This document shows, piece by piece, positions 1-64,000 of a DNA stretch of 64,000 nucleotides. The notes beneath the pieces are model-generated. The model worked only from the letters and a program-made list of their open reading frames with translations. It had not been told where the DNA came from and did not search any database. Source of the stretch: Haloarchaeobius sp. HME9146 (lineage in GTDB: Archaea > Halobacteriota > Halobacteria > Halobacteriales > Natrialbaceae); assembly GCF_025399835.1 (NCBI RefSeq), contig NZ_JAODVR010000001.1, positions 682,001 to 746,000 on the forward strand, in the 5' to 3' direction. A program made the translations under genes and the position numbers. How positions within the stretch are numbered: position 1 is the first letter of the stretch; every line of letters begins with the position of its first letter.

Positions 1-174
1 CCCAGCCAGGACTGCACGGTCGCCGAGTACGCCACCAACCGGGCGTACCCGGCGAGCGACCCGGTCGTGAGCGCGGTGTACCCGGCGGTCCGGGTCACGG
101 GTGACGGGCCGGCCCCTGAGTCACTCCGCGTGTACTCGTTCCCCGTCTCGCGTCTCGTGCGGCCCGAATCCTGA
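1..174 (+). CDS. 3' end of an unknown protein (partial)
   Basis: A reading frame is open from the first base of the window and stops at TGA 172-174, giving the last 57 residues of a protein whose start lies outside. The peptide has haloarchaeal codon use but is not notably acidic, and ends in PVSRLVRPES. I recognise no domain in it. The frame could be fortuitous, because only 57 codons are visible. It is followed within 70 bases by a halocyanin remnant in another frame, so this edge may be a decayed or rearranged region. Confidence 0.4.
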   Translation, partial: PSQDCTVAEYATNRAYPASDPVVSAVYPAVRVTGDGPAPESLRVYSFPVSRLVRPES

Positions 175-241
175 CTGCAGACTGTTTCCAATTCGCACGA
201 AAATACGGTCTGGAGCATGCCACCGCCGCGGCGGAGCCCGA

Positions 242-316
242 GGAGAAGGCCACGAGTACTACTGCATCCCGCACGCCGCGGCCGGCATGGAAGGCACGAT
301 AGTCGTCGAAGAGTAA
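242..316 (+). pseudogene. Halocyanin C-terminal remnant
   Basis: About 24 codons ending at TAA 314-316 encode the last copper-binding strand of a plastocyanin/halocyanin: a YYCIPH motif followed after four residues by a Met (H-AAA-GM) and a typical end, EGTIVVEE. These are the Cys, His and Met ligands of a type 1 copper site. The upstream half, with the first His ligand, the signal peptide and the lipobox, is missing in every frame here, so this is a fragment and not a working gene. The intact halocyanin at 41552-42256 has the same YYCIPH core, which supports the reading. Confidence 0.6.
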
Positions 317-427
317 GCACGACACCATCCCTGACCGCTGACGCTGCAACTGTCCTCCCACCTGCCGCTGTCGTCCCATCCTTTTTACCAGAAAACGCGG
401 CCACCACCGGTGTGCCCCCACGAGCCA

Positions 428-468
428 CCGTCCGTGTGCCAGCGGTTGCGCGGTGAACACACGGACGG
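428..468. terminator. 11-bp perfect inverted repeat downstream of hjc
   Basis: CCGTCCGTGTG (428-438) is the exact reverse complement of CACACGGACGG (458-468), with a 19-nt loop. It lies about 43 bases past the hjc stop codon, in the 317-510 stretch that otherwise holds no gene. It could end or stabilise the hjc transcript, or be a scar of the event that destroyed the neighbouring halocyanin gene. There is no oligo-T tract directly after it on the hjc-coding strand, so a classical terminator is uncertain. Confidence 0.35.
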
Positions 469-510
469 CCCGCGATCACCGCCTGTCCGCCAGGAGAGCA
501 CCCAGCGACG

Positions 511-939
511 CTATTCGTCGTAGTCGGTCAGACTCCGCTTTCGCGGGCCGCCGACGAACTCCTCGAAGTCGGTCCCGTCAGCGAGTGCCGTCTCCTTCTT
601 TACCCGGTAGTTGCCCCCGTCGGTGACGTACAGGTCGGCCGGATGGAAGAAGTACCAGTCCTCGCGGTCGAAACGCACGCCGACGCGCGCCTTCGCGCCG
701 AAGTTCTGTGCGAAAAAGAGCAGCGCTTCGATCTCCTCTCCATCGAGGTAGATGGGCCGCCCCGATGACGACTTCGCCTCGATCGCGTAGAACACGTCGC
801 CGTTGCCGGCGAGGACGTCGGGGAGCTCGCGCTCGGTCGCGCTGCCACTCGCCGGCGCACGCATGACCGCGAACCCGGCCTCGTCGAGCTTGTTGACGAG
901 CTCGCGCTCCATGCGGTCACCCTTCCGGTTCGAACTCAT
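511..939 (-). CDS. hjc: Holliday junction resolvase Hjc
   Basis: A 142-residue archaeal Hjc, a structure-specific endonuclease that cleaves four-way DNA junctions as a homodimer during recombination. The nuclease-fold residues are visible: Glu11 in the opening RMERELV helix, Asp41 in LPDVLA, and Glu54/Lys56 in IEAKSSSG, forming the E-D-E-x-K metal site. The length is typical for the family, and the acidic tail (LTDYDE) is usual for haloarchaea. It is transcribed alone, away from the divergent left edge. The ATG at 939 opens with [13 protein letters not shown], which matches the usual Hjc start. Confidence 0.95.
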
Positions 940-1004
940 GTTCCCCTCTCGGAGACGGGGGATGATAAGTCGGGCGACCCGAGAATCGCGTTCAGGAACA
1001 GGAG

Positions 1005-3176
1005 TCAGTCGGCCGATTCCTCGTCGGTGTCGGCCTCGTCGGCCGTGTCCTCGCCACCGTCAGTTTCGGCTGTGGCTTCGACCGCCCCATCTTCGTCCGG
1101 CACGGCGTCGTCAGCACTCTCTGCCGCCACCTCGTTCGCGTCGGCCTCAGCCTCGCCGGAGTCGCTCTGGTCCTCGGTGGTCTCGGTCTGCGTGGTCGCC
1201 GAGGTCGCGCTCTCATCGCCGTCGGCGATGCCGCTGGCCAGCCCGCCCGGCTGGAGATACCACCAGCCGCCCAGGATGACCGCGCCGAGGACGAACGAGC
1301 TGAGCGCCAGCGATGCCGACCCGGTCGCCGCGAGGACGAACGAGAGCAGGACGCCGCCGGAGCCGAGCCCCAGCAACAGGAGCGCCCGGATGCTGTTGTC
1401 GACCCGCTGGACGATGACGTCGTCGACGGTCCGCTCGGTGACGTACTCGTCTTCGAGCAGGTCGTGGAGCGCCGTGACGTCGTCGTCGGTCGACTCCCGC
1501 AGGTCGGACATGTCCGATTCGAGGGTCGACTGCATCTCCGCCAGGTTCGCTTCCATGTCGTCGCGGAGGTCACCAGCCGCGGCCTCGCGTTCGCGCCGAA
1601 CCGCCTCGAGGTCGTTCTCGAAGTCCTTGCGGGCGTCCTCGACGGCCGCCGAGAGGTCGCTTCGCGCGTCCTCGATGGTCGATTCGAGGTCCGTTCTGAG
1701 TTCGTCGGTCGCCTTCTCGCGCTCCTCGCGGAGCGTCTCGAGGCCCTCGTCGAGAGTGTCGACGCGGTCTTCGAGGTCTCGGAGCGCCGCGGCCCGCGCG
1801 GCGAGGTCGTCGAGTCGCGCGAGATCGCGTTCGGCCTCGGCCAGTCCCCGGACCGTCGCGGAGCGATGGTCGAGCGCATCGACCTCCTCCGTGAGGGCCT
1901 CGAGGTCGTCGGCGCGAGCGGCGGCCTCGTCTAGCTCGGCCAGCCGGTCTTCGACGCCGTCGACGCGCGCGTCGGTCGCGGCGTCCGCGGCCAGCTGGTC
2001 GAGCTGGTCGGCCACGCTGTCGAGGCGGTTCGCCTCTGCCTTCGCGTCCTCGAGCGCCTGAACGGCCTCACGGACCATCGCGAGGTCCGTCTCGTCGGCC
2101 TTCTGGTCGGCGAGTGTGGCGAGGTCTGTGCGTGTCTGTTGCAGGTCTGCCGCGTCGGCTTTGAGGCCGTACACCTCGGTGATGCTCGATTCGAGGTCCT
2201 CGATGTCGCGTTCGAGCCGTTCACGCTGCTGGCCCGCACGGTCGCGGAGCCGGTCGAGGAACGCGGCCGTCGACTCCGAGAGCTCCAGGTTGAGCTCCTG
2301 TGCGATGGCGTCGCGGTCCTCGTCGTCGACCCTGTTGGCGCGGAACTCGCGAGCGAGGTCCGCCGCGACGGTACCCGTTCCTGTCGAATCTGTAGCCTCG
2401 CTCTCGTCCGGCGATGGCTCGTCGTCGATCGAGACGTCGTCGAGGCTCGGTTCGTTGTCGTCGATTCCCAGGTCGTCGACGCCCGAGAGGTCGAGACCGG
2501 CACCGAACCCGTCTTCTCCGTCGCCACTGTCGTCGATTTCGTCGACCTCGCTGTCGCCGGGCGCGGCGACGTCGTCCAGTGCGATGGGCTCGTCGCTGTC
2601 AGCCTCGGTCAGTTCGTCGAGCTCGAGTGCCTCTGCTGCGGCCTCCTCGACCGTCTCTGCGGTGTCGTCGTCCGCGTCGTCGTCGTTCGCCGCGAGGTCG
2701 CCCTCGTTGTGAACGTCGAGCGTCGGAACCGCCTCCGATGTCTCGTCGAGTGGGGCCGGCCCGTCCTCGTCCTCGGTGGAGACCGACAGTGTCGGTCGGC
2801 CGAGGAACGCCTCGGGGTCGTCGAGCGACGGCCGGCGGACGCCGTACACCGTCGTTACGGACTCGCCGGGGGCGAGCTGTCGTCTGTATGCGATCTCGTT
2901 CTCGTCGATGCGTCGCCAGTTCTCGGCCTCGAAGTCCTCGTGAAAGCCCACGTCGTCTCCGGAGAGGTCGTCGGGAGTCTCGTCACGGAGTTCGAGCGTG
3001 ACTGGCTCGTCACGCATCGACGCGATGTCGTAGTTCACGACGGGCACGGCGGAGCCACGCTCCGTCACCCACTTTCGAACGCGGACACCGCGTTCGGCGA
3101 CGTTCACTGCGTCACCGTCCGTCGGGGGCCAGTCCACCGCCTCCTCGTCAGTCGTAAGTTCGCTATCCTCCGTCAC
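1005..3176 (-). CDS. Membrane-anchored acidic coiled-coil protein
   Basis: A 723-residue haloarchaeal protein of unknown function. The layout visible in the sequence is an N-terminal beta-rich domain (about 1-135, with motifs such as [10 protein letters not shown] and [10 protein letters not shown]), a very acidic disordered stretch (about 140-280), a long heptad coiled coil (about 290-600), two hydrophobic segments (about 608-655) and an acidic low-complexity tail. This predicts a membrane-tethered filament or scaffold with both acidic arms in the cytoplasm. The start is GTG at 3176; an AT-rich stretch upstream (3195-3245) probably carries the promoter. No catalytic motif is seen. I cannot assign a pathway, and the neighbours hjc and ahcY do not suggest one. 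Confidence 0.8.
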
Positions 3177-3330
3177 GCTGTCTGATGCTCAATCCGAATG
3201 CATTTCATGGTATCGGAAATTGTTGTAAAATTAAGGTTATTGGAGATTGAGGTGTGGGAGACCCAACTAGAACGGGGAAAAATCGCCAGAAAGCGCGGTT
3301 CTTCTCAGTCGCTGGGAGTGACGATTCTGC

Positions 3331-4614
3331 CTACGTTCCGTGCTCCCAGGAGCCCATGTACTCGCGCTGGGCCTCGGTGAGCGAGTCGAACTCGACGCCC
3401 TCGGCCGCGAGCTTGATCTCGGCGACCTGCTTGTCGAGGTCGTCCGGGACCTCGTGGACGCCGGCGTCGTAGGACTCGCCGTTCTCGACGAGTTCCTCGA
3501 CACAGACCGCCTGGATACCGAAGGACTGGTCCATGACCTCGACCGGGTGCCCGAGCGCGATGGGCGTCGCGAGGTTGACGAGGCGGCCTTCGGCGAGGAC
3601 GTTCAGGCGACGGCCGTCGGGCATCTCGTACGCCTGGACGCCGTCGCGGGCCTCGTAGCTGTCGACGGCCATGTCGTCCAGTTCGTCGAGGGCGATCTCG
3701 ATGTCGAAGTGGCCGGCGTTGCTCAGCAGGACGCCGTCTTTCATCGACTCGAAGTGCTCGCCGGTGATGATGTCGCGGTTGCCGGTCGTCGTGATGAACA
3801 CGTCACCGACCTCGGCAGCCTCGGCCATGGGCATCACGTCGTAGCCCTCCATGTGGGCTTCGAGGGCCCGGCGGGGCTCGACCTCGGTGACGATGACGTT
3901 TGCGTTCTGGCCCGCGGCCTTCTTCGCGACGCCCTTGCCACAGTAGCCGTAGCCGCCGACGACAACGTTCTTGCCGGCCCACGAGAGGTTCGTGGTCATG
4001 GCGATGCTGGCCAGCGAGGACTCGCCGGTGCCGTGGACGTTGTCGAACAGCGTCTTCATCGGCGTGTCGTTGACCGCGAAGACGGGGTACTTCAGCTCGC
4101 CGTCGGCGTCCATCGCGCGCAGGCGGTGGACACCGGTCGTGGTCTCCTCACAGCCGCCGACGATGGTCTCGATGAGTTCGGGGTAGTCCTCGTGGATGGC
4201 CGCGATCATGTCCATCCCGTCGTCGACGGTGATGGTCGGGTCGATGTCGATGACGGCCTTGATGGCCTCGTAGTACTCCTCGTCGTCGACGCCGCGCTTG
4301 GCGTAGCTCGTGATGTTCTCGTGAGTGTCGAGTGCCGCGCTCACGTCGTCGTGTGTCGAGAGCGGGTTGCAGCCGGTGATGGCGACCTCGGCACCACCGT
4401 CGGCGAGGAGTTCGACGAGGTTCGCCGTCTTCGCCTCGACGTGCATCGCCATCCCGATGCGCTGGCCGGCGAAGGGCTGGTCTGTCTCGTAGTCCTCGCG
4501 GAGGGACTCGAGGATGGGCATGTGCTGGCGAGCCCAGTCCATCTTGCGTCGGCCCTCCGTCTGGGCCGGTTCCGGGTCGTCGAGTTGTTCCGTGATGGTC
4601 GGGTACGTGCTCAT
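3331..4614 (-). CDS. ahcY: Adenosylhomocysteinase
   Basis: S-adenosyl-L-homocysteine hydrolase, which splits SAH into homocysteine and adenosine with bound NAD and so relieves product inhibition of methyltransferases. The 427 residues fit the archaeal form, which lacks the eukaryotic insert. Visible are the NAD-binding loop GGYGYCGKGVAKK, the following VEPRRALEAHMEG strand, TTTGNRDII, and the C-terminal GHPVEVMDQSF. The ATG at 4614 (MSTYPTITEQ) is preferred over a longer upstream frame because the extra residues are Arg-rich and unlike the family. The adenosine-type deaminase at 8072-9355 could process a related product. Confidence 0.95.
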   Translation of the reverse strand: MSTYPTITEQLDDPEPAQTEGRRKMDWARQHMPILESLREDYETDQPFAGQRIGMAMHVEAKTANLVELLADGGAEVAITGCNPLSTHDDVSAALDTHENITSYAKRGVDDEEYYEAIKAVIDIDPTITVDDGMDMIAAIHEDYPELIETIVGGCEETTTGVHRLRAMDADGELKYPVFAVNDTPMKTLFDNVHGTGESSLASIAMTTNLSWAGKNVVVGGYGYCGKGVAKKAAGQNANVIVTEVEPRRALEAHMEGYDVMPMAEAAEVGDVFITTTGNRDIITGEHFESMKDGVLLSNAGHFDIEIALDELDDMAVDSYEARDGVQAYEMPDGRRLNVLAEGRLVNLATPIALGHPVEVMDQSFGIQAVCVEELVENGESYDAGVHEVPDDLDKQVAEIKLAAEGVEFDSLTEAQREYMGSWEHGT

Positions 4615-4754
4615 GCCTGCGACCATGAGAAGCGGGAGGAAAACGATACCGAAGTCGGAGCATTGCCCCCGACCGCGGGTTCCGGTGAACCACCGGCCGT
4701 TCCCGATGTGTGTAGGTGCGCCGTTTTTTATCCCGGACCGGTGACCTGCCGCCA

Positions 4755-7145
4755 ATGCAGTTCTCGGACGAGCAGCGGCGACTGCTCGGGGTCGGTAGCA
4801 TCCTGAGCATCTGTGTGGCAATCCTGGCGATCCAGATTCGAAGCGTCCTGACGGACTCCTGGGCCGGTGAGCCACTGCTCTCGGCATCGCTGGAGGTCGC
4901 GTTCCCGGCCCTGTTGACGCTCGTCGTCGCCGGGGCCGCCATCTGGTTCCTGTTCGCGGAGTGGCCGGCTAACCGGGTCATCCACATCGCCCGCTGGACC
5001 TTCGTCGCCGTCGTGGTCGCGGTCGCGCTCGAATCGTGGGTTCTCGGCGTCCACGTGTTCCTGCAGGACCAGACCGCCTCGTACGTCACCGTCACGAACA
5101 CCGTCCTGCTCGGGCTGGTGGCCGGCGGTGGTGTCGGGGTCTACAGCGCGAGACAGCGCGAGGGCCAGCGCGAACTGACCCAGAGCGAGCAGCGGTACCG
5201 GTCGTTGACCGAGGACGTCCTCGACAGTTCCGACGTGGGGTTGTTCATCCTCGACTCCGACCTCGACGTGGTCTGGGTCAACGAGGCGACCGAGCGGTAC
5301 TTCGACCTCGAGCGGGAGTCGGTCATCGGCCGCGATGCCCGGACGCTCGTCGACGAGCACCTCAAGCACCAGTTCGAGCGGCCCGAGCGCTTCGCCGAGC
5401 AGGTCACCGCCGCGTACGACGACAACACCGGCGAGGAGCAGTTCGAGTGCCACGTCGTCGGCGACGGCGACGAGGGACGATGGCTGGAACACTCCAGCCA
5501 CCCCATCGAGTCCGGCCTGTACCGCGGTGGTCGCATCGAACACTACACCGATATCACCGAGCGCAAGCGGACGAACGACCGGCTCGAAGCCCGCGAACAG
5601 ACGCTTCGGCGGCTGCACGATGTGCTGCTCGACCGGTCGACTCCCCTCGAGGACCGCATCGACGAACTCCTCGACCTCGGGCTGGAGATGCTCGACGTGG
5701 AGCACGCGGTGTTCGCACAGGTGTCCGACGGCGAGGTGTTCGTCCAGTCGGTGCGAACCGAGATACCCGTCGACGTCCAGGAGGGGTACGCCATCTCCAT
5801 CGACGGGACCTACGCGAAACGCGTGGTGGAGAGCAACGAACTCCGGTACGCGACCCACGTCTCCAAGGAGTGGCCCGAGTTCACCGAGTCGCGGTCCTAC
5901 CAGGAGTACGGGCTGGAGTACTACGTCGGCGTCCCGGTCAGGGTCGAAGACGATCTGGACGGTGTCCTCGCGTTCGGGGACCCCGAGCCCCGCGAAGAGA
6001 CGGCCGAGTGGGAACTCGCGCTCCTGGACATCATGGCGAACTCGCTGGCGCACGAACTGGAACATCGCCGCAACGAACGTCGGCGTGAGCAGGAACTCCA
6101 GGAGACTCGCGAGCAGTTCGAGTCGCTGGTCGAGGACGTCGAGGACTACGCCATCTTCCGGCTCAGCCCCGACGGCCACGTCGAGAGCTGGAACCGCGGG
6201 GCCGAGGACATCAAGGGGTACAGCGAAGCGGAGATCATCGGCGAACACGTCCGGTCGTTCCACACCGAGGAGGACCGCGAGGCTGACCGTCCGGGGACCC
6301 TCCTCCGGCGGGCGGCCGAGAAGGGCCGTGCCATCGACGAGGGCTGGCGCGTCCGCAAGGACGGCTCGCGCTTCTGGGCGAACGTCGTCATCACGGCCCT
6401 CGAGGACGACGACGGCGAGCTTCGCGGGTTCCTGAAGGTCACCCGAGACATCACCGAGCGCCGCGAGCGCGAACAGCAGATCGAACACGAGCGCGAGCGC
6501 CTGGAGTTCATGAACCGCATCATCCGCCACAACCTGCTCAACGGGATGAACGTGGTCGATGCGCGGGCGAGACTCCTCGAAGGGCACGTCGACGAGGAGA
6601 TGGCGACCCACCTCGGGACGATCCAGACCCGTATCGCGGACATGATCGACCTCATCGAGACGATGCGGGCGTTCATGCGGGCCATCGTCGAAGGCAAGGA
6701 GCACGACCCCGAGCCGATGGCACTGGATACGGTCCTCGACGCCGAGATGGAGAAGGCGGCCGACGCGTACGACCACGCCCGGTTCGAGTGGGAATCGTTC
6801 CCCTCGGTCGAGGTGCTGGCCGACGACCTCCTCCCGGAGGTGTTCGAGAACCTGCTGACGAACGCGGTCCAGCACAACGATAAGGAGACGCCCGCCGTCG
6901 AGGTCCGGACCGAGGTGACCCCGGAGACGGTCGCAGTCGAGGTCCGTGACAACGGCCCCGGTATCGACGAGGAGCTCAGGGATGCCGTCTTCGAGAAGGG
7001 CCGCAAAGGGTTCGACAGCCCGGGAACCGGCTTCGGCCTGTATCTCGTGCGTGAGATAATCGACTCCTACGGTGGCCGGGTCGAGGCGGAGAACGGCCCC
7101 GACGGCGGGGCGGTGTTCACCGTCTACATGCCGCGGGTGGACTGA
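4755..7145 (+). CDS. Membrane sensor histidine kinase (PAS-GAF-PAS-HATPase)
   Basis: A 796-residue haloarchaeal sensor kinase. Four hydrophobic segments (about 12-127) are followed by a first PAS domain (about 145-265), a GAF domain (about 275-430), a second PAS domain (about 445-560, ending TRDITERRERE), a dimerisation helix with the phospho-acceptor His in RIIRHNLLNG, and a HATPase domain with N-box ENLLTNAVQHND, G1 RDNGPGIDEE and G2 GTGFGLYLVREI. The start is ATG 4755, just before the first membrane segment. No receiver domain is fused and no response regulator is adjacent; the nearest REC protein is at 56399-57469. It is divergent from ahcY. The ligand is unknown. Confidence 0.9.
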   Translation: MQFSDEQRRLLGVGSILSICVAILAIQIRSVLTDSWAGEPLLSASLEVAFPALLTLVVAGAAIWFLFAEWPANRVIHIARWTFVAVVVAVALESWVLGVHVFLQDQTASYVTVTNTVLLGLVAGGGVGVYSARQREGQRELTQSEQRYRSLTEDVLDSSDVGLFILDSDLDVVWVNEATERYFDLERESVIGRDARTLVDEHLKHQFERPERFAEQVTAAYDDNTGEEQFECHVVGDGDEGRWLEHSSHPIESGLYRGGRIEHYTDITERKRTNDRLEAREQTLRRLHDVLLDRSTPLEDRIDELLDLGLEMLDVEHAVFAQVSDGEVFVQSVRTEIPVDVQEGYAISIDGTYAKRVVESNELRYATHVSKEWPEFTESRSYQEYGLEYYVGVPVRVEDDLDGVLAFGDPEPREETAEWELALLDIMANSLAHELEHRRNERRREQELQETREQFESLVEDVEDYAIFRLSPDGHVESWNRGAEDIKGYSEAEIIGEHVRSFHTEEDREADRPGTLLRRAAEKGRAIDEGWRVRKDGSRFWANVVITALEDDDGELRGFLKVTRDITERREREQQIEHERERLEFMNRIIRHNLLNGMNVVDARARLLEGHVDEEMATHLGTIQTRIADMIDLIETMRAFMRAIVEGKEHDPEPMALDTVLDAEMEKAADAYDHARFEWESFPSVEVLADDLLPEVFENLLTNAVQHNDKETPAVEVRTEVTPETVAVEVRDNGPGIDEELRDAVFEKGRKGFDSPGTGFGLYLVREIIDSYGGRVEAENGPDGGAVFTVYMPRVD

Positions 7146-7270
7146 CCCGGCCGGGCGCTCGGTTCTCCGGACGTCTCGGCGCGACACGGGAGAATCGGGA
7201 GTGCAGCCGCTCCGGGGGATTACTGTTCGAAAGGGAAGGGGAAGGGGGCCTCTGACTGCGCGTCCGAAAC

Positions 7271-7858
7271 TTAGTCGAACGCGATGATGCTGAACTCCGA
7301 GACGAGTTGCTTGTCCGGTCCGTTACCGTTGTTGCCCTTCTCGTCGTCGTCATCCTCCTGACCGGGCGCGTCGTTAGGACCGCCCGAGCTGTTGGTGCCA
7401 CCAGCCTTGTCCTCCGGTGGTCCCTGGTTGCCGGGTGCCTCGGTCGGCGGTCCGGCGTGGTCCGGCGCGTTGCCCGGGTTGTGCTCAAGCACCCACGTGG
7501 CGATGAGGCGACCCGGCGTCGAGACGCTGTCATCACCCGTGACCTCCTGGACGTACGAGGTGAGCTGTGCCGAGAACTCGTTCAGTGCGTCCTCGGAGCT
7601 CTCCGTCGAATTGGTGGAGTTGGTGGAGTTCGTGGTATTCGTGGTGTTGGTCGTGTTCGTCGTATTGGTCGTGTTGGTCGTGTTCGTCGTATTCGTGGTG
7701 TTGTCGTCGGTCGTGTTGTTGTCACCGACGAGGTCGCTGAGCGACGGGTTGCTCGTCTGCACCGTCGTCTCCGGCGACGCGGTCGCCGCTGCGGGGGCGA
7801 CCATCGCCACGAGCAGCATCAGCACGCCGAACACCGCGAGTGTCGTCTTGGAGCGCAT
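7271..7858 (-). CDS. Secreted Asn-Thr-repeat surface protein
   Basis: A 195-residue exported protein. A Sec-type signal peptide (about 1-25, MRSKTTLAVFG through APAAATA) is followed by a stretch of repeated Asn-Thr-Thr and Asn-Ser-Thr triplets at about residues 48-85. Nearly every triplet is an N-glycosylation sequon, so this looks like a glycosylated stalk. A short helical region and a Gly/Pro/Asp/Asn-rich tail follow, with no C-terminal membrane anchor. The start is ATG 7858, about 30 nt from a TATA-like box. The function is unknown; a cell-surface or S-layer-associated role is inferred only from export and sequon density. Confidence 0.75.
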   Translation of the reverse strand: MRSKTTLAVFGVLMLLVAMVAPAAATASPETTVQTSNPSLSDLVGDNNTTDDNTTNTTNTTNTTNTTNTTNTTNTTNSTNSTNSTESSEDALNEFSAQLTSYVQEVTGDDSVSTPGRLIATWVLEHNPGNAPDHAGPPTEAPGNQGPPEDKAGGTNSSGGPNDAPGQEDDDDEKGNNGNGPDKQLVSEFSIIAFD

Positions 7859-7884
7859 CACGACACAGCCTGAGACTACAGACA

Positions 7885-7891
7885 CCATAAA
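7885..7891 (-). promoter_or_regulatory. TATA-like box of the Asn-Thr-repeat protein
   Basis: Read on the minus strand this is TTTATGG, centred about 30 nt before the ATG at 7858. That spacing fits a leaderless or nearly leaderless haloarchaeal transcript and supports that start over the upstream in-frame codon at 7888. Confidence 0.5.
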
Positions 7892-8071
7892 CCCGTACCG
7901 ACGTTCACTTGGTTCAGTGCCCCTTCAGAGCCGTTCTATGGCCATCTAAATCGTTCAAAAACGTCTCTGGGAGTTTGTTTCGAAATCGATACTGTCTGTC
8001 TTTACTCGACAGAATCTCCGGGTGGACGTGGTGTCGGAGCGGTTCGTGGCGTGCAATCGACAGAAAACGGC

Positions 8072-9355
8072 TCAGGCGCGGTCGACCAGCGCGGTCGCGT
8101 GCTCCTGCGCGTCGGCTTTCACCCGCTCCTCGTCCAGCGTCAGCACCTCGCGGTCGCGCATGAGGACCTCGCCGTCGCACATGGTGTGGCGGACGTCCGA
8201 GCCCGCGACGGCGTAGACAAGGTGGCTCACGAGGTCGTGGGCGGGGGTCAGGTGCGCAGCGTCGAGGTCGAGCACGATGAGGTCGGCGGCCGCGCCGGGT
8301 TCGACGCGCCCACCCGGAAGACCCGCTGCGGCGGCGCTGCCTTCGGTCGCCATCCGGACGACGGCTTCGGCAGGGACCGCGCTGGCGTCGTCGGCCGCGA
8401 GCTTGCCGAGCATGGCCGCGTCGCGCATCTCGTCGAACATCGAGAGGTCGTTGTTCGAGGCCGCGCCGTCGGTACCAAGGCCGACGGTGACGCCCGCGTC
8501 GAGCATCTCCTGGACGGGGGCCATCCCGGAGGCGAGTTTCATGTTCGAGGCCGGGCAGTGGACGACCGCGGCACCGGTCTCGGCGAGCAGTTCGTGCTCG
8601 GTCGCGTCGGTGTGGACGCCGTGGGCGAGGAAGTCCTCGGGTTCGAGCAGGCCGTGTTCGCGAGCGTACTCGAGGGGACGCATCCCGTGCTCCTCGACGA
8701 TGGGCGAGACCTCGTCGGCGGTCTCGTTGGCGTGGATGTGGACCGGGACGCCCGCCTCGCGAGCCTGCGGGACGTACTCGTCGAGGAACTCGGTCGCGAC
8801 CGTCGTCAGCGAGTGCGGCATGAACGCGGTCCGGACCCGGCCGTCGGCCGCGCCGTCGTACTCTTTCGCCACTCGGATGCTCTCGGCCGCGTCGTCGTGG
8901 GCGGTGTCGGCCTCCTTCGCGATCGTGACGACGCCGTGGCCGACGCGAGCGCGCAGGCCGGCCTCGTCGATGGCGTCGACGATCTCCGGGACCTGGAAGT
9001 ACATGTCCGCGAACGCCGTGGTCCCCGTCTTGATCATCTCCAGCATACCGAGTTCGGTGCCGACGCGTACGTCCTCGGGGGTCAGCGCGGCCTCGGCCGG
9101 CCAGATGTCCTCCTGGAGCCAGGCGTCGAGCTTCTTGTCGTCGGCGTACCCCCGGAGCAGGGTCATCGCGACGTGGGTGTGGGCGTTCACCAGCCCGGGC
9201 ATGACGAGGCCGCCGGATGCGTCGAGTTCGTCGTCGCCGGCGAGGTCGTCGCCCAGCTCGACTATCTCGCCGCGCTCTGTGTCGACCAGCACGTCCGTCT
9301 CTCGAATCGTCAGGTCGGGCAGGAGCACTCGCCCGCCGCTGATGACGCGTTCCAT
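8072..9355 (-). CDS. 5'-deoxyadenosine / S-adenosylhomocysteine deaminase family amidohydrolase
   Basis: A 427-residue amidohydrolase of the MtaD/SahH-deaminase/DadD group, which deaminates adenosine-like nucleosides (5'-deoxyadenosine, methylthioadenosine, SAH) to inosine forms. Metal and substrate motifs are in order: NAHTHVAMTLLRG (HxH), VHIHANETADE, LAHGVHTDATE, VHCPASNMKLASG and GLGTDGAASNNDLSMFDEM (the second-sphere Asp). The start is ATG 9355; the longer frame upstream adds Arg/Lys-rich non-family residues. It is divergent from the SpoIIM-like gene. With ahcY 3.5 kb away it suggests salvage of SAM by-products; which nucleoside is preferred cannot be read from the sequence. Confidence 0.85.
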   Translation of the reverse strand: MERVISGGRVLLPDLTIRETDVLVDTERGEIVELGDDLAGDDELDASGGLVMPGLVNAHTHVAMTLLRGYADDKKLDAWLQEDIWPAEAALTPEDVRVGTELGMLEMIKTGTTAFADMYFQVPEIVDAIDEAGLRARVGHGVVTIAKEADTAHDDAAESIRVAKEYDGAADGRVRTAFMPHSLTTVATEFLDEYVPQAREAGVPVHIHANETADEVSPIVEEHGMRPLEYAREHGLLEPEDFLAHGVHTDATEHELLAETGAAVVHCPASNMKLASGMAPVQEMLDAGVTVGLGTDGAASNNDLSMFDEMRDAAMLGKLAADDASAVPAEAVVRMATEGSAAAAGLPGGRVEPGAAADLIVLDLDAAHLTPAHDLVSHLVYAVAGSDVRHTMCDGEVLMRDREVLTLDEERVKADAQEHATALVDRA

Positions 9356-9428
9356 GCCTCGCGATTTTCTCCCCGACGGCATGACTCCATCGGGACGGTT
9401 TTTCCGGCAGGCCGCCCAAGCATCGGGC

Positions 9429-10121
9429 ATGTCCGCCGCCAGCGACCCCGCCGATACCGCCACTGCCAGCGAGCGCGAGGTGGTCGACCCGCCCGCCGAC
9501 TCGCCGCCCGCCCGTGACGACCCGCCGTCGTGGACTCTGGCTGCACTTCGGCTCGCGTGGCGCGAGCACCGGCCCTACGTCGGCTTCTCGGTCGCGCTGT
9601 TCGTGTTCGGTATCGTCGTCGGAATCGGCATCTACAGCGCCGGAATCGACCTGTTCGCCGCGATGGGGCTGGAGTCGTTCGCCGACCTCCTCCCCGAGGA
9701 CCCGACCGCGACGTTCGTCTTCCTGAACAACACGCGGGTGTTCTTCATCTTCATCTTCGGAGCGCTCACCGGTGGCCTGCTCACCCTGGTCGGCCTGCTG
9801 TTCAACGGGCTCCTCGTGGGGTACGTCGCCTCCCTCGCGGCGGCCCAGGCCGGCATCGGCTTCGTCCTGCTCGCGCTCACTCCCCACGGCGTGCTCGAAC
9901 TCCCGGCCCTGTTCGTCGCCAGCGCGGTCGGTTTCCGGGTCATCGGCGTCGTCGTGAGCTACGTCCTCGACCGGCGCGAGACCCTCTGGACCCGCGCCGA
10001 GGTGGAACGGACCCTGTTGCTCGTGCTGGTCGCGTGGGTCGCGCTGGGGGTCGCCGCCGTCGTCGAGATGCACGTGACGACGTGGGTGCTGGAGCAGGTG
10101 TTCGGGACCTCGCCGGTGTGA
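9429..10121 (+). CDS. SpoIIM (DUF95) family membrane protein
   Basis: A 230-residue integral membrane protein of the stage II sporulation M/DUF95 family, widespread in archaea and of unknown biochemical role. An acidic N-terminal tail (about 1-35) precedes hydrophobic segments at about 50-70, 100-130, 135-160, 165-185 and 200-220. The family signature region is visible around [17 protein letters not shown] and [15 protein letters not shown]. The ATG at 9429 is 73 bp from the divergent deaminase start, so the two promoters share that gap. hisG starts 59 bp downstream and may be co-transcribed. Confidence 0.85.
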
Positions 10122-10180
10122 ACCGGCAAGTCACGAACAGAGGGAAAGGCAGTTCCCCCCTGACCGCGAACCCCCGGCAA

Positions 10181-11029
10181 ATGCGAATCGCGGTGCCTAA
10201 CAAGGGCCGGCTGCACGACCCGACCATCGACCTGCTGGAACGTGCGGGCCTCCACGTCGTCGACGGGGCGGACAGGAAGTTGTACGCCGACACCGTCGAC
10301 CCGGACGTGTCGTTGCTGTTCGCCCGCGCCGCCGACATCCCGGAGTACGTCGCCGACGGGGCGGCAGACCTGGGAATCACGGGACTGGACCAGGTCTCCG
10401 AGGCTGGCGTCGATATCGAGGACCTGCTCGACCTCGGCTTCGGGCAGTGTCGCCTCGTGCTGGCCGCACCCGAGGACGACGACACCATCGAGACCCCCTA
10501 CGACCTCGAAGGCCGGACCGTCGCGACCGAGTTCCCCCGCATCACTCGAAACTACTTCGAGGAGCGCGACATCCCGGTCGACATCGCCGAGGTGACCGGC
10601 GCGACCGAACTCACGCCCCACGTCGACATGGCCGACGCCATCGTCGACATCACCAGCACGGGCACGACCCTGCGGATGAACCGGCTGGGCATTATCGACG
10701 AGGTGCTCAAATCGTCGGTCCGGCTGTTCGCCCGCCCGGACGTCGTGGGTGAGGAGAAGGTCGACCAGATTCGGATGGCCCTGAACTCGGTCCTGACGGC
10801 CGACGGGAAGCGCTACCTGATGATGAACGCGCCCGAGGACAAGCTCGACCGCATCCGCGAGGTCATCCCGGGGATGGGCGGTCCCACGGTCATGGACATT
10901 GCGGGCACCGACAAGGTGGCGGTCCACGCCGTCGTCGACGAACGCGACATCTTCGAGACCATCAACCGGGTCAAACAGGAGGGTGCGAGCGACGTGCTCG
11001 TCACCGAGATAGAGCGCCTGGTCGAGTAA
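10181..11029 (+). CDS. hisG: ATP phosphoribosyltransferase HisG (long form)
   Basis: The first enzyme of histidine synthesis, joining PRPP and ATP to make phosphoribosyl-ATP. The 282 residues are the HisG long form: two periplasmic-binding-like catalytic lobes (with [11 protein letters not shown] at the N terminus, GITGLDQV, and the PRPP loop [15 protein letters not shown]), then the ACT-like regulatory domain (about 210-282, ending TEIERLVE), which binds histidine for feedback inhibition and removes the need for HisZ. The start is ATG 10181. No other his gene is in the window, consistent with the scattered his genes of haloarchaea. Confidence 0.95.
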
Positions 11030-11045
11030 TCACGCCTCGTTCTTT

Positions 11046-11369
11046 TTACCGTCCGACCTGCGAGAACAGCACCTGCGCCACGCCGATAGCACCGACGACG
11101 ACCGACTGCGTGACGAGGTTCTCGCTCGGGGTGTCCTGCTGGAGGAAGAGGACGATGGCGGCGATCACCGGGGCGAACCACACCGCCGCCAGAACCGGGT
11201 TGTCGAGGACCTGTGACGCGATAGCGACGGCGACGCCGAGGACGACCAGCGCGGCGATGATGCCGTCACTGGGGTAGGTTCGCGTCGCGCCGAGGGCGAA
11301 GATGACGACCGCCGCCAGCATGAACGAGAGCCCGCCGCGGGCGATACCGGTGCGCTGGGACTGTTCCAT
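11046..11369 (-). CDS. Small haloarchaeal membrane protein
   Basis: 107 residues with a short charged N terminus (MEQSQRTGIARGG) and about four hydrophobic segments, the first at 14-28. No catalytic or binding motif is visible. It converges on hisG with only 16 bp between the stop codons. I do not recognise a characterised family; it looks like one of the many conserved haloarchaeal DUF membrane proteins. The next gene leftward-transcribed (11431-11802) is similar in style and lies 61 bp away, so the two may form an operon. Confidence 0.65.
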   Translation of the reverse strand: MEQSQRTGIARGGLSFMLAAVVIFALGATRTYPSDGIIAALVVLGVAVAIASQVLDNPVLAAVWFAPVIAAIVLFLQQDTPSENLVTQSVVVGAIGVAQVLFSQVGR

Positions 11370-11430
11370 ACCCGGTCTGGGGGCGTCTCTGGCAAAAACC
11401 CCGCTATGTCGGGCCGCCCCACCGACCCAG

Positions 11431-11802
11431 CTACGTCGGCGCGGTCGACAGCAGCGACACCAGGTTGAACAGCGTGAACCCGAGGATGACCGCGACCGTG
11501 TAGTGGATGACGGCGACGAACGCCGTCTCGCGACGGTCGAGGTCGTACACCCAGTGGATGGCGAACGCGTCGAGCAACAGCAACACCGGAATCACGACCG
11601 CGGGGCCGCGGCGCTGGAGCAACAGCGAGACGCCGGCGAGCAGCGGCCCAACGACGAACGCGAGCTTGACCGGCACGCTGCCGAGGACGTTCCGTGCGGC
11701 GATGTGCAGCGTCACCGAGTAGAAGAGGGCTGCGAGGAGGAACGTGCCGAGGAACGCCACTGGCGAGCCGGTGGCTGGGTCGAGCTGTGCGGGAGTGAGC
11801 AT
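11431..11802 (-). CDS. Small haloarchaeal membrane protein (four TM segments)
   Basis: 123 residues with four hydrophobic segments (about 14-38, 47-62, 67-83 and 95-115) and a conserved-looking DLDRRETAFVAVIHY loop between the third and fourth. It resembles uncharacterised haloarchaeal DUF membrane proteins; no function can be assigned. It starts at ATG 11802, 34 bp from the tbp stop codon on the same strand, so it could be read from the tbp transcript. Confidence 0.65.
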   Translation of the reverse strand: MLTPAQLDPATGSPVAFLGTFLLAALFYSVTLHIAARNVLGSVPVKLAFVVGPLLAGVSLLLQRRGPAVVIPVLLLLDAFAIHWVYDLDRRETAFVAVIHYTVAVILGFTLFNLVSLLSTAPT

Positions 11803-11836
11803 ACGGGTGGTTAGGGGGCCGTCGGTTTGTGCCCTA

Positions 11837-12397
11837 CTATTCCAGCAGACCGAGGTCTTCGAGGCGCGAGACGATCTTGTCGACCGCGTGCTCGGCGTCG
11901 ACGGGCTTCTTGCCGCCGGTGATGACGAGCTTCCCGGAGCCGAACAGGAGTGCGACGACCTTCGGCTCGTCGAGACGGTAGACGAGGCCGGGGAACTGCT
12001 CGGGCTCGTACTCGATGTTCTCGAGGCCGAGACCGATGGCGATGGCGTTCAGGTTGAGGTTCCGCCCGAGGTCCGCGCTCGTGACGATGTTCTGGACGAC
12101 GATCTCCGGGTCGTCGTTCACCTGGATGTTCAGGTCGCGGAGCTTGTCGAAGACGATGCGGAGGCTCTCGTGGACGTCGTCGGTGCTCTTGGCACCTGTG
12201 CAGACGATCTTCCCGGAGCGGAAGATGAGCGCGGCGGATTTCGGGTCCTGCGTGCGGTAGACGAGGCCGGGGAACTGCTCGGGGTCGTAGTCCGCACCTT
12301 CGAGGTCCATGGCGACGCTCTGGAGGTCGAGCTCCTGGCCGATGCCGGTCGACGCGACCACGTTTTCGATATTGATGGTCTCCTTGGGGTCGGTCAT
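11837..12397 (-). CDS. tbp: TATA-box-binding protein
   Basis: A 186-residue archaeal TBP, the general factor that binds the promoter TATA box and recruits TFB and RNA polymerase. Two direct repeats of the saddle fold are plain: residues about 8-95 and about 98-186. Each contains the paired blocks YDPEQFPGLVYR / YEPEQFPGLVYR and FRSGKIVCTGAKS / FGSGKLVITGGKK. The acidic surface is typical of haloarchaea, which often carry several tbp genes; only one is in this window. The upstream region has a TATA-like box and an unusual inverted repeat next to the start (12402-12415). Confidence 0.97.
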   Translation of the reverse strand: MTDPKETINIENVVASTGIGQELDLQSVAMDLEGADYDPEQFPGLVYRTQDPKSAALIFRSGKIVCTGAKSTDDVHESLRIVFDKLRDLNIQVNDDPEIVVQNIVTSADLGRNLNLNAIAIGLGLENIEYEPEQFPGLVYRLDEPKVVALLFGSGKLVITGGKKPVDAEHAVDKIVSRLEDLGLLE

Positions 12398-12401
12398 ATC
12401 T

Positions 12402-12424
12402 CGACTTAAAAGTCGTATTTAAGG
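12402..12424 (-). promoter_or_regulatory. tbp promoter with adjacent inverted repeat
   Basis: CGACTT-AA-AAGTCG (12402-12415) is an inverted repeat lying between the tbp start codon (12397) and an AT-rich TATA-like element (CCTTAAATA on the minus strand, 12416-12424). The element is 20-27 nt from the ATG, and a second TATA-like run (TTTATAAA) lies at 12425-12434. An inverted repeat overlapping the predicted transcription start is a natural repressor or autoregulation site. Which TATA-like run is used cannot be decided from the sequence. Confidence 0.45.
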
Positions 12425-12477
12425 TTTATAAAGGTTGGTGCCGTGTGCGTACAGCGGCCAGAATCGAGGGACGTGAG

Positions 12478-12502
12478 AGCGCTTTTCAGGAGGAAAAGCG
12501 CT
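12478..12502. repeat. Perfect 10-bp stem-loop between tbp and trmG10
   Basis: AGCGCTTTTC (12478-12487) and GAAAAGCGCT (12493-12502) are exact reverse complements with a 5-nt loop, AGGAG. It sits about 80 bp upstream of tbp and 160 bp upstream of trmG10, in a 268-bp gap with no gene. It may be a palindromic operator for the divergent genes or the hairpin of a short transcript. Nothing else in the gap is recognisable. Confidence 0.5.
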
Positions 12503-12665
12503 GAATATTGCCGGTATAAGTCTGACTTGAAGGCTTTCAGCGGGGGGACTGACAGGTCGCGCGCAGATGAAGTCGGGTTTCCGGGGCGACTGGCCCTCGC
12601 GCGCGCTCCGCGAGACCCCGGGTCGCATCACAATCGTATTCAGTCACAGCCGAGTAGGGAGGAGC

Positions 12666-13706
12666 GTGTATCTGCTGGAACTCGGCGGCGAGGACGACGC
12701 CTTCGCCGCCCGCGAGGCCGCGAACGCGGCGACGGGCATCGAGCGCATCGCTGTCGGGCTCGCGACGGCCGGAAGCGTCGCGCCCGAGCGGGTGCGTGGC
12801 CTCGCTTACACGCACCGGGCGAGTGACCTCGTCGGCCGGACCGACGCCGACATCGACAGTGCGGTCGCCCTGCTCACCGCGGCCGGTATCGACCGCGAGG
12901 GGACGGTCGCGGTGCGCGCCAGGGACGTGCGGGGCGAGACCGGTATCTCGACGAGCGACGCCGAGCGCGCGCTGGGGCAGGTCCTCGTCGACCGCGGCTT
13001 CGAGGTGGACCTCGACGACCCGGACCACGAACTGCGAGCGATATTCGCGCCGCTGGACGAGGACGAGAACGAGGTAAGCGAGTCCGGTGCCGGGGAGGCC
13101 GGGGTCTGCGCACTGGGCTGGCTCGCGGTCGAATCGACCCGGGACTTCGGTGACCGCATGCCCACCGACAAACCGTTCTTCCAGCCCGGCAGCATGGACC
13201 CGCTCCTGGCACGTGCCGTCGTCAACATCGCCGGGGCGGCCCCGGGCCAGCGCCTGCTCGACCCGATGTGTGGCACCGGCGGCGTCCTCGTCGAGGCCGG
13301 CCTCGTCGGCGCGGACGTTGTCGGAACCGACGCCCAGGAGAAGATGGTCCAGGGCGCGACCGAGAACCTCTCACACTTCCTCGATTCGCCAGAACACGCC
13401 GTGGACGACCCCGGCGACTGGGACGTCTGCCGGGGCGACGCGACCCGCCTTCCACTGCGCGACGACGCGGTCGATGCGGTCATCTTCGACGCACCGTACG
13501 GCCGACAGTCGAAGATAGAGACCCACGCCCTCGACGACCTCGTCGCGGGCGCACTCACGGAAGCCCACCGGGTGGCCGACCGGTGTGTCGTCGTCGCGGA
13601 CCGCTCGTGGGTCACGCAGGCCCGCGACGCGGGCTGGACGGTCGAAGAGACCTTCGAACGCCGCGTGCACCGGTCGCTGACCCGGTACGTCGTCGTGCTG
13701 TCGTAG
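12666..13706 (+). CDS. trmG10: tRNA (guanine(10)-N2)-dimethyltransferase
   Basis: Trm-G10, which methylates N2 of G10 in tRNA using SAM. The 346 residues have an N-terminal THUMP-like RNA-binding half (about 1-150) and a C-terminal Rossmann methyltransferase. Motif I is LDPMCGTGGVLVEAGL, followed by the acidic GTDAQEKM and the catalytic motif IV IFDAPYGRQSK (the N-methyltransferase D/N-PPY type, here DAPYG). The start is taken as GTG 12666: it follows a GGGAGGAG Shine-Dalgarno-like run and gives MYLLELGGED, whereas the longer frame adds unrelated residues. It converges on the thioesterase with 5 bp between the stops. Confidence 0.88.
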   Translation: MYLLELGGEDDAFAAREAANAATGIERIAVGLATAGSVAPERVRGLAYTHRASDLVGRTDADIDSAVALLTAAGIDREGTVAVRARDVRGETGISTSDAERALGQVLVDRGFEVDLDDPDHELRAIFAPLDEDENEVSESGAGEAGVCALGWLAVESTRDFGDRMPTDKPFFQPGSMDPLLARAVVNIAGAAPGQRLLDPMCGTGGVLVEAGLVGADVVGTDAQEKMVQGATENLSHFLDSPEHAVDDPGDWDVCRGDATRLPLRDDAVDAVIFDAPYGRQSKIETHALDDLVAGALTEAHRVADRCVVVADRSWVTQARDAGWTVEETFERRVHRSLTRYVVVLS

Positions 13707-13711
13707 CCACG

Positions 13712-14155
13712 TCACTCCGGCGTCCAGTTCTCCAGCGCCCGCTCCCGTCGCTGTTCTTCCTCCTGCCCTTCGACCGTCAGCTCCGGCACACCGGTCGGTT
13801 TTCCGTCCTCGCCCAGCGCCACGAACGTGAAGCAGGCGCTGGTCGTCTGCTCGCGCTCGCCCGACCGCGGGTTCTCCCGGAAGGCCCGGAGGAACACCCG
13901 CACACTGGTCCGCCCCGCCTCGAAGACGTAGGACTCGATGAGCGCCGTCTCCCCGACGGGAATCGGTCGTTCGAAGGAGAACTCGTCGACCGCGGCGGTG
14001 ACGCAGGTCTTGCCCGCAAATCGCATGGCCGACATCGCACCCACCTCGTCCATCCACTTCATCAGGTTCCCGCCGTGGACGGCTTCGTAGTTGTTCGCGT
14101 GGTTCGGCTGGACGCGCTGGCGGTTCAGGATGTACGTCTCAGAGAGCGTCGGCAT
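13712..14155 (-). CDS. Acyl-CoA thioesterase, hotdog fold
   Basis: A 147-residue hotdog protein of the YciA/BFIT acyl-CoA thioester hydrolase family, which hydrolyses acyl-CoA to free acid and CoA. Family blocks seen are NYEAVHGGNLMKWMDEVGAM (with the Asp on the central helix), AAVDEFSFERPIPVGE, and the strand SACFTFVALGEDGKP. The start is ATG 14155 (MPTLSETYIL), chosen because the longer frame adds Arg-rich residues. The physiological acyl-CoA cannot be inferred from sequence or neighbours. Confidence 0.85.
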   Translation of the reverse strand: MPTLSETYILNRQRVQPNHANNYEAVHGGNLMKWMDEVGAMSAMRFAGKTCVTAAVDEFSFERPIPVGETALIESYVFEAGRTSVRVFLRAFRENPRSGEREQTTSACFTFVALGEDGKPTGVPELTVEGQEEEQRRERALENWTPE

Positions 14156-14198
14156 ACGTCTCTGTTCGCGTGACGACGGCAAGAGTCCTCGCAAGGGT

Positions 14199-14344
14199 TC
14201 AAATACCAGGGCGGGGCGAAGACCGACGTGACCTGAGCGTCACCGTCGCGTGGTCGAGGCAGGTGTGTGGCCACCCCGCGACGGATTCGAGAGCGGCCAC
14301 CTGTTCGCCACGCTATCGAGCCACTGCTCCGGTGTCCGAAAACA
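14199..14344 (+). ncRNA. Candidate structured transcript between thioesterase and RFC
   Basis: A plus-strand TATA-like box, TTCAAATACC, lies at 14199-14208; the same 10-mer at 55588-55597 serves a leaderless gene. From the predicted start near 14227 there is no credible reading frame, but there are tight hairpins: GTGAC-CTGAGC-GTCAC (14229-14244), CCGTCGCG (14243-14250) against CGCGACGG (14277-14284), and CAGGTG (14260-14265) against CACCTG (14298-14303). The stretch 14156-14356 holds no other gene. It could be a small RNA, or chance pairing in GC-rich DNA. It matches no RNA family I recognise. Confidence 0.25.
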
Positions 14345-14356
14345 CGATTCTCCGGC

Positions 14357-15364
14357 TCAGGCCGTCCCGCGCCCGAGCTCCGCCAGCAGGTGCGAGAGGT
14401 GCACCCGGTCCGAGGTCCCCTCGCTCATGTCCACGTCGATCTCGCCTGCGAGTTCGTGGAGTCGTGCCAGCCGGTCGCCGTCGTAGCGCTTGCGAGCCAC
14501 CCGCAGGACCGAGTCCAGCACCTCCTGTCCGCTGTAGCCCTCGTCGACGAGCAGGTCGTCCAGCGTGCTCCGGGCGTCCGTGAACTCGCCAGCTTCGGCG
14601 TCGTCCAGCATCGACTGGATGACCTCTTCGTCGCCGACCTCACCGATGGTCTCGTAGGCGGACTGCATCGTCACCTCGCCCTCGTTCGTGTAGACCGTCT
14701 GCGTCGCCAGGATGGCCTCGCGGAGGTCTCCCTCGGCGTAGCCGGCGACGTACTGCAGGCCGTCGTCCTCGTAGTCGACACCCTCGGCTTCCACGATGTT
14801 CTGGAGCACGTCGACCGTCTCGGCGTTCCTCACGGCCCGGAACGACACCGGGAAGCAGCGCGAGCGGATCGGCGGGATGAGCTTCGTCGGCTGGCGCGTG
14901 CAGATGACGAACTGCGTCGTCCGGTGGTAGCGCTCCATCACCCGGCGGAGCGCCTGCTGGAAGTCGACGCGGATGTCCTCGGCGTTGTCCAGCACGACGG
15001 TCTTGTACGTGCCCGAGACCGGCGCGTAGCTCGCGGACTCCTTGAGGACGTGGTTGATCATGTCGCGCTTGGAGAGGTCGGACTTGCCGACGAGGAACGA
15101 CTCGAAGCGCGGGTCGTTCTTGATCTCGGTCTTCGTCCGCCCGAAGAAGTCCGCGACGTTGATCTCCACGAGGTCGTTCTCGGGGTCGTCGTGGGACTCA
15201 CGGGCGAGTGCGCGCACCGCCGCGGTCTTGCCACTCCCGGGTGGGCCGTGGAGGATGAGGTTCATCGGTTCCGAGACGGCCTTCTCGAGGTACTCACGAG
15301 CCTCGTCTTGCGGGAGGTCCGCGAGGTCCGGGGCGTGTACGTCGGTCCACAGCGGCGCGTCCAT
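14357..15364 (-). CDS. Replication factor C small subunit (clamp loader)
   Basis: A 335-residue AAA+ protein of the archaeal RFC small-subunit group, which with the large subunit loads PCNA onto primer-template DNA using ATP. Walker A is HGPPGSGKTAAVRAL; the Walker B region reads TVVLDNAEDI, where the usual Asp-Glu is Asp-Asn; sensor 1 is FVICTRQPTKL; and the SRC motif, RSRCFPV, provides the arginine finger. The altered Walker B and the divergent N terminus (MDAPLWTDVHAPDL) fit one of the secondary small-subunit paralogs (RfcB/RfcC type) that haloarchaea carry. The start is ATG 15364; a GTG directly before it is possible. Confidence 0.88.
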   Translation of the reverse strand: MDAPLWTDVHAPDLADLPQDEAREYLEKAVSEPMNLILHGPPGSGKTAAVRALARESHDDPENDLVEINVADFFGRTKTEIKNDPRFESFLVGKSDLSKRDMINHVLKESASYAPVSGTYKTVVLDNAEDIRVDFQQALRRVMERYHRTTQFVICTRQPTKLIPPIRSRCFPVSFRAVRNAETVDVLQNIVEAEGVDYEDDGLQYVAGYAEGDLREAILATQTVYTNEGEVTMQSAYETIGEVGDEEVIQSMLDDAEAGEFTDARSTLDDLLVDEGYSGQEVLDSVLRVARKRYDGDRLARLHELAGEIDVDMSEGTSDRVHLSHLLAELGRGTA

Positions 15365-15431
15365 CACGCACCGCTATGAGCGGGTCGGGTAAGAATCGGT
15401 CGGATTCCCGACCGCGGAGGGCGGGTAGCCG

Positions 15432-16664
15432 TTAGAAGAGGGCTGCGACCGCGGCGACGATGGCGTTGTTACCGTTGCCGCCACCGTTGCCGTTGTTACC
15501 CGTTATCTTGCGTTCGAGCTCGGTCTCGGCGTCACCGTTCTCGACCTCTATCTCGAGGTCCTCGGCGTCCGGCACGTCGATGCTGAGCGTGCCGTCTGCG
15601 TCGGTCTGACCGGCTGCTTCACCGTTGACCGTCACGTTCGCGCCCTCGACGGGGCCGCTCGCGTTCGTGACCGTCAGGGTGACCGTCTCGCCGGCCTTGA
15701 CCTGACCCTGCAGTTCGGCGGTCAGCTCGGCGCTTTCGTCGTCGCTGTCCTCACCCTCGGCGCTTTCGTCGTCGCTGTCGTCGTCGACGTCGTCAATCTC
15801 GACCTGGTCAGCGGTACCGGACTCGCTGATGACCGGCCGGAGGACGTACTTGCCCGAGTTGCCGGCCTTGTGGATCATGATGTCGAAGACGAACTTGGTG
15901 TTCTCACCCTCCTGGACGGTGAACTCCTTGTTGATCTGGAGCTTCCCGCTGGGGAGCTTGACGTTCACCTTGTCGCCGTTCTTCAGCGTGCCTTCGACGT
16001 TGCTGACGTAGACGAAGACCTTGTCGTAGTCCCCGGACTGCACCTGGAAGTCGGCGAGTTTCGAGGCGTTCGCGCCGCGAAGCTCGGTCAGGTCGACGGT
16101 CTTGCTGTCGACCTGGTGGGTCGTCCAGCCGTCTTCGGACTCGGAGTCGTCGGCTTCTGCGCTCTCAGACTCGGTCTCGGTCTCGTTGTCAGACTCGGAC
16201 TCGGTCTCGGTTTCCGTCTCGTTGTCGGTCGCGGTTTCCGTCTCGTTGTCGGTCTCCGTCTCCTCTTGCTTCGCGTCGACGGACTGGTTCGTCATGGTGT
16301 CCGTCATCGTGTGCGTCGTCTCGTTGGGCTCCTCGACGGTCGTCGAGGTGCTGGTCGTGGTCGACGTGTTCGTCTCGGTCTCCGTCTCGTTCGCGTCCGA
16401 CTCCGTGTCGTCGCCAGAGACGTCACCGGTCCGGTGCATGCCGACCTTCGTGATGGTCACGTTGAGGTGTTCGAAGTCATCGATCGCACCCGGGCGGTCG
16501 CTCACGTAGAAGGACATCGTGGCGTCGCCACCGCTACCATCGGTTGCTGTACCGTCACTGTTCGGGGAAGCTGTCTGCGTGCCGTCGACTGCGCCACCCA
16601 TGCAGCCGGCGGTCACGAGCAGGGCGGCCATCGCGAGGGCCGCCAGGACGTTTGATCGCGTCAT
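15432..16664 (-). CDS. DUF4382 domain lipoprotein
   Basis: A 410-residue exported protein with a signal peptide and lipobox (LLVTAGC, Cys at about 21), so it is predicted to be lipid-anchored outside the membrane. A DUF4382 domain starts at about 45 (MSFYVSDRPGAIDDFEHLNVTITKV) and resumes at about 190 (VDLTELRGANASKLADF... YVLRPVISE). Between the two parts is a low-complexity Ser/Glu/Thr/Asn insertion (about 75-185) of repeated ETET and SESD blocks. A carboxypeptidase-like beta-sandwich (about 310-385) and a Gly/Asn tail follow. Function unknown. The start is ATG 16664. Confidence 0.8.
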   Translation of the reverse strand: MTRSNVLAALAMAALLVTAGCMGGAVDGTQTASPNSDGTATDGSGGDATMSFYVSDRPGAIDDFEHLNVTITKVGMHRTGDVSGDDTESDANETETETNTSTTTSTSTTVEEPNETTHTMTDTMTNQSVDAKQEETETDNETETATDNETETETESESDNETETESESAEADDSESEDGWTTHQVDSKTVDLTELRGANASKLADFQVQSGDYDKVFVYVSNVEGTLKNGDKVNVKLPSGKLQINKEFTVQEGENTKFVFDIMIHKAGNSGKYVLRPVISESGTADQVEIDDVDDDSDDESAEGEDSDDESAELTAELQGQVKAGETVTLTVTNASGPVEGANVTVNGEAAGQTDADGTLSIDVPDAEDLEIEVENGDAETELERKITGNNGNGGGNGNNAIVAAVAALF

Positions 16665-16848
16665 TACACTGCCTTCTCCGTCTTCGGACCTGATAAACCG
16701 GCGACTCCGTTCCACACTGTTCGCTTTATTCGGCCGATATCGGCAGTATTGAACGATAATGAACGGTTCTAGCTCTTATACGAATCCTGTCACAGGGGCT
16801 GTTTCACGATTCGACACCGGTTTCACGCTTCCGGGCGGACGGGTTCGT

Positions 16849-17778
16849 ATGTCGCTTCGCGTGACGTTCCTCGGGACCAGTGGGGCCGTACCGACGACCC
16901 AGCGCAACCCGTCGGCCATCTACTGCCAGCGCGAGGGCGAGGGGTTCCTGTTCGACTGCGCGGAGGGGACCCAGCGCCAGATGATGCGCTTCGGAACCGG
17001 CTTCGGTATCGACCACATCTTCGTCACGCACACGCACGGGGACCACGTCCTCGGGATTCCCGGCCTGCTCCAGACGATGGACTTCAACGAGCGCGACGAG
17101 GCGCTCGCCATCCACTGCCCGGCGGGTGAGCGCCGCCTCGTCGAGGGACTCGTCCGGGCGACCGGCAACCGGCCGTCGTTCCCGGTCCGGGTCCACGAGG
17201 TGAGCCCTGGTGACGTCGCCCTCGACCGTGACGAGTACGAGATCCGCGTCTTCGACGTGGAGCACCGCACGAATGCGGTGGGGTATGCGCTGATCGAGGC
17301 CGACCGGAAGGGTCGGTTCGACCGGGAGCACGCGGAGGAACTGGGCGTGCCGGTCGGGCCGAAGTTCTCGAAACTCCACGAGGGAACCCCGGTCGAACTC
17401 GACGACGGCACCGTGGTCCACCCGGAAGAGGTCGTCGGGGACCCCCGTCCCGGCCGACGCTTCGTCTACACCGGCGACACGGAACCGGTGGGTGCGACGG
17501 CCGAAATAGCCGAGAACGCGGACCTGCTGGTCCACGACGCCACGTTCGCGGAGGACGGCCGCGAGCGCGCGGGCAAGACGGGCCACTCCACGGCGAAACA
17601 GGCCGCCGAACTCGCCCGTCGGGCCGGGGTCAAGCGCCTCGCGCTCACCCACATCTCCTCTCGCTACGCGAACGACGTCACGGCACACGAGGAAGAGGCC
17701 GAAGCGGTGTTCGACGGTGAGGTGTTCGTCCCGGAGGACGGCGACACCGTCGAGATTCCGTACCCGGAGAGCGAGTGA
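16849..17778 (+). CDS. rnz: Ribonuclease Z
   Basis: tRNA 3'-processing endonuclease (RNase Z), which cuts pre-tRNA just after the discriminator base. The 309-residue short form shows the metallo-beta-lactamase signature HIFVTHTHGDHVLGIPGLL (HxHxDH zinc motif), the PxKxG-type block GVPVGPKFSKL, the later zinc ligands in VYTGDTEP and VHDATF, and the C-terminal LTHISSRYA. The start is ATG 16849 (MSLRVTFLGTSGAVPT), the canonical family N terminus; an upstream in-frame ATG at 16759 adds non-homologous residues. There are no tRNA genes nearby. Confidence 0.95.
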   Translation: MSLRVTFLGTSGAVPTTQRNPSAIYCQREGEGFLFDCAEGTQRQMMRFGTGFGIDHIFVTHTHGDHVLGIPGLLQTMDFNERDEALAIHCPAGERRLVEGLVRATGNRPSFPVRVHEVSPGDVALDRDEYEIRVFDVEHRTNAVGYALIEADRKGRFDREHAEELGVPVGPKFSKLHEGTPVELDDGTVVHPEEVVGDPRPGRRFVYTGDTEPVGATAEIAENADLLVHDATFAEDGRERAGKTGHSTAKQAAELARRAGVKRLALTHISSRYANDVTAHEEEAEAVFDGEVFVPEDGDTVEIPYPESE

Positions 17779-17850
17779 CGGCGGTCGGGTAGTCGTCCGC
17801 ACCGCGAGAACGGATAGTCGGCCCGGCGGTCAGCCTCGGTTGCGCTCTCT

Positions 17851-18285
17851 TCAGGTTGCGACGGTCACGGGTTCGACCGGCCCACCGGCCCGTCGCCAGC
17901 CGTCGAACCCGTCTTCGACCCGGATGACGTACGGGAAACCCATCTCGGCCGCGCGCTGGGCGGCGAGTGCGGCTCGGCTCCCGCCGGCAGAGTAGAAGAT
18001 GAGCTCCTTCCCCGGGTCGATTTCGTCGATAGCGTACGGGCTCTTCGGGTCGAGATAGAACTCGAGCATCCCACGCGAGGCGTGTATCGCGTCGGGTATC
18101 TTGCCAGTTCTCCGGAGCTCGATTCCGTCGCGCACGTCGACGAACAGCACGTCGCTGTCGCCGAACCGGGCCAGTGCGTCTGCGGGCTGGTACGCCCTGA
18201 CCGCGGCTTTCGCTTCCTTGACCAGCTCTCGATACCCCTTCGTCAGTGCCACCTGCTGGCGGCGTCCCCCCTGTTCGCTGGACAT
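17851..18285 (-). CDS. Rhodanese-like domain protein without the catalytic Cys
   Basis: A 144-residue protein with an N-terminal helix (about 1-35) and one rhodanese domain (about 40-140). The strand LFVDVRDGIELRRTGKIPDA is clear, but the active-site loop reads FYSAGGSRAALAA, with Ser where the persulfide-forming Cys should be. It therefore resembles a non-catalytic rhodanese module used for binding or regulation. The end, VIRVEDGFDGWRRAGGP, is typical of the family. It is convergent with rnz (72 bp). The start is ATG 18285. Confidence 0.85.
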   Translation of the reverse strand: MSSEQGGRRQQVALTKGYRELVKEAKAAVRAYQPADALARFGDSDVLFVDVRDGIELRRTGKIPDAIHASRGMLEFYLDPKSPYAIDEIDPGKELIFYSAGGSRAALAAQRAAEMGFPYVIRVEDGFDGWRRAGGPVEPVTVAT

Positions 18286-18392
18286 ACCTGTGTCTAGTGT
18301 GAACGTTTCCCAGACAGATAGCTCACTCCCCGTTTCTGGGCGGGTGAGAATCGGATGTGGCGCTGTCGGGCGGGCAGGGGCGCGCCACGGGA

Positions 18393-18399
18393 TTTATGG
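18393..18399 (+). promoter_or_regulatory. TATA-like box of the DUF460 gene
   Basis: TTTATGG is centred 27 nt before the GTG at 18423. This supports a leaderless transcript starting at that GTG and rules against the in-frame ATG at 18396, which overlaps the box itself. Confidence 0.55.
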
Positions 18400-18422
18400 C
18401 CACTGATTGCCTACCCCGGCGT

Positions 18423-20402
18423 GTGAGCGCCCGTACCACGGCCCTCGACGCCGTCATCTTCGGCGTCGACATCCAGAGCGGGGACGTCCGGGGTGACGCA
18501 CCTTCTTACGCGCTCGTCGTCTTCGACGGGGAATCCGTCGAACGCGACGTGGTCACCTACCGCAAGCTCCGCCGCCGCATCGACGCCGAGACGCCGGCTA
18601 TCGTGGCCACCGACAACATGTACGAACTCGCCGAGGACAAGGACGACCTGGTCCGCTTCCTCGGGAGCCTCCCGGACGAGACACGCCTCGTCCAGGTGAC
18701 GGGTGACGAACAGCCAGAACCCCTCTCCCGCGTCGCCTCGCGCTACGGGGTCCCTTACGGCAAGGACCCGATGCAGGAGGCCGAGGCCGCGGCCCGCCTC
18801 GCGGCCGGCAACGTCGGCTACGAGGTCAGCGCCTTCACCGACACGACACAGGTGAAGGTCTCGCGCGGTCGCTCGACAGGCAAGGGTGGCTGGAGCCAGG
18901 ACCGCTACACGCGGCGCATCCACGGGAACGTCAAGAAGCGTGCCCGCGAGGTCGAGTCGACCCTCACCGAGGCCGCCCTCGACTACGAGGTGGACGTGAC
19001 CGAGAAGTACGGCGGCTACTCCAGCGCGGTGTTCTCGGTGGACGCCCACCCTGCCGACATCCCACTCTCGCGGAACCGGTCGGGCGACACCCGCATCGAG
19101 ATAGAACGCGAGCGCCGCGACGGCATCGAGTTCGAACCCCTCGCGAAGCGCCGCGACCACGTCATCGTCGGGGTCGACCCCGGCACGACGACCGCGGTCG
19201 CCATCGTCGGCCTCGACGGGCAGGTGCTGGACGTGCTCTCGACCCGGACCGCCGACATGGCCGCCGTCATCGAGTGGGTGGTCGAACGCGGCCGCCCCGT
19301 CATCGTCGCCGCCGACGTGACGCCGATGCCGAACACGGTTCAACGTGTCCGCACGAGCTTCGACGCCGTCGGCTGGGAGCCGACGAGTGATCTGCCGGTC
19401 GACGAGAAGCAACACCGGACCCGCGAGACGGGGTACGACAACGACCACGAGCGCGACGCGCTCGCGGCGGCCCTGTTCGCCTACGACGACCACGAGGACC
19501 AGTTCGACCGTATCGCCCGCAAGACGCCGCCCCAGCTCGACCTCGGGACGGTCACGGCGAAGGTGCTCGCCGGCGAGGGCAACGTCGAGGCCGTCATCGA
19601 CGACCTCACCGAGTCCGAGGACGAGGGCGAGGAGGAGCACGAGCACGACCCACGCGAACTGACCCAGGAGGAGAAGCGCATCCGCGACCTCGAACGACAG
19701 GTCGAACGCCTCGACGAGCACGTCGATTCGCTCGAGTCGACCATCGAGGAGAAGGACGAGCGTATCGAGGAACTCGAGCAAGAGCTCTCCGAGGCCCGCC
19801 GCGAGGAGCGCCGGGAGGCCCGCGAACGCCGGACCGTCACGCGACTGGAGCGCCGGAACCGGGCGCTCGAACGCGACCTGGACGAGAAGGACGAGGAGAT
19901 CGAGGCCCTCGAGGGCAAGCTGAAGCGGCTCAAGGAGCTGTGGAAGCTCGACCACTCGAACTTCGCGGACGTTTCGGAGAAGAAGAAGGGCCTCGTCCCG
20001 GTCAAACCCGTCGACAAGTTCACCAAGGACGCCATCGACGCCGCCCACGAGAGCTACGGGCTGGCGAAGGGCGACGTGGTGTACCTGCGCGACGCCTCCG
20101 GGGCCGGCCCGTCGACCGCCGAGAAGCTGGTCGCCCACGAGCCCCGGGTCGTCATCAAGGACGGCGGCCTGTCGGAGGCGGCCGACCAGATCCTGTTCGA
20201 GCACCGCATCCCGGTCGGCCCGGCCGACGACGTGGCGATGCAGGAGGTCGACGAACTCGCGGTCGCCCGCGAGGACGACGTGAAGGCCGTCATCGCGGAC
20301 TGGGAAGACCGCGCCGAGGAGCGCAAGAAGTCCCAGAAGAACGAGATGGTCGACCAGATAATCAGCGAACACCGGGCCGAGCGCGGCACCGGGCGGTTCT
20401 AA
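18423..20402 (+). CDS. DUF460 family RNase H-like/coiled-coil protein
   Basis: A 659-residue archaeal DUF460 protein. Residues about 1-230 form one domain (starting ALDAVIFGVDIQSGD), and about 240-370 a second with an RNase H-like look (HVIVGVDPGTTTAVAIVGLDG, VAADVTPMPNTVQR, NDHERDALAAALFAY; Asp/Glu residues at the expected strand ends). An acidic coiled coil at about 415-525 and a C-terminal domain at about 535-659 follow. The family is conserved across archaea; a nucleic-acid role is inferred from the RNase H-like fold and is not proven. The start is GTG 18423, supported by the promoter spacing. Confidence 0.82.
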   Translation: MSARTTALDAVIFGVDIQSGDVRGDAPSYALVVFDGESVERDVVTYRKLRRRIDAETPAIVATDNMYELAEDKDDLVRFLGSLPDETRLVQVTGDEQPEPLSRVASRYGVPYGKDPMQEAEAAARLAAGNVGYEVSAFTDTTQVKVSRGRSTGKGGWSQDRYTRRIHGNVKKRAREVESTLTEAALDYEVDVTEKYGGYSSAVFSVDAHPADIPLSRNRSGDTRIEIERERRDGIEFEPLAKRRDHVIVGVDPGTTTAVAIVGLDGQVLDVLSTRTADMAAVIEWVVERGRPVIVAADVTPMPNTVQRVRTSFDAVGWEPTSDLPVDEKQHRTRETGYDNDHERDALAAALFAYDDHEDQFDRIARKTPPQLDLGTVTAKVLAGEGNVEAVIDDLTESEDEGEEEHEHDPRELTQEEKRIRDLERQVERLDEHVDSLESTIEEKDERIEELEQELSEARREERREARERRTVTRLERRNRALERDLDEKDEEIEALEGKLKRLKELWKLDHSNFADVSEKKKGLVPVKPVDKFTKDAIDAAHESYGLAKGDVVYLRDASGAGPSTAEKLVAHEPRVVIKDGGLSEAADQILFEHRIPVGPADDVAMQEVDELAVAREDDVKAVIADWEDRAEERKKSQKNEMVDQIISEHRAERGTGRF

Positions 20403-20631
20403 GCGACTCTGCTTATATTCCGCTGGCTCTGTCGAAATACGCCGATGATGACAGGAGTGGCGTGCTGAATATAGAGGATGAGTCTATCAACGAACGAGTT
20501 GCTGGCAAACGCTATTGTAGTATCCACACGAATCTCAGTCATCACCAGCATGGACGGGCGTGAGCTATCCGACGAAATGGTCGCTGAGATGAGCTCGCAC
20601 CACGTTCCGTCTCTCTGCGAACCCATCGCCA
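20403..20631. other. AT-richer intergenic patch, possible insertion-sequence scar
   Basis: The base composition drops in GC compared with the flanks. It contains GGCTCTGTCGAAATACG (20424-20440), which resembles insertion-sequence termini, and a related GCCGAAATATG occurs beyond the SDR gene at about 21640. No transposase fragment long enough to name is seen in any frame. The SDR promoter should lie here, but I cannot point to a clear TATA box. Confidence 0.25.
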
Positions 20632-21594
20632 ATGTCTGAACGACGCAATTCCCCCGATTCAGTCGACGAGGTAACTGGTGAGCTGCCTGCTGTCGGGACA
20701 GCCGTGGTGACGGGGGCGAACAGCGGACTCGGCTTCGAGGTGACGAAGGGTCTCGCCAAGAAGGGTACACACGTCGTGATGGCGTGCCGGAGCATCGAGC
20801 GCGGCTCGGACGCGAAACGGCGAATCGAAGCCGAGGTCCCGGGAGCGTCACTGACTGTGAACGAGCTCGACCTCGCCGACCTCGAGTCGGTCTCGGCGTT
20901 CGCCGAGTGGTTCACGTCGACGTACGACACGCTCGACGTACTCTGTAACAACGCGGGTGTGATGGCGATCCCACGCACGGAGACCGAACAGGGATTCGAG
21001 TACCAGTTCGGCGTCAACCACCTCGGACACTTCGCGCTCACCGCCCACCTCCTCCCCGTCCTACGGCAGACCACGGGCGAGTCCCGTGTCGTCGTGCAGA
21101 GTAGTGTCGGGCACAGGAACGGCGATATCGACTTCGAGGACCTCCAGGGCGAGGAGTCGTACAGTGCGTGGGGGGCGTACGGGCAGTCGAAACTCGCGAA
21201 CCTCCTCTTTGCATACGAACTCGACCGTCGACTCCGCATGGCGAAGGCGAGCGTGAAGAGCCTCGGCTGCCACCCGGGTGGGTCCAAGACGAACCTCCTG
21301 AACCACAGCGCCACACAGGGCGGGTTCCGACCCGACCTCCTGCTGATGAGACTCCTGAACGCAGTAATCGTACGGAGCGCCGAACGTGGCGCAGAGTCGA
21401 TGCTCTACGCAGCCCTCGACCCGAGTATCGACGGCGGCGAGTACGTCGGCCCCGACGGCTTCATGAACATGTACGGCGACCCGGTGGTCCAGCCGTCGAG
21501 CGACCGATCATACGATGAGACACTCGCCCGCCGTCTCTGGGGCGTCTCCGAAGACCTCACTGGGGTCTCGTTCGACCTCCCTGAACCGAACTAG
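20632..21594 (+). CDS. Short-chain dehydrogenase/reductase (retinol-dehydrogenase-like)
   Basis: A 320-residue SDR oxidoreductase, probably acting on an alcohol/ketone with NAD(P). It shows the cofactor loop TGANSGLGF, the NNAGVM strand, the catalytic Ser in VVVQSSVG and the YxxxK pair in AYGQSKLANL. The order and length fit the classical SDRs annotated as retinol dehydrogenase or oxidoreductase; the substrate is unknown. It stands alone between two AT-richer patches with possible insertion-sequence scars (20403-20631 and about 21600-21680), so lateral gain is possible. The start is ATG 20632. Confidence 0.88.
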   Translation: MSERRNSPDSVDEVTGELPAVGTAVVTGANSGLGFEVTKGLAKKGTHVVMACRSIERGSDAKRRIEAEVPGASLTVNELDLADLESVSAFAEWFTSTYDTLDVLCNNAGVMAIPRTETEQGFEYQFGVNHLGHFALTAHLLPVLRQTTGESRVVVQSSVGHRNGDIDFEDLQGEESYSAWGAYGQSKLANLLFAYELDRRLRMAKASVKSLGCHPGGSKTNLLNHSATQGGFRPDLLLMRLLNAVIVRSAERGAESMLYAALDPSIDGGEYVGPDGFMNMYGDPVVQPSSDRSYDETLARRLWGVSEDLTGVSFDLPEPN

Positions 21595-21684
21595 CGAGAG
21601 CGCTCCTGATACACTCGCGCCCTGTATTCAGCAGAGTTGCCGAAATATGTCACTGGTTGAGAGTTTCAACAAGACCATTCAACG

Positions 21685-22098
21685 TTACTTGTCACCACCG
21701 AGCGCCTCACGAACCGCCGAGTAGTCCACGTCCCGTCCCCGTGACTCGTATTCGTGCTCTGGCCAGAGGTCCAGCCCGTCCCCGGCTCGCCGCGGCGCGA
21801 CGTGCAGGTGGAAGTGTGCGACCGACTGATGGGCGGCCTCGCCGCTGTCGTGAAGGAGGTTCACGCCGTCGAAGCCGTGTCTCTGGAGGCGGGTCGCGAT
21901 GTCCCTCGCGTGGTCGCTGACCGCCCGAAGAGCCTCCTCGGGGATGTCGAACAGGCTCTCGTGGTGCGCTTTCGGAACGACCAGTAGGTGTCCCTCCGAG
22001 AAGGGGTCGAGGGGGGCGAACGCGAGCGTCTCGTCGGTCTCGTCGAGGACGAGCGCGTCGGCCTCGCCGGCGACGATATCACAGAAGATACAGTCCAT
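21685..22098 (-). CDS. HIT family nucleotide hydrolase
   Basis: A 137-residue histidine-triad protein that hydrolyses nucleoside phosphoramidates or adenylates at the alpha-phosphate. The triad is HFHLHVAP (HxHxH), with MDCIFCDIVAGEADA at the N terminus, where the Cys pair is the zinc-associated pattern of the Hint branch, and FSEGHLLVVPKAHHESL. Length and order are typical of archaeal Hint-like proteins. The start is ATG 22098, 54 bp beyond the ccdA stop. Confidence 0.92.
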   Translation of the reverse strand: MDCIFCDIVAGEADALVLDETDETLAFAPLDPFSEGHLLVVPKAHHESLFDIPEEALRAVSDHARDIATRLQRHGFDGVNLLHDSGEAAHQSVAHFHLHVAPRRAGDGLDLWPEHEYESRGRDVDYSAVREALGGDK

Positions 22099-22152
22099 AC
22101 CGGGGTGTCGCCCGTGGTGAGGGTAGTCGTTCCCCTGGTGTGTGGCGTGTTC

Positions 22153-22872
22153 TCACGCCAGCCCGAGCAGTGTCGCGCCGTCGAACTCCACGAAGAAGAG
22201 GTATATCTGGTAGACGCCAGCGCCCACGAGCAAGACCCCGGCGGCGCGGGTTATGCGTCCAGTGTTCCGGGTGAGTTTGCGCACGAACACGTCCCTCCCG
22301 AGCGCGGTCGCGACGGTCAGGAGTATCATCAGGACGCTCATCCCGGCCGCGTAGGCCACCAACCGGGCGACCCCGGCACCGGGGTTCGTCGTCAGCGCGC
22401 CGAGGACGACGCTGAAGAAGAGGGGTGCGGTACAGCCCGCGGCGGCCGCGGCGTACACCACGCCGAAGGCGACGTAGCCCCTCGCGGAGCGGTTCCGTTC
22501 CGGGAGGACGACCTGTCGGAGGCTGAGTTTCACGCCCAGCGCCATCGCCACGCCGAGGAGTATCAGCAGCGCCCCGACGACGAGTTCCAGAATCGCGATG
22601 TGCTGGAGGTACCGCGTGCCGAGGGTGACGACGACCCCGCCCAGAACGCCGTACACCGCGAAGAAGCCTACACTGACGAGCAGGGCGACGCCGACCGCCC
22701 GGCCGACGGTCGCCGCCGAGACGCCCCCGTCGGCGTCCTCGCTCTCGCTGGCACTCGTACCGACGTAGTAGGAGACGTAGCCCGGCAAGAGCGGAAACGC
22801 ACACGGCGCGAAGAAGGCTCCTGCGCCGAGGGTGAACGCGTACCAGAGCCAGGACGCGGCGAGGAAGTCCAT
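22153..22872 (-). CDS. ccdA: Cytochrome c biogenesis protein CcdA-like
   Basis: A 239-residue membrane protein of the CcdA/DsbD transmembrane family, which moves electrons from cytoplasmic thioredoxin across the membrane for thiol reduction. Six hydrophobic segments are seen (about 12-32, 58-80, 88-108, 130-155, 162-185, 203-225). The paired redox Cys are in [13 protein letters not shown] (first segment) and [11 protein letters not shown] (fourth), each next to the Pro residues of the family. The start is ATG 22872. No cytochrome c maturation genes are adjacent, so its partner is unknown. Confidence 0.9.
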
Positions 22873-22922
22873 GGTCGATTCGAGGCTGTGGTCCGATATA
22901 TAGCTCGGGCGGTCTGGCGTGC

Positions 22923-23153
22923 TCAGAACATTCCGCCCATACCGACCATCGAGAGCATGCTGCTCACGAGCGCCTTGACGAAGAGCGCCATCCCGAGGAC
23001 GAAGACGGCGAGCCCGGCCGCGACGATGGGGTTCCCGAGCGCGACCACGCCGATGCCCACGAGCATCAGGATACCGCCGAGGCCTCCGTAGAGACCGAGC
23101 ATCTTTCCGAACTTGCCGCCGAACGCGCTGGACTGGGACGAATCTGCTGCCAT
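22923..23153 (-). CDS. Small haloarchaeal membrane protein
   Basis: 76 residues with a short polar N terminus ([17 protein letters not shown]) and two hydrophobic segments (about 20-40 and 44-64), ending in a Gly/Met-rich tail. No functional motif is seen. It lies 50 bp upstream of ccdA on the same strand and may be co-transcribed with it. The ATG at 23153 is preferred: the longer frame upstream is Arg/His-rich and unlike the rest. Confidence 0.65.
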
Positions 23154-23277
23154 GGTCTCCCGTCGCGGGGCCACGGGATTAAACGGCATGGTTCGTGTGT
23201 GGAATCTGGCGTGACCAGTCGGGCGGTCGCGCTTCCGTGCCACCGCGCTCGAACCCCGTCGAGAGAGCTTGAAAAAG

Positions 23278-23284
23278 TTAAAAA
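23278..23284 (+). promoter_or_regulatory. TATA-like box of eif1A
   Basis: TTAAAAA follows a purine-rich BRE-like run (TTGAAAAAG) and is centred 26 nt before the ATG at 23307, which is leaderless geometry. Confidence 0.55.
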
Positions 23285-23306
23285 CGTCGGCCACCAAGCA
23301 CCACGT

Positions 23307-23597
23307 ATGAGTGACAACGAGGGCGGCGGTCGACGTAACCTTCGTATGCCAGACGACGACGAGGTGTTCGCGACGGTGACGAACATGCTCGGCGCGAACC
23401 GTGTCAGAGTCCGCTGTGCCGACGGCGTCGAGCGCACAGCCCGGATTCCGGGCAAGATGCAAAAGCGCGTGTGGATCCGCGAGGACGACGTGGTCCTCGT
23501 GAGCCCGTGGGACTGGCAGGACGAGAAGGCAGACATCACCTGGCGCTACGAGAAACAGGACGCCGACCAGCTCCGCCAGGAAGGTCACATCCAGTAA
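23307..23597 (+). CDS. eif1A: Translation initiation factor aIF1A
   Basis: A 96-residue archaeal IF1A, an OB-fold protein that binds the ribosomal A site during initiation. The family core is visible: [36 protein letters not shown] and [20 protein letters not shown]. The N-terminal Gly/Arg run ([12 protein letters not shown]) is typical. It opens the aIF1A-Rio1-Dim2 neighbourhood common in archaea. The 260 bp that follow it hold no gene; a repeated CCAGAAC (23719, 23746) is the only pattern I see there. Confidence 0.96.
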
Positions 23598-23857
23598 CGC
23601 CGCAGTCGTCTTCGTTTCTGCGTGCTCGGTCCGGTAGCGGCTGCTGGGATGTTCGGCCGGTTTCCCTCGCTATCGGCGCGAGTGAATCGCCAATCCGCAG
23701 TCCCAGCGCTCGGAGCTCCAGAACTCTGGGCCCGCCCTGGTCCAGAACCGACCACTGTTCTCTGCCGGATGAAAGAGGAACGCACCGCTTCACGCCCTCA
23801 TCTCTCCCAGCCGGCGATACCAAGGCTGATACCGCTACACCACATGGATTGGACTAG

Positions 23858-24756
23858 ATGACAGAGGAGTACGGACTGGTGGAGCCCGAGGCCGTCGAGA
23901 CGCCCGGCGACGAGTGGGAGGAGATCGACGTCTCCGACACGGAAGCCGACCGTATCGCACGGAAACGAGACCGAAAGTTCAGTCAGTTCCGGAAACGAAT
24001 CAAGGACGCCGACCAGTTCAAGGTCGAGGCGTCGGTGTTCGACGACGCGACCTACGCCGCCCTGTACAAGCTGGTGCAGGACGGCTGGGTCGACGCGCTC
24101 GGGGGCCCATCTCGACGGGGAAGGAGGCGAACGTCTACACCGCACTCGGTGGGGACCGCTCGGCGCGTGACCTGGACGAGGAGAGCCCAGAGGTGGCCAT
24201 CAAGGCGTACCGCATCAATGCCTCCGACTTTCGGGACATGCGGGACTACCTGACCGGGGACCCGCGCTTCGAGGGCATCGGCTCGAAGAAGTCACAGGTC
24301 GTGCTCGCGTGGGTACGAAAGGAGTATGCGAACCTCGAACGCGCCCAGAAGGCAGGCGTCAGGGTGCCACAGCCGCTGGCGGTCGAGCGAAACCTGCTCG
24401 TGATGGAGTACATCGGCGAGGAGGACGGGCGGGCGAAACGGCTCGCCGAGGTCCACGTCGAGAACCCCGAGACGGCGTACGAGGTCGTCCGCGAGTACAT
24501 GCGGCGGCTGCACCGGTCCGGGCTGGTCCACGGCGACCTCTCGGAGTACAATATGGTCATCCACGAGGGTGAACTGGTCGTCATCGACCTCGGGCAGGCC
24601 GTGACAGTCCACCACCCGAACGCTCAGGACTTCCTCGAACGCGACTGCCGGAACGTCGCGAACTTCTTCGCCCGTCAGGGTGTCGACGTGACCGGCGACG
24701 ACCTCTACGATTTCGTGGTCGAACAGGGCGACTGGGCCGACGACGACGAGGAGTAG
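23858..24756 (+). pseudogene. rio1: RIO1 serine/threonine kinase, frameshifted (or -1 recoded)
   Basis: Rio1 is an atypical kinase/ATPase of 30S subunit maturation, about 299 residues when the two frames are joined. The first frame (ATG 23858) gives residues 1-84, ending QDGWVDALGGP, and then runs into a nonsense tail. The rest, ISTGKEANVYTAL onward, continues in the -1 frame to 24756, with the catalytic HGDLSEYNM and metal-binding VVIDLGQAV loops intact. The break is at five Gs (24101-24105). One extra G would restore GGPISTGKEA perfectly, so a deletion or assembly error is likely. The site also spells G-GGC-CCA (24103-24109), a formal -1 slippery heptamer. Both halves keep normal codon use. 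Confidence 0.85.
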
Positions 24757-24782
24757 CTCCGGTTCCCACGAGAGCGAAACGG

Positions 24783-24788
24783 CTAAAC
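24783..24788 (+). promoter_or_regulatory. TATA-like box of the trpS1 leader
   Basis: CTAAAC, inside GGCTAAACGA and preceded by a BRE-like GCGAAAC, is centred 27 nt before the ATG at 24812. The same form (TTAAACG at -27) precedes dim2. It predicts that transcription begins at the first base of the short leader reading frame and 156 nt before trpS1. Confidence 0.5.
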
Positions 24789-24811
24789 GACAGAAGCTGA
24801 TACGTTCTCCC

Positions 24812-24889
24812 ATGCAGTCCGCTCCCTGCTGGCGGTGGCACACGTTCTCGGGAGCGGACAGTATCGCGTGCGGCGTCGGCGTGGCGTAA
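24812..24889 (+). CDS. Candidate Trp-containing leader peptide
   Basis: A 25-codon reading frame with ATG at the predicted transcription start and TAA at 24887-24889. It reads MQSAPCWRWHTFSG and continues to VGVA. Trp codons are at 24830-24832 and 24836-24838, so 2 of 25 residues are Trp, a rare amino acid. The Trp codons lie in the loop of a perfect 10-bp hairpin and inside a 7-nt block complementary to the region just before trpS1. Position, length and Trp codons match leader peptides of ribosome-mediated attenuators. Conservation in relatives is untested, so this remains a candidate. Confidence 0.45.
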   Translation: MQSAPCWRWHTFSGADSIACGVGVA

Positions 24890-24951
24890 CCGGGCTGGCG
24901 GCGACGCGGTGCTCCCTTCGTTCTCTCTACGCACTGCCCGCAAGCCGCCAG
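24817..24951 (+). promoter_or_regulatory. Candidate tryptophan attenuator/switch RNA before trpS1
   Basis: Pairing blocks: arm 1 GTCCGCTCCC (24817-24826) pairs perfectly with arm 2 GGGAGCGGAC (24850-24859). Arm 2's GGGAGC can instead pair with GCTCCC (24911-24916). CTGGCGG at 24829-24835 (over the first Trp codon) and again in CTGGCGGC at 24895-24902 both complement GCCGCCAG (24944-24951), which ends 16 nt before the trpS1 ATG. GCGTCG (24873-24878) pairs with CGACGC (24902-24907). These are mutually exclusive folds that a ribosome stalled on Trp codons would change. No strong oligo-T terminator is seen; 24914-24929 is only pyrimidine-rich, so control may be at translation. Confidence 0.45.
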
Positions 24952-24967
24952 TCTCACGCATATCACG

Positions 24968-26173
24968 ATGACACACCACGACGACACGACAGACGCACCG
25001 CACGCCACGAACGACAGCCAGCACGACGACTTCACCGTCACACCCTACGAGGTCGCCGGGACGGTCGATTACGAGAGACTGCTCGAGCAGTTCGGTGCGG
25101 ACCGCCTCACCCCCGAGCAGGTCGCGCGGTTCCCCGACCACCCGATGCTCCGGCGGGGCATCTACTACGCCGGCCGGGATGTCGACCCGTACCTCGACGC
25201 CGCCGAGAACGACGAGCCCCACAGCATCGTCACCGGTATCGGGCCGTCGGGGCCGATGCACATCGGGCACGTCCTCGTGTTCTACCTCGCGAAGCGACTC
25301 CAGGAAGTCACGGGCGCACACGTCTACATCCCGCTGTCGGACGACGAGAAGTACTACTCGAAGGACCTCACGTATCCCGAAATCGGCGAGTACACGCGAC
25401 AGAACCTGCGGGACCTCCTCGCGGTCGGGTTCGACCCCGACCTGACGACCATCGTCGTCGACACGGCCGACGCCGACGTGGTGTACCCCCTCGCGAGCGC
25501 GTTCGCGAAGCACCTTACACAGGCGACGGTCGACGCGACCTACGGCGACCCGGAGAACGTCGGCCTCTCGTTCTACCCGGCGGTCCAGACCGCCCATCTC
25601 CTGCTGCCCCAGCTCGTCCACGGCGCGCACCCGACGCTGGTGCCGGTCGCGGTCGACCAGGACCCGCACATCCGGGTGTGTCGGGACGTGGCCGCGAAAC
25701 AGCGCTTTCCAGTACAGAAACCGGGCGCGCTCCTGGGTAAATTCCTGCCGGACCTCTCGGGGCCGGGCAAGATGTCGAGCAGCGCCGACGTGCCGAGCAT
25801 CACCCTCGACGACGACCCCGAGACGGTCCGCGATACCGTGTTGACCCACGCCTTCTCGGGTGGCCAGACGAGCCTCGAAGCGCACCGTGAACACGGTGGC
25901 GACCCGACGGTCGACGTGTCGTTCCAGTTGCTCCGGTTCTTCTTCGAGCCGGACGACGACGAGGTCGACCGACTCGCCCGCGAGTACCGGGCTGGCGAAC
26001 TCCTCAGCGGGGAGTTGAAAGAACGGGCCGCCGAGCGAATCAGCGAGTTCCTCGCCGAACACCAGGACCGGAAGGCTGCCCTGGGTTCCCTCGACGACGA
26101 ACTGCCGGCGTACCGGCTCGGAGCCGACGCGAGACGGACCGCCCTCGATGCCGTCGGCATCGGGGGACTCTGA
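24968..26173 (+). CDS. trpS: Tryptophan--tRNA ligase, eukaryote-like (TrpRS 1)
   Basis: Class I TrpRS of 401 residues, charging tRNA-Trp with ATP. The HIGH motif is GPSGPMHIGHVLVFYL and the KMSKS motif is GPGKMSSSADVPS. Blocks such as PLSDDEKYYSKDLTYPE, VDQDPHIRVCRDVA and HAFSGGQTSLEAHREHGGDPTVDVSFQLL follow the eukaryotic/archaeal TrpRS closely. It differs strongly from the other TrpRS in the window (58966-60543), so this is a second, auxiliary enzyme. The His/Asp-rich N terminus (MTHHDDTTDAPH) is extra. It starts 78 nt after the candidate leader peptide. An auxiliary TrpRS often serves stress or resistance to tRNA-synthetase inhibitors; that role is inferred. Confidence 0.9.
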   Translation: MTHHDDTTDAPHATNDSQHDDFTVTPYEVAGTVDYERLLEQFGADRLTPEQVARFPDHPMLRRGIYYAGRDVDPYLDAAENDEPHSIVTGIGPSGPMHIGHVLVFYLAKRLQEVTGAHVYIPLSDDEKYYSKDLTYPEIGEYTRQNLRDLLAVGFDPDLTTIVVDTADADVVYPLASAFAKHLTQATVDATYGDPENVGLSFYPAVQTAHLLLPQLVHGAHPTLVPVAVDQDPHIRVCRDVAAKQRFPVQKPGALLGKFLPDLSGPGKMSSSADVPSITLDDDPETVRDTVLTHAFSGGQTSLEAHREHGGDPTVDVSFQLLRFFFEPDDDEVDRLAREYRAGELLSGELKERAAERISEFLAEHQDRKAALGSLDDELPAYRLGADARRTALDAVGIGGL

Positions 26174-26190
26174 CCCGGAATGGCACGGAA

Positions 26191-26200
26191 TCTAGATATC
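26191..26200 (+). promoter_or_regulatory. TATA-like box of the winged-helix regulator
   Basis: TCTAGATATC is centred about 27 nt before the ATG at 26223, indicating a separate, leaderless transcript that starts only 18 bp after trpS1 ends. Confidence 0.5.
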
Positions 26201-26222
26201 ACCCGGTCGCCTGCTAGATGTC

Positions 26223-27143
26223 ATGGAAGCGAGGGAAACAACCGAGGACGTCTCCCACGGGGCGGCGTTCGCGCTCCTGGGGAACGAGACACGGGTGGCC
26301 ATCCTGCGCGAGCTCTGGGCGAGCGCGAAAGACGGGCCGGTGCCGTTCTCGGAGCTGCGTGAACGTGTCGGGATGCGCGACTCCGGCCAGTTCAACTACC
26401 ACCTGACGAAGCTCACCGACACCTTCGTCAGGAAGGTCGAGGCCGAGGACGACGAGGACGGCGAGGGTGGGTACACGCTCCGGTTCGCTGGTGTCTCGGT
26501 CGTCGGGGCTATCCTCTCGGGGGCGTACCAGCAGGCCGGGTTCGACGACCCGATTCCGGTCGATGGCGAGTGTATCCGGTGTGGCGGCGTGCTCGAGCTG
26601 GCCTACGAGCACGAGCGCGCGAACCTCTCGTGCACCGAGTGCGACAACTTCACCACCCAGTCGAACGTCCCGGCGGGCGTGTTCTCCGAGGTCGACCTCG
26701 CGGAGACGCCCGCCGTGTTCGACCGCTGGATCCGGTCGCAGGTCGACCAGGTCGCGGCGGGCTTCTGCATGCTCTGTCAGGGCCCGACCGGGTTCGAGGT
26801 CTCCATCGGGGGTGGGACCGCGCTCGACGCGGCCGACGAGAACGAGGTACTGGTCCAGTACGAGTGTGAGCGCTGTGGTGCAACGGTCTTCGTGACCGTC
26901 ACCGAGGCGATGACCCGCCACCCGGCCGTCGTCTCGTTCTACTACGACCACGGGCTCGACCTCCGCGAGGAACCGACCTGGGCGCTCGACTGGCTGCTCG
27001 ACGAGGTCACCATCGTCTCCGAGGACCCGCTCGTCGTCTCCTTCGACGTCACGCTCGATGACGAGACGTTGCGACTGACGGTGGACGACCGGCTGACCCT
27101 CGTCGAGGAGGAACGGCTGCCCGTCGAGCAGGCCCGCACCTGA
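26223..27143 (+). CDS. Winged-helix transcriptional regulator with Zn-ribbon
   Basis: A 306-residue ArsR-like haloarchaeal regulator. The N-terminal winged helix (about 10-90) has AFALLGNETRVAILRELW and FSELRERVGMRDSGQFNYHLTKL. A middle domain carries two Cys pairs, CIRCGGVLEL and CTECDNF, a zinc-ribbon pattern; a further pair, CMLC and CERC, lies at about 182 and 220. The C-terminal part is beta-rich (about 235-300). It is probably a DNA-binding repressor or activator sensing a ligand or metal. It lies between trpS1 and the MFS gene, whose promoter carries a regular array of half-sites, so the exporter is a natural target. Confidence 0.83.
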   Translation: MEARETTEDVSHGAAFALLGNETRVAILRELWASAKDGPVPFSELRERVGMRDSGQFNYHLTKLTDTFVRKVEAEDDEDGEGGYTLRFAGVSVVGAILSGAYQQAGFDDPIPVDGECIRCGGVLELAYEHERANLSCTECDNFTTQSNVPAGVFSEVDLAETPAVFDRWIRSQVDQVAAGFCMLCQGPTGFEVSIGGGTALDAADENEVLVQYECERCGATVFVTVTEAMTRHPAVVSFYYDHGLDLREEPTWALDWLLDEVTIVSEDPLVVSFDVTLDDETLRLTVDDRLTLVEEERLPVEQART

Positions 27144-27200
27144 CGCCGGAACTGGCGGTGGGCCGCATGGCCGACCGACACCGCCGATAGTCATACTTCT

Positions 27201-27234
27201 TACAGAAGAAACCATCTGTATCGGGTCGTACAGA
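27201..27234 (+). promoter_or_regulatory. Three half-site operator before the MFS gene
   Basis: TACAGA (27201-27206), TCTGTA (27215-27220) and TACAGA (27229-27234) are spaced exactly 14 bp apart, the middle one inverted, so each adjacent pair forms a palindrome with an 8-bp gap. The array ends 19 bp before the TATA box at 27253. It looks like a binding site for a dimeric regulator, plausibly the product of the adjacent gene at 26223-27143. Confidence 0.5.
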
Positions 27235-27252
27235 AATGTAGTTCTGATTACC

Positions 27253-27258
27253 TATATT
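27253..27258 (+). promoter_or_regulatory. TATA box of the MFS gene
   Basis: TATATT, within CCTATATTGG, is about 28 nt before the ATG at 27283 and supports that start over the GTG at 27262, which would lie upstream of the predicted transcription start. Confidence 0.6.
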
Positions 27259-27282
27259 GGCGTGGCAGCTGGCTATACTGGT

Positions 27283-28626
27283 ATGCAATCGCTCTTCGGG
27301 AACCGCGACTTCGCCCGGCTGTTCGCCGGTCGTGTCGTAACGAACATTGGCGACAGCCTGTACTTCGTGGCGGCGATGTGGCTCGTCTACGACCTGACAG
27401 GCAACGCCGCTTTCTCCGGTGTCGCCGGCTTCCTCGTCCTCGCCCCGGCTGCCCTGCAGGCGTTCGCCGGGCCCCTCGTGGACCGCTGGAACCTCCGGCA
27501 CGTCCTCGTCGGCACCCAGCTCGTGCAGGGGACCATCATCCTCGCGCTGCCGGTCGCCGCGCACTTTGGCCACCTCTCGGTCTGGCTCGTCCTGACCGTG
27601 ATGCCGCTGCTCTCGCTGTTGAACCAGCTCGTCTACCCGGCCCAGTCGGCCGCACTGCCCCGCATCGTCGACGACGACGAGCTGGTGCAGGCGAACTCGC
27701 TGTTCTCGCTGGCGTACCAGGGCGTCGACTCCGTGGCCAACGCGGCCGGCGGCGTCCTCATCGCGGTGGTCGGTGCGACCACCCTGTTCGTCGTCGACTC
27801 CGTCACCTTCGCGGCCGCGGCGCTCCTGTTCGCGACGGTGACCATCCCGGCCGCCGACGCAGACACCGGGCAGTCGGCTGAGGCAGGCGCAGCAGCCGGG
27901 AGTGAGCAGGGTGAGGCCGACGACGCACCCGCCGGCCCCGCCGTCACGGACGGTGGCGACCCCGATGGCGACGACGATTCAGGCTACCTCGCCGACCTCC
28001 GCGAGGGTGTGGCGTACATCCGCGGGACGCTCCTCGTCCCGGTGATGCTCGGGGCCGCATTCGTCAACTTCGCCGCAGGGGGGTCCATCTTCGCCGCGAT
28101 GCCCGCCTTCGCGGATACCTTCGGCGGGGCCGGTGCCTACGGGGTGCTCATGGCCGCGGTCTCTGCAGGCTCGTTCGTCGGTGCATTCGGTGCGAGCCGG
28201 ATGGACGACCGCCCGTTCGGCTGGACCTCCATCCTCGCGTTCGCGCTCGGCGGCTGCTTCTGGCTGCTCGCGGTGGCCGCGGCCGCCTCCACCGGGAACC
28301 TCGCCGTGACGGTGTGCCTGTTCGCCCTCTCGTTCGTCCCCATCGGCGTCAGCAACGTGTTGCTCACCTCGATGGTCCAGTCGGTCGTCCCCGAGCACCT
28401 GCTCGGTCGGGTGTCGGGCGTCCTCGGGAGCGCCGCGTCCGTGTCCATCCCGTTCGGTGCCCTGTTCGGCGGTGCGATCACCGAGGCGCTCGGCCCCTAC
28501 GTCATCTTCGCCGTGGGTGGCCTCGGACTGCTCGTCCTTGCATTGTACTGGACCGCGAACGCGGGCCTGCGTGAGCTCCCCGCGGTCGCCGCCATCGAGA
28601 CGTTCGAACCGGCCGGTGGCCAGTGA
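27283..28626 (+). CDS. MFS exporter, MefA/MFS_3-like
   Basis: A 447-residue major facilitator with about 12 hydrophobic segments. The opening MQSLFGNRDFARLFAGRVV and the A-like motif GPLVDRWNLRHVL are typical of the MFS_3 drug/siderophore exporters (MefA/EntS type). An acidic cytoplasmic loop of about 45 residues (about 200-245, rich in Asp, Ala and Gly) separates the two six-helix halves; the second half repeats the loop motif as SRMDDRPFGW. The substrate is unknown. Position after trpS1 and a regulator, with a palindromic operator upstream, suggests an inducible efflux function. The start is ATG 27283. Confidence 0.88.
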   Translation: MQSLFGNRDFARLFAGRVVTNIGDSLYFVAAMWLVYDLTGNAAFSGVAGFLVLAPAALQAFAGPLVDRWNLRHVLVGTQLVQGTIILALPVAAHFGHLSVWLVLTVMPLLSLLNQLVYPAQSAALPRIVDDDELVQANSLFSLAYQGVDSVANAAGGVLIAVVGATTLFVVDSVTFAAAALLFATVTIPAADADTGQSAEAGAAAGSEQGEADDAPAGPAVTDGGDPDGDDDSGYLADLREGVAYIRGTLLVPVMLGAAFVNFAAGGSIFAAMPAFADTFGGAGAYGVLMAAVSAGSFVGAFGASRMDDRPFGWTSILAFALGGCFWLLAVAAAASTGNLAVTVCLFALSFVPIGVSNVLLTSMVQSVVPEHLLGRVSGVLGSAASVSIPFGALFGGAITEALGPYVIFAVGGLGLLVLALYWTANAGLRELPAVAAIETFEPAGGQ

Positions 28627-28690
28627 ACACCGGGTTCCCCGGAAACGCTCGCGTGCGGGCCAGAGACACGGTACCGCGACTGCCGAAGTC

Positions 28691-28697
28691 TTAAACG
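28691..28697 (+). promoter_or_regulatory. TATA-like box of dim2
   Basis: TTAAACG is centred about 27 nt before the ATG at 28720, again leaderless geometry. It shows that dim2 does not depend on the upstream cassette for transcription. Confidence 0.5.
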
Positions 28698-28719
28698 GTC
28701 GGGAGACATACCGTCGCCC

Positions 28720-29274
28720 ATGCAGCACGTGAAGATTCCGCAGGACCGCATCGGCGTGCTGATCGGTGAAGGCGGCGAGACGATGCGACGGATCGAGAAC
28801 CGGGCCGGTGTCAGACTCGACATCGACTCCGAGAACGGCTCCGTCGCGATCGAGCAGGTGGGTGACCCCATCGACGCGCTGAAAGGCCCGGACATCGTCC
28901 AGGCCATCGGCCGTGGCTTCCCGCCCGAGGATGCGCTCTCGTTGCTCGACGACGAGATGCGCATGTTCGACCTCATCGACATCGACGCCGCAGCGCGGAA
29001 CAAGCGAGACCTGAAGCGAAAGAAGGGCCGGCTCATCGGCGAGAACGGTCGGACCCGAGAACTGATGGAGGAACTCACCGGCTCCAGCGTCGTCATCTAC
29101 GGCTCGACGATGGGGGTCATCGGTGGGCCCGAACAGGTCCAGATCGTCCGGGAAGCCGCCGAACGCATCCTCGACGGAGCCCCACACGGCTCGGTGTACT
29201 CGTTCCTCGAACGCAAGCACAACGAACTGAAGCGCAAGGGCATGAACTTCCACCGCTACCCCGGTGGGACCTGA
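28720..29274 (+). CDS. Dim2/Pno1-like KH-domain ribosome maturation protein
   Basis: A 184-residue protein with two KH domains (about 1-80 and 85-180); the GxxG-type loops are IGEGGETMRRIE and IGENGRTRELMEEL. It is the archaeal counterpart of Dim2/Pno1 (KRR1-like), which binds the 3' region of 16S rRNA during small-subunit maturation and works with Rio kinases. The C-terminal NELKRKGMNFHRYP is typical. In many archaea it follows aIF1A and Rio1 directly; here about 4 kb of trpS1, regulator and MFS genes lie between. Confidence 0.92.
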   Translation: MQHVKIPQDRIGVLIGEGGETMRRIENRAGVRLDIDSENGSVAIEQVGDPIDALKGPDIVQAIGRGFPPEDALSLLDDEMRMFDLIDIDAAARNKRDLKRKKGRLIGENGRTRELMEELTGSSVVIYGSTMGVIGGPEQVQIVREAAERILDGAPHGSVYSFLERKHNELKRKGMNFHRYPGGT

Positions 29275-29465
29275 GCCCGAGAACCGGCAAAACCGCACGA
29301 CTGCGCGCCATTTTCCCGGTCCTGTTCGTCAGCTGGCGAGACGAATCGCCGGATTTCGGGCGGGTTCGGCACTGTCCATCGGTGGTATATAAACGTGGTG
29401 TGTGTCTCTGTCCCACACGGCTCCTATCGGGGCCCTGACGCGGCTATGGGCACCACCACAGAAAG

Positions 29466-29475
29466 CTTTATGTAG
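29466..29475 (+). promoter_or_regulatory. Thermosome promoter (TATA box)
   Basis: CTTTATGTAG, with a purine-rich BRE-like CAGAAAG directly before it, lies about 32 nt upstream of the ATG at 29502, predicting a 5' leader of only a few bases. Haloarchaeal thermosome genes are generally heat-inducible. A second TATA-like run (TATATAAA, 29386-29393) lies further upstream and may be an alternative start. The remaining 29275-29460 holds no gene. Confidence 0.55.
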
Positions 29476-29501
29476 AATGCCATTCAATCCATCGAGTGAC
29501 T

Positions 29502-31190
29502 ATGGCACAACAGATGGGCGGTCAGCCCCTTATCGTTCTCTCGGAGGACAGCCAGCGAACGTCCGGACGTGACGCGCAGTCGATGAACATCACGGCCGGC
29601 AAGGCCGTCGCCGAGGCCGTACGGACCACACTCGGTCCGAAAGGCATGGACAAGATGCTCGTCGACTCCACGGGCGAGGTCGTCGTCACGAACGACGGTG
29701 TCACCATCCTCAAGGAGATGGACATCGAGCACCCGGCGGCCAACATGATCGTCGAGGTCGCCCAGACCCAGGAGGACGAGGTCGGTGACGGCACCACCTC
29801 CGCCGTCGTCATCTCCGGTGAACTCCTGAAGAAGGCCGAGAACCTCATCGAGCAGGACGTCCACGCGACGACCATCGCGAACGGGTACCGCCAGGCCGCA
29901 GAGAAGGCCAAGGAGGTCCTCAACGACGCCGCCATCGACGTCGACGCGGACGACCGCGAGTACCTCGAGAAGATCGCCGCGACCGCGATGACCGGCAAGG
30001 GCGCGGAGTCCGCGAAGGACACCCTCGCAGAGCTCGTCGTCGACGCGGTCCTCGCCGTGCAGGACGAGGACGGCATCGACGCCGAGAACATCAAGATCGA
30101 GAAGATCGTCGGCGGCTCCATCGAGAACTCCGAACTCGTCGACGGCGTCCTCCTCGACAAGACGCGCGCCCACGACAACATGCCCTTCTTCGTCGAGGAC
30201 GCCAACGTCGCCGTCCTCGACGACGCCCTCGAAGTGCGCGAGACCGAGATCGACGCCGAGGTCAACGTCACCGACCCCGACCAGCTCCAGCAGTTCCTCG
30301 ACCAGGAAGAGAAGCAGCTGAAGGAGATGGTCGACAAGCTCGTCGACGCCGGCGCTGACGCCGTGTTCGTGGGCGACGGTATCGACGACATGGCCCAGCA
30401 CTACCTCGCCAAGGAAGGCATCCTGGCCGTCCGCCGTGTCAAGGACTCCGACGCGAAGCGCATCGCCCGTGCCACGGGCGCTCGCGTCGTCTCCAGCGTC
30501 GACGACATCGAGGCCGACGACCTCGGCTTCGCCGGCAACATCAGCCAGCAGGACGTCGGCGGCTCCGAGCAGATCCTCATCGAGGACGTCGAGGACGCCA
30601 AGTCCGTCACGCTCCTCCTCCGCGGCGGCACCGAGCACGTCGTCGACGAGGTCGAGCGCGCAATCGACGACTCGCTCGGCGTGGTCCGCACGACCATCGA
30701 GGACGGCACCGTCCTCCCCGGCGGCGGCGCACCCGAGGTCGAGCTCGCGCTCGCACTCCGTGACTTCGCCGACTCCGTCGGCGGCCGCGAGCAGCTCGCC
30801 GTCGAAGCCTTCGCCGACGCACTGGAAGTCATCCCGCGCACCCTCGCCGAGAACGCGGGTCTCGACTCCATCGACAGCCTCGTCGAACTCCGCAGCAAGC
30901 ACGACGGTGGCGACTACGCTGCCGGTCTCGACGCCTACACCGGCGACGTCATCGACATGGAAGAGGAAGGCGTCGTCGAGCCGCTCCGCGTGAAGAGCCA
31001 GGCTATCGAGTCCGCGACCGAGGCAGCCGTCATGCTCCTGCGCATCGACGACGTCATCGCCGCAGGCGACCTCTCCGGTGGCCAGATCGACCCCGACGAC
31101 GGTGGCGACGCAGGCGGCCCGCCGGCCGGCGGCATGGGCGGCGGTATGGGCGGCATGGGCGGTATGGGCGGTATGGGCGGCGCGATGTAA
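29502..31190 (+). CDS. thsA: Thermosome subunit (group II chaperonin)
   Basis: A 562-residue chaperonin subunit forming double-ring ATP-driven protein-folding cages. The equatorial ATP site shows [15 protein letters not shown] and the GDGTT phosphate loop ([11 protein letters not shown]); the apical domain and the C-terminal [11 protein letters not shown] follow in order. It ends in a long Gly-Gly-Met repeat tail, as in other haloarchaeal subunits. Haloarchaea usually have two or three paralogs; which one this is cannot be decided here. The start is ATG 29502 ([10 protein letters not shown]). Codon use is extremely biased, as expected of a highly expressed gene. Confidence 0.95.
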
Positions 31191-31191
31191 G

Positions 31192-31238
31192 CGAGGCGGC
31201 TGTAAGCCGCCTCGGGAAGTCGAGCGGGCGAAGCCCGC
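31192..31238 (+). terminator. Twin hairpins after the thermosome gene
   Basis: Directly after the stop codon, CGAGGCGGC (31192-31200) pairs with GCCGCCTCG (31206-31214) across a 5-nt loop. A second hairpin, GCGGGC-GAA-GCCCGC (31224-31238), follows. Neither is followed by oligo-T, so they may protect the 3' end of this abundant mRNA and not act as a bacterial-type terminator. Confidence 0.5.
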
Positions 31239-31385
31239 GAGACACGCCCCCAGACATCCCCCCCACACCCGACCCCTGCACCGCCAGTTGACCAACGCAT
31301 TTCTTTCGACGCCGATTCGATAGCTGCAGCACTCACTCCCCGGGCGGCCACGACACTCTTGCTCCTCCCCGCGAGTACTGGGGTC

Positions 31386-31829
31386 ATGCAGGTCCGCGAC
31401 GTGATGGCCGAGGACGTGGTGACGGTCGCGGAGGACGCCACCCTCCGCGAGGCCGTCGACCAGTTCCTCCGGCACGACGTGGGGAGCGCCGTCGTCATGC
31501 GAACGGGCGAGACGCGGTCGTACAAGTGCGGTATCGTCACCGACACCGACGTGTTGCAGGCCAGCTATCGCACCGACGCACCGCTGTCGTCGCTGCGAGT
31601 CGCCGACGAGATGAGCAGTCCGGTCGTCACTGTTCCGCCCGATACGAGCATCGAGGACGCCCTGGAGACGATGCGGCGAAAGCGGGTCAAGCACCTCGTG
31701 GTCACCCACCAGATGCGGGTCGTCGGGATGGTCACACCGACTGACGTCGCGATGCACCACTCGGCGGCCATCGAGGCGGCGCGACGCGTCCGGGCCCGGC
31801 GGCCCGACTGGCGTCCCTCGGACGGCTGA
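31386..31829 (+). CDS. Paired CBS-domain protein
   Basis: 147 residues holding two CBS motifs (about 1-60: MQVRDVMAEDVVTVAEDATL to GIVTDTDVL; about 75-135: VADEMSSPVVTVPPDTSIED to VVGMVTPTDVAM). Such stand-alone CBS pairs bind adenosyl ligands such as AMP, ATP or SAM and regulate partners; no enzyme domain is fused. The start is ATG 31386; the longer frame begins within a poorly conserved stretch. The partner is unknown. Confidence 0.85.
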   Translation: MQVRDVMAEDVVTVAEDATLREAVDQFLRHDVGSAVVMRTGETRSYKCGIVTDTDVLQASYRTDAPLSSLRVADEMSSPVVTVPPDTSIEDALETMRRKRVKHLVVTHQMRVVGMVTPTDVAMHHSAAIEAARRVRARRPDWRPSDG

Positions 31830-31902
31830 CCGACCGCCAGGGACGAGACGATACCGGAATCAAGAAACTATCGAAACCCGTAGATTCGAGAAGTACAAAG
31901 CA

Positions 31903-31907
31903 TTTAA
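31903..31907 (+). promoter_or_regulatory. TATA-like box of the Tat lipoprotein gene
   Basis: TTTAA, within CATTTAACGG, is 26 nt before the GTG at 31931 and decides in favour of that GTG over upstream in-frame TTG and GTG codons. Confidence 0.5.
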
Positions 31908-31930
31908 CGGCGGTCTTGGTTGTGCAAGTC

Positions 31931-32809
31931 GTGTTCAGTCGCCGTTCGTATCTCACCGCAGTTGGTAGCGCGCTCGCGACCGCAACCGCAGGCTGTTCGG
32001 GGAACTCGAAGCCCAGGGGCGACGCGGACGCGACGGGGACAGCGCCGGGCACCGTCACGCAGGGAGACGGGGCCGGAACGACGGAGACCGACGCCCCTGA
32101 CGCACAGCCCTTCGACCAGGCGCTCCAGGCCGGCGACGTGACGGTCAGGCTGTCGAACCCGGTCGTCCAGGACTCGTACTTCACGCGGCTCGCGGCGGAC
32201 GCGGGTGGCGTGATGGCCGTCGAGGGCACACGCTTCGTCTTCGTCACGGTCGAATCGACCGGGACGACGGCACCGTCGCTCGAGGACTTCGGGATGGAAT
32301 CGGCCGAGACCGCTGGCTCCGCGTGGACCGACTACGAGGGCGTCACACCGGCACGTCCCCCGACGGGAGAGGAACCGTACGACCCGGAGCGTGGCACCGG
32401 CTGGGTCGGGTTCACCATCCCTGCACCGCTGCAGACGTACCACCGAATCGCCCTCTCCGTCGGCGAGGAGACCGTCCGAACGCAGCTCCCCGAACCGGCC
32501 CGTGGGCAGCTATCGGACCCGGTTCCGACGTACGAGGTCTCCGAGTTCTCGGCTCCCGAGTCCGCGTCGCCGGGAGACGCGATTACCGTCTCGGCGACCG
32601 TCTCGAACACGTCCGACACTGCCGGGACCTTCCGCGGGGCACTGAACGGTGCCGAGACGACGTTCGTCGACCGCGAGCTCCAGGCCGGCGACACCACGGA
32701 GTGGCAGACCGAGGTCACGGCGACCGCCACCGACGAGGACGCCAACGAGCTCGACCTGTCGTTCCAGGCGGTCGGGGTCCGGGACGGGACGACCGTCTCC
32801 CTCGAATAG
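31931..32809 (+). CDS. Tat-exported lipoprotein, function unknown
   Basis: A 292-residue protein starting (GTG) with FSRRSYLTAVGSALATATAGC: a twin-arginine signal followed by a lipobox with Cys at about 22, so it is exported folded and lipid-anchored, the common haloarchaeal route. A Gly/Thr/Asp-rich linker (about 25-60) is followed by a beta-rich domain (about 65-190) and an Ig-like domain (about 200-290, VSATVSNTSDTAGTF) that resembles CARDB/DUF4352-type folds. No ligand motif is visible. It is probably a cell-surface binding protein. Confidence 0.75.
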   Translation: MFSRRSYLTAVGSALATATAGCSGNSKPRGDADATGTAPGTVTQGDGAGTTETDAPDAQPFDQALQAGDVTVRLSNPVVQDSYFTRLAADAGGVMAVEGTRFVFVTVESTGTTAPSLEDFGMESAETAGSAWTDYEGVTPARPPTGEEPYDPERGTGWVGFTIPAPLQTYHRIALSVGEETVRTQLPEPARGQLSDPVPTYEVSEFSAPESASPGDAITVSATVSNTSDTAGTFRGALNGAETTFVDRELQAGDTTEWQTEVTATATDEDANELDLSFQAVGVRDGTTVSLE

Positions 32810-32880
32810 AGCTGCGTCGGGCGACCGCGTGAACGCGTTACCGATTCACATAAGTGGCCACCGGCGATATTTGCGGCATA

Positions 32881-33873
32881 ATGCAGACACTCCTCCTGAG
32901 CAGCGAGGACGTCGACGAGAACGCACAGATGCCCGACGTCATCCGTGCCGTCGAAGAGGCGTTCGCCGCCTACGAGCGCGGCGACGCCCAGATGCCGGCC
33001 AAATCCTACATCGACCTCCCGCAGTACGATGGCGACTTCCGGTCGATGCCCGCCTACATGCAAGCAGCGGACTGGGCGGCGGCGGGCATCAAGTGGGTCA
33101 ACGTCCACCCGAACAACCCGCAGGAACACGACCTGCCCACGGTCATGGGGACGATGATCTACTCCGACCCCGAGACCGCCTTCCCGCTGGCCATCATGGA
33201 CGGGACCGAACTCACGATGAAGCGGACCGGTGCAGCCGCGGCGGTCGCGACCGACCACCTCGCCGTCGAGGACGCGTCCTCGCTGGGTATCGTCGGGGCA
33301 GGTGTCCAGTCCTACACACAGCTCGACGCCATCAGCCAGGTCCGCGACATCGAGGAGGTCGTCGTCGCCGACGTGAACGAGGAAGCGGTCCAGAAGTTCA
33401 TCGACCGGTACGAGGACGAGTTCGACGTGCGCGCGGGGTCCATCTCGGAGGCCGGTCATTGCGACGTGCTCTCGACCGTGACCCCCGTCGAGGACCCCAT
33501 CGTCTCCGCCGAGGACCTCGGCGAGCACACCCACGTGAACGCGATGGGTGCCGACGCCGAGGGCAAGCACGAGCTCACCGACGAGGTGCTCCTGAACGCG
33601 AAGCTGGTAATCGACGATTACGACCAGACGACCCACTCAGGCGAGATCAACGTCCCGTTCCACGCGGGCGTCCTCGGTGACGACGACATCTACGGCGAGA
33701 TCGGCCAGATAGTCACCGGCAAAATCGAGGGGCGCACCGCCGACGACGGCGTCACCGTCTTCGACTCGACCGGCCTCGCCATCCAGGACGTGGCGACCGC
33801 TCACGTCGTCTACGAACACGCCGACGAGAACGACAACGGGACGCCGTTCGACCTGCTCGGCCTCGGGAACTGA
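32881..33873 (+). CDS. Alanine dehydrogenase / ornithine cyclodeaminase family enzyme
   Basis: A 330-residue member of the OCD/mu-crystallin family. The NAD loop is LGIVGAGVQSYTQLDAI, with the substrate-binding region IKWVNVHPNNPQEH and DGTELTMKRTGAAAAVAT, whose Arg binds the substrate carboxylate. In archaea several such proteins are NAD-dependent alanine dehydrogenases (interconverting pyruvate, ammonia and alanine); ornithine cyclodeaminase is the alternative, and sequence alone does not decide. The start is ATG 32881, about 30 nt from a CATAAG TATA-like element (32848-32853). Confidence 0.87.
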   Translation: MQTLLLSSEDVDENAQMPDVIRAVEEAFAAYERGDAQMPAKSYIDLPQYDGDFRSMPAYMQAADWAAAGIKWVNVHPNNPQEHDLPTVMGTMIYSDPETAFPLAIMDGTELTMKRTGAAAAVATDHLAVEDASSLGIVGAGVQSYTQLDAISQVRDIEEVVVADVNEEAVQKFIDRYEDEFDVRAGSISEAGHCDVLSTVTPVEDPIVSAEDLGEHTHVNAMGADAEGKHELTDEVLLNAKLVIDDYDQTTHSGEINVPFHAGVLGDDDIYGEIGQIVTGKIEGRTADDGVTVFDSTGLAIQDVATAHVVYEHADENDNGTPFDLLGLGN

Positions 33874-33890
33874 CCGGCTGCCCGTCCCTT

Positions 33891-34106
33891 CTACTTCGGT
33901 CGCACCGACTCCAGCACCTTCCCGACGAGCCAGACGAGCGCGATGACCGGGAGGATGGGGAGCATGATGACCAGCAGGAGGCCGAACATGACGAGGCCGA
34001 CGGCCGACATCTGTTCGTTGGGGTGGCCACCCGGCAGTTTCGTCACCGTCCTGAGTGCCTTCTTGGCTGTCGACGGCTGCTGTTCCTCCGGTTCTGCTGT
34101 AGCCAT
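33891..34106 (-). CDS. Small haloarchaeal membrane protein
   Basis: 71 residues: a polar N terminus (MATAEPEEQQPSTAKKALRTV) followed by one long hydrophobic stretch (about 32-62, probably two close helices) and a short basic tail (ESVRPK). No motif beyond this. It is convergent with the preceding dehydrogenase gene (17 bp). I do not recognise a characterised family. Confidence 0.6.
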   Translation of the reverse strand: MATAEPEEQQPSTAKKALRTVTKLPGGHPNEQMSAVGLVMFGLLLVIMLPILPVIALVWLVGKVLESVRPK

Positions 34107-34174
34107 ACACCTCATAGGGGCTACCGACGAATAAGCAAGCACCCGTTAGGGTGTGCTGGCCGGAGCCAGCCCGG

Positions 34175-37048
34175 TCAGTTCGCCTCGAGGTCGATGCTCG
34201 GCCGGAACGGGGTCGCGCCGGTGTCGGCGTCGTCGGCCTCGGTCTCGACGACGACCTCGGCGTCGAACTCCCGCCCGAGGAAACCGGCGGCGTCCTCGTA
34301 CACGTCGGCCTCGTCGAGGGTCGCCAGCTCCACGAGGCGGTCGTCGTCGGTCTCGCGGACGAGGTCGACGAGGTCCTGTACCAGGTCGTTCACCGCGTTG
34401 CCCTTCTCGCGCAGGGTGGTGTCGCTCATCACCTCGCTCATCACGGCCCCCTGGTCCGGGCCGACCTCGTGGACGGTCCCGAACACGTCGTGCTTCCAGT
34501 CGGCGGCGACCGTCACCCGGACCACGTCGGGGTCGGCCTCGGGCACCTCCTCGGCGGCGTTCTGGAGCGACTTCTGGATGCCCTTGATGTCCTCGGTCAG
34601 GCGCTCGACCAGGCTCTCGGCGGCCATGTCCTGCGGGCTCCGCAGCGATTCGTCGACCTCGGGCCAGGGGGCGTCTTCGGCGGGCGTCCCGGTCAGTTGC
34701 TCGTGGAGTTCGTTCGCCAGGAACGGGACGAACGGGGCGAGCAGGCGCAGACGGGTTTCGAGGACCTTGCGCAGGGTCCACTTCGCGCCCGCCCTGGCCG
34801 TATCGGTTCGGCGGCGGTACCAGCGCAGGTCCTCCTCGAAGTTGTAGAACGCGGCCTGCGAGGCGGTCCGCGTCTCGAAGCGGTCCATCGCCTCGGTGAC
34901 GGTCGCGACGGTGTCCTGCAATCTGGAGAGGAGCCAGCGGTCTATCTGGTCGAGGTCGCGCTCGCCCTCCGTGCTCTGGATGACATCCTGGGCCCGTCGC
35001 CAGAAGCGGTCGAGCTGGTCCCTGGTACTGGAGACCTGCTCGGCGCGCCAGTCGTAGTCCTGCCACGGCTCGGCCGAGTTCATCAGGAAGAACCGGACGG
35101 TGTCCGCGCCGTACTTCTCGATGGCCTCGCCCGGCAGGACGACGTGGCCCTTCGAGGAGGACATCTTCTCGCCCTCAAGCAGGCCCATCCCCATGACGGT
35201 GATGCCCTGTGGCCACTTCGAGGACTCGAACAGCTCGGCGTGGTGGAACAGGTAGAACGTCAGGTGGTTGGTGACGAGGTCGTTGCCCGAACACCGGTAG
35301 TCGACCGGGTACCAGTACTCCCACTCCTCGCGGAGTTCGAGGGCGGTCGGGTGCGGGTCGTCGACGTTCTGGGGCCCGTAGAACAGGGTGTCGAAGAACG
35401 CGTGGTCCATCTCCTCGACCGGCACGTCGTCCAGCCGGTGGGCGATGGTGTAGTACGCCATGTAGATGGTCGAGTCCGACAGCGGCTCGATGACGAAGTC
35501 GGGGTCCCAGGGCAGTCGAGTACCCAGGCCGTAGTTACGGATGCAGGGCCACTCGTTCAGCCAGTCGATGGTGCGGTCGTACCGCTCGCGGGTGTTCTCC
35601 GGGATGGCGTCCAGCCCTGCGACGGCCTCGTGGGCCTTGCGTTTCCAGTCCTCGTCGTTGTAGCGCAGGAACCACGTCTCCTGCTTGGCGACCTCCACGT
35701 CGCCGCCGCAGCGACAGACGACCTCCTCGGAGAACTCCTGCATGGTGGCGAACGCGTCGCCCAGATATTCTTGCTTGAACCGGTCGCGAACGTCCTCGAC
35801 GACCTTCCCGGCGAATTTCCCGTACTCCTCAAGCAGCGTCCCGGAGTGGAACTCGGCGTTGTAGAGGTCCTGCGTGACGTTCTTGAGGTCGGGGTCCTGG
35901 CTGTCGGTGATTCCGGCCTCCTCGACCGCCGACTTCGCGGGAATCTCGCCGTAGCCCTCGATGTCGAGGATTGGCACGGGCTCGATGCCCGCAACTTCGT
36001 CGGCGTCGATGCCGTACTCGGCCATCTCCCCGGCTGCGGCCGCCTCCTTCGCCTCCTGCAGTGCGAGGTAGTCGTCCGGGGAGTGTGCCGGAACGGACAT
36101 CACGACCCCGGTGGCGTTGCCGGCATCCACGAAGCTCGCGGGAAGGACCAGCACGTCGTCGCCCGTGACCGGGTTCTCGACGTGTTTGCCCACTAAATCG
36201 GTCCCCGAGTACTCGTACCGGACCTCGACCTCGTGGCCCTGGAGGTCGAGTTTCTCGGCGGCGGTCTGCGAGACGAACCAGAACTCGTCGTCCACCTCGG
36301 CGACCACGTAGTCGGCGTCGGGGTCGACGAAGGCGTTGGTCACCCCGCGAACCGTCTCCGGGCGCAGGGTCGCCATCGGCACGGTCACGTCCGCGTCGTC
36401 CATCTCCGCGCCGAACTTGACGAGGGTGTACTCCTGGAACTCGGCCTCTTCACCTTCGAGCAGGTCGTGGGTCGTCACCGGCTGGCGCTCCTCTGTGCAG
36501 TACTTGACCGGGTGCAGTCCCTTCTCCAGCAGTCCCCGGTCGCGCAGGGTCTCGTACTGCCACGTGATGAACTTCGAGTAGCGCTCGTCGTTCGTGGTGA
36601 ACTCCCGCCGCCAGTCGATGGAGAGCCCGAGTTGCTGCATCCCCGTCTTGTAGTGCTCCTCGATGAAGTGCCGGGCGAACCCCATCGGCGTCTCCAGGTC
36701 CTCGAGGGTCGCCTCGTCGACGTTGTAGGTGTTCGTGAGGACGTCGAGTTGTTTCGCTTCGCCCTTCTTCAGGCGCTCGACCGCCCCGATGATCGGCGTC
36801 CCCGTGACGTGCCACGCGATGGGGAACAGCACGTTGTCGCCCTGCTGGCGGCGATACCGGGCATAGACGTCCGGGACGGTGTAGGTTCGGGCGTGCCCGA
36901 TGTGCATCCCGCCGCTCGGGTACGGGTACGGGACCGTGACGAAGGTCGGCTCGGCGTCCGAATCGGGGTCGGGTGTGGCCTCGTACCGGCCCGCCTCGGC
37001 CCACCGCTCGCGCCACCGCTGTTCGAGTGTCTCGGGGACGTACTCCAT
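34175..37048 (-). CDS. leuS: Leucine--tRNA ligase, archaeal/eukaryotic type
   Basis: A 957-residue class I LeuRS. HIGH motif: PYPSGGMHIGHARTY; KMSKS motif: GEKMSSSKGHVVLPG. The CP1 editing domain (about 200-420) has ATLRPETVRGVTNAF and MSVPAHSPDDY, which remove mischarged amino acids. VVCRCGGDVEVAK (about 440) is a Cys pair in the second insertion. The C-terminal anticodon and tail domains follow, including AADWKHDVFGTVHE and SDTTLREKGNAVNDL. Layout and length are those of the archaeal enzyme and this is probably the housekeeping copy. It is divergent from a second LeuRS with 156 bp between the starts. Confidence 0.95.
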   Translation of the reverse strand: MEYVPETLEQRWRERWAEAGRYEATPDPDSDAEPTFVTVPYPYPSGGMHIGHARTYTVPDVYARYRRQQGDNVLFPIAWHVTGTPIIGAVERLKKGEAKQLDVLTNTYNVDEATLEDLETPMGFARHFIEEHYKTGMQQLGLSIDWRREFTTNDERYSKFITWQYETLRDRGLLEKGLHPVKYCTEERQPVTTHDLLEGEEAEFQEYTLVKFGAEMDDADVTVPMATLRPETVRGVTNAFVDPDADYVVAEVDDEFWFVSQTAAEKLDLQGHEVEVRYEYSGTDLVGKHVENPVTGDDVLVLPASFVDAGNATGVVMSVPAHSPDDYLALQEAKEAAAAGEMAEYGIDADEVAGIEPVPILDIEGYGEIPAKSAVEEAGITDSQDPDLKNVTQDLYNAEFHSGTLLEEYGKFAGKVVEDVRDRFKQEYLGDAFATMQEFSEEVVCRCGGDVEVAKQETWFLRYNDEDWKRKAHEAVAGLDAIPENTRERYDRTIDWLNEWPCIRNYGLGTRLPWDPDFVIEPLSDSTIYMAYYTIAHRLDDVPVEEMDHAFFDTLFYGPQNVDDPHPTALELREEWEYWYPVDYRCSGNDLVTNHLTFYLFHHAELFESSKWPQGITVMGMGLLEGEKMSSSKGHVVLPGEAIEKYGADTVRFFLMNSAEPWQDYDWRAEQVSSTRDQLDRFWRRAQDVIQSTEGERDLDQIDRWLLSRLQDTVATVTEAMDRFETRTASQAAFYNFEEDLRWYRRRTDTARAGAKWTLRKVLETRLRLLAPFVPFLANELHEQLTGTPAEDAPWPEVDESLRSPQDMAAESLVERLTEDIKGIQKSLQNAAEEVPEADPDVVRVTVAADWKHDVFGTVHEVGPDQGAVMSEVMSDTTLREKGNAVNDLVQDLVDLVRETDDDRLVELATLDEADVYEDAAGFLGREFDAEVVVETEADDADTGATPFRPSIDLEAN

Positions 37049-37070
37049 ACCCTTCGATTCGCGTGGAGAC

Positions 37071-37078
37071 GATAAAAA
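37071..37078 (-). promoter_or_regulatory. TATA box of archaeal-type leuS
   Basis: TTTTTATC read on the minus strand, centred 27 nt before the ATG at 37048: a leaderless promoter. The divergent leuS at 37205 shares the rest of this 156-bp gap. Confidence 0.6.
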
Positions 37079-37204
37079 GGCAGGCGGCGGGGGGTGGGGA
37101 CGGCTCGGTATCCGGGCAGAATCGCCGGGAGTCGGCCACTCCCACGCTGTCGGATTGAAAAGCCTTTCACGCTGCGTATCGTCGGCTCAGGCAACGAGAT
37201 ATCT

Positions 37205-39865
37205 ATGCAGCGACAGCAGGGGTTCGACCACACACGAATCGAGCCACGATGGCAGGATGCATGGGACGACGCGGACGTGTTCCGCGTCGAGGACGACGCG
37301 ACCGACCCGCAGTACGTCCTGGCGATGTTCCCGTACACGTCCGGCCAGCTCCACATGGGCCACGTGCGGAACTACGCCATCACGGACGCCTACGCCCGCT
37401 ACCAGCGCCTCCAGGGCGAGGACGTGCTCCACCCGATGGGCTGGGACTCCTTCGGCCTCCCCGCGGAGAACGCGGCGAACGAGCGCGACACCAACCCCCG
37501 CGAGTGGACCGAGCGCTGCATCGAGCAGATGCGCGACCAGTTCGAGTCGCTGGGCTTCGGCTACGACTGGGAGCGCGAGGTCAAGACCTGCGACCCGGAC
37601 TACTACCGCTGGAACCAGTGGATGTTCTCCCGGTTCAAGGACGCGGGTCTGGTCGAGCAGAAGGCCAGCGAGGTGAACTGGTGTCCCTCCTGTGAGACGG
37701 TGCTGGCGGACGAACAGGTCGAGGGTGACGACGAACGCTGCTGGCGGTGTGACACCCCCGTCGGCGAGCGCGAACTCGACCAGTGGTTCTTCCGCATCAC
37801 CGAGTACGCCGACGAGCTGCTCGACGCCATCGACGACCTCGACGGGTGGCCGACGAACGTCCGGGACATGCAGCGCAACTGGATCGGCCGCACCGAGGGT
37901 GCGGAGATTCCGTTCACCATCAAGACGCCAGAGGGCGACGAGGACGTGACCGCGTTCACCACCCGGCTGGACACCATCCACGGCGCGACCTACTTCGCGC
38001 TGGCCCCGGACCACCCGCTGGCCGAGGCCGCCGCCGAGCGCGACGACGACGTGGCCCACTTCGTCGACGAAGTGGCGGACCCCGAGGGCGACGAGCCCCA
38101 GGGTGTGAAGACCGACCTCGTGGCCGAGAACCCCGCGACCGGCGAGGACCTGCCGGTGTACGTCGCCGACTTCGTCCTGAGCGACGTGGGGACGGGCGCG
38201 CTGATGGCCGTCCCGGCCCACGACGAGCGCGACCACGCCTTCGCGCAGTCCCACGACATCGACATCACGCAGGTCGTCGCGCCTGCGGACGACGCGGCGG
38301 ACGAGGTCGACATCGACGACGCTGCCTACACCGAGGACGGCGTGCTCGTCAACTCCGGCGAGTACGACGGCCTGTCCAGCGCCGAGGCCCGCGAGGCCCT
38401 GACCGAGGACCTGCCCGGCGCCAAGTCCGCGGTCCAGTACCAGCTCCGAGACTGGGGCGTCTCCCGCCAGCGCTACTGGGGCACCCCGATTCCCATCGTC
38501 CACTGTGACGAGTGTGGCCCGGTGTCGGTCCCCGACGAGGACCTGCCGGTCGAACTCCCCGAGTTCGTCCACACGACGGGGAACCCGCTGGACGCCGCCG
38601 AGGAGTGGAAGCACACCGACTGTCCCGAGTGTGGCGGCGACGCGGTGCGAGAGACGGACACGATGGACACCTTCGTCGACTCCTCGTGGTACTTCCTGCG
38701 CTTCATCGCGCCCGACATGGAGGATGCTCCCTTCGACGTCGAGCGCGCGAACGACTGGATGCCGGTCGACGAGTACGTCGGCGGCATCGAGCACGCCGTG
38801 ATGCACCTGCTCTACTCCCGGTTCGTCACGAAGGCGCTCGCCGACCTCGACCTGCTCGACCACCGCGAACCGTTCCACACCCTCGTCACGCAGGGGATGG
38901 TCCTCGGCGAGGACGGCGCGAAGATGTCCAAGTCGAAGGGCAACGGCGTCTCCCCCGAGCGCATCGTCGAGGAGTACGGCGCGGACACCGCCCGCCTGTT
39001 CGTCCTGCGCGCGGCCCGCCCGGACAAGGACTTCCCGTGGAGCGAGGAGGGCGTCCGCTCCAGCCACGAGTTCCTCCAGCGCCTCTACCGGCTGGCCGAG
39101 GACGTCGACCTCGACGCCACGCCCAGCACGGACTCGCCCGCCGCGGCGTACGTCTCCCGTGAGACCGACGCGACCATCGCGGCCGCCGCGACCCACTTCG
39201 ACGAGATGCAGTTCAACCTCGCAGCCCGCGAGATAGACGAACTCGTCACGCTGCTGGTCCGCTACCGCGGGCGCGACGACGCCGACCCCGGCGTGGTCGC
39301 CCGCGGCGTCGAGGCCGCCGTCACGATGCTCGCGCCCATCGCACCCCACGTCTGCGAGGAAGCCTGGACCGAACTCGCCGGCGAGGATTCGGACTTCGTC
39401 GCCACCGCCGACTGGCCCGCCCCCGAGAGCGACGTGACCGACCACGAGCGCGAGCGCACCCTGGTCGAGAACACCCGCGAGGACGTCCGCCAGATCATCG
39501 ACGTGGCCGGCATCGAGGACCCCACCGGCATCGACGTGGTCGTCGCGCCGCAGTGGAAGCACCGCGCCCTCGAACTCGCCATCGACGCCGACGACGACGT
39601 TGTCGGCTCCGTGATGCGCGATGAAGAACTCCGCCAGCAGGGCTCCGCGGCCGCCGACTTCGCGAAGGACCTCGCCGCCGAACACCCCGGCCTCTCCGAG
39701 GCGCTCCCGCCCGAGCGCGAGCGCGAGGCCCTGGAACGTGCGACCTGGCTCGTCGAGGACGAGTTCGGCGTCCCGGTGCAGGTGCTCGCTGCCGAGGAAG
39801 CCGACGACGGCGTGGCGAAGAAGGCTCGTCCGGGCCGCCCCGCGATTCAGGTCCACGAGGACTGA
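37205..39865 (+). CDS. leuS: Leucine--tRNA ligase, bacterial type with archaeal-like tail
   Basis: An 886-residue LeuRS of bacterial architecture: MFPYTSGQLHMGHVRNY (HIGH), HPMGWDSFGLPAENAA, a zinc-binding CPSCETVLADEQV/CWRCDTPV pair, a CP1 editing domain with TTRLDTIHGATY and MAVPAHDERDHAF (the editing Asp kept; the usual TTRPDT reads TTRLDT), DTMDTFVDSSWYFLR, and GAKMSKSKGNGVSPE. The C-terminal region (about 770-886, with APQWKHRALELA, SVMRDEELRQQGSAAADFAKDL and an unusual basic end) matches the tail of the archaeal LeuRS next door and not a bacterial tail. It appears to be a transferred bacterial body adapted to archaeal tRNA-Leu. The start is ATG 37205. Confidence 0.92.
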   Translation: MQRQQGFDHTRIEPRWQDAWDDADVFRVEDDATDPQYVLAMFPYTSGQLHMGHVRNYAITDAYARYQRLQGEDVLHPMGWDSFGLPAENAANERDTNPREWTERCIEQMRDQFESLGFGYDWEREVKTCDPDYYRWNQWMFSRFKDAGLVEQKASEVNWCPSCETVLADEQVEGDDERCWRCDTPVGERELDQWFFRITEYADELLDAIDDLDGWPTNVRDMQRNWIGRTEGAEIPFTIKTPEGDEDVTAFTTRLDTIHGATYFALAPDHPLAEAAAERDDDVAHFVDEVADPEGDEPQGVKTDLVAENPATGEDLPVYVADFVLSDVGTGALMAVPAHDERDHAFAQSHDIDITQVVAPADDAADEVDIDDAAYTEDGVLVNSGEYDGLSSAEAREALTEDLPGAKSAVQYQLRDWGVSRQRYWGTPIPIVHCDECGPVSVPDEDLPVELPEFVHTTGNPLDAAEEWKHTDCPECGGDAVRETDTMDTFVDSSWYFLRFIAPDMEDAPFDVERANDWMPVDEYVGGIEHAVMHLLYSRFVTKALADLDLLDHREPFHTLVTQGMVLGEDGAKMSKSKGNGVSPERIVEEYGADTARLFVLRAARPDKDFPWSEEGVRSSHEFLQRLYRLAEDVDLDATPSTDSPAAAYVSRETDATIAAAATHFDEMQFNLAAREIDELVTLLVRYRGRDDADPGVVARGVEAAVTMLAPIAPHVCEEAWTELAGEDSDFVATADWPAPESDVTDHERERTLVENTREDVRQIIDVAGIEDPTGIDVVVAPQWKHRALELAIDADDDVVGSVMRDEELRQQGSAAADFAKDLAAEHPGLSEALPPEREREALERATWLVEDEFGVPVQVLAAEEADDGVAKKARPGRPAIQVHED

Positions 39866-39960
39866 AGCCGGAGTAGCGGCTTTCTGTTTTCTGCCGAGTT
39901 TTCTATCTGGCGCGCGGTGTCGGCGCTCCGAGCGAAAGCGAGGGCTGCCGACGAAAGCGC

Positions 39961-40079
39961 GCGAGGGATGAGAAGCGCAGGCGAAGCCGAGCATCACAAT
40001 CGGCTGGGGAGGGTGTGGTGCGGTCGTGGTGCTGTGCGGGGCGGTCTCCACTGCCATCGGCGCAAGTCACATGCTCGTC
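39961..40079 (+). repeat. Dispersed repeat, copy A
   Basis: Shares with copies at 55352-55450 and 58739-58838 a GCGAGGGAYGA start, a perfect 20-nt core (GGGGAGGGTGTGGTGCGGTC, here 40006-40025) and a CATCGGCGC...TGCTCGTC end. A hairpin GTCGGC/GCCGAC (39919-39952) lies just before it. This copy has about 15 extra bases after the core. It fills most of the 291-bp gap between bacterial-type leuS and hsp20, which holds no gene. Confidence 0.7.
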
Positions 40080-40156
40080 ACCACCAGCACCACTCCCGAG
40101 CGTTGTCGCTGGATGATAGAACTTGCCCGAACGAGAAATATCGAAGACGGCCGGTA

Positions 40157-40567
40157 TCAGTTGATGTCGATGGTGTGGCCCTCGTCTCCAGCTGCCTCCT
40201 CCTTCGGCAGCCGAACCGTCAGCGCGCCGTTGTTGTACGACGCGGTGATGGCGTCCTCGTCGACCGCCTCCGGAATCCGGACGCTGCGACTCACGGATTC
40301 GCGGCGCTCCCGGTGGATGTAGCGACCCTCGTCTTCCTCCTCGGTCTCCTCCTCGCGAGAGGCGTCGAGGTGGAGCGTGCCCTCCGAGAACGTCAGGTCG
40401 ATGTCGTCGCTGTCGAACCCTGGCAGGTCGGCGATGACCTCGTACTCGTCGCCGTGGTCCTGCATGTCGATGGGGACCGTCTCCAGCGATGTCATCCCGG
40501 TCTGTTCGAACTGGCGACCCATGCGGTCGAACATCTCCTCGATCTCGTCGAACGGATTTCGTCGCAT
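40157..40567 (-). CDS. Hsp20/alpha-crystallin small heat-shock protein
   Basis: A 136-residue small heat-shock chaperone that holds unfolding proteins. The alpha-crystallin domain spans about 40-130, with EYEVIADLPGFDSDDIDLTFSEGTLHLDA, RRESVSRSVRIPEAVDEDAI and SYNNGALTVRLPK (the GxLxxxxPK core). The N terminus MRRNPFDEIEEMFDRMGRQ is typical of haloarchaeal Hsp20. A GTG three bases upstream (40570) is an alternative start and is better placed relative to the TATA box at 40595-40602. Confidence 0.93.
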   Translation of the reverse strand: MRRNPFDEIEEMFDRMGRQFEQTGMTSLETVPIDMQDHGDEYEVIADLPGFDSDDIDLTFSEGTLHLDASREEETEEEDEGRYIHRERRESVSRSVRIPEAVDEDAITASYNNGALTVRLPKEEAAGDEGHTIDIN

Positions 40568-40594
40568 CACAGGCGACTGATACGGCCGCTGATA

Positions 40595-40602
40595 CCTTAA
40601 AA
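40595..40602 (-). promoter_or_regulatory. TATA box of hsp20
   Basis: TTTTAAGG on the minus strand, 28-31 nt before the possible starts at 40570 (GTG) and 40567 (ATG). The remaining gap to 40809 holds no gene. It contains GTATTCAGGGAAATG (40639-40653) followed by TTCAGCAGCCTGC, possibly an insertion-sequence scar, but no coding fragment is recognisable. Confidence 0.5.
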
Positions 40603-40809
40603 TCGACTCCCTCCGGGCCCCTGTCGTGTGGGTTTGAAGTATTCAGGGAAATGCGTGTTCAGCAGCCTGCACTACCCCGATACGTACATATCTCCGCACT
40701 CCGTATGCATGGATAGGCGGCGACAGCCGACAGGAAGGGGGAGTTGGCCAGCCGCCCCGCTGCTCATTCCGGCCGCACGTCAAACCACCGACGTGTCGCG
40801 CCGCACTTT

Positions 40810-41085
40810 TCAGAACGAGGTGTTCCCGTACAGCGAGTAGAGTACGAACAGCATCCCGATGGCGACGACGAGTGTCTGGACCAGCCCCGCGAGGAAGATC
40901 GACCAGCCCACCACGTCGAAGAGGACGCCCTCGATAACAGCGCCGATGCTGATGATGGCGAACCCGATAGCCACGTACAGCATCGGGGCACTCCGGTGTG
41001 TCTGATATCCCCGGAACGCCTGGTAGGCGATGAGCAGACCGAGCACCAGAGTGATGAGTTTCGCGATGACGAGTTCGATGTGCAT
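40810..41085 (-). CDS. Small membrane protein co-transcribed with an HTH regulator
   Basis: 91 residues with three hydrophobic segments (about 5-22, 35-55 and 62-84) joined by a short basic loop, FRGYQTHRSAPM. It resembles a haloarchaeal DUF membrane family that is usually paired with a small winged-helix gene; here the ATG at 41085 comes 2 nt after the regulator's stop codon, so translation is probably coupled. The function is unknown; a membrane sensor or anti-regulator partner is an inference from the pairing. Confidence 0.75.
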   Translation of the reverse strand: MHIELVIAKLITLVLGLLIAYQAFRGYQTHRSAPMLYVAIGFAIISIGAVIEGVLFDVVGWSIFLAGLVQTLVVAIGMLFVLYSLYGNTSF

Positions 41086-41087
41086 GG

Positions 41088-41438
41088 TTACGAGTTCTTG
41101 ATACCCTCCCAGATCTGTGCGAACCGCTGTGCCGGGTCGTCGAGCAGGTCGAGGTCGATCCGTAACTCCCCGTCTGCCAGCCCGACGTGGAAGCCCTCGA
41201 CGGCTGTCTCGTAGACGCTGACGTGGGTCCCATCGGCGTCGATTCGCGTCGATTCGACGAGCAGGCCGTGTTCCAGCAGGTCGTCGACACGCCGGTAGAC
41301 GGTCGACAGCGAGGCGTCACACACCTCGCTGAGGTCGCTGGCGGAGTGCGGTTCACGGCTCGCCGCGGCCAGTATCTCGCGGACGTACTCGTCACCGAGC
41401 AGCGAGAGGACCGCGTCGGCGTCCTGCTCGTCGGCCAC
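41088..41438 (-). CDS. Winged-helix (ArsR-like) regulator
   Basis: 116 residues: a winged-helix domain (ADAVLSLLGDEYVREILAAAS, SASDLSEVCDASLSTVYRRVDDLLEHGLL) and a short beta-rich C terminus. It is probably a DNA-binding regulator of its own operon or of the divergent halocyanin gene. The frame extends up to GTG 41462, but a TTTTAAG box at 41464-41470 would be only a few bases from that codon; it lies 29 nt from the in-frame GTG at 41438, which is therefore preferred. Confidence 0.8.
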   Translation of the reverse strand: MADEQDADAVLSLLGDEYVREILAAASREPHSASDLSEVCDASLSTVYRRVDDLLEHGLLVESTRIDADGTHVSVYETAVEGFHVGLADGELRIDLDLLDDPAQRFAQIWEGIKNS

Positions 41439-41551
41439 GTCCGAGGATTCGGCGAACAGCACTTAAAAGAACGGGCGTTTCGCACCACGAGCAAAACGGC
41501 GACGGTTGCTTTTTCCCCCGTCTCGTACACCCAGGTAGAGGTGCCCCGAAT

Positions 41552-42256
41552 ATGGTAGACCCAAGCGATTCCCGGACGCGACGAACCGTGCTGAAAGCAG
41601 CCGGCAGTGCGTCGCTACTCGCGCTGGCTGGCTGTGTCGGTGGCGGTGGTGCCGGGACTGGCACGGACACGACGGCCGACGAGGCGGACCACCACGACGG
41701 GACGGAGACCGGCCACCACGACGAGGACAGCGAGCACGACGAGGCGGGCCACCACGACGAGACGGAGACCGGACACGACGACGGACACGGCCACGGGAGT
41801 TCGCTCCCCGAATCGCCCTCTCACAGCGCGACGGTCACGATGAAGACGACCGACTCGGGCCAGCACTTCGACCCCCACGTCGTCTGGGTCGAACAGGGTG
41901 GTACCGTCACGTTCGAACTCACCAGCGGTGCACACACCACGACTGCGTACGCCCCCGACAACGACCAGCCGCGGCGCATCCCCGACGCTGCCGAGAGCTG
42001 GGACAGTGGAACGCTCACCGAGTCCGGCGCGACGTTCGAGCAGACGTTCGAGACGCCGGGCGTGTACGACTACTACTGCATCCCGCACCACGGGATGGGG
42101 ATGATCGGGAGCGTCATCGTCGGTGACCCCGGAACCGACGGGCAGCCCGGCCTGGCGGAACCACAGTCCGAACTCCCGGCGGACGCCCGGTCGAAGCTCG
42201 CCGAGCTGAACGAGATGTGTATGGAAGTGCTGGGTGGCGGTCACGACCACAGCTGA
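41552..42256 (+). CDS. Halocyanin-type blue copper lipoprotein with His-rich linker
   Basis: A 234-residue Tat lipoprotein (RTRRTVLKAAGSASLLALAGC, lipobox Cys at about 28) carrying a plastocyanin-like domain (about 88-190). The copper ligands are His in TSGAHTTTAY and Cys/His/Met in YYCIPHHGMGM. It is an extracellular electron carrier. The linker (about 42-80) is strikingly His/Asp/Glu-rich, with repeated HHDxTETGH blocks, and may bind metal. A helical tail (LPADARSKLAELNEMCMEVL) follows the copper domain and ends in GHDHS. It is divergent from the winged-helix gene at 41088-41438. Confidence 0.9.
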   Translation: MVDPSDSRTRRTVLKAAGSASLLALAGCVGGGGAGTGTDTTADEADHHDGTETGHHDEDSEHDEAGHHDETETGHDDGHGHGSSLPESPSHSATVTMKTTDSGQHFDPHVVWVEQGGTVTFELTSGAHTTTAYAPDNDQPRRIPDAAESWDSGTLTESGATFEQTFETPGVYDYYCIPHHGMGMIGSVIVGDPGTDGQPGLAEPQSELPADARSKLAELNEMCMEVLGGGHDHS

Positions 42257-42348
42257 CGGCCGCCGTCCAGTCGAGCATCCCCGAGGCGGCCAGAGAACGA
42301 CTCGAGGAACTCAGGGACGCAGCCAGGTGGACGCTCATGGAGGACTGA
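42217..42348 (+). CDS. Possible small ORF overlapping the halocyanin end
   Basis: A GTG-started frame of 43 codons overlaps the halocyanin stop by 40 bp. Its second half (SSIPEAARERLEELRDAARW) is a convincing amphipathic helix and resembles the halocyanin tail ELPADARSKLAELNE in the neighbouring frame. It may be a real tiny gene, or a duplicated and frameshifted piece of the halocyanin tail. No Shine-Dalgarno sequence is evident. Confidence 0.2.
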   Translation: MYGSAGWRSRPQLTAAVQSSIPEAARERLEELRDAARWTLMED

Positions 42349-42374
42349 GAACCCCCGAGCGACGCCAGTCCGAG

Positions 42375-43181
42375 TTACTCCAGGACTGTCCGCACGTCGT
42401 ACGACCCGAGCACCCGCACCCAGCCGTTGCCGGCGATGTCCTCGATGACCGAGAGGGCGTCCTTCGTGCGCTGTTCGTACAGGCCGGCGTCGACGTCGAT
42501 GTGGAAGACGTAGTCGCCGAGGCGCTCGCCCGATGGTCGGGACTCGATGCGGCTCAGGTTGATGTCGCGGTCCGCGAACGGCTGCAGGAGTTCGAGCAAC
42601 AGGCCCGGGTAGTTCGTGTTCGGGTACACCACGAACGAGGACTTGCCGCCGGCTTCCGAACTCGCGCTCGGCGGGGCGACGACGAAGAAGCGGGTCGCGT
42701 TCGAGGTGCGGTCCTGGATGTCCGAGGCGAGCACCTTGACGGTCTCGTCGGCAGTTCCCGGGTGGGCGATGGCCGCGACGGTCTCGTCCTCGCGGGCGTT
42801 TTCGACGCCCTGGGCCGTGCTCGCCGCGGGCACGCGCGCCGCGTCGGGGTAGTTCTCGTCGAGGTACTCCCGGCACTGCGCGAGCGCCTGCGGGTGACTG
42901 GAGACCGTGTCGAACTCCTCGGACTGGGCGAGCAGCGCGTGCCGGATGGGGGTGACGACCTCCTGCAGGACTGCGACCTCGTAGCTCGCGAGGGCGTCGA
43001 GCGTCTCCGTGACGCTGCCCTCGATACTGTTCTCGATGGGGACGACGCCGCGGTCGGCCTCGCCCTCGGCGACGGCCTCGACGATGCTCGTCACCGATTC
43101 GCGGAACGACACGTCCTCGGCGACCGCGCGGGCGGCACGATGCGAGTACGTGCCCGCGGGCCCCAGCGTGACGACTGTCAT
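42375..43181 (-). CDS. pheA: Prephenate dehydratase
   Basis: Converts prephenate to phenylpyruvate for phenylalanine synthesis. The 268 residues comprise a catalytic domain (about 1-185; MTVVTLGPAGTYSHRAA, GVVPIENSIEGSVTETLD and the TSNATRFFVV motif with the catalytic Thr and paired Phe) and an ACT domain (about 190-268; NTNYPGLLLELLQPF and SRIESRPSGERLGDYVFHID), which binds phenylalanine for feedback control. It has no chorismate mutase fusion. The start is ATG 43181. Confidence 0.95.
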   Translation of the reverse strand: MTVVTLGPAGTYSHRAARAVAEDVSFRESVTSIVEAVAEGEADRGVVPIENSIEGSVTETLDALASYEVAVLQEVVTPIRHALLAQSEEFDTVSSHPQALAQCREYLDENYPDAARVPAASTAQGVENAREDETVAAIAHPGTADETVKVLASDIQDRTSNATRFFVVAPPSASSEAGGKSSFVVYPNTNYPGLLLELLQPFADRDINLSRIESRPSGERLGDYVFHIDVDAGLYEQRTKDALSVIEDIAGNGWVRVLGSYDVRTVLE

Positions 43182-43236
43182 GGCTGGCGATACACCCGCC
43201 CCGCGGAAAAACACGTCGGGGCCACAGTCAGCCCAG

Positions 43237-43503
43237 TCATAACGTCTGGCGCGAGCCGGGTGCCCGCATCGCCCGGAGCGTCAACCGGTCGGGCCCGTCG
43301 AAGGAGGCGACGTGGGTCGGTTCGAGGACGTACTTTCCCCCCTGGTTCTGCTCGATCGCGTGCCGGACCCGGCTGGCGGGGTGGCCCTTGCCGAGATCGA
43401 CCAACGCCTGCCCGTCTTCGACGCGCTCGATTCGGCCGACAAGTTCGCCGTCCGCTGTGAAGACGTACTTACCCTCGTCGGTGCGCCGGAAGCCGCGAGC
43501 CAT
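43237..43503 (-). CDS. Haloarchaeal PRC-like small protein
   Basis: 88 residues without membrane segments, starting MARGFRRTDEGKYVFTADGELVGRIERVEDGQALVDLG. The repeated short beta strands with a G-E-x-V-G-x-I turn resemble a PRC-barrel-like fold. No catalytic residues are evident. It lies 55 bp upstream of pheA on the same strand and may be co-transcribed, but no functional link is known to me. Confidence 0.7.
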   Translation of the reverse strand: MARGFRRTDEGKYVFTADGELVGRIERVEDGQALVDLGKGHPASRVRHAIEQNQGGKYVLEPTHVASFDGPDRLTLRAMRAPGSRQTL

Positions 43504-43592
43504 ATGGTGGACTTGGCGGTCGGGGACCTTTGAGAGGTAGCCTAACAGGCTTTGGTCGGCGGCGGAGAACGCGAAAGCGAAAACGGATTCGG

Positions 43593-45053
43593 TTACCGGT
43601 TCAGCGTGTGGATGGCGTGGCCGAGCGCGTTCTCGGCGGCCTCCATCACGGCCTCGGCGAGCGTCGGGTGGGTGTGGACCGTCGCCGCCACGTCTTCGAG
43701 CGTGGCACCCATCTCGACGGCGAGCGAGAGTTCGGCGACGAGTTCGCTGGCCTCGGGGCCGACGATCTGTGCACCGAGCAGGAAGCCCGAGTCCTCGTCG
43801 GCGACGACGCGGACGAAGCCATCGGTCTCGCCCGTCGAGAGGGCTCGACCGCTGGCCTGGAAGGGGAACTTGCCCGTGACGGGGGTGAAGCCCTCCTCCT
43901 CGGCCTGCTGCTTGGTGAGTCCCACCGTCCCGATTTCGGGGTCGGTGAACACCGCGGCGGGCATCGCCATGTAGTCGAGCGCGGCGGGTTCGCCGGCGAT
44001 GAACTCGGCGGCGACCTGGCCCTCCTTCGAGGCCTTGTGGGCGAGCATCGGCTCGCCGGCCACGTCGCCGATGGCGAAGATGTTCTCGACGTTCGACCGG
44101 GCGCGGTCGTCCGTCGGGATGAAGCCCTTCTCGTCGGTCTCGACGCCTGCCGCTTCGAGGTTCACCGTGTCGGTGACGGGCTGGCGGCCGACCGCGACGA
44201 GTACCTTGTCACAGTCGAGCTGGAGTTCCTCGGCCTCGGCTTCGGCGGCCTGGCCGCCGTCGGTGGCCGCCGGGCTCGCGGTGACGGTGATGCCGCGGCC
44301 GTCGGCGCGCTCCTCCCAGCCGGAGGCGGAGTAGCCGAAGTGGAAGTCGATACCGAGGTCCTCGGCGTGCTTGCGGACGATGCGCGAGATGTCGTCCTCG
44401 TACGGCGGGAGCACGTCGTCGAGCATCTCGACGACCGTGACGTCGGTGCCGAGCTTCGCGTAGACGGTCGCGAGCTCCATGCCGATGTAGCCCGCGCCGA
44501 CGACGACGAGTTCGTCCGGAATCTCCTCCAGTTCGAGCGCGCCCTTCGAGGAGAGCACGTGCTCCTCGTCGAACTCGAAGCCCGGAATCTGGATGGGCCG
44601 CGAGCCGGTCGCGACGATGCAGTGCTCGAACTCGATGGATTCGGAGCCCTGGCCCTCGCCGCTGTGGACGATGCGGACCTTGTCGTTGCCGGCGAACTCC
44701 GCCGTGCCCTCGACGAGGTTGACGCCGTTGGCCTTGCAGAGCTTCTCGACGCCGCCGGTGAGCTGGTCGACGATGCCGTCCTTCCAGTTCACCATCTGCG
44801 AGAGGTCCACGGCCGGGTTGGCGTGGATACCCATCTCCTCGGCGCTGCCCGCGTCGTGGGCGAGCGAGGAGGCGGTGATCATCGCCTTCGACGGGATGCA
44901 CCCGCGGTTCAGGCAGGCCCCACCGAAGGCGTCCTTCTCGACGAGCGTGACGTCGAGGCCGAGTTGCCCGGCGCGGATGGCGGCGACGTAGCCGCCCGGT
45001 CCGGCACCGATTACCAGTACGTCCGTTCCTGTCGTGACGTCTCCAACGACCAT
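43593..45053 (-). CDS. lpdA: Dihydrolipoyl dehydrogenase (E3)
   Basis: The FAD-dependent E3 of 2-oxoacid dehydrogenase complexes, re-oxidising dihydrolipoyl groups with NAD. In 486 residues it shows the FAD loop VLVIGAGPGGYVAAIRA, the redox disulfide GGACLNRGCIPSKAM, the NAD loop VVVGAGYIGMELA, the second FAD strand FAIGDVAGEPMLAHKA, and the C-terminal active-site HTHPTLAEAVMEAA (His-x-His-Pro). Last gene of the pdhABC-lpdA operon; its ATG is 1 nt after the pdhC stop codon, so translation is coupled. Confidence 0.96.
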   Translation of the reverse strand: MVVGDVTTGTDVLVIGAGPGGYVAAIRAGQLGLDVTLVEKDAFGGACLNRGCIPSKAMITASSLAHDAGSAEEMGIHANPAVDLSQMVNWKDGIVDQLTGGVEKLCKANGVNLVEGTAEFAGNDKVRIVHSGEGQGSESIEFEHCIVATGSRPIQIPGFEFDEEHVLSSKGALELEEIPDELVVVGAGYIGMELATVYAKLGTDVTVVEMLDDVLPPYEDDISRIVRKHAEDLGIDFHFGYSASGWEERADGRGITVTASPAATDGGQAAEAEAEELQLDCDKVLVAVGRQPVTDTVNLEAAGVETDEKGFIPTDDRARSNVENIFAIGDVAGEPMLAHKASKEGQVAAEFIAGEPAALDYMAMPAAVFTDPEIGTVGLTKQQAEEEGFTPVTGKFPFQASGRALSTGETDGFVRVVADEDSGFLLGAQIVGPEASELVAELSLAVEMGATLEDVAATVHTHPTLAEAVMEAAENALGHAIHTLNR

Positions 45054-45054
45054 G

Positions 45055-46578
45055 TTATTCGAGTAGCAGGAGCTTGGGGTTCGAGAGGTACTCCTTGACC
45101 TTGTTGGTGAACTGTGCCGCGTACGCTCCGTCGACGATACGGTGGTCGAACGAGAGCGAGAGCGTCATGACGTGGCGGATCTCGATGCTGTCCTCGCCGT
45201 TCTCGTCGGTGACGACGCGCGGTTTCTTCTTGATGGCACCCAGTGCGAGGATGCCGACCTCGGGGTAGTTGATGATGGGCGTGGCGTACTCGCCGCCGAT
45301 GACGCCGACGTTCGTGATGGTGAACGTCCCGCCCTGCATCTCGTCGAGCGCGATGGAGCGGTCACGGGCCTTCGCGACCAGCTCGTTCATCTCCGAGGAG
45401 AGCTGGAGCATGCCCTTCTTGTCCGCGTCCTTGACGACTGGGACCATCAGGCCCGCGTCGGTCGCCGCGGCGACGCCGACGTTGTAGTAGTTCTTCTGGA
45501 CGATCTCGCCGTTCTCCTCGTCGAGCGACGAGTTGAGCTTCGGGTACTCCTTGAGGGCGGCGGTGACCGCCTTCATCGCGAAGGGCATGTACGTCAGCTT
45601 GATGTCCTTCTCCTCCGCGTGGGGCTTGAGCTCCTTGCGGGCTTCGACCAGTCCGGTCACGTCGACCTCGTCGTGGTGGGTGACGTGCGGGGCGGTGTAC
45701 TTCGACTTCTGCATCTGGTCGCCGATGGCCTTGCGGACGCCCTTGTACGGGACGCGCTCCTCGCGCGGGCGGTCCTCGCCGGCCGCGAGTGCGGCGACGT
45801 CGGCCTGCTGGGCCTGCTGCTGGGCCTCGGCGTACTCCGTGACGGCCTCGGGCGTGACGAACGCCTGGCCCTCGCGCTCCTCGGTGGCGGGGACGGCGTT
45901 GAGGTCGACGCCCTTCTCCTCGGCGAGTTTGCGGGTCGCGGGTGCCGCGAGCGTCTTGTCGCGGTCGGCGGCCTCGCGCTGGATTGTCTGGGCTGCCTGG
46001 CCACCGGAACTGCCGGAGTCGGCGGTCGCCGGCTCCGACGCGCTCTCGGCTGCGCCTGCCTCTGCCGACGCGGGCTCTGCGGGTTCGGGCTCGCCGCCGG
46101 ACTCTGCATGGGCGCGGACGTCCTGTTCGGTGATGCGGCCCGACGGGCCGGTGCCCGAGACCGCGTTGATGTCGACGTCGAGTTCGCGGGCGAGTCGCCG
46201 GGCGCTCGGGGGTGCGAACACGCGACCCGAGGGCGTCTCGGCTTCGGCCTCGGCACCGGCACTGGCGTCTGCTTCTGCCGCGCCTTCCGCCTCGGCTTCG
46301 GCCGGTTCGTCCGCGCCGACGGCGTCGAGGTCGTCCTCGCCTTCGACGTTGTAGACCATGATGACGTCGCCGACGGGGACCATCTCGCCTTCCTCGGCGC
46401 GGAGTTCTTTGACCGTGCCGTTGTACGGCGATGGCACCTCGACCAGCGCCTTGTCCGTCTCGACCTCTGCGACCGGCTGGTCCTCGGTGACCGTGTCGCC
46501 TTCTTCGACCAGCCACGACACGAGTTCGCCTTCTGCGACGCCTTCGCCGACGTCGGGGAGCTTGAATTCTCGTACCAT
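45055..46578 (-). CDS. pdhC: Dihydrolipoamide acyltransferase (E2) with two subunit-binding domains
   Basis: The E2 core of a 2-oxoacid dehydrogenase complex, 507 residues. The lipoyl domain (about 1-78) carries the modified Lys in VETDKALVEV. An acidic Ala-rich linker follows, then a peripheral subunit-binding domain (about 118-158, PPSARRLARELDVDINAVSG) and, after another linker, a second similar one (about 205-250, APATRKLAEEKGVDLNAVP). The acyltransferase domain (about 275-507) ends with the catalytic SFDHRIVDGAYAAQF. One binding domain is usual; two would let it hold E1 and E3 separately. Start ATG 46578. Confidence 0.94.
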   Translation of the reverse strand: MVREFKLPDVGEGVAEGELVSWLVEEGDTVTEDQPVAEVETDKALVEVPSPYNGTVKELRAEEGEMVPVGDVIMVYNVEGEDDLDAVGADEPAEAEAEGAAEADASAGAEAEAETPSGRVFAPPSARRLARELDVDINAVSGTGPSGRITEQDVRAHAESGGEPEPAEPASAEAGAAESASEPATADSGSSGGQAAQTIQREAADRDKTLAAPATRKLAEEKGVDLNAVPATEEREGQAFVTPEAVTEYAEAQQQAQQADVAALAAGEDRPREERVPYKGVRKAIGDQMQKSKYTAPHVTHHDEVDVTGLVEARKELKPHAEEKDIKLTYMPFAMKAVTAALKEYPKLNSSLDEENGEIVQKNYYNVGVAAATDAGLMVPVVKDADKKGMLQLSSEMNELVAKARDRSIALDEMQGGTFTITNVGVIGGEYATPIINYPEVGILALGAIKKKPRVVTDENGEDSIEIRHVMTLSLSFDHRIVDGAYAAQFTNKVKEYLSNPKLLLLE

Positions 46579-46579
46579 C

Positions 46580-47587
46580 TTAGAAGTCCATCGCCTCGCG
46601 GATGCCCTTCTTGATGCGCGCCGGCTCGGGGAGGTAGTAGTCCTCGAGTGCGTAGAGCGGGAACGGCGTGTCGAAGCCGGTGATGCGCTTGACCGGTGCC
46701 TCCTGGTAGAGGAGCGCCTCCTCCTGGATGATGGTCGCGATCTCGCCGCCGAGGCCACCCGACTTGGGTGCCTCGTGGACGACGGCGGCGCGACCGGTCT
46801 TCTTGAAGGACTCGACGATGGTGTCCTCGTCGAGCGGGGAGATGGAGCGGATGTCGACGACTTCGGCGTCGATGCCGTCCTCCTCCGCGAGCTCCTCGGC
46901 GGCTTCCATCGTCGGCCGGGTCATCGCACCCCACGTGAACACGGAGATGTCCGCGCCCTCGCGGCGGACCGCGGCCTCACCGAGCGGGACCTCGTAGTCG
47001 CCGGTCGGGACCTGGTCGCGGAACGCGCGGTAGATGAGCTTCGGCTCGAGGAACACGACCGGGTCGGGGTCGCGGATGGCCGAGATGAGCATGCCCTTCG
47101 CGTCGTACGGCGTGCTCGGAATCTGGACCTTCAGGCCGGGCTGGTGGGCGAACATCGCCTCGGTCGACTCGGAGTGGTGCTCCGGGGCGCGGATGCCGCC
47201 ACCGTAGGGGGCGCGGACGACCATCGGACACGTGAACCGGCCGCGGCTGCGGGTGCGCAGGCGGGCGGCGTGGCTCACGATCTGGTCGAAGGCGGGGTAG
47301 ATGAAGCCCATGAACTGGATCTCGGGGACGGGCTTCAGGCCGTAGGCGGCCATGCCGATGGCGGTGCCGATGATGCCGGACTCCGCCAGCGGCGTGTCGA
47401 TGACGCGGTCCTCGCCGAACTCGTCGTAGAGGCCTTCGGTCGCGCGGAACACGCCGCCGTTCTTGCCGACGTCTTCGCCCATGACGATGACGTCGTCGTC
47501 GTTGCTCATCTCGGTATACAGGCCGTCACGAACGGCCTGTACGAGAGTCAGGTTCTCGGTCTCGGTTTGGGTATCTTGCGTAGACAT
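46580..47587 (-). CDS. pdhB: 2-oxoacid dehydrogenase E1 beta subunit
   Basis: A 335-residue transketolase-like E1 beta, which with E1 alpha decarboxylates a 2-oxoacid on thiamine diphosphate. It shows LTLVQAVRDGLYTEM, VIVMGEDVGKNGGVF (Glu activating the thiazolium), the AESGIIGTAIGMA block and RRVTG-type RITGFDTPFPLYALE. The substrate may be pyruvate or a branched-chain 2-oxoacid; haloarchaeal complexes of this type are not fully settled because pyruvate is mostly oxidised by ferredoxin oxidoreductase. Overlap-like spacing (1 nt) to pdhC indicates coupling. Confidence 0.94.
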   Translation of the reverse strand: MSTQDTQTETENLTLVQAVRDGLYTEMSNDDDVIVMGEDVGKNGGVFRATEGLYDEFGEDRVIDTPLAESGIIGTAIGMAAYGLKPVPEIQFMGFIYPAFDQIVSHAARLRTRSRGRFTCPMVVRAPYGGGIRAPEHHSESTEAMFAHQPGLKVQIPSTPYDAKGMLISAIRDPDPVVFLEPKLIYRAFRDQVPTGDYEVPLGEAAVRREGADISVFTWGAMTRPTMEAAEELAEEDGIDAEVVDIRSISPLDEDTIVESFKKTGRAAVVHEAPKSGGLGGEIATIIQEEALLYQEAPVKRITGFDTPFPLYALEDYYLPEPARIKKGIREAMDF

Positions 47588-47592
47588 GTGTA

Positions 47593-48699
47593 TCACTCCA
47601 GGAGGGCGTCGTCGCCGAACTCTTCACGGACCTCGTTGAACCACTCCAGCTGTCTCTGGAGCTTGCGGGGGGTGTCGGCGTAGACGTGCTTGAATATCTC
47701 TTCCGGCTCGGGACGTTCGACGGCCTCGGCCGCACTGATGGCGTCGGCGACCTCGTCCTCCACCTCGGCGGTGATGGCCTCGATGCGCTCGTCGTCGAGC
47801 AGTCCCCGGTTACGGAGGAACGTCTCCATCCGTGGTATGGGGTCCTTCTTTTTCCACTTCTCGACTTCGGCGTCGTCGCGGTAGACGCTCGGGTCGTCGG
47901 CGGTGGTGTGTGCGCCGAAGCGGTACTGGACCGCCTCGATGAGGGTCGGGCGCAGCTCGTCGTCGTCGGGGTTCTTCGCCTTCTCGACCGCGTCGCGGGT
48001 GACCTTGTACACTGCGAGGGGGTCCATCCCGTCGACCTGGACGCCCTCGAAGCCGTACGCGGTCGCCTTCTGGGCGATGGTCTCGCTGGCGGTCTGTTTC
48101 TCGCGGGGAACCGAGATGGCCCACTGGTTGTTGTTACAGAAGAAGATGTTCGGCGTGTCGAAGACGCCGGCGAAGTTGAGCCCCTCGTGGAAGTCCCCTT
48201 CCGAGGTCGCGCCGTCACCGAAGTAGGTGATGAACGCCTTGTTCTCGCCCTTGAGCTTCGAGGCCCAGGCGGCCCCGGTGCCGTGGACGACCTGTGTGGC
48301 GATGGGGACGGCGACGGTGAAGATGTTGCACCGCTCCGGGATGGCGTTGCCCTGTTCGTGACCCATCCAGTAGAGCAGCGTCCGTTTCAGCGAGAGCCCA
48401 CGGACCATCGCGGCGGCGTGCTCGCGGTACGACGGGAACAGCCAGTCCTCGTCGTCCAGTGCGTGGGCACTGCCGACCTGTGCGCCTTCCTGCCCCGAGA
48501 GAGGCGGATAGGTGCCCATGCGGCCCTGCCGTTGCAGGCTGACGGCTCGCTTGTCGAAGTGGCGGGCCAGCCGCATCTGTTTGTACATCTCGACGAGCTT
48601 GTCGTCGTCGATGTCCGGCACCTCCGCACCGTCGAGGACTCGACCCGCGTCGTCGAGTACCTGCACACGGTCTCGGGGGTTGTGCTGTAGCGTGCTCAC
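47593..48699 (-). CDS. pdhA: 2-oxoacid dehydrogenase E1 alpha subunit
   Basis: A 368-residue E1 alpha. The thiamine diphosphate/Mg motif is [15 protein letters not shown] through [11 protein letters not shown]; phosphorylation-loop-like [12 protein letters not shown] and the dimer-contact [14 protein letters not shown] are also clear. First gene of pdhABC-lpdA. The GTG at 48699 ([15 protein letters not shown]) is chosen: AAGGTGG lies 8 nt upstream as a Shine-Dalgarno sequence, and the family starts at this point; the longer upstream frame is not homologous. A TATA box at 48742-48749 predicts a leader of about 20 nt. Confidence 0.93.
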
Positions 48700-48741
48700 G
48701 GGAGAACCCACCTTGACATGTATGACACGTCTCCCGCTCGC

Positions 48742-48749
48742 GTTATATT
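48742..48749 (-). promoter_or_regulatory. pdh operon promoter
   Basis: On the minus strand CGAAAACAATATAAC gives a BRE (CGAAAA) and TATA box (AATATAA) whose centre is 27 nt from A48719. That base is the start of a seven-codon frame (MSRWVLP) whose stop overlaps the pdhA GTG start. Confidence 0.6.
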
Positions 48750-48801
48750 GTTTTCGTAAAAACGTTGCTTTCGGACTCATTCTTGCCACACTGTCGCAAA
48801 G

Positions 48802-48854
48802 ATTCACGGGAATCCGCGGAAAATCCGAACAAGTTTAAAATTCACGGGGTGAAT
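48802..48854. promoter_or_regulatory. Candidate operator sites upstream of pdhA
   Basis: ATTCACGGG occurs at 48802-48810 and, as part of the palindrome ATTCAC-GGG-GTGAAT, at 48840-48854, 55-105 bp upstream of the pdh TATA box. TTTAAAA directly precedes the second site. The wider gap 48700-49105 holds no gene that I can support; a TTTAAATA box at 49074-49081 near its right end has no clear target. Confidence 0.35.
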
Positions 48855-49105
48855 CCACCGTGTTTGTTGGTCTGTCACGGTTTTCCCCGCGGGATTCTGG
48901 ACGATTGGGCGGGTTCTCTCAGTGGGTCACGGTACCATACGGCGGTCGATTTCGGGCTGTCGCGTGCTAGCGGAACCCACGTTCTCCGGCGACATCTCAC
49001 CCCTGCATGAATCTCAAACGGTTGGCAGTTTCGCCGTGGTGAGACTCGGCTTCTGTGGCTGGTCGCTCACCGATTTAAATACTGGATGGTGTGTTCTCTA
49101 TTCGG

Positions 49106-50050
49106 CTAGTCGGAGGCCACCCTTCGGGCGGCCTCCCTTGCCTCCTCCACGCTCTTCCCATCCCGCAAGATCGCGTCGACGAACAGCTCGCCAGCCTTGT
49201 ACGACGACCGGACCATCGGCCCGGAGGCGCAGTACAGGAACCCCAGCTCGTCCTCGGCGACCTCGCGCCACGTATCGAACTCGTCGGGGTGGACGTAGCG
49301 CTCGACGTCCAGGTGGGTCAGCGAGGGCTGGAGGTACTGGCCCAGCGTCACCACGTCAACGTCTCTCTCGTGGAGGTCCGAGAGGGTCTGGTATATCTCG
49401 TGGTGGTACTCGCCGACGCCGAGCATCAGGCTCGTCTTGGTGTAGATGTCGGACTCGCGAGAGACCTGTTCGAGCACCGAGAGCGACTGCTCGTAGCCGG
49501 CGCGGCGGTCCCGGACCGGCCACTGGAGCCGCTCGACGGTCTCGATGTTGTGCGCGATGACGTCCGGTTCGGCGTCGATGATCTTCCGGACGAGGTCGGG
49601 CTCCCCCTGGAAGTCCGGGATGAGGACCTCCACGAGGATGCCGGGATGTCGCTTCTTTATCTCGCGGATGGTCTCCGCGAAGTGGCCCGCGCCCTGGTCG
49701 GGGAGGTCGTCCCGGTCGACCGACGTGAGGACGACGTAGTCCAACCCGATTTCGGCGATGGCGGAGGCGACGTTCGCGGGTTCGTCGGGGTCCAGCGGCT
49801 CCATCCCACCGGTCTCGACGTCACAGAAGTTACAGCCGCGCGAGCAGCGGTGGCCCATCAGCATGAACGTGGCCGTCCCCCCGTCGCCCGACCCGTTGCG
49901 GCCGCTCCAGCACTCGCCGAGGTTCGGACAGTTGGCCTCCTCGCACACCGTGTTCAGGTCGTGCTCGCGGAGGGTCTGCTTGATGTCCGTGAACTGGCGG
50001 CCCGATGGCGGCCGCATCTTCAGCCAGTCGGGCTTGCGCGAGCGACTCAT
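49106..50050 (-). CDS. lipA: Lipoyl synthase
   Basis: A radical-SAM enzyme that inserts two sulfurs into octanoyl groups to form lipoyl cofactors on E2 (pdhC) and glycine-cleavage H protein. In 314 residues it shows the auxiliary cluster Cys in CEEANCPNLGECW, the radical-SAM CxxxCxxC in HRCSRGCNFCDVE, and the C-terminal RSSYKAGELF Ser that ligates the auxiliary cluster. The start is ATG 50050. It lies upstream of the pdh operon in the same direction and supplies its cofactor. No lipB is visible. Confidence 0.96.
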   Translation of the reverse strand: MSRSRKPDWLKMRPPSGRQFTDIKQTLREHDLNTVCEEANCPNLGECWSGRNGSGDGGTATFMLMGHRCSRGCNFCDVETGGMEPLDPDEPANVASAIAEIGLDYVVLTSVDRDDLPDQGAGHFAETIREIKKRHPGILVEVLIPDFQGEPDLVRKIIDAEPDVIAHNIETVERLQWPVRDRRAGYEQSLSVLEQVSRESDIYTKTSLMLGVGEYHHEIYQTLSDLHERDVDVVTLGQYLQPSLTHLDVERYVHPDEFDTWREVAEDELGFLYCASGPMVRSSYKAGELFVDAILRDGKSVEEAREAARRVASD

Positions 50051-50152
50051 GGCAAAACCTGCGGTTCGGGTGGACAAAAAGCGTGGGGATTGTTCCGAAC
50101 GGCAGTGAACTCGCCACCGAGTGCCCGTTTCCATCGGTGATGGTCGACAGGG

Positions 50153-50159
50153 TTTTATG
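50153..50159 (+). promoter_or_regulatory. TATA-like box of the MATE gene
   Basis: TTTTATG centred about 33 nt before the ATG at 50189; predicts a leader of about 6 nt. The box overlaps the upstream in-frame GTG (50159), which therefore cannot be the start. Confidence 0.5.
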
Positions 50160-50188
50160 TGATAGGTGTACCAGTTTACAAACACGAA

Positions 50189-51598
50189 ATGTTCGATGTG
50201 TCACGTGATGACATCACGTCAGGGTCGATCGCCCAGACCCTGCTCCTCCTTGCCGCCCCCCTCATCGCGCAGAACCTCGTCCGGTTCGCGCAGCTCGTCG
50301 TCGACGCCTTCTGGGTCGGGCAACTCGGCGAAGAGGCGGTCGCGGCGGTCGGACTGGTGTTCCCGCTGATATCCCTCTGCATGGTCGCCGGTCTGATCGC
50401 AGTTATCGGCACACAGATAATCGTCTCGCAACGTGTCGGTGCCGAGGACTTCTCCGGTGCCCGCCGCGTGGCGTTCAACGGCGTCTTGTTGACGCTCTCA
50501 CTCATCGTCCCCGTCACCGTCGCCGCCATCCTCGGCGCGAAACCCCTGCTCTCGTGGAGCGTCGACACCCTCAACCCGGCGAGTACCGTCGGAACCCCCG
50601 CGACCGCGTACTTCGTCGCCTACGCCCTCGGGTTCCCGGCGATGATGGCCTCCGACGCCATGGAGAGCGCGTTCGTCGGCTGGGGCGACTCCAAGGCTGC
50701 CCTGTGGGTCAACGTCGTGACGGTCGGGGTCAACCTCGTGCTCGACCCGCTGCTCATCTTCGGCGTCGGGCCGTTCCCGGAGATGGGCATCGAGGGTGCC
50801 GGGCTCGCGACCGCCATCGGCGGCGTGGCCGGCTTCGTCCTCATCCTCGCGTACGCGCTGGGTCTGCGCGACAGCTTCACGTTCACCTGGGACAGCGCGA
50901 CCCTCCACTTCGACGACTGGCGCGAACTCCTCGACGTCGGCCTCCCGAACGTCGGCCAGCGCGTCGCCCAGGACGCGGTCCGGCTGGTCATGATCAGCGT
51001 CGTCCTGGCCGCCGGCGGGGCGGCCGGCCTCACGGCCTACACCCTCGGGTCGCGCATCTCGGCCATCGCGTGGATTCCGTCGGGCGGGTTCCAGCAGGCG
51101 GCCCAGAGCATCGTCGGCCAGAACCTCGGCGCTGGCAACACGGGGCGCGCTCGCCAGACCACCTGGACCGGCGTCGGCATCATCACGGTCGCGATGGCGG
51201 TCCTCGGTGGTCTCCAGTTGCTGTTCCCGGAGACCATCGCCCGACTGTTCGTCCCCGACATCTCCGGCGACGGGCTCGCGTTCACGGTCGCGTACCTCCA
51301 GATACTCGCGGTCGGCTACTGGGCCATCGGCGCGTCGTATCTGCTGCGGGCGGGGTTCAACGCGGCCCGGCGCACCCGGACCAGCATGATGGCCTCGCTG
51401 GTGCAGTACTGGGGTGTGCGCCTGCCGGTCGCGCTCGGCGGCGTCTACCTGCTCGACTACGGGGTGGTCGCGGTGTTCTGGGGCGTGACAATCTCGAACG
51501 TGCTGGTCGCCATCGGCCTCGGCCTCTACTACTGGTACGAGACCAGCGACGGCATGATGGAGCGGGCGGCCGACCGGGCCGCCGAGTCGGCCAGCTAG
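50189..51598 (+). CDS. MATE family exporter
   Basis: A 469-residue multidrug and toxin extrusion transporter (cation-coupled efflux), with 12 hydrophobic segments in two six-helix halves. Family blocks include LLLLAAPLIAQNLVRFAQLVVDAFWVGQLG, GVNLVLDPLLIFGVGPFPEMGIEGAGLATAI and GFQQAAQSIVGQNLGAGN. The substrate is unknown. The start is ATG 50189 (MFDVSRDDITSGS). It is divergent from lipA. Confidence 0.92.
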   Translation: MFDVSRDDITSGSIAQTLLLLAAPLIAQNLVRFAQLVVDAFWVGQLGEEAVAAVGLVFPLISLCMVAGLIAVIGTQIIVSQRVGAEDFSGARRVAFNGVLLTLSLIVPVTVAAILGAKPLLSWSVDTLNPASTVGTPATAYFVAYALGFPAMMASDAMESAFVGWGDSKAALWVNVVTVGVNLVLDPLLIFGVGPFPEMGIEGAGLATAIGGVAGFVLILAYALGLRDSFTFTWDSATLHFDDWRELLDVGLPNVGQRVAQDAVRLVMISVVLAAGGAAGLTAYTLGSRISAIAWIPSGGFQQAAQSIVGQNLGAGNTGRARQTTWTGVGIITVAMAVLGGLQLLFPETIARLFVPDISGDGLAFTVAYLQILAVGYWAIGASYLLRAGFNAARRTRTSMMASLVQYWGVRLPVALGGVYLLDYGVVAVFWGVTISNVLVAIGLGLYYWYETSDGMMERAADRAAESAS

Positions 51599-51675
51599 CG
51601 GGTTCGACCCTGCTCACCACTTTCGCCCCGGTACGGAAACGTTCTTGACACCAGGGAACTGGCTATGGAACGAGA

Positions 51676-54021
51676 ATGGAGGTCGCCGAGGTCGTTCCAG
51701 ATTTTGCCGACGCCTTCGCCTTCGAGGAGTTCAATCGCATGCAGCGGGAGGCGCTGCCGGCGTTGCTCGACTCGTCGGAGAACGTCGTCGCGAGCGCGCC
51801 GACCGCCAGCGGGAAGACCGCGCTGGCCGAACTCGCCATCTGTCGGGCGCTCGATATGGGGGGAACCGCGCTGTTCATCGCGCCGCTGCGGGCGCTGACG
51901 AACGAGAAGGAGGCGGACTGGGACCGCTTCGAGGAACTGGGCTACTCGGTGTACGTCGTCACCGGCGAGCGCGACCTGAACCCGCGCCGCGCGCGCCACG
52001 CGGACATCCTCGTGATGACGCCCGAGAAGCTCGACTCGGCGACCCGCAAGCACGACACGACGCGCTACGACTTCATCACGGACGTGGACGTCTGCGTCAT
52101 CGACGAGGTCCACCTGCTGGATTCCGACCGACGCGGCGCGGTTCTGGAGGTCACGGTCTCCCGGCTCCGCCGGCTCTGTGCACCCCGCGTGGTGGCGCTC
52201 TCGGCGACCATGCCGAACATCGACGACGTGGCCGCGTGGCTCGACGCGCCGCCGGAGAACACCTTCGAGTTCGACGACGAGTATCGTCCAGTCGACCTCC
52301 ACGCCGACGTGAAGACGTACAGTCACGGCGAGAATTCCTTCGCGGACAAGTACCGGCGGCTCTACCGCGCCATCGACCTCGCGGAGCCGCACCTGAACGA
52401 CGACGGCCAGGCGCTCGTGTTCGTCTCGTCCCGGCAGGACACCGTCCAGGCCGCGAAGAAGGCCCGCGACGAGGTGGCCGAGCGCGACGTTGCGATGGGT
52501 GCGCGTGGCGACTACGACTTCCACACCGAGACGCAGGAACTCGACAACGACACCCTCAGGAACTCCTGTATCGACGGGGTGGCGTTCCACCACGCCGGCC
52601 TCTCGAAGAACGATAAGGACCGCGTCGAGGAGTGGTTCAAGCAGGGGAAACTCCAGTTGCTGTTCTCGACGTCGACGCTTGCGTGGGGCGTGAACCTCCC
52701 CGCCCGGTGTGTCGTCATCCGGGACACGAAGCTCCACGACCCCCTCGAGGGAGAGGTCGACATGAGCCCGCTGGACGTGCTCCAGATGCTCGGGCGCGCC
52801 GGGCGACCGGGCTACGACGACGTTGGCCACGGCTACGTGGTCTGTGACGCCTCGGATGCGGGCAAGTACCGACGGCTGCTCCGCGAGGGCAAGGAGATAG
52901 AGAGCCGCCTTGCAGAGAATCTCGACGCGCATCTCAACGCGGAGATCGCGATGGGTACGGTGCGGGACCTCGACGACGTGATGGACTGGCTGGAGACGAC
53001 GTTCTACTACCAGCGCGCCCAGTCCGAACCCGAGCAGTACGACTTCGCGAACCTCCGCGAGCGGGTACGCGAGGTCCTCAAATCCCTCGTGGACCACGGC
53101 TTCGTCGACCTGGGCGACGACCTCGACATCTCCGCGACGGGCCTGGGTGTCCTCGCCTCGAAGTACTATCTCAGACTGGAGACCGCGGAGCGATTCAAGA
53201 CGCTCGCCGATTCGGAGGGCATCACCGAGAAGGGTGTGCTCGGGGCAGTGGCGACCGCCGCCGAGTTCGACAGCGTGAGCGCCCGCCAGTCCGAGAAGGA
53301 GGCGGTCGACGCGATGCTCGTCGGGCAGGACACCGGCGAGATGGACGCGGGCGGCCGGAAGGTGCTCGCCATCCTCGTCGGGTCGATGAACGGGACGACC
53401 CCGGGCGACCTGCGCTCCGACGCCTGGGTCATCAAGCAGAACGGCCTGCGACTGCTCGCCGCCCTGCAGGCGTTCCTCGACCGCTTCGCGAACCCCCACG
53501 CGACCAACGTCGCCCGCCGGGTCGAGGCCCGCGTCGAGAACGGGGTTGCACCCGACGCGGTGGGCCTGACCGCCATCGACGGGGTCGGCCCCGGCCGGGC
53601 GAGCAAGCTCGCCAAGGAGGGCCTGCAGACCCCCGCCGACGCGGTCGACGCCGGTGTCGAGGGACTGGTCACGGCCGGCCTCTCCGAGGGCGTCGCCGAG
53701 CAGGTGTACGAGGGCGCGAAGAAACTGCCCGATATCAGTGTCGAGTGGGGCGACTTCCCGAGCACCATCGCCCGCGGTGAGAACGACATGTGCGACGTGA
53801 CGGTCCGCAACGATGGCGGCAGCGGCTCTGCCGGGGTTCGCGTGACGGTCAACGGTGTCGAGATGTCCGCGGCCGAGACGTACCTCGACGGGGAGACGAC
53901 GGTCCCGGTCGGCGTCTTCGGCGCGACCGACGACGAGCTCACCTACGAGGTGTCGGTCGCGTTCGCGAACATCCCGCTGGTGCCGGTGACCGAAACCCGG
54001 ACGGTGCGGGTGCAGGACTGA
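51676..54021 (+). CDS. Superfamily 2 helicase, Hel308/Ski2-like
   Basis: A 781-residue DNA/RNA helicase. Motif I APTASGKTALAE, Ia APLRALTNEKE, II VIDEVHLLDS, III ALSATMPN, V/VI TSTLAWGVNLPARC and QMLGRAGRPGYDD lie in about 1-380. Winged-helix and ratchet domains follow (about 400-600), then a helix-hairpin-helix (about 630-680, AIDGVGPGRASKLAKEG). Unlike standard Hel308, an Ig-like beta domain of about 90 residues (about 690-781) ends the protein, which recalls the Sec63-type ending of Ski2/Brr2 helicases. It probably acts on stalled forks or RNA. Start ATG 51676. Confidence 0.88.
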   Translation: MEVAEVVPDFADAFAFEEFNRMQREALPALLDSSENVVASAPTASGKTALAELAICRALDMGGTALFIAPLRALTNEKEADWDRFEELGYSVYVVTGERDLNPRRARHADILVMTPEKLDSATRKHDTTRYDFITDVDVCVIDEVHLLDSDRRGAVLEVTVSRLRRLCAPRVVALSATMPNIDDVAAWLDAPPENTFEFDDEYRPVDLHADVKTYSHGENSFADKYRRLYRAIDLAEPHLNDDGQALVFVSSRQDTVQAAKKARDEVAERDVAMGARGDYDFHTETQELDNDTLRNSCIDGVAFHHAGLSKNDKDRVEEWFKQGKLQLLFSTSTLAWGVNLPARCVVIRDTKLHDPLEGEVDMSPLDVLQMLGRAGRPGYDDVGHGYVVCDASDAGKYRRLLREGKEIESRLAENLDAHLNAEIAMGTVRDLDDVMDWLETTFYYQRAQSEPEQYDFANLRERVREVLKSLVDHGFVDLGDDLDISATGLGVLASKYYLRLETAERFKTLADSEGITEKGVLGAVATAAEFDSVSARQSEKEAVDAMLVGQDTGEMDAGGRKVLAILVGSMNGTTPGDLRSDAWVIKQNGLRLLAALQAFLDRFANPHATNVARRVEARVENGVAPDAVGLTAIDGVGPGRASKLAKEGLQTPADAVDAGVEGLVTAGLSEGVAEQVYEGAKKLPDISVEWGDFPSTIARGENDMCDVTVRNDGGSGSAGVRVTVNGVEMSAAETYLDGETTVPVGVFGATDDELTYEVSVAFANIPLVPVTETRTVRVQD

Positions 54022-54098
54022 TTCTCACGGGGCGACGGCTGCTTTTCGGCCCACCTGAATGGTCAGAAATTAAATAGCGGTGGTCGGTACTGCTGAGT

Positions 54099-54677
54099 AT
54101 GTCCCCCGCAGGTGACGGCCCTCCAGCAGCCGATGGGTTCCGGATTCCGCCCGCGGTCGTCGGGTCGCGGGTCGACGTGCTCCGGTATCCGGGTGAGGAC
54201 GACGGCGAGGCGAAACATCGAGCCGTGCCGGCGGGTGAGGGGGCGGCCATCGCCGAGGAGCGAGAGAACGCGGCAAAGCGACAGTGGTTCACCGGCCAGA
54301 GCACGTTCTGGTGGGTGTCGATGGGGTTGGCCCCGATTTCGCTGTTCTCCGAACTCGCGGCGTCGGTCGGACTGCCGTATTGGACTGGCTACCTCTGGTT
54401 GGCTGTCGTCGCGGCGCTCCGGTGGTGGTACGACTCCGACGACCCGCGGGAATCGACTCCAGAAGTCGTCGCCGAGAACGTTCCAGTTGCGACCGCCCGG
54501 GAGTGCTTCGACGCGGTTATCGACGACGAGGTCGAGACGGTGACCGCGACTGTCGAGAACGCCCCGGTTCAGCCCTCGACGCCCAACAGGTCGTCCACCG
54601 TCGCGAGCAGGTCCGCGGGCGAATCAACGACGAATTCCGCGTTGGAGAGGTCGACCGACTCGTCCGCGCCCGAGTGA
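54099..54677 (+). CDS. Haloarchaeal protein with two TM segments, 3' end overlapping the HAD gene
   Basis: 192 residues: a polar, Pro-rich N terminus (about 1-65), two hydrophobic segments (about 70-90 and 95-110, ending ALRWWYDSDD), and a C-terminal region. The last 36 codons run antisense through the end of the HAD gene (54569-55228) and become Ser/Thr-rich, unlike the body. This suggests that the original stop codon was lost, or that the real gene ends near 54570. The start is ATG 54099, about 28 nt after a TTAAATAG box (54069-54076). No family recognised. Confidence 0.6.
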   Translation: MSPAGDGPPAADGFRIPPAVVGSRVDVLRYPGEDDGEAKHRAVPAGEGAAIAEERENAAKRQWFTGQSTFWWVSMGLAPISLFSELAASVGLPYWTGYLWLAVVAALRWWYDSDDPRESTPEVVAENVPVATARECFDAVIDDEVETVTATVENAPVQPSTPNRSSTVASRSAGESTTNSALERSTDSSAPE

Positions 54678-55228
54678 TACCCGATACAGGTCGTGCCCGC
54701 GGCGACCGCCGAGTCGACGCCGTGTTCGGAGTCCTCGACCGCGATGCAGGCCTTTGGCTCGAAGCCGAGTTCGCCCGCGGCGTGTTCGAAGATGTGCGGT
54801 TCGGGCTTGCCCGGGACGTCGATGTCCTCGGCGCTGACGACGGCGTCGAATTCGAGGTCGAACCGGTCGAGCACGAGGTCGATCCAGTCGTGGGGCGAGG
54901 AGGAGACGACGGCCATGGGGATGCCCTGTGTTCTTCTCTGGGCCAGCCAGTCCGCGAACCCGGGCAGGAGGTCGACCTTCTCGGTGTAGATGGCTTCGGC
55001 CGTGTCGTCGAAGCGGTCGACCCACTCCTCTTTCGTGACGGCCACGTCGTAGTGCTCTGCGAGGTAGTCGTGTATCTCGCGGTAGTTCATGCCCGTGATC
55101 TCACGTACCGGGACCTCCTCGTCGGGGACCGCCCAGGGGAGCAGTTCCTCGCGTTCGCGCTCGACCCAGTAGTCCTCGGAGTCGACCAGTACACCGTCCA
55201 TGTCGAAGAGGACTGCATCGTGACTCAT
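54569..55228 (-). CDS. HAD-superfamily phosphatase (beta-phosphoglucomutase/Gph-like)
   Basis: A 219-residue HAD hydrolase of subfamily IA: motif I LFDMDGVLVDSE (nucleophile and acid/base Asp), motif II VVSSSPHD, motif III GKPEPHIF, and motif IV AVEDSEHGVDSA. The cap domain of about 65 residues fits phosphoglycolate phosphatase or beta-phosphoglucomutase-type enzymes acting on small sugar phosphates; the substrate cannot be read off. The start is ATG 55228. Its upstream leader (55229-55350) is unusually G-poor and C/A-rich on this strand. Confidence 0.9.
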   Translation of the reverse strand: MSHDAVLFDMDGVLVDSEDYWVEREREELLPWAVPDEEVPVREITGMNYREIHDYLAEHYDVAVTKEEWVDRFDDTAEAIYTEKVDLLPGFADWLAQRRTQGIPMAVVSSSPHDWIDLVLDRFDLEFDAVVSAEDIDVPGKPEPHIFEHAAGELGFEPKACIAVEDSEHGVDSAVAAGTTCIGYHSGADESVDLSNAEFVVDSPADLLATVDDLLGVEG

Positions 55229-55351
55229 GTGTTGGTTGCGTGGATGGGGGCGGGGTACTTCGTTTGGGTGGGTCTGTGCGTTGGGATTGGTTTCTGCTGT
55301 GGCTGGTGTTTCGACTGGTGTTCTGTGAGGTGCTTGGCTTGGTGTTCGTGA

Positions 55352-55450
55352 CGACGAGCAGTTCACTCGCGCCGATGGCGATGAAAGACCGCACCACACC
55401 CTCCCCAACCGACTGCGCTCCTCGCTGACGCTGCGGTGCTCGTCCCTCGC
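55352..55450 (-). repeat. Dispersed repeat, copy B
   Basis: Minus-strand copy of the family described at 39961-40079. The 20-nt core is at 55387-55406, GCGAGGGACGA starts at 55450, and the GCGCGAGTGAACTGCTCGTC end (55352-55371) is identical to copy C. The surrounding gap 55229-55617 holds no gene; the part next to the HAD start is G-poor on the minus strand, and 55588-55597 is the promoter of the next gene. Confidence 0.75.
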
Positions 55451-55587
55451 GTGACACTGGCTCGCGGGCGCGCTCACGGGTCGTCCCTCCCCGTTCGCTG
55501 TCGAGGCGACTGCGTCGCCTCGCACGCCACGCTCACCAGCGCACGCCAGCCGGAAATCAACCAGTCGTCGCCACCCCTGTCCAATCA

Positions 55588-55597
55588 TTCAAATACC
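55588..55597 (+). promoter_or_regulatory. TATA-like box of the zinc-ribbon gene
   Basis: TTCAAATACC is centred 26 nt before the ATG at 55618, leaderless geometry. The identical 10-mer at 14199-14208 precedes no reading frame. Confidence 0.55.
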
Positions 55598-55617
55598 AGC
55601 ACGGGACCAACCCCGGC

Positions 55618-56388
55618 ATGACAGCCGGAGCAGCAGTCCGCGTCTTTGCGGGGGATTGCAGCGTCGTCTTCGACGGCGCAGACAGAACGGAACATCGCGG
55701 CCACGTCGTGGTCGTCGTCAAGCCGGACGACACCGTGCTGGTCCACGACGCGAAGGGCTACCAGCCGGTCGCGTGGCTCACCCGGGCGAGCGAGGTGTGG
55801 GTGACCAACGACGGGGAACTCGACTTGCGAGCCAAAGACGGCGACCAGACGTTGCTCGTGAAGTCACACCAGCTCCACCTCACCGGCTCGTACCCGACGA
55901 GCACTGCGGGCACCCCGGCGGGTCGGTGCCCGGACTGTTCGGGGGCACTCGTCAGGACCCGGCGGGCCGTGACCTGCCTCGACTGCGAGCGCCATCACGG
56001 GATTCCAACCGATGCGGTGGTCCACGGCGGGCGCTGTGACTGCGGCCTGCCCCGGATGCGGGTCGAGCGCGGCGCACCGCTGGACCTCTGCATCGACCGG
56101 GACTGCGAGTCGCTGGACAGCGCCGTCGTCGAGCGGTTCGACCGGGCGTGGGACTGTCCGGAGTGTGGCGACGACTTACGGGTACTCCGGCGGGGTGGTC
56201 TGCTCGCGGGCTGTGACGCCTACCCCGACTGCGACACCGGGTTCTCGTTCCCGGCAGGGACCGTCGTCGCGTCCTGCGAGTGCGGGCTGCCAGTGTTCGA
56301 GACTGCCGGTGGCCGGCGCTGTCTGGACAGCACCTGCGACGGCGACTGGACGGATGCCGGTGGGGTCGAAGCCGAGACGGGACCGTAG
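55618..56388 (+). CDS. NucS N-terminal-like domain fused to topoisomerase-type zinc ribbons
   Basis: 256 residues. The first about 95 (AAVRVFAGDCSVVFDGADRTEHRGHVVVVVKPDDTVLVHD) resemble the N-terminal DNA-binding/dimer domain of NucS/EndoMS, but the nuclease domain is absent. Then come four Cys clusters (CPDCSG...CLDCER; CDCGLPRM...C...C; CPECGDDLRVL...CDAYPDCDTGF; CECGLPVF...CLDSTCD) of the topoisomerase I C4 zinc-ribbon type. It should bind single-stranded or mismatched DNA. It may be a non-catalytic partner in repair; that is inference. Start ATG 55618. Confidence 0.8.
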   Translation: MTAGAAVRVFAGDCSVVFDGADRTEHRGHVVVVVKPDDTVLVHDAKGYQPVAWLTRASEVWVTNDGELDLRAKDGDQTLLVKSHQLHLTGSYPTSTAGTPAGRCPDCSGALVRTRRAVTCLDCERHHGIPTDAVVHGGRCDCGLPRMRVERGAPLDLCIDRDCESLDSAVVERFDRAWDCPECGDDLRVLRRGGLLAGCDAYPDCDTGFSFPAGTVVASCECGLPVFETAGGRRCLDSTCDGDWTDAGGVEAETGP

Positions 56389-56398
56389 GGTTCGGCGG

Positions 56399-57469
56399 TC
56401 ACTCGTCGCTGTCGCCAGCGTCGGTGCCCGTGACCCCGCCGTCGTCGGGCTCGTCGCCAGCGTCGGCCACATCGCCCACATCGGTCGCCAGCTCGGTGGT
56501 CCACTCCCCGCCCATGCGGTCCAGTTCGTAGCTCACCCACTGCTTGGCGATCCAGACGAACGACCGTTCTTCGACGCTGAAGTCCAGGTCCCGTGGGTCG
56601 CTGCTCGCGAAACAGAGGGTCCCGTACAGGGTGTCCTCGACGTTGGTGGTCCCGCCGATGTAACAGCCGAGTTCGAACGTCTGATACCCCGGGTCGTCGT
56701 GCATCCCGGCGTCGATGGCGTTCTGGATGCCGAAGAGGTCCTCGTGCTGGATGGTCAGCCGGCAGTAGGAGTTGCTGAGACGGTTCGACTCGCCGGGCTG
56801 GAGCAACTCGTGGTCACCGACCGAGAGGACGATGGTCTGGGTGCCTCTGGTCGGGTCGGTCGGATCCGGTCGCTCGATGCGGGTGAGAAAGCCGTAGGGG
56901 ACGCCGAGGTACTCGGTCCCGAGTTCGAGCACGGCCTGGACCCGGTCCTCGAACGACCGGTCGACGTCGTTCGTTATCTCGTAGAACTCGACGAGGGCGT
57001 CGATGTAGCGCTGCCGGTATCCCCTGGCCCGGTCCTGCTCGACGTAGCCGACGATCTTCCTCGCCAGGAATGCGAACTGGTCGGTGCCGTGTTGTTTCCG
57101 GAGGTAGTCGGTGACGTTGGCCGAGAGCGCCCTGTTCGCGACGGTCTCGGAGTCCTTCCCGGTGAAGAGGACGAACGGGAGGGTCGCGTCGGTCTCGCGA
57201 ACGGCCTCGAGGAACTCGACACCGTCCATCACGGGCATCTCGTAGTCGGAGACGACGCAGTCGAACTGCGCTGTCCCGAGGCGGGCGAGCGCCGACTGGG
57301 CGTCGGTCGCCGACTCGACGGTGAGGCGGTCGTCGAGCCGTTCCAGGTACTCCGCCGCGACGGCGACGAGGTCGGGCTCGTCGTCCACCAGGAGGACACG
57401 GTAGCGGTCACTCCGGTCGCTGGCTGCCTGGCGCGTCTCCGCCGTGGAGTCCGTCTCGTCCTCCGTCAT
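56399..57469 (-). CDS. Response-regulator receiver protein with GAF domain
   Basis: 356 residues: a REC domain (about 22-140; DDEP at 29-32, phospho-acceptor Asp75 in VVSDYEMP, and Lys in LFTGKDSE) followed by a linker helix and a GAF-like domain (about 165-325; GVPYGFLTRIE, YCRLTIQHEDLFGIQNA and YGTLCFASSDPRD). The acidic tail is disordered. No kinase or DNA-binding domain is present, so it may be a phospho-relay or sensor adaptor. The start is ATG 57469; residues upstream are not family-like. It converges on the zinc-ribbon gene with 10 bp between the stops. Confidence 0.86.
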   Translation of the reverse strand: MTEDETDSTAETRQAASDRSDRYRVLLVDDEPDLVAVAAEYLERLDDRLTVESATDAQSALARLGTAQFDCVVSDYEMPVMDGVEFLEAVRETDATLPFVLFTGKDSETVANRALSANVTDYLRKQHGTDQFAFLARKIVGYVEQDRARGYRQRYIDALVEFYEITNDVDRSFEDRVQAVLELGTEYLGVPYGFLTRIERPDPTDPTRGTQTIVLSVGDHELLQPGESNRLSNSYCRLTIQHEDLFGIQNAIDAGMHDDPGYQTFELGCYIGGTTNVEDTLYGTLCFASSDPRDLDFSVEERSFVWIAKQWVSYELDRMGGEWTTELATDVGDVADAGDEPDDGGVTGTDAGDSDE

Positions 57470-57616
57470 CGGGGATGGTGCCTGCTCACGGCTGATGTAC
57501 GTTCCGTGCCAAGATAAGTCTGGACGCGGGAGCGTCGTGGTCCGGTCCGGCCCCGGTGGCTGCGACGACGACCGGCGACCGTCATCCCTTTGCCCGCCCG
57601 GGGCGCATCCGCGGCC

Positions 57617-58648
57617 ATGGACGGACACCTCGACGGCGGCGTCGTGCACGTGGGGCAGGACGCCCGCCAGCGGTACTACGACTCGCGGGGGTACGGCTAC
57701 CCCCTCGGCGGGAACGACGTGGCGCTCGCGCCGGTCGAGGCGGCCCACCTGCTCTACCGGGGCGACCTCGACTCGGTCGACGGGATGCGATTTCGCGAGT
57801 TCATCCGTGACGCGACCGATCCCGGCTTCATGCCGCGGTTCCTGGTCTACGCCGACCTCCGCGAGCGCGGCTTCTACCTCTCGCCGGCGAAGGCTGACTG
57901 GCTCCACGGGGTCGAGCCCCAGTCCGAAGACTTCGTGGTCTACCCCCGCGGGAAGGGCCCGACCGACGGCGAGGTCGAGTATCGCGTCCGGGTCGTCGGC
58001 GAGCGCGAGATGGTCGACGCGGTGGCGCTGGGTGACGGCGTCCTCGCGGTGGTGGACGAGGAGTCCGAGATAACCTACCTCGACACCGACCACCCCGACA
58101 TCGAGGGCTCGGCCGGTATCGACCTCCCCGTCGGCGTCGACTGCGACCTGCTCGCGGACCGCGCGACCTGCTGGAACCCGCCCGCGACGCTGTACGAGAA
58201 GGGATTCTACGGCACGCCACTCGACGGCCGCGACTCCGACCTCGACGCCCTCCAGCTCTCGCTGGTCGAGGCGGCCTACCTCGCCACTCGCGGGGCGGTC
58301 GACGTGGACCCCGAGACGGTCTGTGCCCGCGGCCGCGAGGTCGAAGGCGAGCGATTCGACCGCCGGCTCCGGGTCTACGCGGCCCTGCGCGAGGCCGACG
58401 TGGTGCCCAAGACCGGCTTCAAGTTCGGCGCTGACTTCCGGACCTACGCCGAGTTCGAGTCCGTCGACGACTTCGGACACTCGGAGATGCTGGTCCGCGT
58501 GTTGCCCATCAGCCACACCTTCGCGCCGCGTGACCTGGCGCTCGACGTCCGGCTGGCGAACGGGGTTCGCAAGGAGATGGTGTTCGGGCTGGTGGATAGG
58601 CCCGGGGATGGGGTGACCTGGCTGCGGGTTGGGAGACTGACGCCGTGA
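57617..58648 (+). CDS. endA: tRNA-splicing endonuclease EndA
   Basis: Cuts the bulge-helix-bulge at intron borders in archaeal pre-tRNA and pre-rRNA. The 343 residues are the fused two-repeat (homodimer) form: repeat 1 about 1-165, repeat 2 about 170-343. The second repeat keeps the catalytic triad: Tyr in FGADFRTYAEF, His in FGHSEMLVRV and Lys in ANGVRKEMVF; the first has lost it, as usual. Start ATG 57617. It is followed by trpS2; haloarchaeal tRNA-Trp carries the best-known EndA-spliced intron, so the pairing makes biological sense. Confidence 0.94.
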   Translation: MDGHLDGGVVHVGQDARQRYYDSRGYGYPLGGNDVALAPVEAAHLLYRGDLDSVDGMRFREFIRDATDPGFMPRFLVYADLRERGFYLSPAKADWLHGVEPQSEDFVVYPRGKGPTDGEVEYRVRVVGEREMVDAVALGDGVLAVVDEESEITYLDTDHPDIEGSAGIDLPVGVDCDLLADRATCWNPPATLYEKGFYGTPLDGRDSDLDALQLSLVEAAYLATRGAVDVDPETVCARGREVEGERFDRRLRVYAALREADVVPKTGFKFGADFRTYAEFESVDDFGHSEMLVRVLPISHTFAPRDLALDVRLANGVRKEMVFGLVDRPGDGVTWLRVGRLTP

Positions 58649-58738
58649 CTGTCGGGAACCAGTGCTGTTCTGTCGGTCGCTGACCAGTCACTGTGGCGCG
58701 CGCTGACTCGCGTGCCGGAGGCCGCGAGTCGGCATCGT

Positions 58739-58838
58739 GCGAGGGACGACCGAAGTGGAGCGAAGCGGAACGAAGGGAGTCGGATGGGGAGGGTGTGGTG
58801 CGGTCACCATTTCCACCAGCGCGAGTGAACTGCTCGTC
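58739..58838 (+). repeat. Dispersed repeat, copy C
   Basis: Copy of the family at 39961-40079, core at 58786-58805, ending GCGCGAGTGAACTGCTCGTC (58819-58838) exactly as in copy B. An 11-bp hairpin (GCTGACTCGCG 58702-58712 with CGCGAGTCGGC 58723-58733, one G-U pair) precedes it. It occupies the middle of the 317-bp endA-trpS2 gap, which holds no gene; the trpS2 promoter is probably the CTTTTTG run at about 58929. Confidence 0.75.
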
Positions 58839-58965
58839 GAAACCAACTGCAGAAGAACAGGTCTCCGTCCCGGTGACCGGTGTTGCACTCTCGAATACGC
58901 ACCACACCCCAGAACACGGGAAGCGAAGCTTTTTGCGCGGCCCGACGCCACTCTCCGGTAGTCAA

Positions 58966-60543
58966 ATGACGCGCGATTCCGAGTCGTCGACACCCGACGA
59001 CGAGCTGGTTCCGGACGGTGGCGAGACGGCAGCCGAGGGAGCCGACGAGGTCGCACTCGACCCGTGGGGCTCCTCGACCGTCTCCGACTACCGCAAGCTG
59101 TTCGACGAGTTCGGTATCGAGGAGTTCGACGAGGTCCTCCCCGAAGTACCGAACCCCCACTACCTGATGCGCCGCGGGGTCATCTTCGGCCACCGCGACT
59201 ACCGCCCCGTGGCGGAGGCGATGCGCGAGGGCGAGCCGTGGGCCGTCTTGTCGGGATTCATGCCGACGGGGGACCCGCACATCGGGCACAAGCTGGTGTT
59301 CGACGAGATAATCTGGCACCAGCAGCAGGGCGGCGAGGCGTACGGCCTCATCGCTGACCTGGAGGCCCACAGCGCCCGCGGGCTGACGTGGGACGAGATC
59401 GACGAGCACTCGCGTGACTACATCCTGAGCCTGCTCGCGCTCGGGTTCGACCCCGAGGAGGGCGAACTCTACCGGCAGTCCGATAACCGGGAGCTGCAGG
59501 ACCTCGCGTTCGAGCTGGGCATCGAGGCGAACTACTCCGAGCTGCAGGCTATCTACGGCTTCGACGGCGAGACCGACGTGAGCCACATGCAGAGCGTCGT
59601 CACGCAGATGGCGGACATCCTCTACCCGCAACTCGACGAGCCCAAGCCCACCGTGATTCCGGTCGGGCCGGACCAGGACCCGCACATGCGCCTGGCGCGC
59701 GACCTCGCGACCCGGATGCGCTTCTTCAAGGTCTCGAAGGCGTACGCGAGCTTCGAGGCGGACGACGACGAGCGCGAACTCATCGCGGCGGCCTACGCGG
59801 CCCTCGCCGACGAGGCACCCGAGGGGGAGCCGGTCCGGTGTGAGGACGGTGCGGCGTGGCTGCGCGAGCACACGCCCGAGCCGGCGGACGCCCGCGATGC
59901 GGCGGTCAAGAAGCTCGATTCGGCCGGGAAGGAGCCGCTTCGCCCGCGGACTCGCTTCTTCGACCGGCAGGCGACCGACGAGGCGTTCGAGGCGCTCATC
60001 GACGCGGTCGAGGGCGAGAAGCGCGTCTACGAGGGGCACATCGACGCGTTCGACCTCGAACGCGGTGAGGCCGAGGAGCTGGCGAGACAGGTCGAGGTCG
60101 ACCACGGCGGCTACGGCTTCATGGCTCCGTCCTCGATCTACCACCGGTTCATGACCGGGCTCACCGGCGGGAAGATGTCCTCGTCGGTCCCGGCGAGCCA
60201 CATCTCGCTGCTCGACGACCCCGAGGACGGCTACGACAAGGTGAAATCGGCGACGACTGGCGGGCGCGAGACGGCCGAAGAACAGCGCGAGAAGGGCGGC
60301 GAGGCCGACAAGTGCCCGGTGTACGAACTGTACGCCTACCTGCTCGCGGGCGACGACGACGAGTTCGCGACCGAGGTGTACGAGGAGTGCGTCGGCGGCG
60401 AGCGCCTCTGTGGTGGCTGCAAGGAACAGGCGGCCGAACTCATGGAGGAGTTCCTCGAGGAGCACCAGGAGAAGCGCGAAGAGGTCGCCGAGCACCTGGA
60501 CGACCTCGACATCGACCTGGACTCGGACCGCAAGCACGCCTGA
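58966..60543 (+). CDS. trpS: Tryptophan--tRNA ligase, haloarchaeal type (TrpRS 2)
   Basis: A 525-residue TrpRS, probably the housekeeping copy because it neighbours endA. HIGH motif: SGFMPTGDPHIGHKLVFDEI; KMSKS motif: TGGKMSSSVPASH. VGPDQDPHMRLARDLATRM is the class Ic core. Compared with TrpRS 1 it has a long acidic N terminus (about 1-45), an insertion of about 80 residues (about 265-345), and a C-terminal Cys cluster (CVGGERLCGGCKEQA). The two TrpRS share the fold but little else. Start ATG 58966. Confidence 0.92.
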   Translation: MTRDSESSTPDDELVPDGGETAAEGADEVALDPWGSSTVSDYRKLFDEFGIEEFDEVLPEVPNPHYLMRRGVIFGHRDYRPVAEAMREGEPWAVLSGFMPTGDPHIGHKLVFDEIIWHQQQGGEAYGLIADLEAHSARGLTWDEIDEHSRDYILSLLALGFDPEEGELYRQSDNRELQDLAFELGIEANYSELQAIYGFDGETDVSHMQSVVTQMADILYPQLDEPKPTVIPVGPDQDPHMRLARDLATRMRFFKVSKAYASFEADDDERELIAAAYAALADEAPEGEPVRCEDGAAWLREHTPEPADARDAAVKKLDSAGKEPLRPRTRFFDRQATDEAFEALIDAVEGEKRVYEGHIDAFDLERGEAEELARQVEVDHGGYGFMAPSSIYHRFMTGLTGGKMSSSVPASHISLLDDPEDGYDKVKSATTGGRETAEEQREKGGEADKCPVYELYAYLLAGDDDEFATEVYEECVGGERLCGGCKEQAAELMEEFLEEHQEKREEVAEHLDDLDIDLDSDRKHA

Positions 60544-60647
60544 GACACGACCTGTTCGATTTCTATCTGTTTTCACCCGCGCTCGAAAGTGCCAACAGAA
60601 CGTCCAGAACTGGACACATGATGCTCCTTTCACATCTTCCAGAGGTA

Positions 60648-60656
60648 GATTTAACC
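60648..60656 (+). promoter_or_regulatory. TATA-like box of the acidic unknown gene
   Basis: GATTTAACC is centred about 29 nt before the ATG at 60681: leaderless geometry. Confidence 0.55.
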
Positions 60657-60680
60657 CGCTCGTGATACATCTGCAGGTAG

Positions 60681-62417
60681 ATGGATTTCCGGTCGAGTCG
60701 CGATTCCGACGACGTCCGTGACGTGGTCGTCTGTGCGGACGTGCTGGGTGGGTTCGGTGTCTCGACCGACGCGGTTCGCCAGCAGGAGGACGTCCCGGGT
60801 CGGGCGCTGGAGGACATCATCGCGGACTCGCTCGACGGCTCCGAACATCCCGCTGAGTTCGTCCGCCGGACCATCGTCCGGTCTGACCGCGGTATCGACG
60901 CGCCGGCACGCCACTGGCGGCACGCGCCACAGGTCCAGCTCTCGGCGGTGTTCGAGGCGCTCGACTGGGCGGCGGAGCTCCGTGACGCCCACGGCCGCCG
61001 GCTCGACGAGGAGGGGTTCGCGGACCTCCCGTGGACGATCTCGCTCACGGACGCGAACGGCATCACCCGTGAGGCACCCTTCGAGTACCCGGACACCCCG
61101 CTGGGTGACGACAACTACCCGGCGCTCATCCACGCGGTGAACACCCGGCTGCTGTACGGCCTCGGCGTCGAGTTCGTCCAGCTTTCGGAGGGGACCGACC
61201 GCTGGCGCTTCGCCCTGGTCGAGACGGACGAACTCGCCCGGCTGCGCGACCAGTTCGGCCTCCGAGTGACCGTGTTCGACCGACCGCTCCTCTCGGCTCC
61301 CCAGCCCCCGGCGTACCTGCCCGAGAAGGGCGGTGACGTGCCCCTGCCGGACTGGGTGACGGCAGGTGACGAGGGGCCACGGCTCGGTCGCGACCGGGCC
61401 GACACCGCCGACGTGGTCTCGTCGGTGGAGACCGACGTGGACGCGGTCCTCGAGGAGAGCGGGGCGTCCGAGACGGCGGACGAGTCGGACCACGAATCGG
61501 CCGCTCCGTTCATCGACTTCGTGGAGTCGGACCCCGCACAGGAACCAGTGGACGAGTCCGAACCCGAGCCGGAGGATGGTGTCGGGCTGGAGCCGGAACC
61601 GGAGGGTGGTGCCGGGCTGGAGCCGGAGCCGGCACCCGAGGGTGAACCGGGAGCGCTAGAACCGAGCGCGGATGCCGGGGAGGGCAGCGACTCCTTCTGG
61701 GACGACACGGGTGACTGGGTGCTGGAACCGGTCACGAGCGAGGCCTCGGTGGGGAGAGACGACGAGGGAGACGGTGGGATAGCGGACGAAAGAGACGGCG
61801 GGATAGTGGGCGAGGTGGACGCTGAGGTAGCGGACGAGGTAGACGCCGAGCTCGCGGACGAGACGGACGACGGGGCAGCCGACGCGCTCGCGGACGAGAG
61901 CACAGTCGACCCGGAATCTGGTGACAGTTCGGCCGACGACGGCGGGCTGGAACTCCTCGGGGGCGGCCCGTCGGTGTCGCGTCAGTCCTCCTCCCCGTCG
62001 GACGACCCGCTCGACGACCTGTTCGACTCGGTCGAGGAGAGCGCGGCGACCGGGTCGGCGGGCCGGACCGACCCCGAGTACGACGGGTTCGACGCCGACG
62101 ACCTCGCGGACTTCAAGCGCGGTGCGCGCAAGGACCGTGTCGAGAACAACTCGTTCGGCGTGGGCGTCGAGACCCCGACCGAAGACGACCGGCTCGCGGC
62201 CTACGGGGCGGCCATCGACGCGGGTGGTAACCTCTCGGTCCGGGGACTGCTCGACGACGACACCTTCGTTCCGACGTTCCCGGCGGCCGACCAGGACGAG
62301 GTTCGCATCGCCTACGACGACGGGTGCGACCTCGACGCGCCGCCTGCCGCCGAGATAGAGACCGACGAGGGGTTCGTCTGGGTGAACGCGGACGGGCTCT
62401 CACTGGACGACGACTGA
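60681..62417 (+). CDS. Large acidic haloarchaeal protein, function unknown
   Basis: 578 residues. The N-terminal domain (about 1-230) is globular, with DVVVCADVLGGFGVSTDAVRQ and WTISLTDANGITREAPFEYPDTPLG. The middle (about 245-440) is disordered and extremely acidic, with repeated EPEPEGG and EVADEVDAE blocks. A C-terminal domain (about 455-578) has DDLADFKRGARKDRVENNSFGVGVE and ends WVNADGLSLDDD. No enzymatic motif is seen. It looks like a conserved haloarchaeal DUF protein with two folded ends joined by a long charged linker. Confidence 0.75.
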   Translation: MDFRSSRDSDDVRDVVVCADVLGGFGVSTDAVRQQEDVPGRALEDIIADSLDGSEHPAEFVRRTIVRSDRGIDAPARHWRHAPQVQLSAVFEALDWAAELRDAHGRRLDEEGFADLPWTISLTDANGITREAPFEYPDTPLGDDNYPALIHAVNTRLLYGLGVEFVQLSEGTDRWRFALVETDELARLRDQFGLRVTVFDRPLLSAPQPPAYLPEKGGDVPLPDWVTAGDEGPRLGRDRADTADVVSSVETDVDAVLEESGASETADESDHESAAPFIDFVESDPAQEPVDESEPEPEDGVGLEPEPEGGAGLEPEPAPEGEPGALEPSADAGEGSDSFWDDTGDWVLEPVTSEASVGRDDEGDGGIADERDGGIVGEVDAEVADEVDAELADETDDGAADALADESTVDPESGDSSADDGGLELLGGGPSVSRQSSSPSDDPLDDLFDSVEESAATGSAGRTDPEYDGFDADDLADFKRGARKDRVENNSFGVGVETPTEDDRLAAYGAAIDAGGNLSVRGLLDDDTFVPTFPAADQDEVRIAYDDGCDLDAPPAAEIETDEGFVWVNADGLSLDDD

Positions 62418-62428
62418 CTCGCGGGCGC

Positions 62429-63139
62429 TCACTTCGGGACGGCGACACAGGGCGTGTCCCGGCCGACGAAGGAGTGGTGTCTCGCACCGACGAGCGCCCA
62501 GTAGTCGCGGGGGCGGGTCCCGAGCAGGTCCTCGATGTGCCGGTACGACAGCAGGTTGTCGCCCTCGACCACGTGCCGGAACAGCTCCCGGCGTGCGCCC
62601 GTGAACTCGCGGTCGAACCGGGTGTGGGTGTAGCGGTTGGGATAGTTGAAGACGAGCTGGCCGCCCGGCCGCACGTGGTCGTACATGGCCCGGACGGCTG
62701 TCTCGGCGTCGTCGACGAAGTAGAGCGTGGCCATGCAGTACACCAGGTCGAAGGTCCGGCCGGTACCGAGCTCGGGAAGGGCATCGACGGCGAAGTGAAC
62801 GTTGTGGAAGCCGAGTTCGTCGGCCAGCCGGCGGTTGTCCTCGATGACGGACGCGGAGACGTCGTAGCCGTAGAACTCGGTGTCGGGGTAGCGGACCGCG
62901 AGTTCGAACAGGTCGACGGCGGGACCACAGCCGACCGAGGCGACCGAGGCGGGCCCGCCGAGGGTGCGCTCCGCGCTCGGTGGCCAGTGACGGTCGATGA
63001 AGCGGGCCAGCAGGCCGGGCATCGCCTCGCGGCCGATGTAGGCCACGCGGTCGTAGTCACCGGTCGAGTAGAAATCCTCCCAGCGTGTGGCCGCCCCCGG
63101 GTCGGCCCACGTCGCGTCGGTGATGGCGTTCTCGGACAT
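62429..63139 (-). CDS. Class I SAM methyltransferase, paralog 1
   Basis: 236 residues with a Rossmann methyltransferase fold: motif I ASVGCGPAVDLFELA, the acidic loop FYGYDVSASVIEDN, post-motif II ALPELGTGRTFDLVYCMATLYFVDD, and VRPGGQLVFNYPNRYTHT. The substrate is unknown. It shares its whole layout and the CMATLYFVDD and VFNYPNR blocks with the next gene (63209-63862), so the two are tandem duplicates. It converges on the acidic unknown gene with 11 bp between the stops. Start ATG 63139. Confidence 0.85.
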   Translation of the reverse strand: MSENAITDATWADPGAATRWEDFYSTGDYDRVAYIGREAMPGLLARFIDRHWPPSAERTLGGPASVASVGCGPAVDLFELAVRYPDTEFYGYDVSASVIEDNRRLADELGFHNVHFAVDALPELGTGRTFDLVYCMATLYFVDDAETAVRAMYDHVRPGGQLVFNYPNRYTHTRFDREFTGARRELFRHVVEGDNLLSYRHIEDLLGTRPRDYWALVGARHHSFVGRDTPCVAVPK

Positions 63140-63208
63140 ACTACTCTGAATGCGACGATCAGTGATAACGGGACACCGGGAGTGCGGGAGTCCCGCCAGG
63201 GAAGGAGA

Positions 63209-63862
63209 TTACGCGGGTGCCGGTTTCCGGACGAACACCGCGGGACTGCGCCGGGTCGCGTAGGTTTCGTCGCGAGCACCGACGGCCGTCCAGTAGCTCC
63301 GTGGGCGGCGGCCGAGGACGGCCTCGATGGCGTCGTAACTGAGCAGGTTCTCACCGCGGGCGACGCGCTCGAACGCCTCGCGCTTGTGTTCGGGTGCCTC
63401 CTCGCGGACCCACGTCCGGGTGTGGCGGTTCGGGTAGTTGAAGACGAGGTGGCCGCCGGGGGCCACGGTGTCGTAGAGTTCGGCGAGGGCGCGCTCGACG
63501 TCGTCGACGAAGTAGAGGGTCGCCATGCAGTAGACCAGGTCGAACTCGCGGTCGATGGCGAGGTCGGGGAGCGAGTCGACGGCGAAGTGGACGTTCGACA
63601 GGCCCGCCTCGGCGGCGTGTTCGCGGTTCGCCTCGACCACCGACGGGGCCAGGTCGTAGCCGTAGAACTCGGTCTGGGGGTAGCGTGGAGCGAGCTCGAA
63701 GTCGACGAGGGCCGGGCCACAGCCCACGTCAGCGACCGTGTCGGGGACGCCGACGCGCTCGATGAACGTCTCGAGGTGTGCCGGCATGTCGTCGCCGCCG
63801 ACGTAGGCCCCGCGGTCCCAGTCCGTGGCGGCGTAGAAGTCCGCTTCCCAGTCGAAGGGCAT
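63209..63862 (-). CDS. Class I SAM methyltransferase, paralog 2
   Basis: 217 residues, with motif I ADVGCGPALVDFELA, FYGYDLAPSVVEAN, FDLVYCMATLYFVDD and GGHLVFNYPNRHTRTW. Over half of the positions look identical to paralog 1, indicating a fairly recent duplication with changed tails (here RRSPAVFVRKPAPA). Substrate unknown. The ATG at 63862 (MPFDWEADFYAA) is preferred over an upstream in-frame codon because that extension overlaps the 27-bp repeats. The gap to paralog 1 is 69 bp. Confidence 0.85.
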   Translation of the reverse strand: MPFDWEADFYAATDWDRGAYVGGDDMPAHLETFIERVGVPDTVADVGCGPALVDFELAPRYPQTEFYGYDLAPSVVEANREHAAEAGLSNVHFAVDSLPDLAIDREFDLVYCMATLYFVDDVERALAELYDTVAPGGHLVFNYPNRHTRTWVREEAPEHKREAFERVARGENLLSYDAIEAVLGRRPRSYWTAVGARDETYATRRSPAVFVRKPAPA

Positions 63863-63876
63863 GCGTAGCCATGACA

Positions 63877-63957
63877 GAGCGGGGCGCAATAGCGTTGCGG
63901 TCAGAGCAGGGACCAATAGCATTGTGGTCAGCTCGGGGCGCGATAGCCTTGCAGTCG
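63877..63957. repeat. Three 27-bp tandem repeats upstream of a methyltransferase gene
   Basis: Units at 63877-63903, 63904-63930 and 63931-63957 follow each other without a gap. They share the pattern GAGCnGGGnnCAATAGCnTTGnnGTCA with a few substitutions. In the first two units the centre forms a small inverted repeat (CAATAGCATTG in unit 2). The array lies 15-95 bp upstream of the paralog 2 start, where operator sites for a repeat-binding regulator would be expected. The remaining bases to 64000 hold no feature I can name. Confidence 0.65.
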
Positions 63958-64000
63958 GGTCCTATCCAGGGTCTTTCGACACTGTTGGCTATCCGTCTTG

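Follow-up and report, generated by a model that had tools for sequence, protein, structure and literature searches.

Ribosome-mediated attenuation of transcription in bacterial trp operons, of the Escherichia coli trpL type, is a textbook bacterial mechanism, and in Streptomyces coelicolor an auxiliary tryptophanyl-tRNA synthetase (TrpRS) gene is controlled by a leader with Trp codons. We found no report of ribosome-mediated attenuation in archaea in the open-access literature, a search that left most subscription papers outside. Here, we analyzed a 64,000-nucleotide stretch of the genome of Haloarchaeobius sp. HME9146 (contig NZ_JAODVR010000001.1, positions 682,001 to 746,000; hereafter the window), in which the region upstream of an auxiliary TrpRS gene suggests a switch operated by ribosome stalling, a mechanism otherwise known, as far as we found in open-access literature, only from bacteria. 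Like E. coli trpL, the haloarchaeal leader combines a short open reading frame (ORF), tandem regulatory codons by the first hairpin arm, mutually exclusive folds, and codons matched to the pathway. It differs in that its ORF appears to be leaderless under a BRE/TATA promoter, in that it has no classic terminator hairpin with oligo-U, and in that the freed arm would instead pair with and mask a pyrimidine tract, extending a second conserved hairpin. In S. coelicolor, too, the gene for an auxiliary TrpRS follows a leader peptide rich in Trp, but that system belongs to another domain of life and has another RNA architecture, and the haloarchaeal leader is also used by housekeeping TrpRS, trpD-trpF, auxiliary seryl-tRNA synthetase (SerRS), and other genes. 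With T-box riboswitches the leader shares a stem-loop codon matched to the downstream synthetase gene; it is set apart from them by its conserved ORF, its several regulatory codons, and the lack of an Rfam T-box match. A few haloarchaeal copies, some of them Trp-free, are found upstream of genes for an acetyltransferase, a methyltransferase, or an exporter and in this recall Erm-type drug-sensing leader peptides of bacteria, but their RNA scaffold is that of the synthetase leaders.

The proposed regulated gene, trpS1 (positions 24968 to 26173 of the window; all features described here are on the + strand), encodes an auxiliary TrpRS of 401 amino acids (NCBIfam NF008927, 543.7 bits, above the cut-off). 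A second TrpRS of the housekeeping type, with 525 amino acids, is encoded at 58966 to 60543 (NCBIfam NF008928, 1031 bits) and has no leader in this genome, which contains one strong leader match in total. Upstream of trpS1, a BRE (CGAAA, 24775 to 24779) and a TATA-like box (CTAAAC, 24783 to 24788, 27 nt upstream of the ATG at 24812) precede a leader ORF of 25 codons plus a TAA stop (MQSAPCWRWHTFSGADSIACGVGVA, 24812 to 24889), which was recognized from the sequence and from comparison with related leaders. Its codons 7 to 9 read Trp-Arg-Trp (24830 to 24838, with Trp at 24830 to 24832 and 24836 to 24838) and are identified by comparison as the regulatory codons. They are held in the loop of a perfect 10-bp hairpin, P1 (24817 to 24826 with 24850 to 24859). 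The original prediction had described the TATA-like box, the frame with Trp-Arg-Trp, and this hairpin, and all were found where it had placed them. P1 is followed by a second hairpin, P2/P3 (24860 to 24913), composed of P2 (24861 to 24868 with 24905 to 24912) and an apical P3 (24874 to 24884 with 24890 to 24900), whose loop contains the leader stop codon in the window. The apical motif of P3, GGGCNUNACCC (24883 to 24891 in the window, and the homologous loops elsewhere), is also conserved in leaders whose stop codon lies outside the loop. Downstream lies GCUC(C/A)CU with a pyrimidine-rich, U-enriched tract (24911 to 24926), which we consider a candidate termination signal.

We found the leader to be widespread in haloarchaea. 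Among 32 loci for close trpS1 homologues in 61 related genomes, 31 have it approximately 150 nt upstream. A covariance model built from 38 leaders (R1) had strong matches throughout the haloarchaeal order, with E values down to ∼1e-39, and two later models (R2, and R3 with the P1 loop masked) added more copies, for a total of >200 distinct copies across the order. The genomes with a match numbered 79 of 125, 76 of 146, 16 of 28, 14 of 26, and 11 of 18 in the family samples, typically with one strong match per genome. Several copies are plasmid-borne, and a close copy occurs on pHME505 of Haloferax mediterranei ATCC 33500, at the trpS locus E6P09_RS17035 (89.7 bits). When 295 genomes from across the phylum were sampled, no credible copy was detected outside the order, where the lone match scored 21 bits. 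At E values up to 1, Rfam matched neither the window region nor any of six diverse copies, so that the known Rfam amino-acid operon leaders likewise had no covariance-model match. Based on comparison, the recurrence of the hairpin, the start codon, and the in-frame Trp codons in >200 leaders is far beyond chance. One copy (L197) has decayed, with its 3′ half lost and its Trp codons out of frame.

The conservation pattern is that of a reading frame. In 52 divergent representatives (leaders with <80% identity), a start codon is present in all 52 at 3, 6, or 9 nt upstream of P1 (45 ATG and 7 GTG). Its frame includes 112 of the 115 TGG triplets in the loops, and the P1 loop length falls into a single class modulo 3 in 47 of 52; the rows are related by ancestry, so a binomial P value for these frame counts is not to be taken literally. 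Trp-Arg-Trp is encoded by 167 of 204 TrpRS-associated leaders, and at least one Trp by 200. Three of the four leaders that lacked Trp in automated parsing (L193, L211, and L220) show it when read by hand, the fourth being L252. We conclude from these alignments that selection has kept the leader ORF open and in frame. In two leaders (L013 and L060), the ORF stops just past one Trp codon (MTTALEWQ, then TGA), with P1 and the downstream TGG retained.

Across the same representatives, A/T content has maxima at −36 to −33 (BRE, A-rich) and −30 to −24 (TATA) relative to the leader start codon, whereas an upstream TATA peak was not found for the trpS1 ATG itself. Based on this spacing, which is that of leaderless genes in haloarchaea, the transcript probably begins at or next to the leader ATG. 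Leaderless transcripts make up 72% of the protein-coding transcripts of Haloferax volcanii (PMC4983044). Given the promoter spacing and the prevalence of leaderless transcripts in that species, we consider it very probable that translation of the leader ORF starts on a leaderless transcript.

Codon identity in the leaders varies with the downstream gene. We parsed 214 distinct leaders, of which 204 are followed by a TrpRS gene (166 of the trpS1 type and 38 of the housekeeping type). One further copy, with three Trp codons, is upstream of trpD-trpF (tryptophan biosynthesis). Two copies (L196 and L219) precede an auxiliary SerRS gene and have Ser codons at the usual place of Trp (MESTSRSRSQSSFWEVDS), and a third Ser-codon leader (L195), from the genome that also has L196, precedes a decayed copy of this gene. 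The auxiliary SerRS is 41 to 42% identical to the housekeeping SerRS, and among six searched genomes it was intact only in two, both of which have an intact Ser leader locus. The occurrence of the same architecture before trpD-trpF with Trp codons and before auxiliary SerRS with Ser codons is, as comparative evidence, decisive: the codons are matched to the gene that follows. This exchange of Trp for Ser codons makes the device look modular. Other copies precede genes that do not encode synthetases, including RimJ/RimL-like GNAT acetyltransferases (L189, L194, L214, and L225, leader at local position 301; these four have no Trp codons, and GNAT acetyltransferase leaders are mostly Trp-free in general), an MsbA-type ABC exporter (L181 and L229, with a conserved GPVLWHG peptide), and a SAM-dependent methyltransferase (L186 and L190, with the leader MVSVSYLMRWLTFWEADS). 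For this group of few copies, a plausible guess is that the genes confer inducible resistance to inhibitors of synthetases or ribosomes. We also noted that a plasmid of Haladaptatus salinisoli (L275, 1486 to 3062) encodes a third, divergent type of TrpRS that overlaps a GNAT acetyltransferase gene and has no match to the leader model.

Evolutionary changes in the alignment support the two hairpins, and P2/P3 is also present in the predicted fold. Changes on both sides of a pair were observed for 6 of 9 P1 pairs and 5 of 8 P2 pairs (11 of 17 together), with 168 double-change cells for P1 and P2 where shuffles had 56. The covariation score was 0.37, compared to 0.03 to 0.11 for slid partners. 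In an alignment-free test, the pairing of each arm with its own partner was compared to that with partners swapped between species, resulting in z values of −11 for P1, −9.7 for P2, and −4.9 for P3; these values gauge pairing against swaps and are not phylogeny-corrected significance, as the sequences are related and not independent. An unbiased scan of 993 window pairs, in which three entries with huge values were set aside as energy-evaluation artifacts, identified a sole further pairing that stood out (difference of −1.18 kcal/mol). This pairing, helix A (24850 to 24925), joins the P1 3′ arm (24850 to 24858) to the pyrimidine tract (24917 to 24925) and was also favored in the own-versus-swapped test (z = −3.9; 0 of 5000 permutations). 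P1 and helix A share this arm and are mutually exclusive; helix A encloses P2 and would stack with P2/P3 into one long hairpin. The tract follows a nearly invariant GCTC[CA]CT and has almost no A and ∼50 to 80% T at positions g+10 to g+15. Two nearly invariant sets of unpaired or junction nucleotides, GGACAGU (24856 to 24862) and GCUCMCU (24911 to 24917), are opposed as an internal loop in the fold that combines helix A and P2.

The original prediction had assigned other partners to these strands. It paired the P1 3′ arm with GCTCCC at 24911 to 24916, for which complementarity is present in the window, but own pairs are worse than swapped ones (z = +3.5); the alternative partner in the switch we propose is instead the adjacent tract at 24917 to 24925. 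It also noted two copies of CTGGCGG (24829 to 24835 and 24895 to 24901) complementary to GCCGCCAG (24944 to 24951). Both copies and their complementarity exist, but the pairing is not conserved (z = −2.1, within scan noise), and the second copy does not correspond to any conserved feature of the alignment. A classic 3:4 hairpin, in which the P2 3′ strand would pair with GNAYCGC around the tract, was good in single sequences and weak overall (z = −1.8), and we rejected it.

We modeled the effect of a stalled ribosome on these folds. With a ribosome placed on the first Trp codon, 51 of the 52 representatives are predicted to switch to helix A, whose mean probability is 0.89 with the stalled ribosome compared to 0.07 when free, and the tract is unpaired with a probability of 0.20 in the stalled state compared to 0.73 with P1 held. 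P1 is predicted to form in the nascent RNA (mean probability, 0.93). At equilibrium and with no ribosome, the full 5′ untranslated region of the window prefers helix A (probability, ∼0.77), and therefore the switch would depend on the co-transcriptional formation of P1. Folding alone is weak evidence because shuffled tracts still reach a helix A probability of 0.69 under the stall model. Comparison and modeling together indicate that the leader has mutually exclusive folds, one of which would be blocked by a stalled ribosome.

The best explanation of these features, and in our assessment a probable one, is a ribosome-mediated attenuator that senses the charging of tRNA-Trp. The core of the original prediction (a translated leader ORF that senses Trp through exclusive folds before an auxiliary TrpRS gene in an archaeon) is strongly supported by the conserved start codon and frame, the gene-tracking codons, and the covariation. 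The leaderless transcript would begin at the leader ATG, and a ribosome would translate the 25-codon peptide with its Trp-Arg-Trp within the P1 loop. When Trp-tRNA is ample, the ribosome would pass, P1 would re-form, and the pyrimidine tract after P2 would be left single-stranded, probably leading to premature termination. Under a shortage of Trp-tRNA, the ribosome would stall on the Trp codons and cover the P1 5′ arm, and the freed 3′ arm would pair with the tract as helix A, prolonging P2/P3, masking the tract, and allowing expression of trpS1. The leader frame, the codons, P1, P2/P3, helix A, and mutual exclusion are supported by comparison, and the direction of the response (stalling turns expression on) is suggested by the target genes.

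With regard to output, we lean toward transcription. The U-enriched leader tract resembles the haloarchaeal terminator motif described in Haloferax, a T stretch ending in TC (PMC7237163), and U is found opposite a G of the arm at 36% in helix A compared to 5% in P1. This enrichment of U where C would pair better is what a termination signal needs, although it could equally reflect a requirement for a weaker helix. With the same sensor, the change from P1 to helix A could instead alter ribosome access to the trpS1 start or mRNA decay, which we consider a minority possibility. A strong oligo-T is absent from the tract in many species, including that of the window, whose tract (TTCGTTCTC) lacks four consecutive T residues. 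Efficient binding by the methanogen aCPSF1 requires two U4 tracts (PMC8716108), a requirement that makes the lack of a T4 run in the window count against a transcriptional output. In addition, the distance from GCTC to the trpS1 ATG is fairly constant (52 to 92 nt; median, 59), which could suit a translational output, and the action on translation suggested in the original prediction is possible, though less likely than attenuation of transcription. However, the 993-pair scan found no supported pairing near the trpS1 start.

Other readings concern the sensor itself. The target genes, which include spare TrpRS and SerRS, GNAT acetyltransferases, a SAM methyltransferase, and MsbA-type ABC exporters, together with the plasmid location of several copies, would suit a general sensor of ribosome stalling or inhibitors that responds mainly to drugs hitting synthetases or ribosomes, the regulated genes being resistance genes. 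We consider this rather unlikely; the non-synthetase cases are few, and housekeeping TrpRS and trpD-trpF also have the leader. Moreover, such a role would add to the sensing of Trp more than exclude it. A T-box-like riboswitch, in which a UGG specifier of the P1 loop would be recognized directly by uncharged tRNA-Trp with no need of translation, would also fit a stem-loop codon that changes with the synthetase. This is very improbable given the start codon at a fixed offset, the codons repeated in one frame, the loop length kept modulo 3, the leaderless promoter spacing, and a reading frame under selection; the window region and six loci also lacked any Rfam match, including to the T-box covariance model, at E values up to 1. 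Least probable of all is a conserved structured RNA or protein-binding site with an incidental small ORF. A bound factor would suit the strong conservation of GGACAGU and GCUCMCU, which are unpaired or lie at junctions, but the in-frame Trp bias and the gene-matched codon change would go unexplained.

Extending this reading beyond trpS1, we consider it an even proposition that haloarchaea own a class of leader-peptide attenuators built on one scaffold (the P1 sensor, P2/P3, and a masked pyrimidine termination tract) with exchangeable codons. Such a class would serve synthetases and tryptophan biosynthesis as well as resistance genes induced by stalling, and it would act by hiding an archaeal termination signal, with no terminator hairpin of the bacterial type. 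The close copy in H. mediterranei, a tractable species, makes the idea directly testable. If true, such a class would show that in archaea the expression of a downstream gene is coupled to leader-peptide translation, via leaderless initiation and possibly via an archaeal termination signal.
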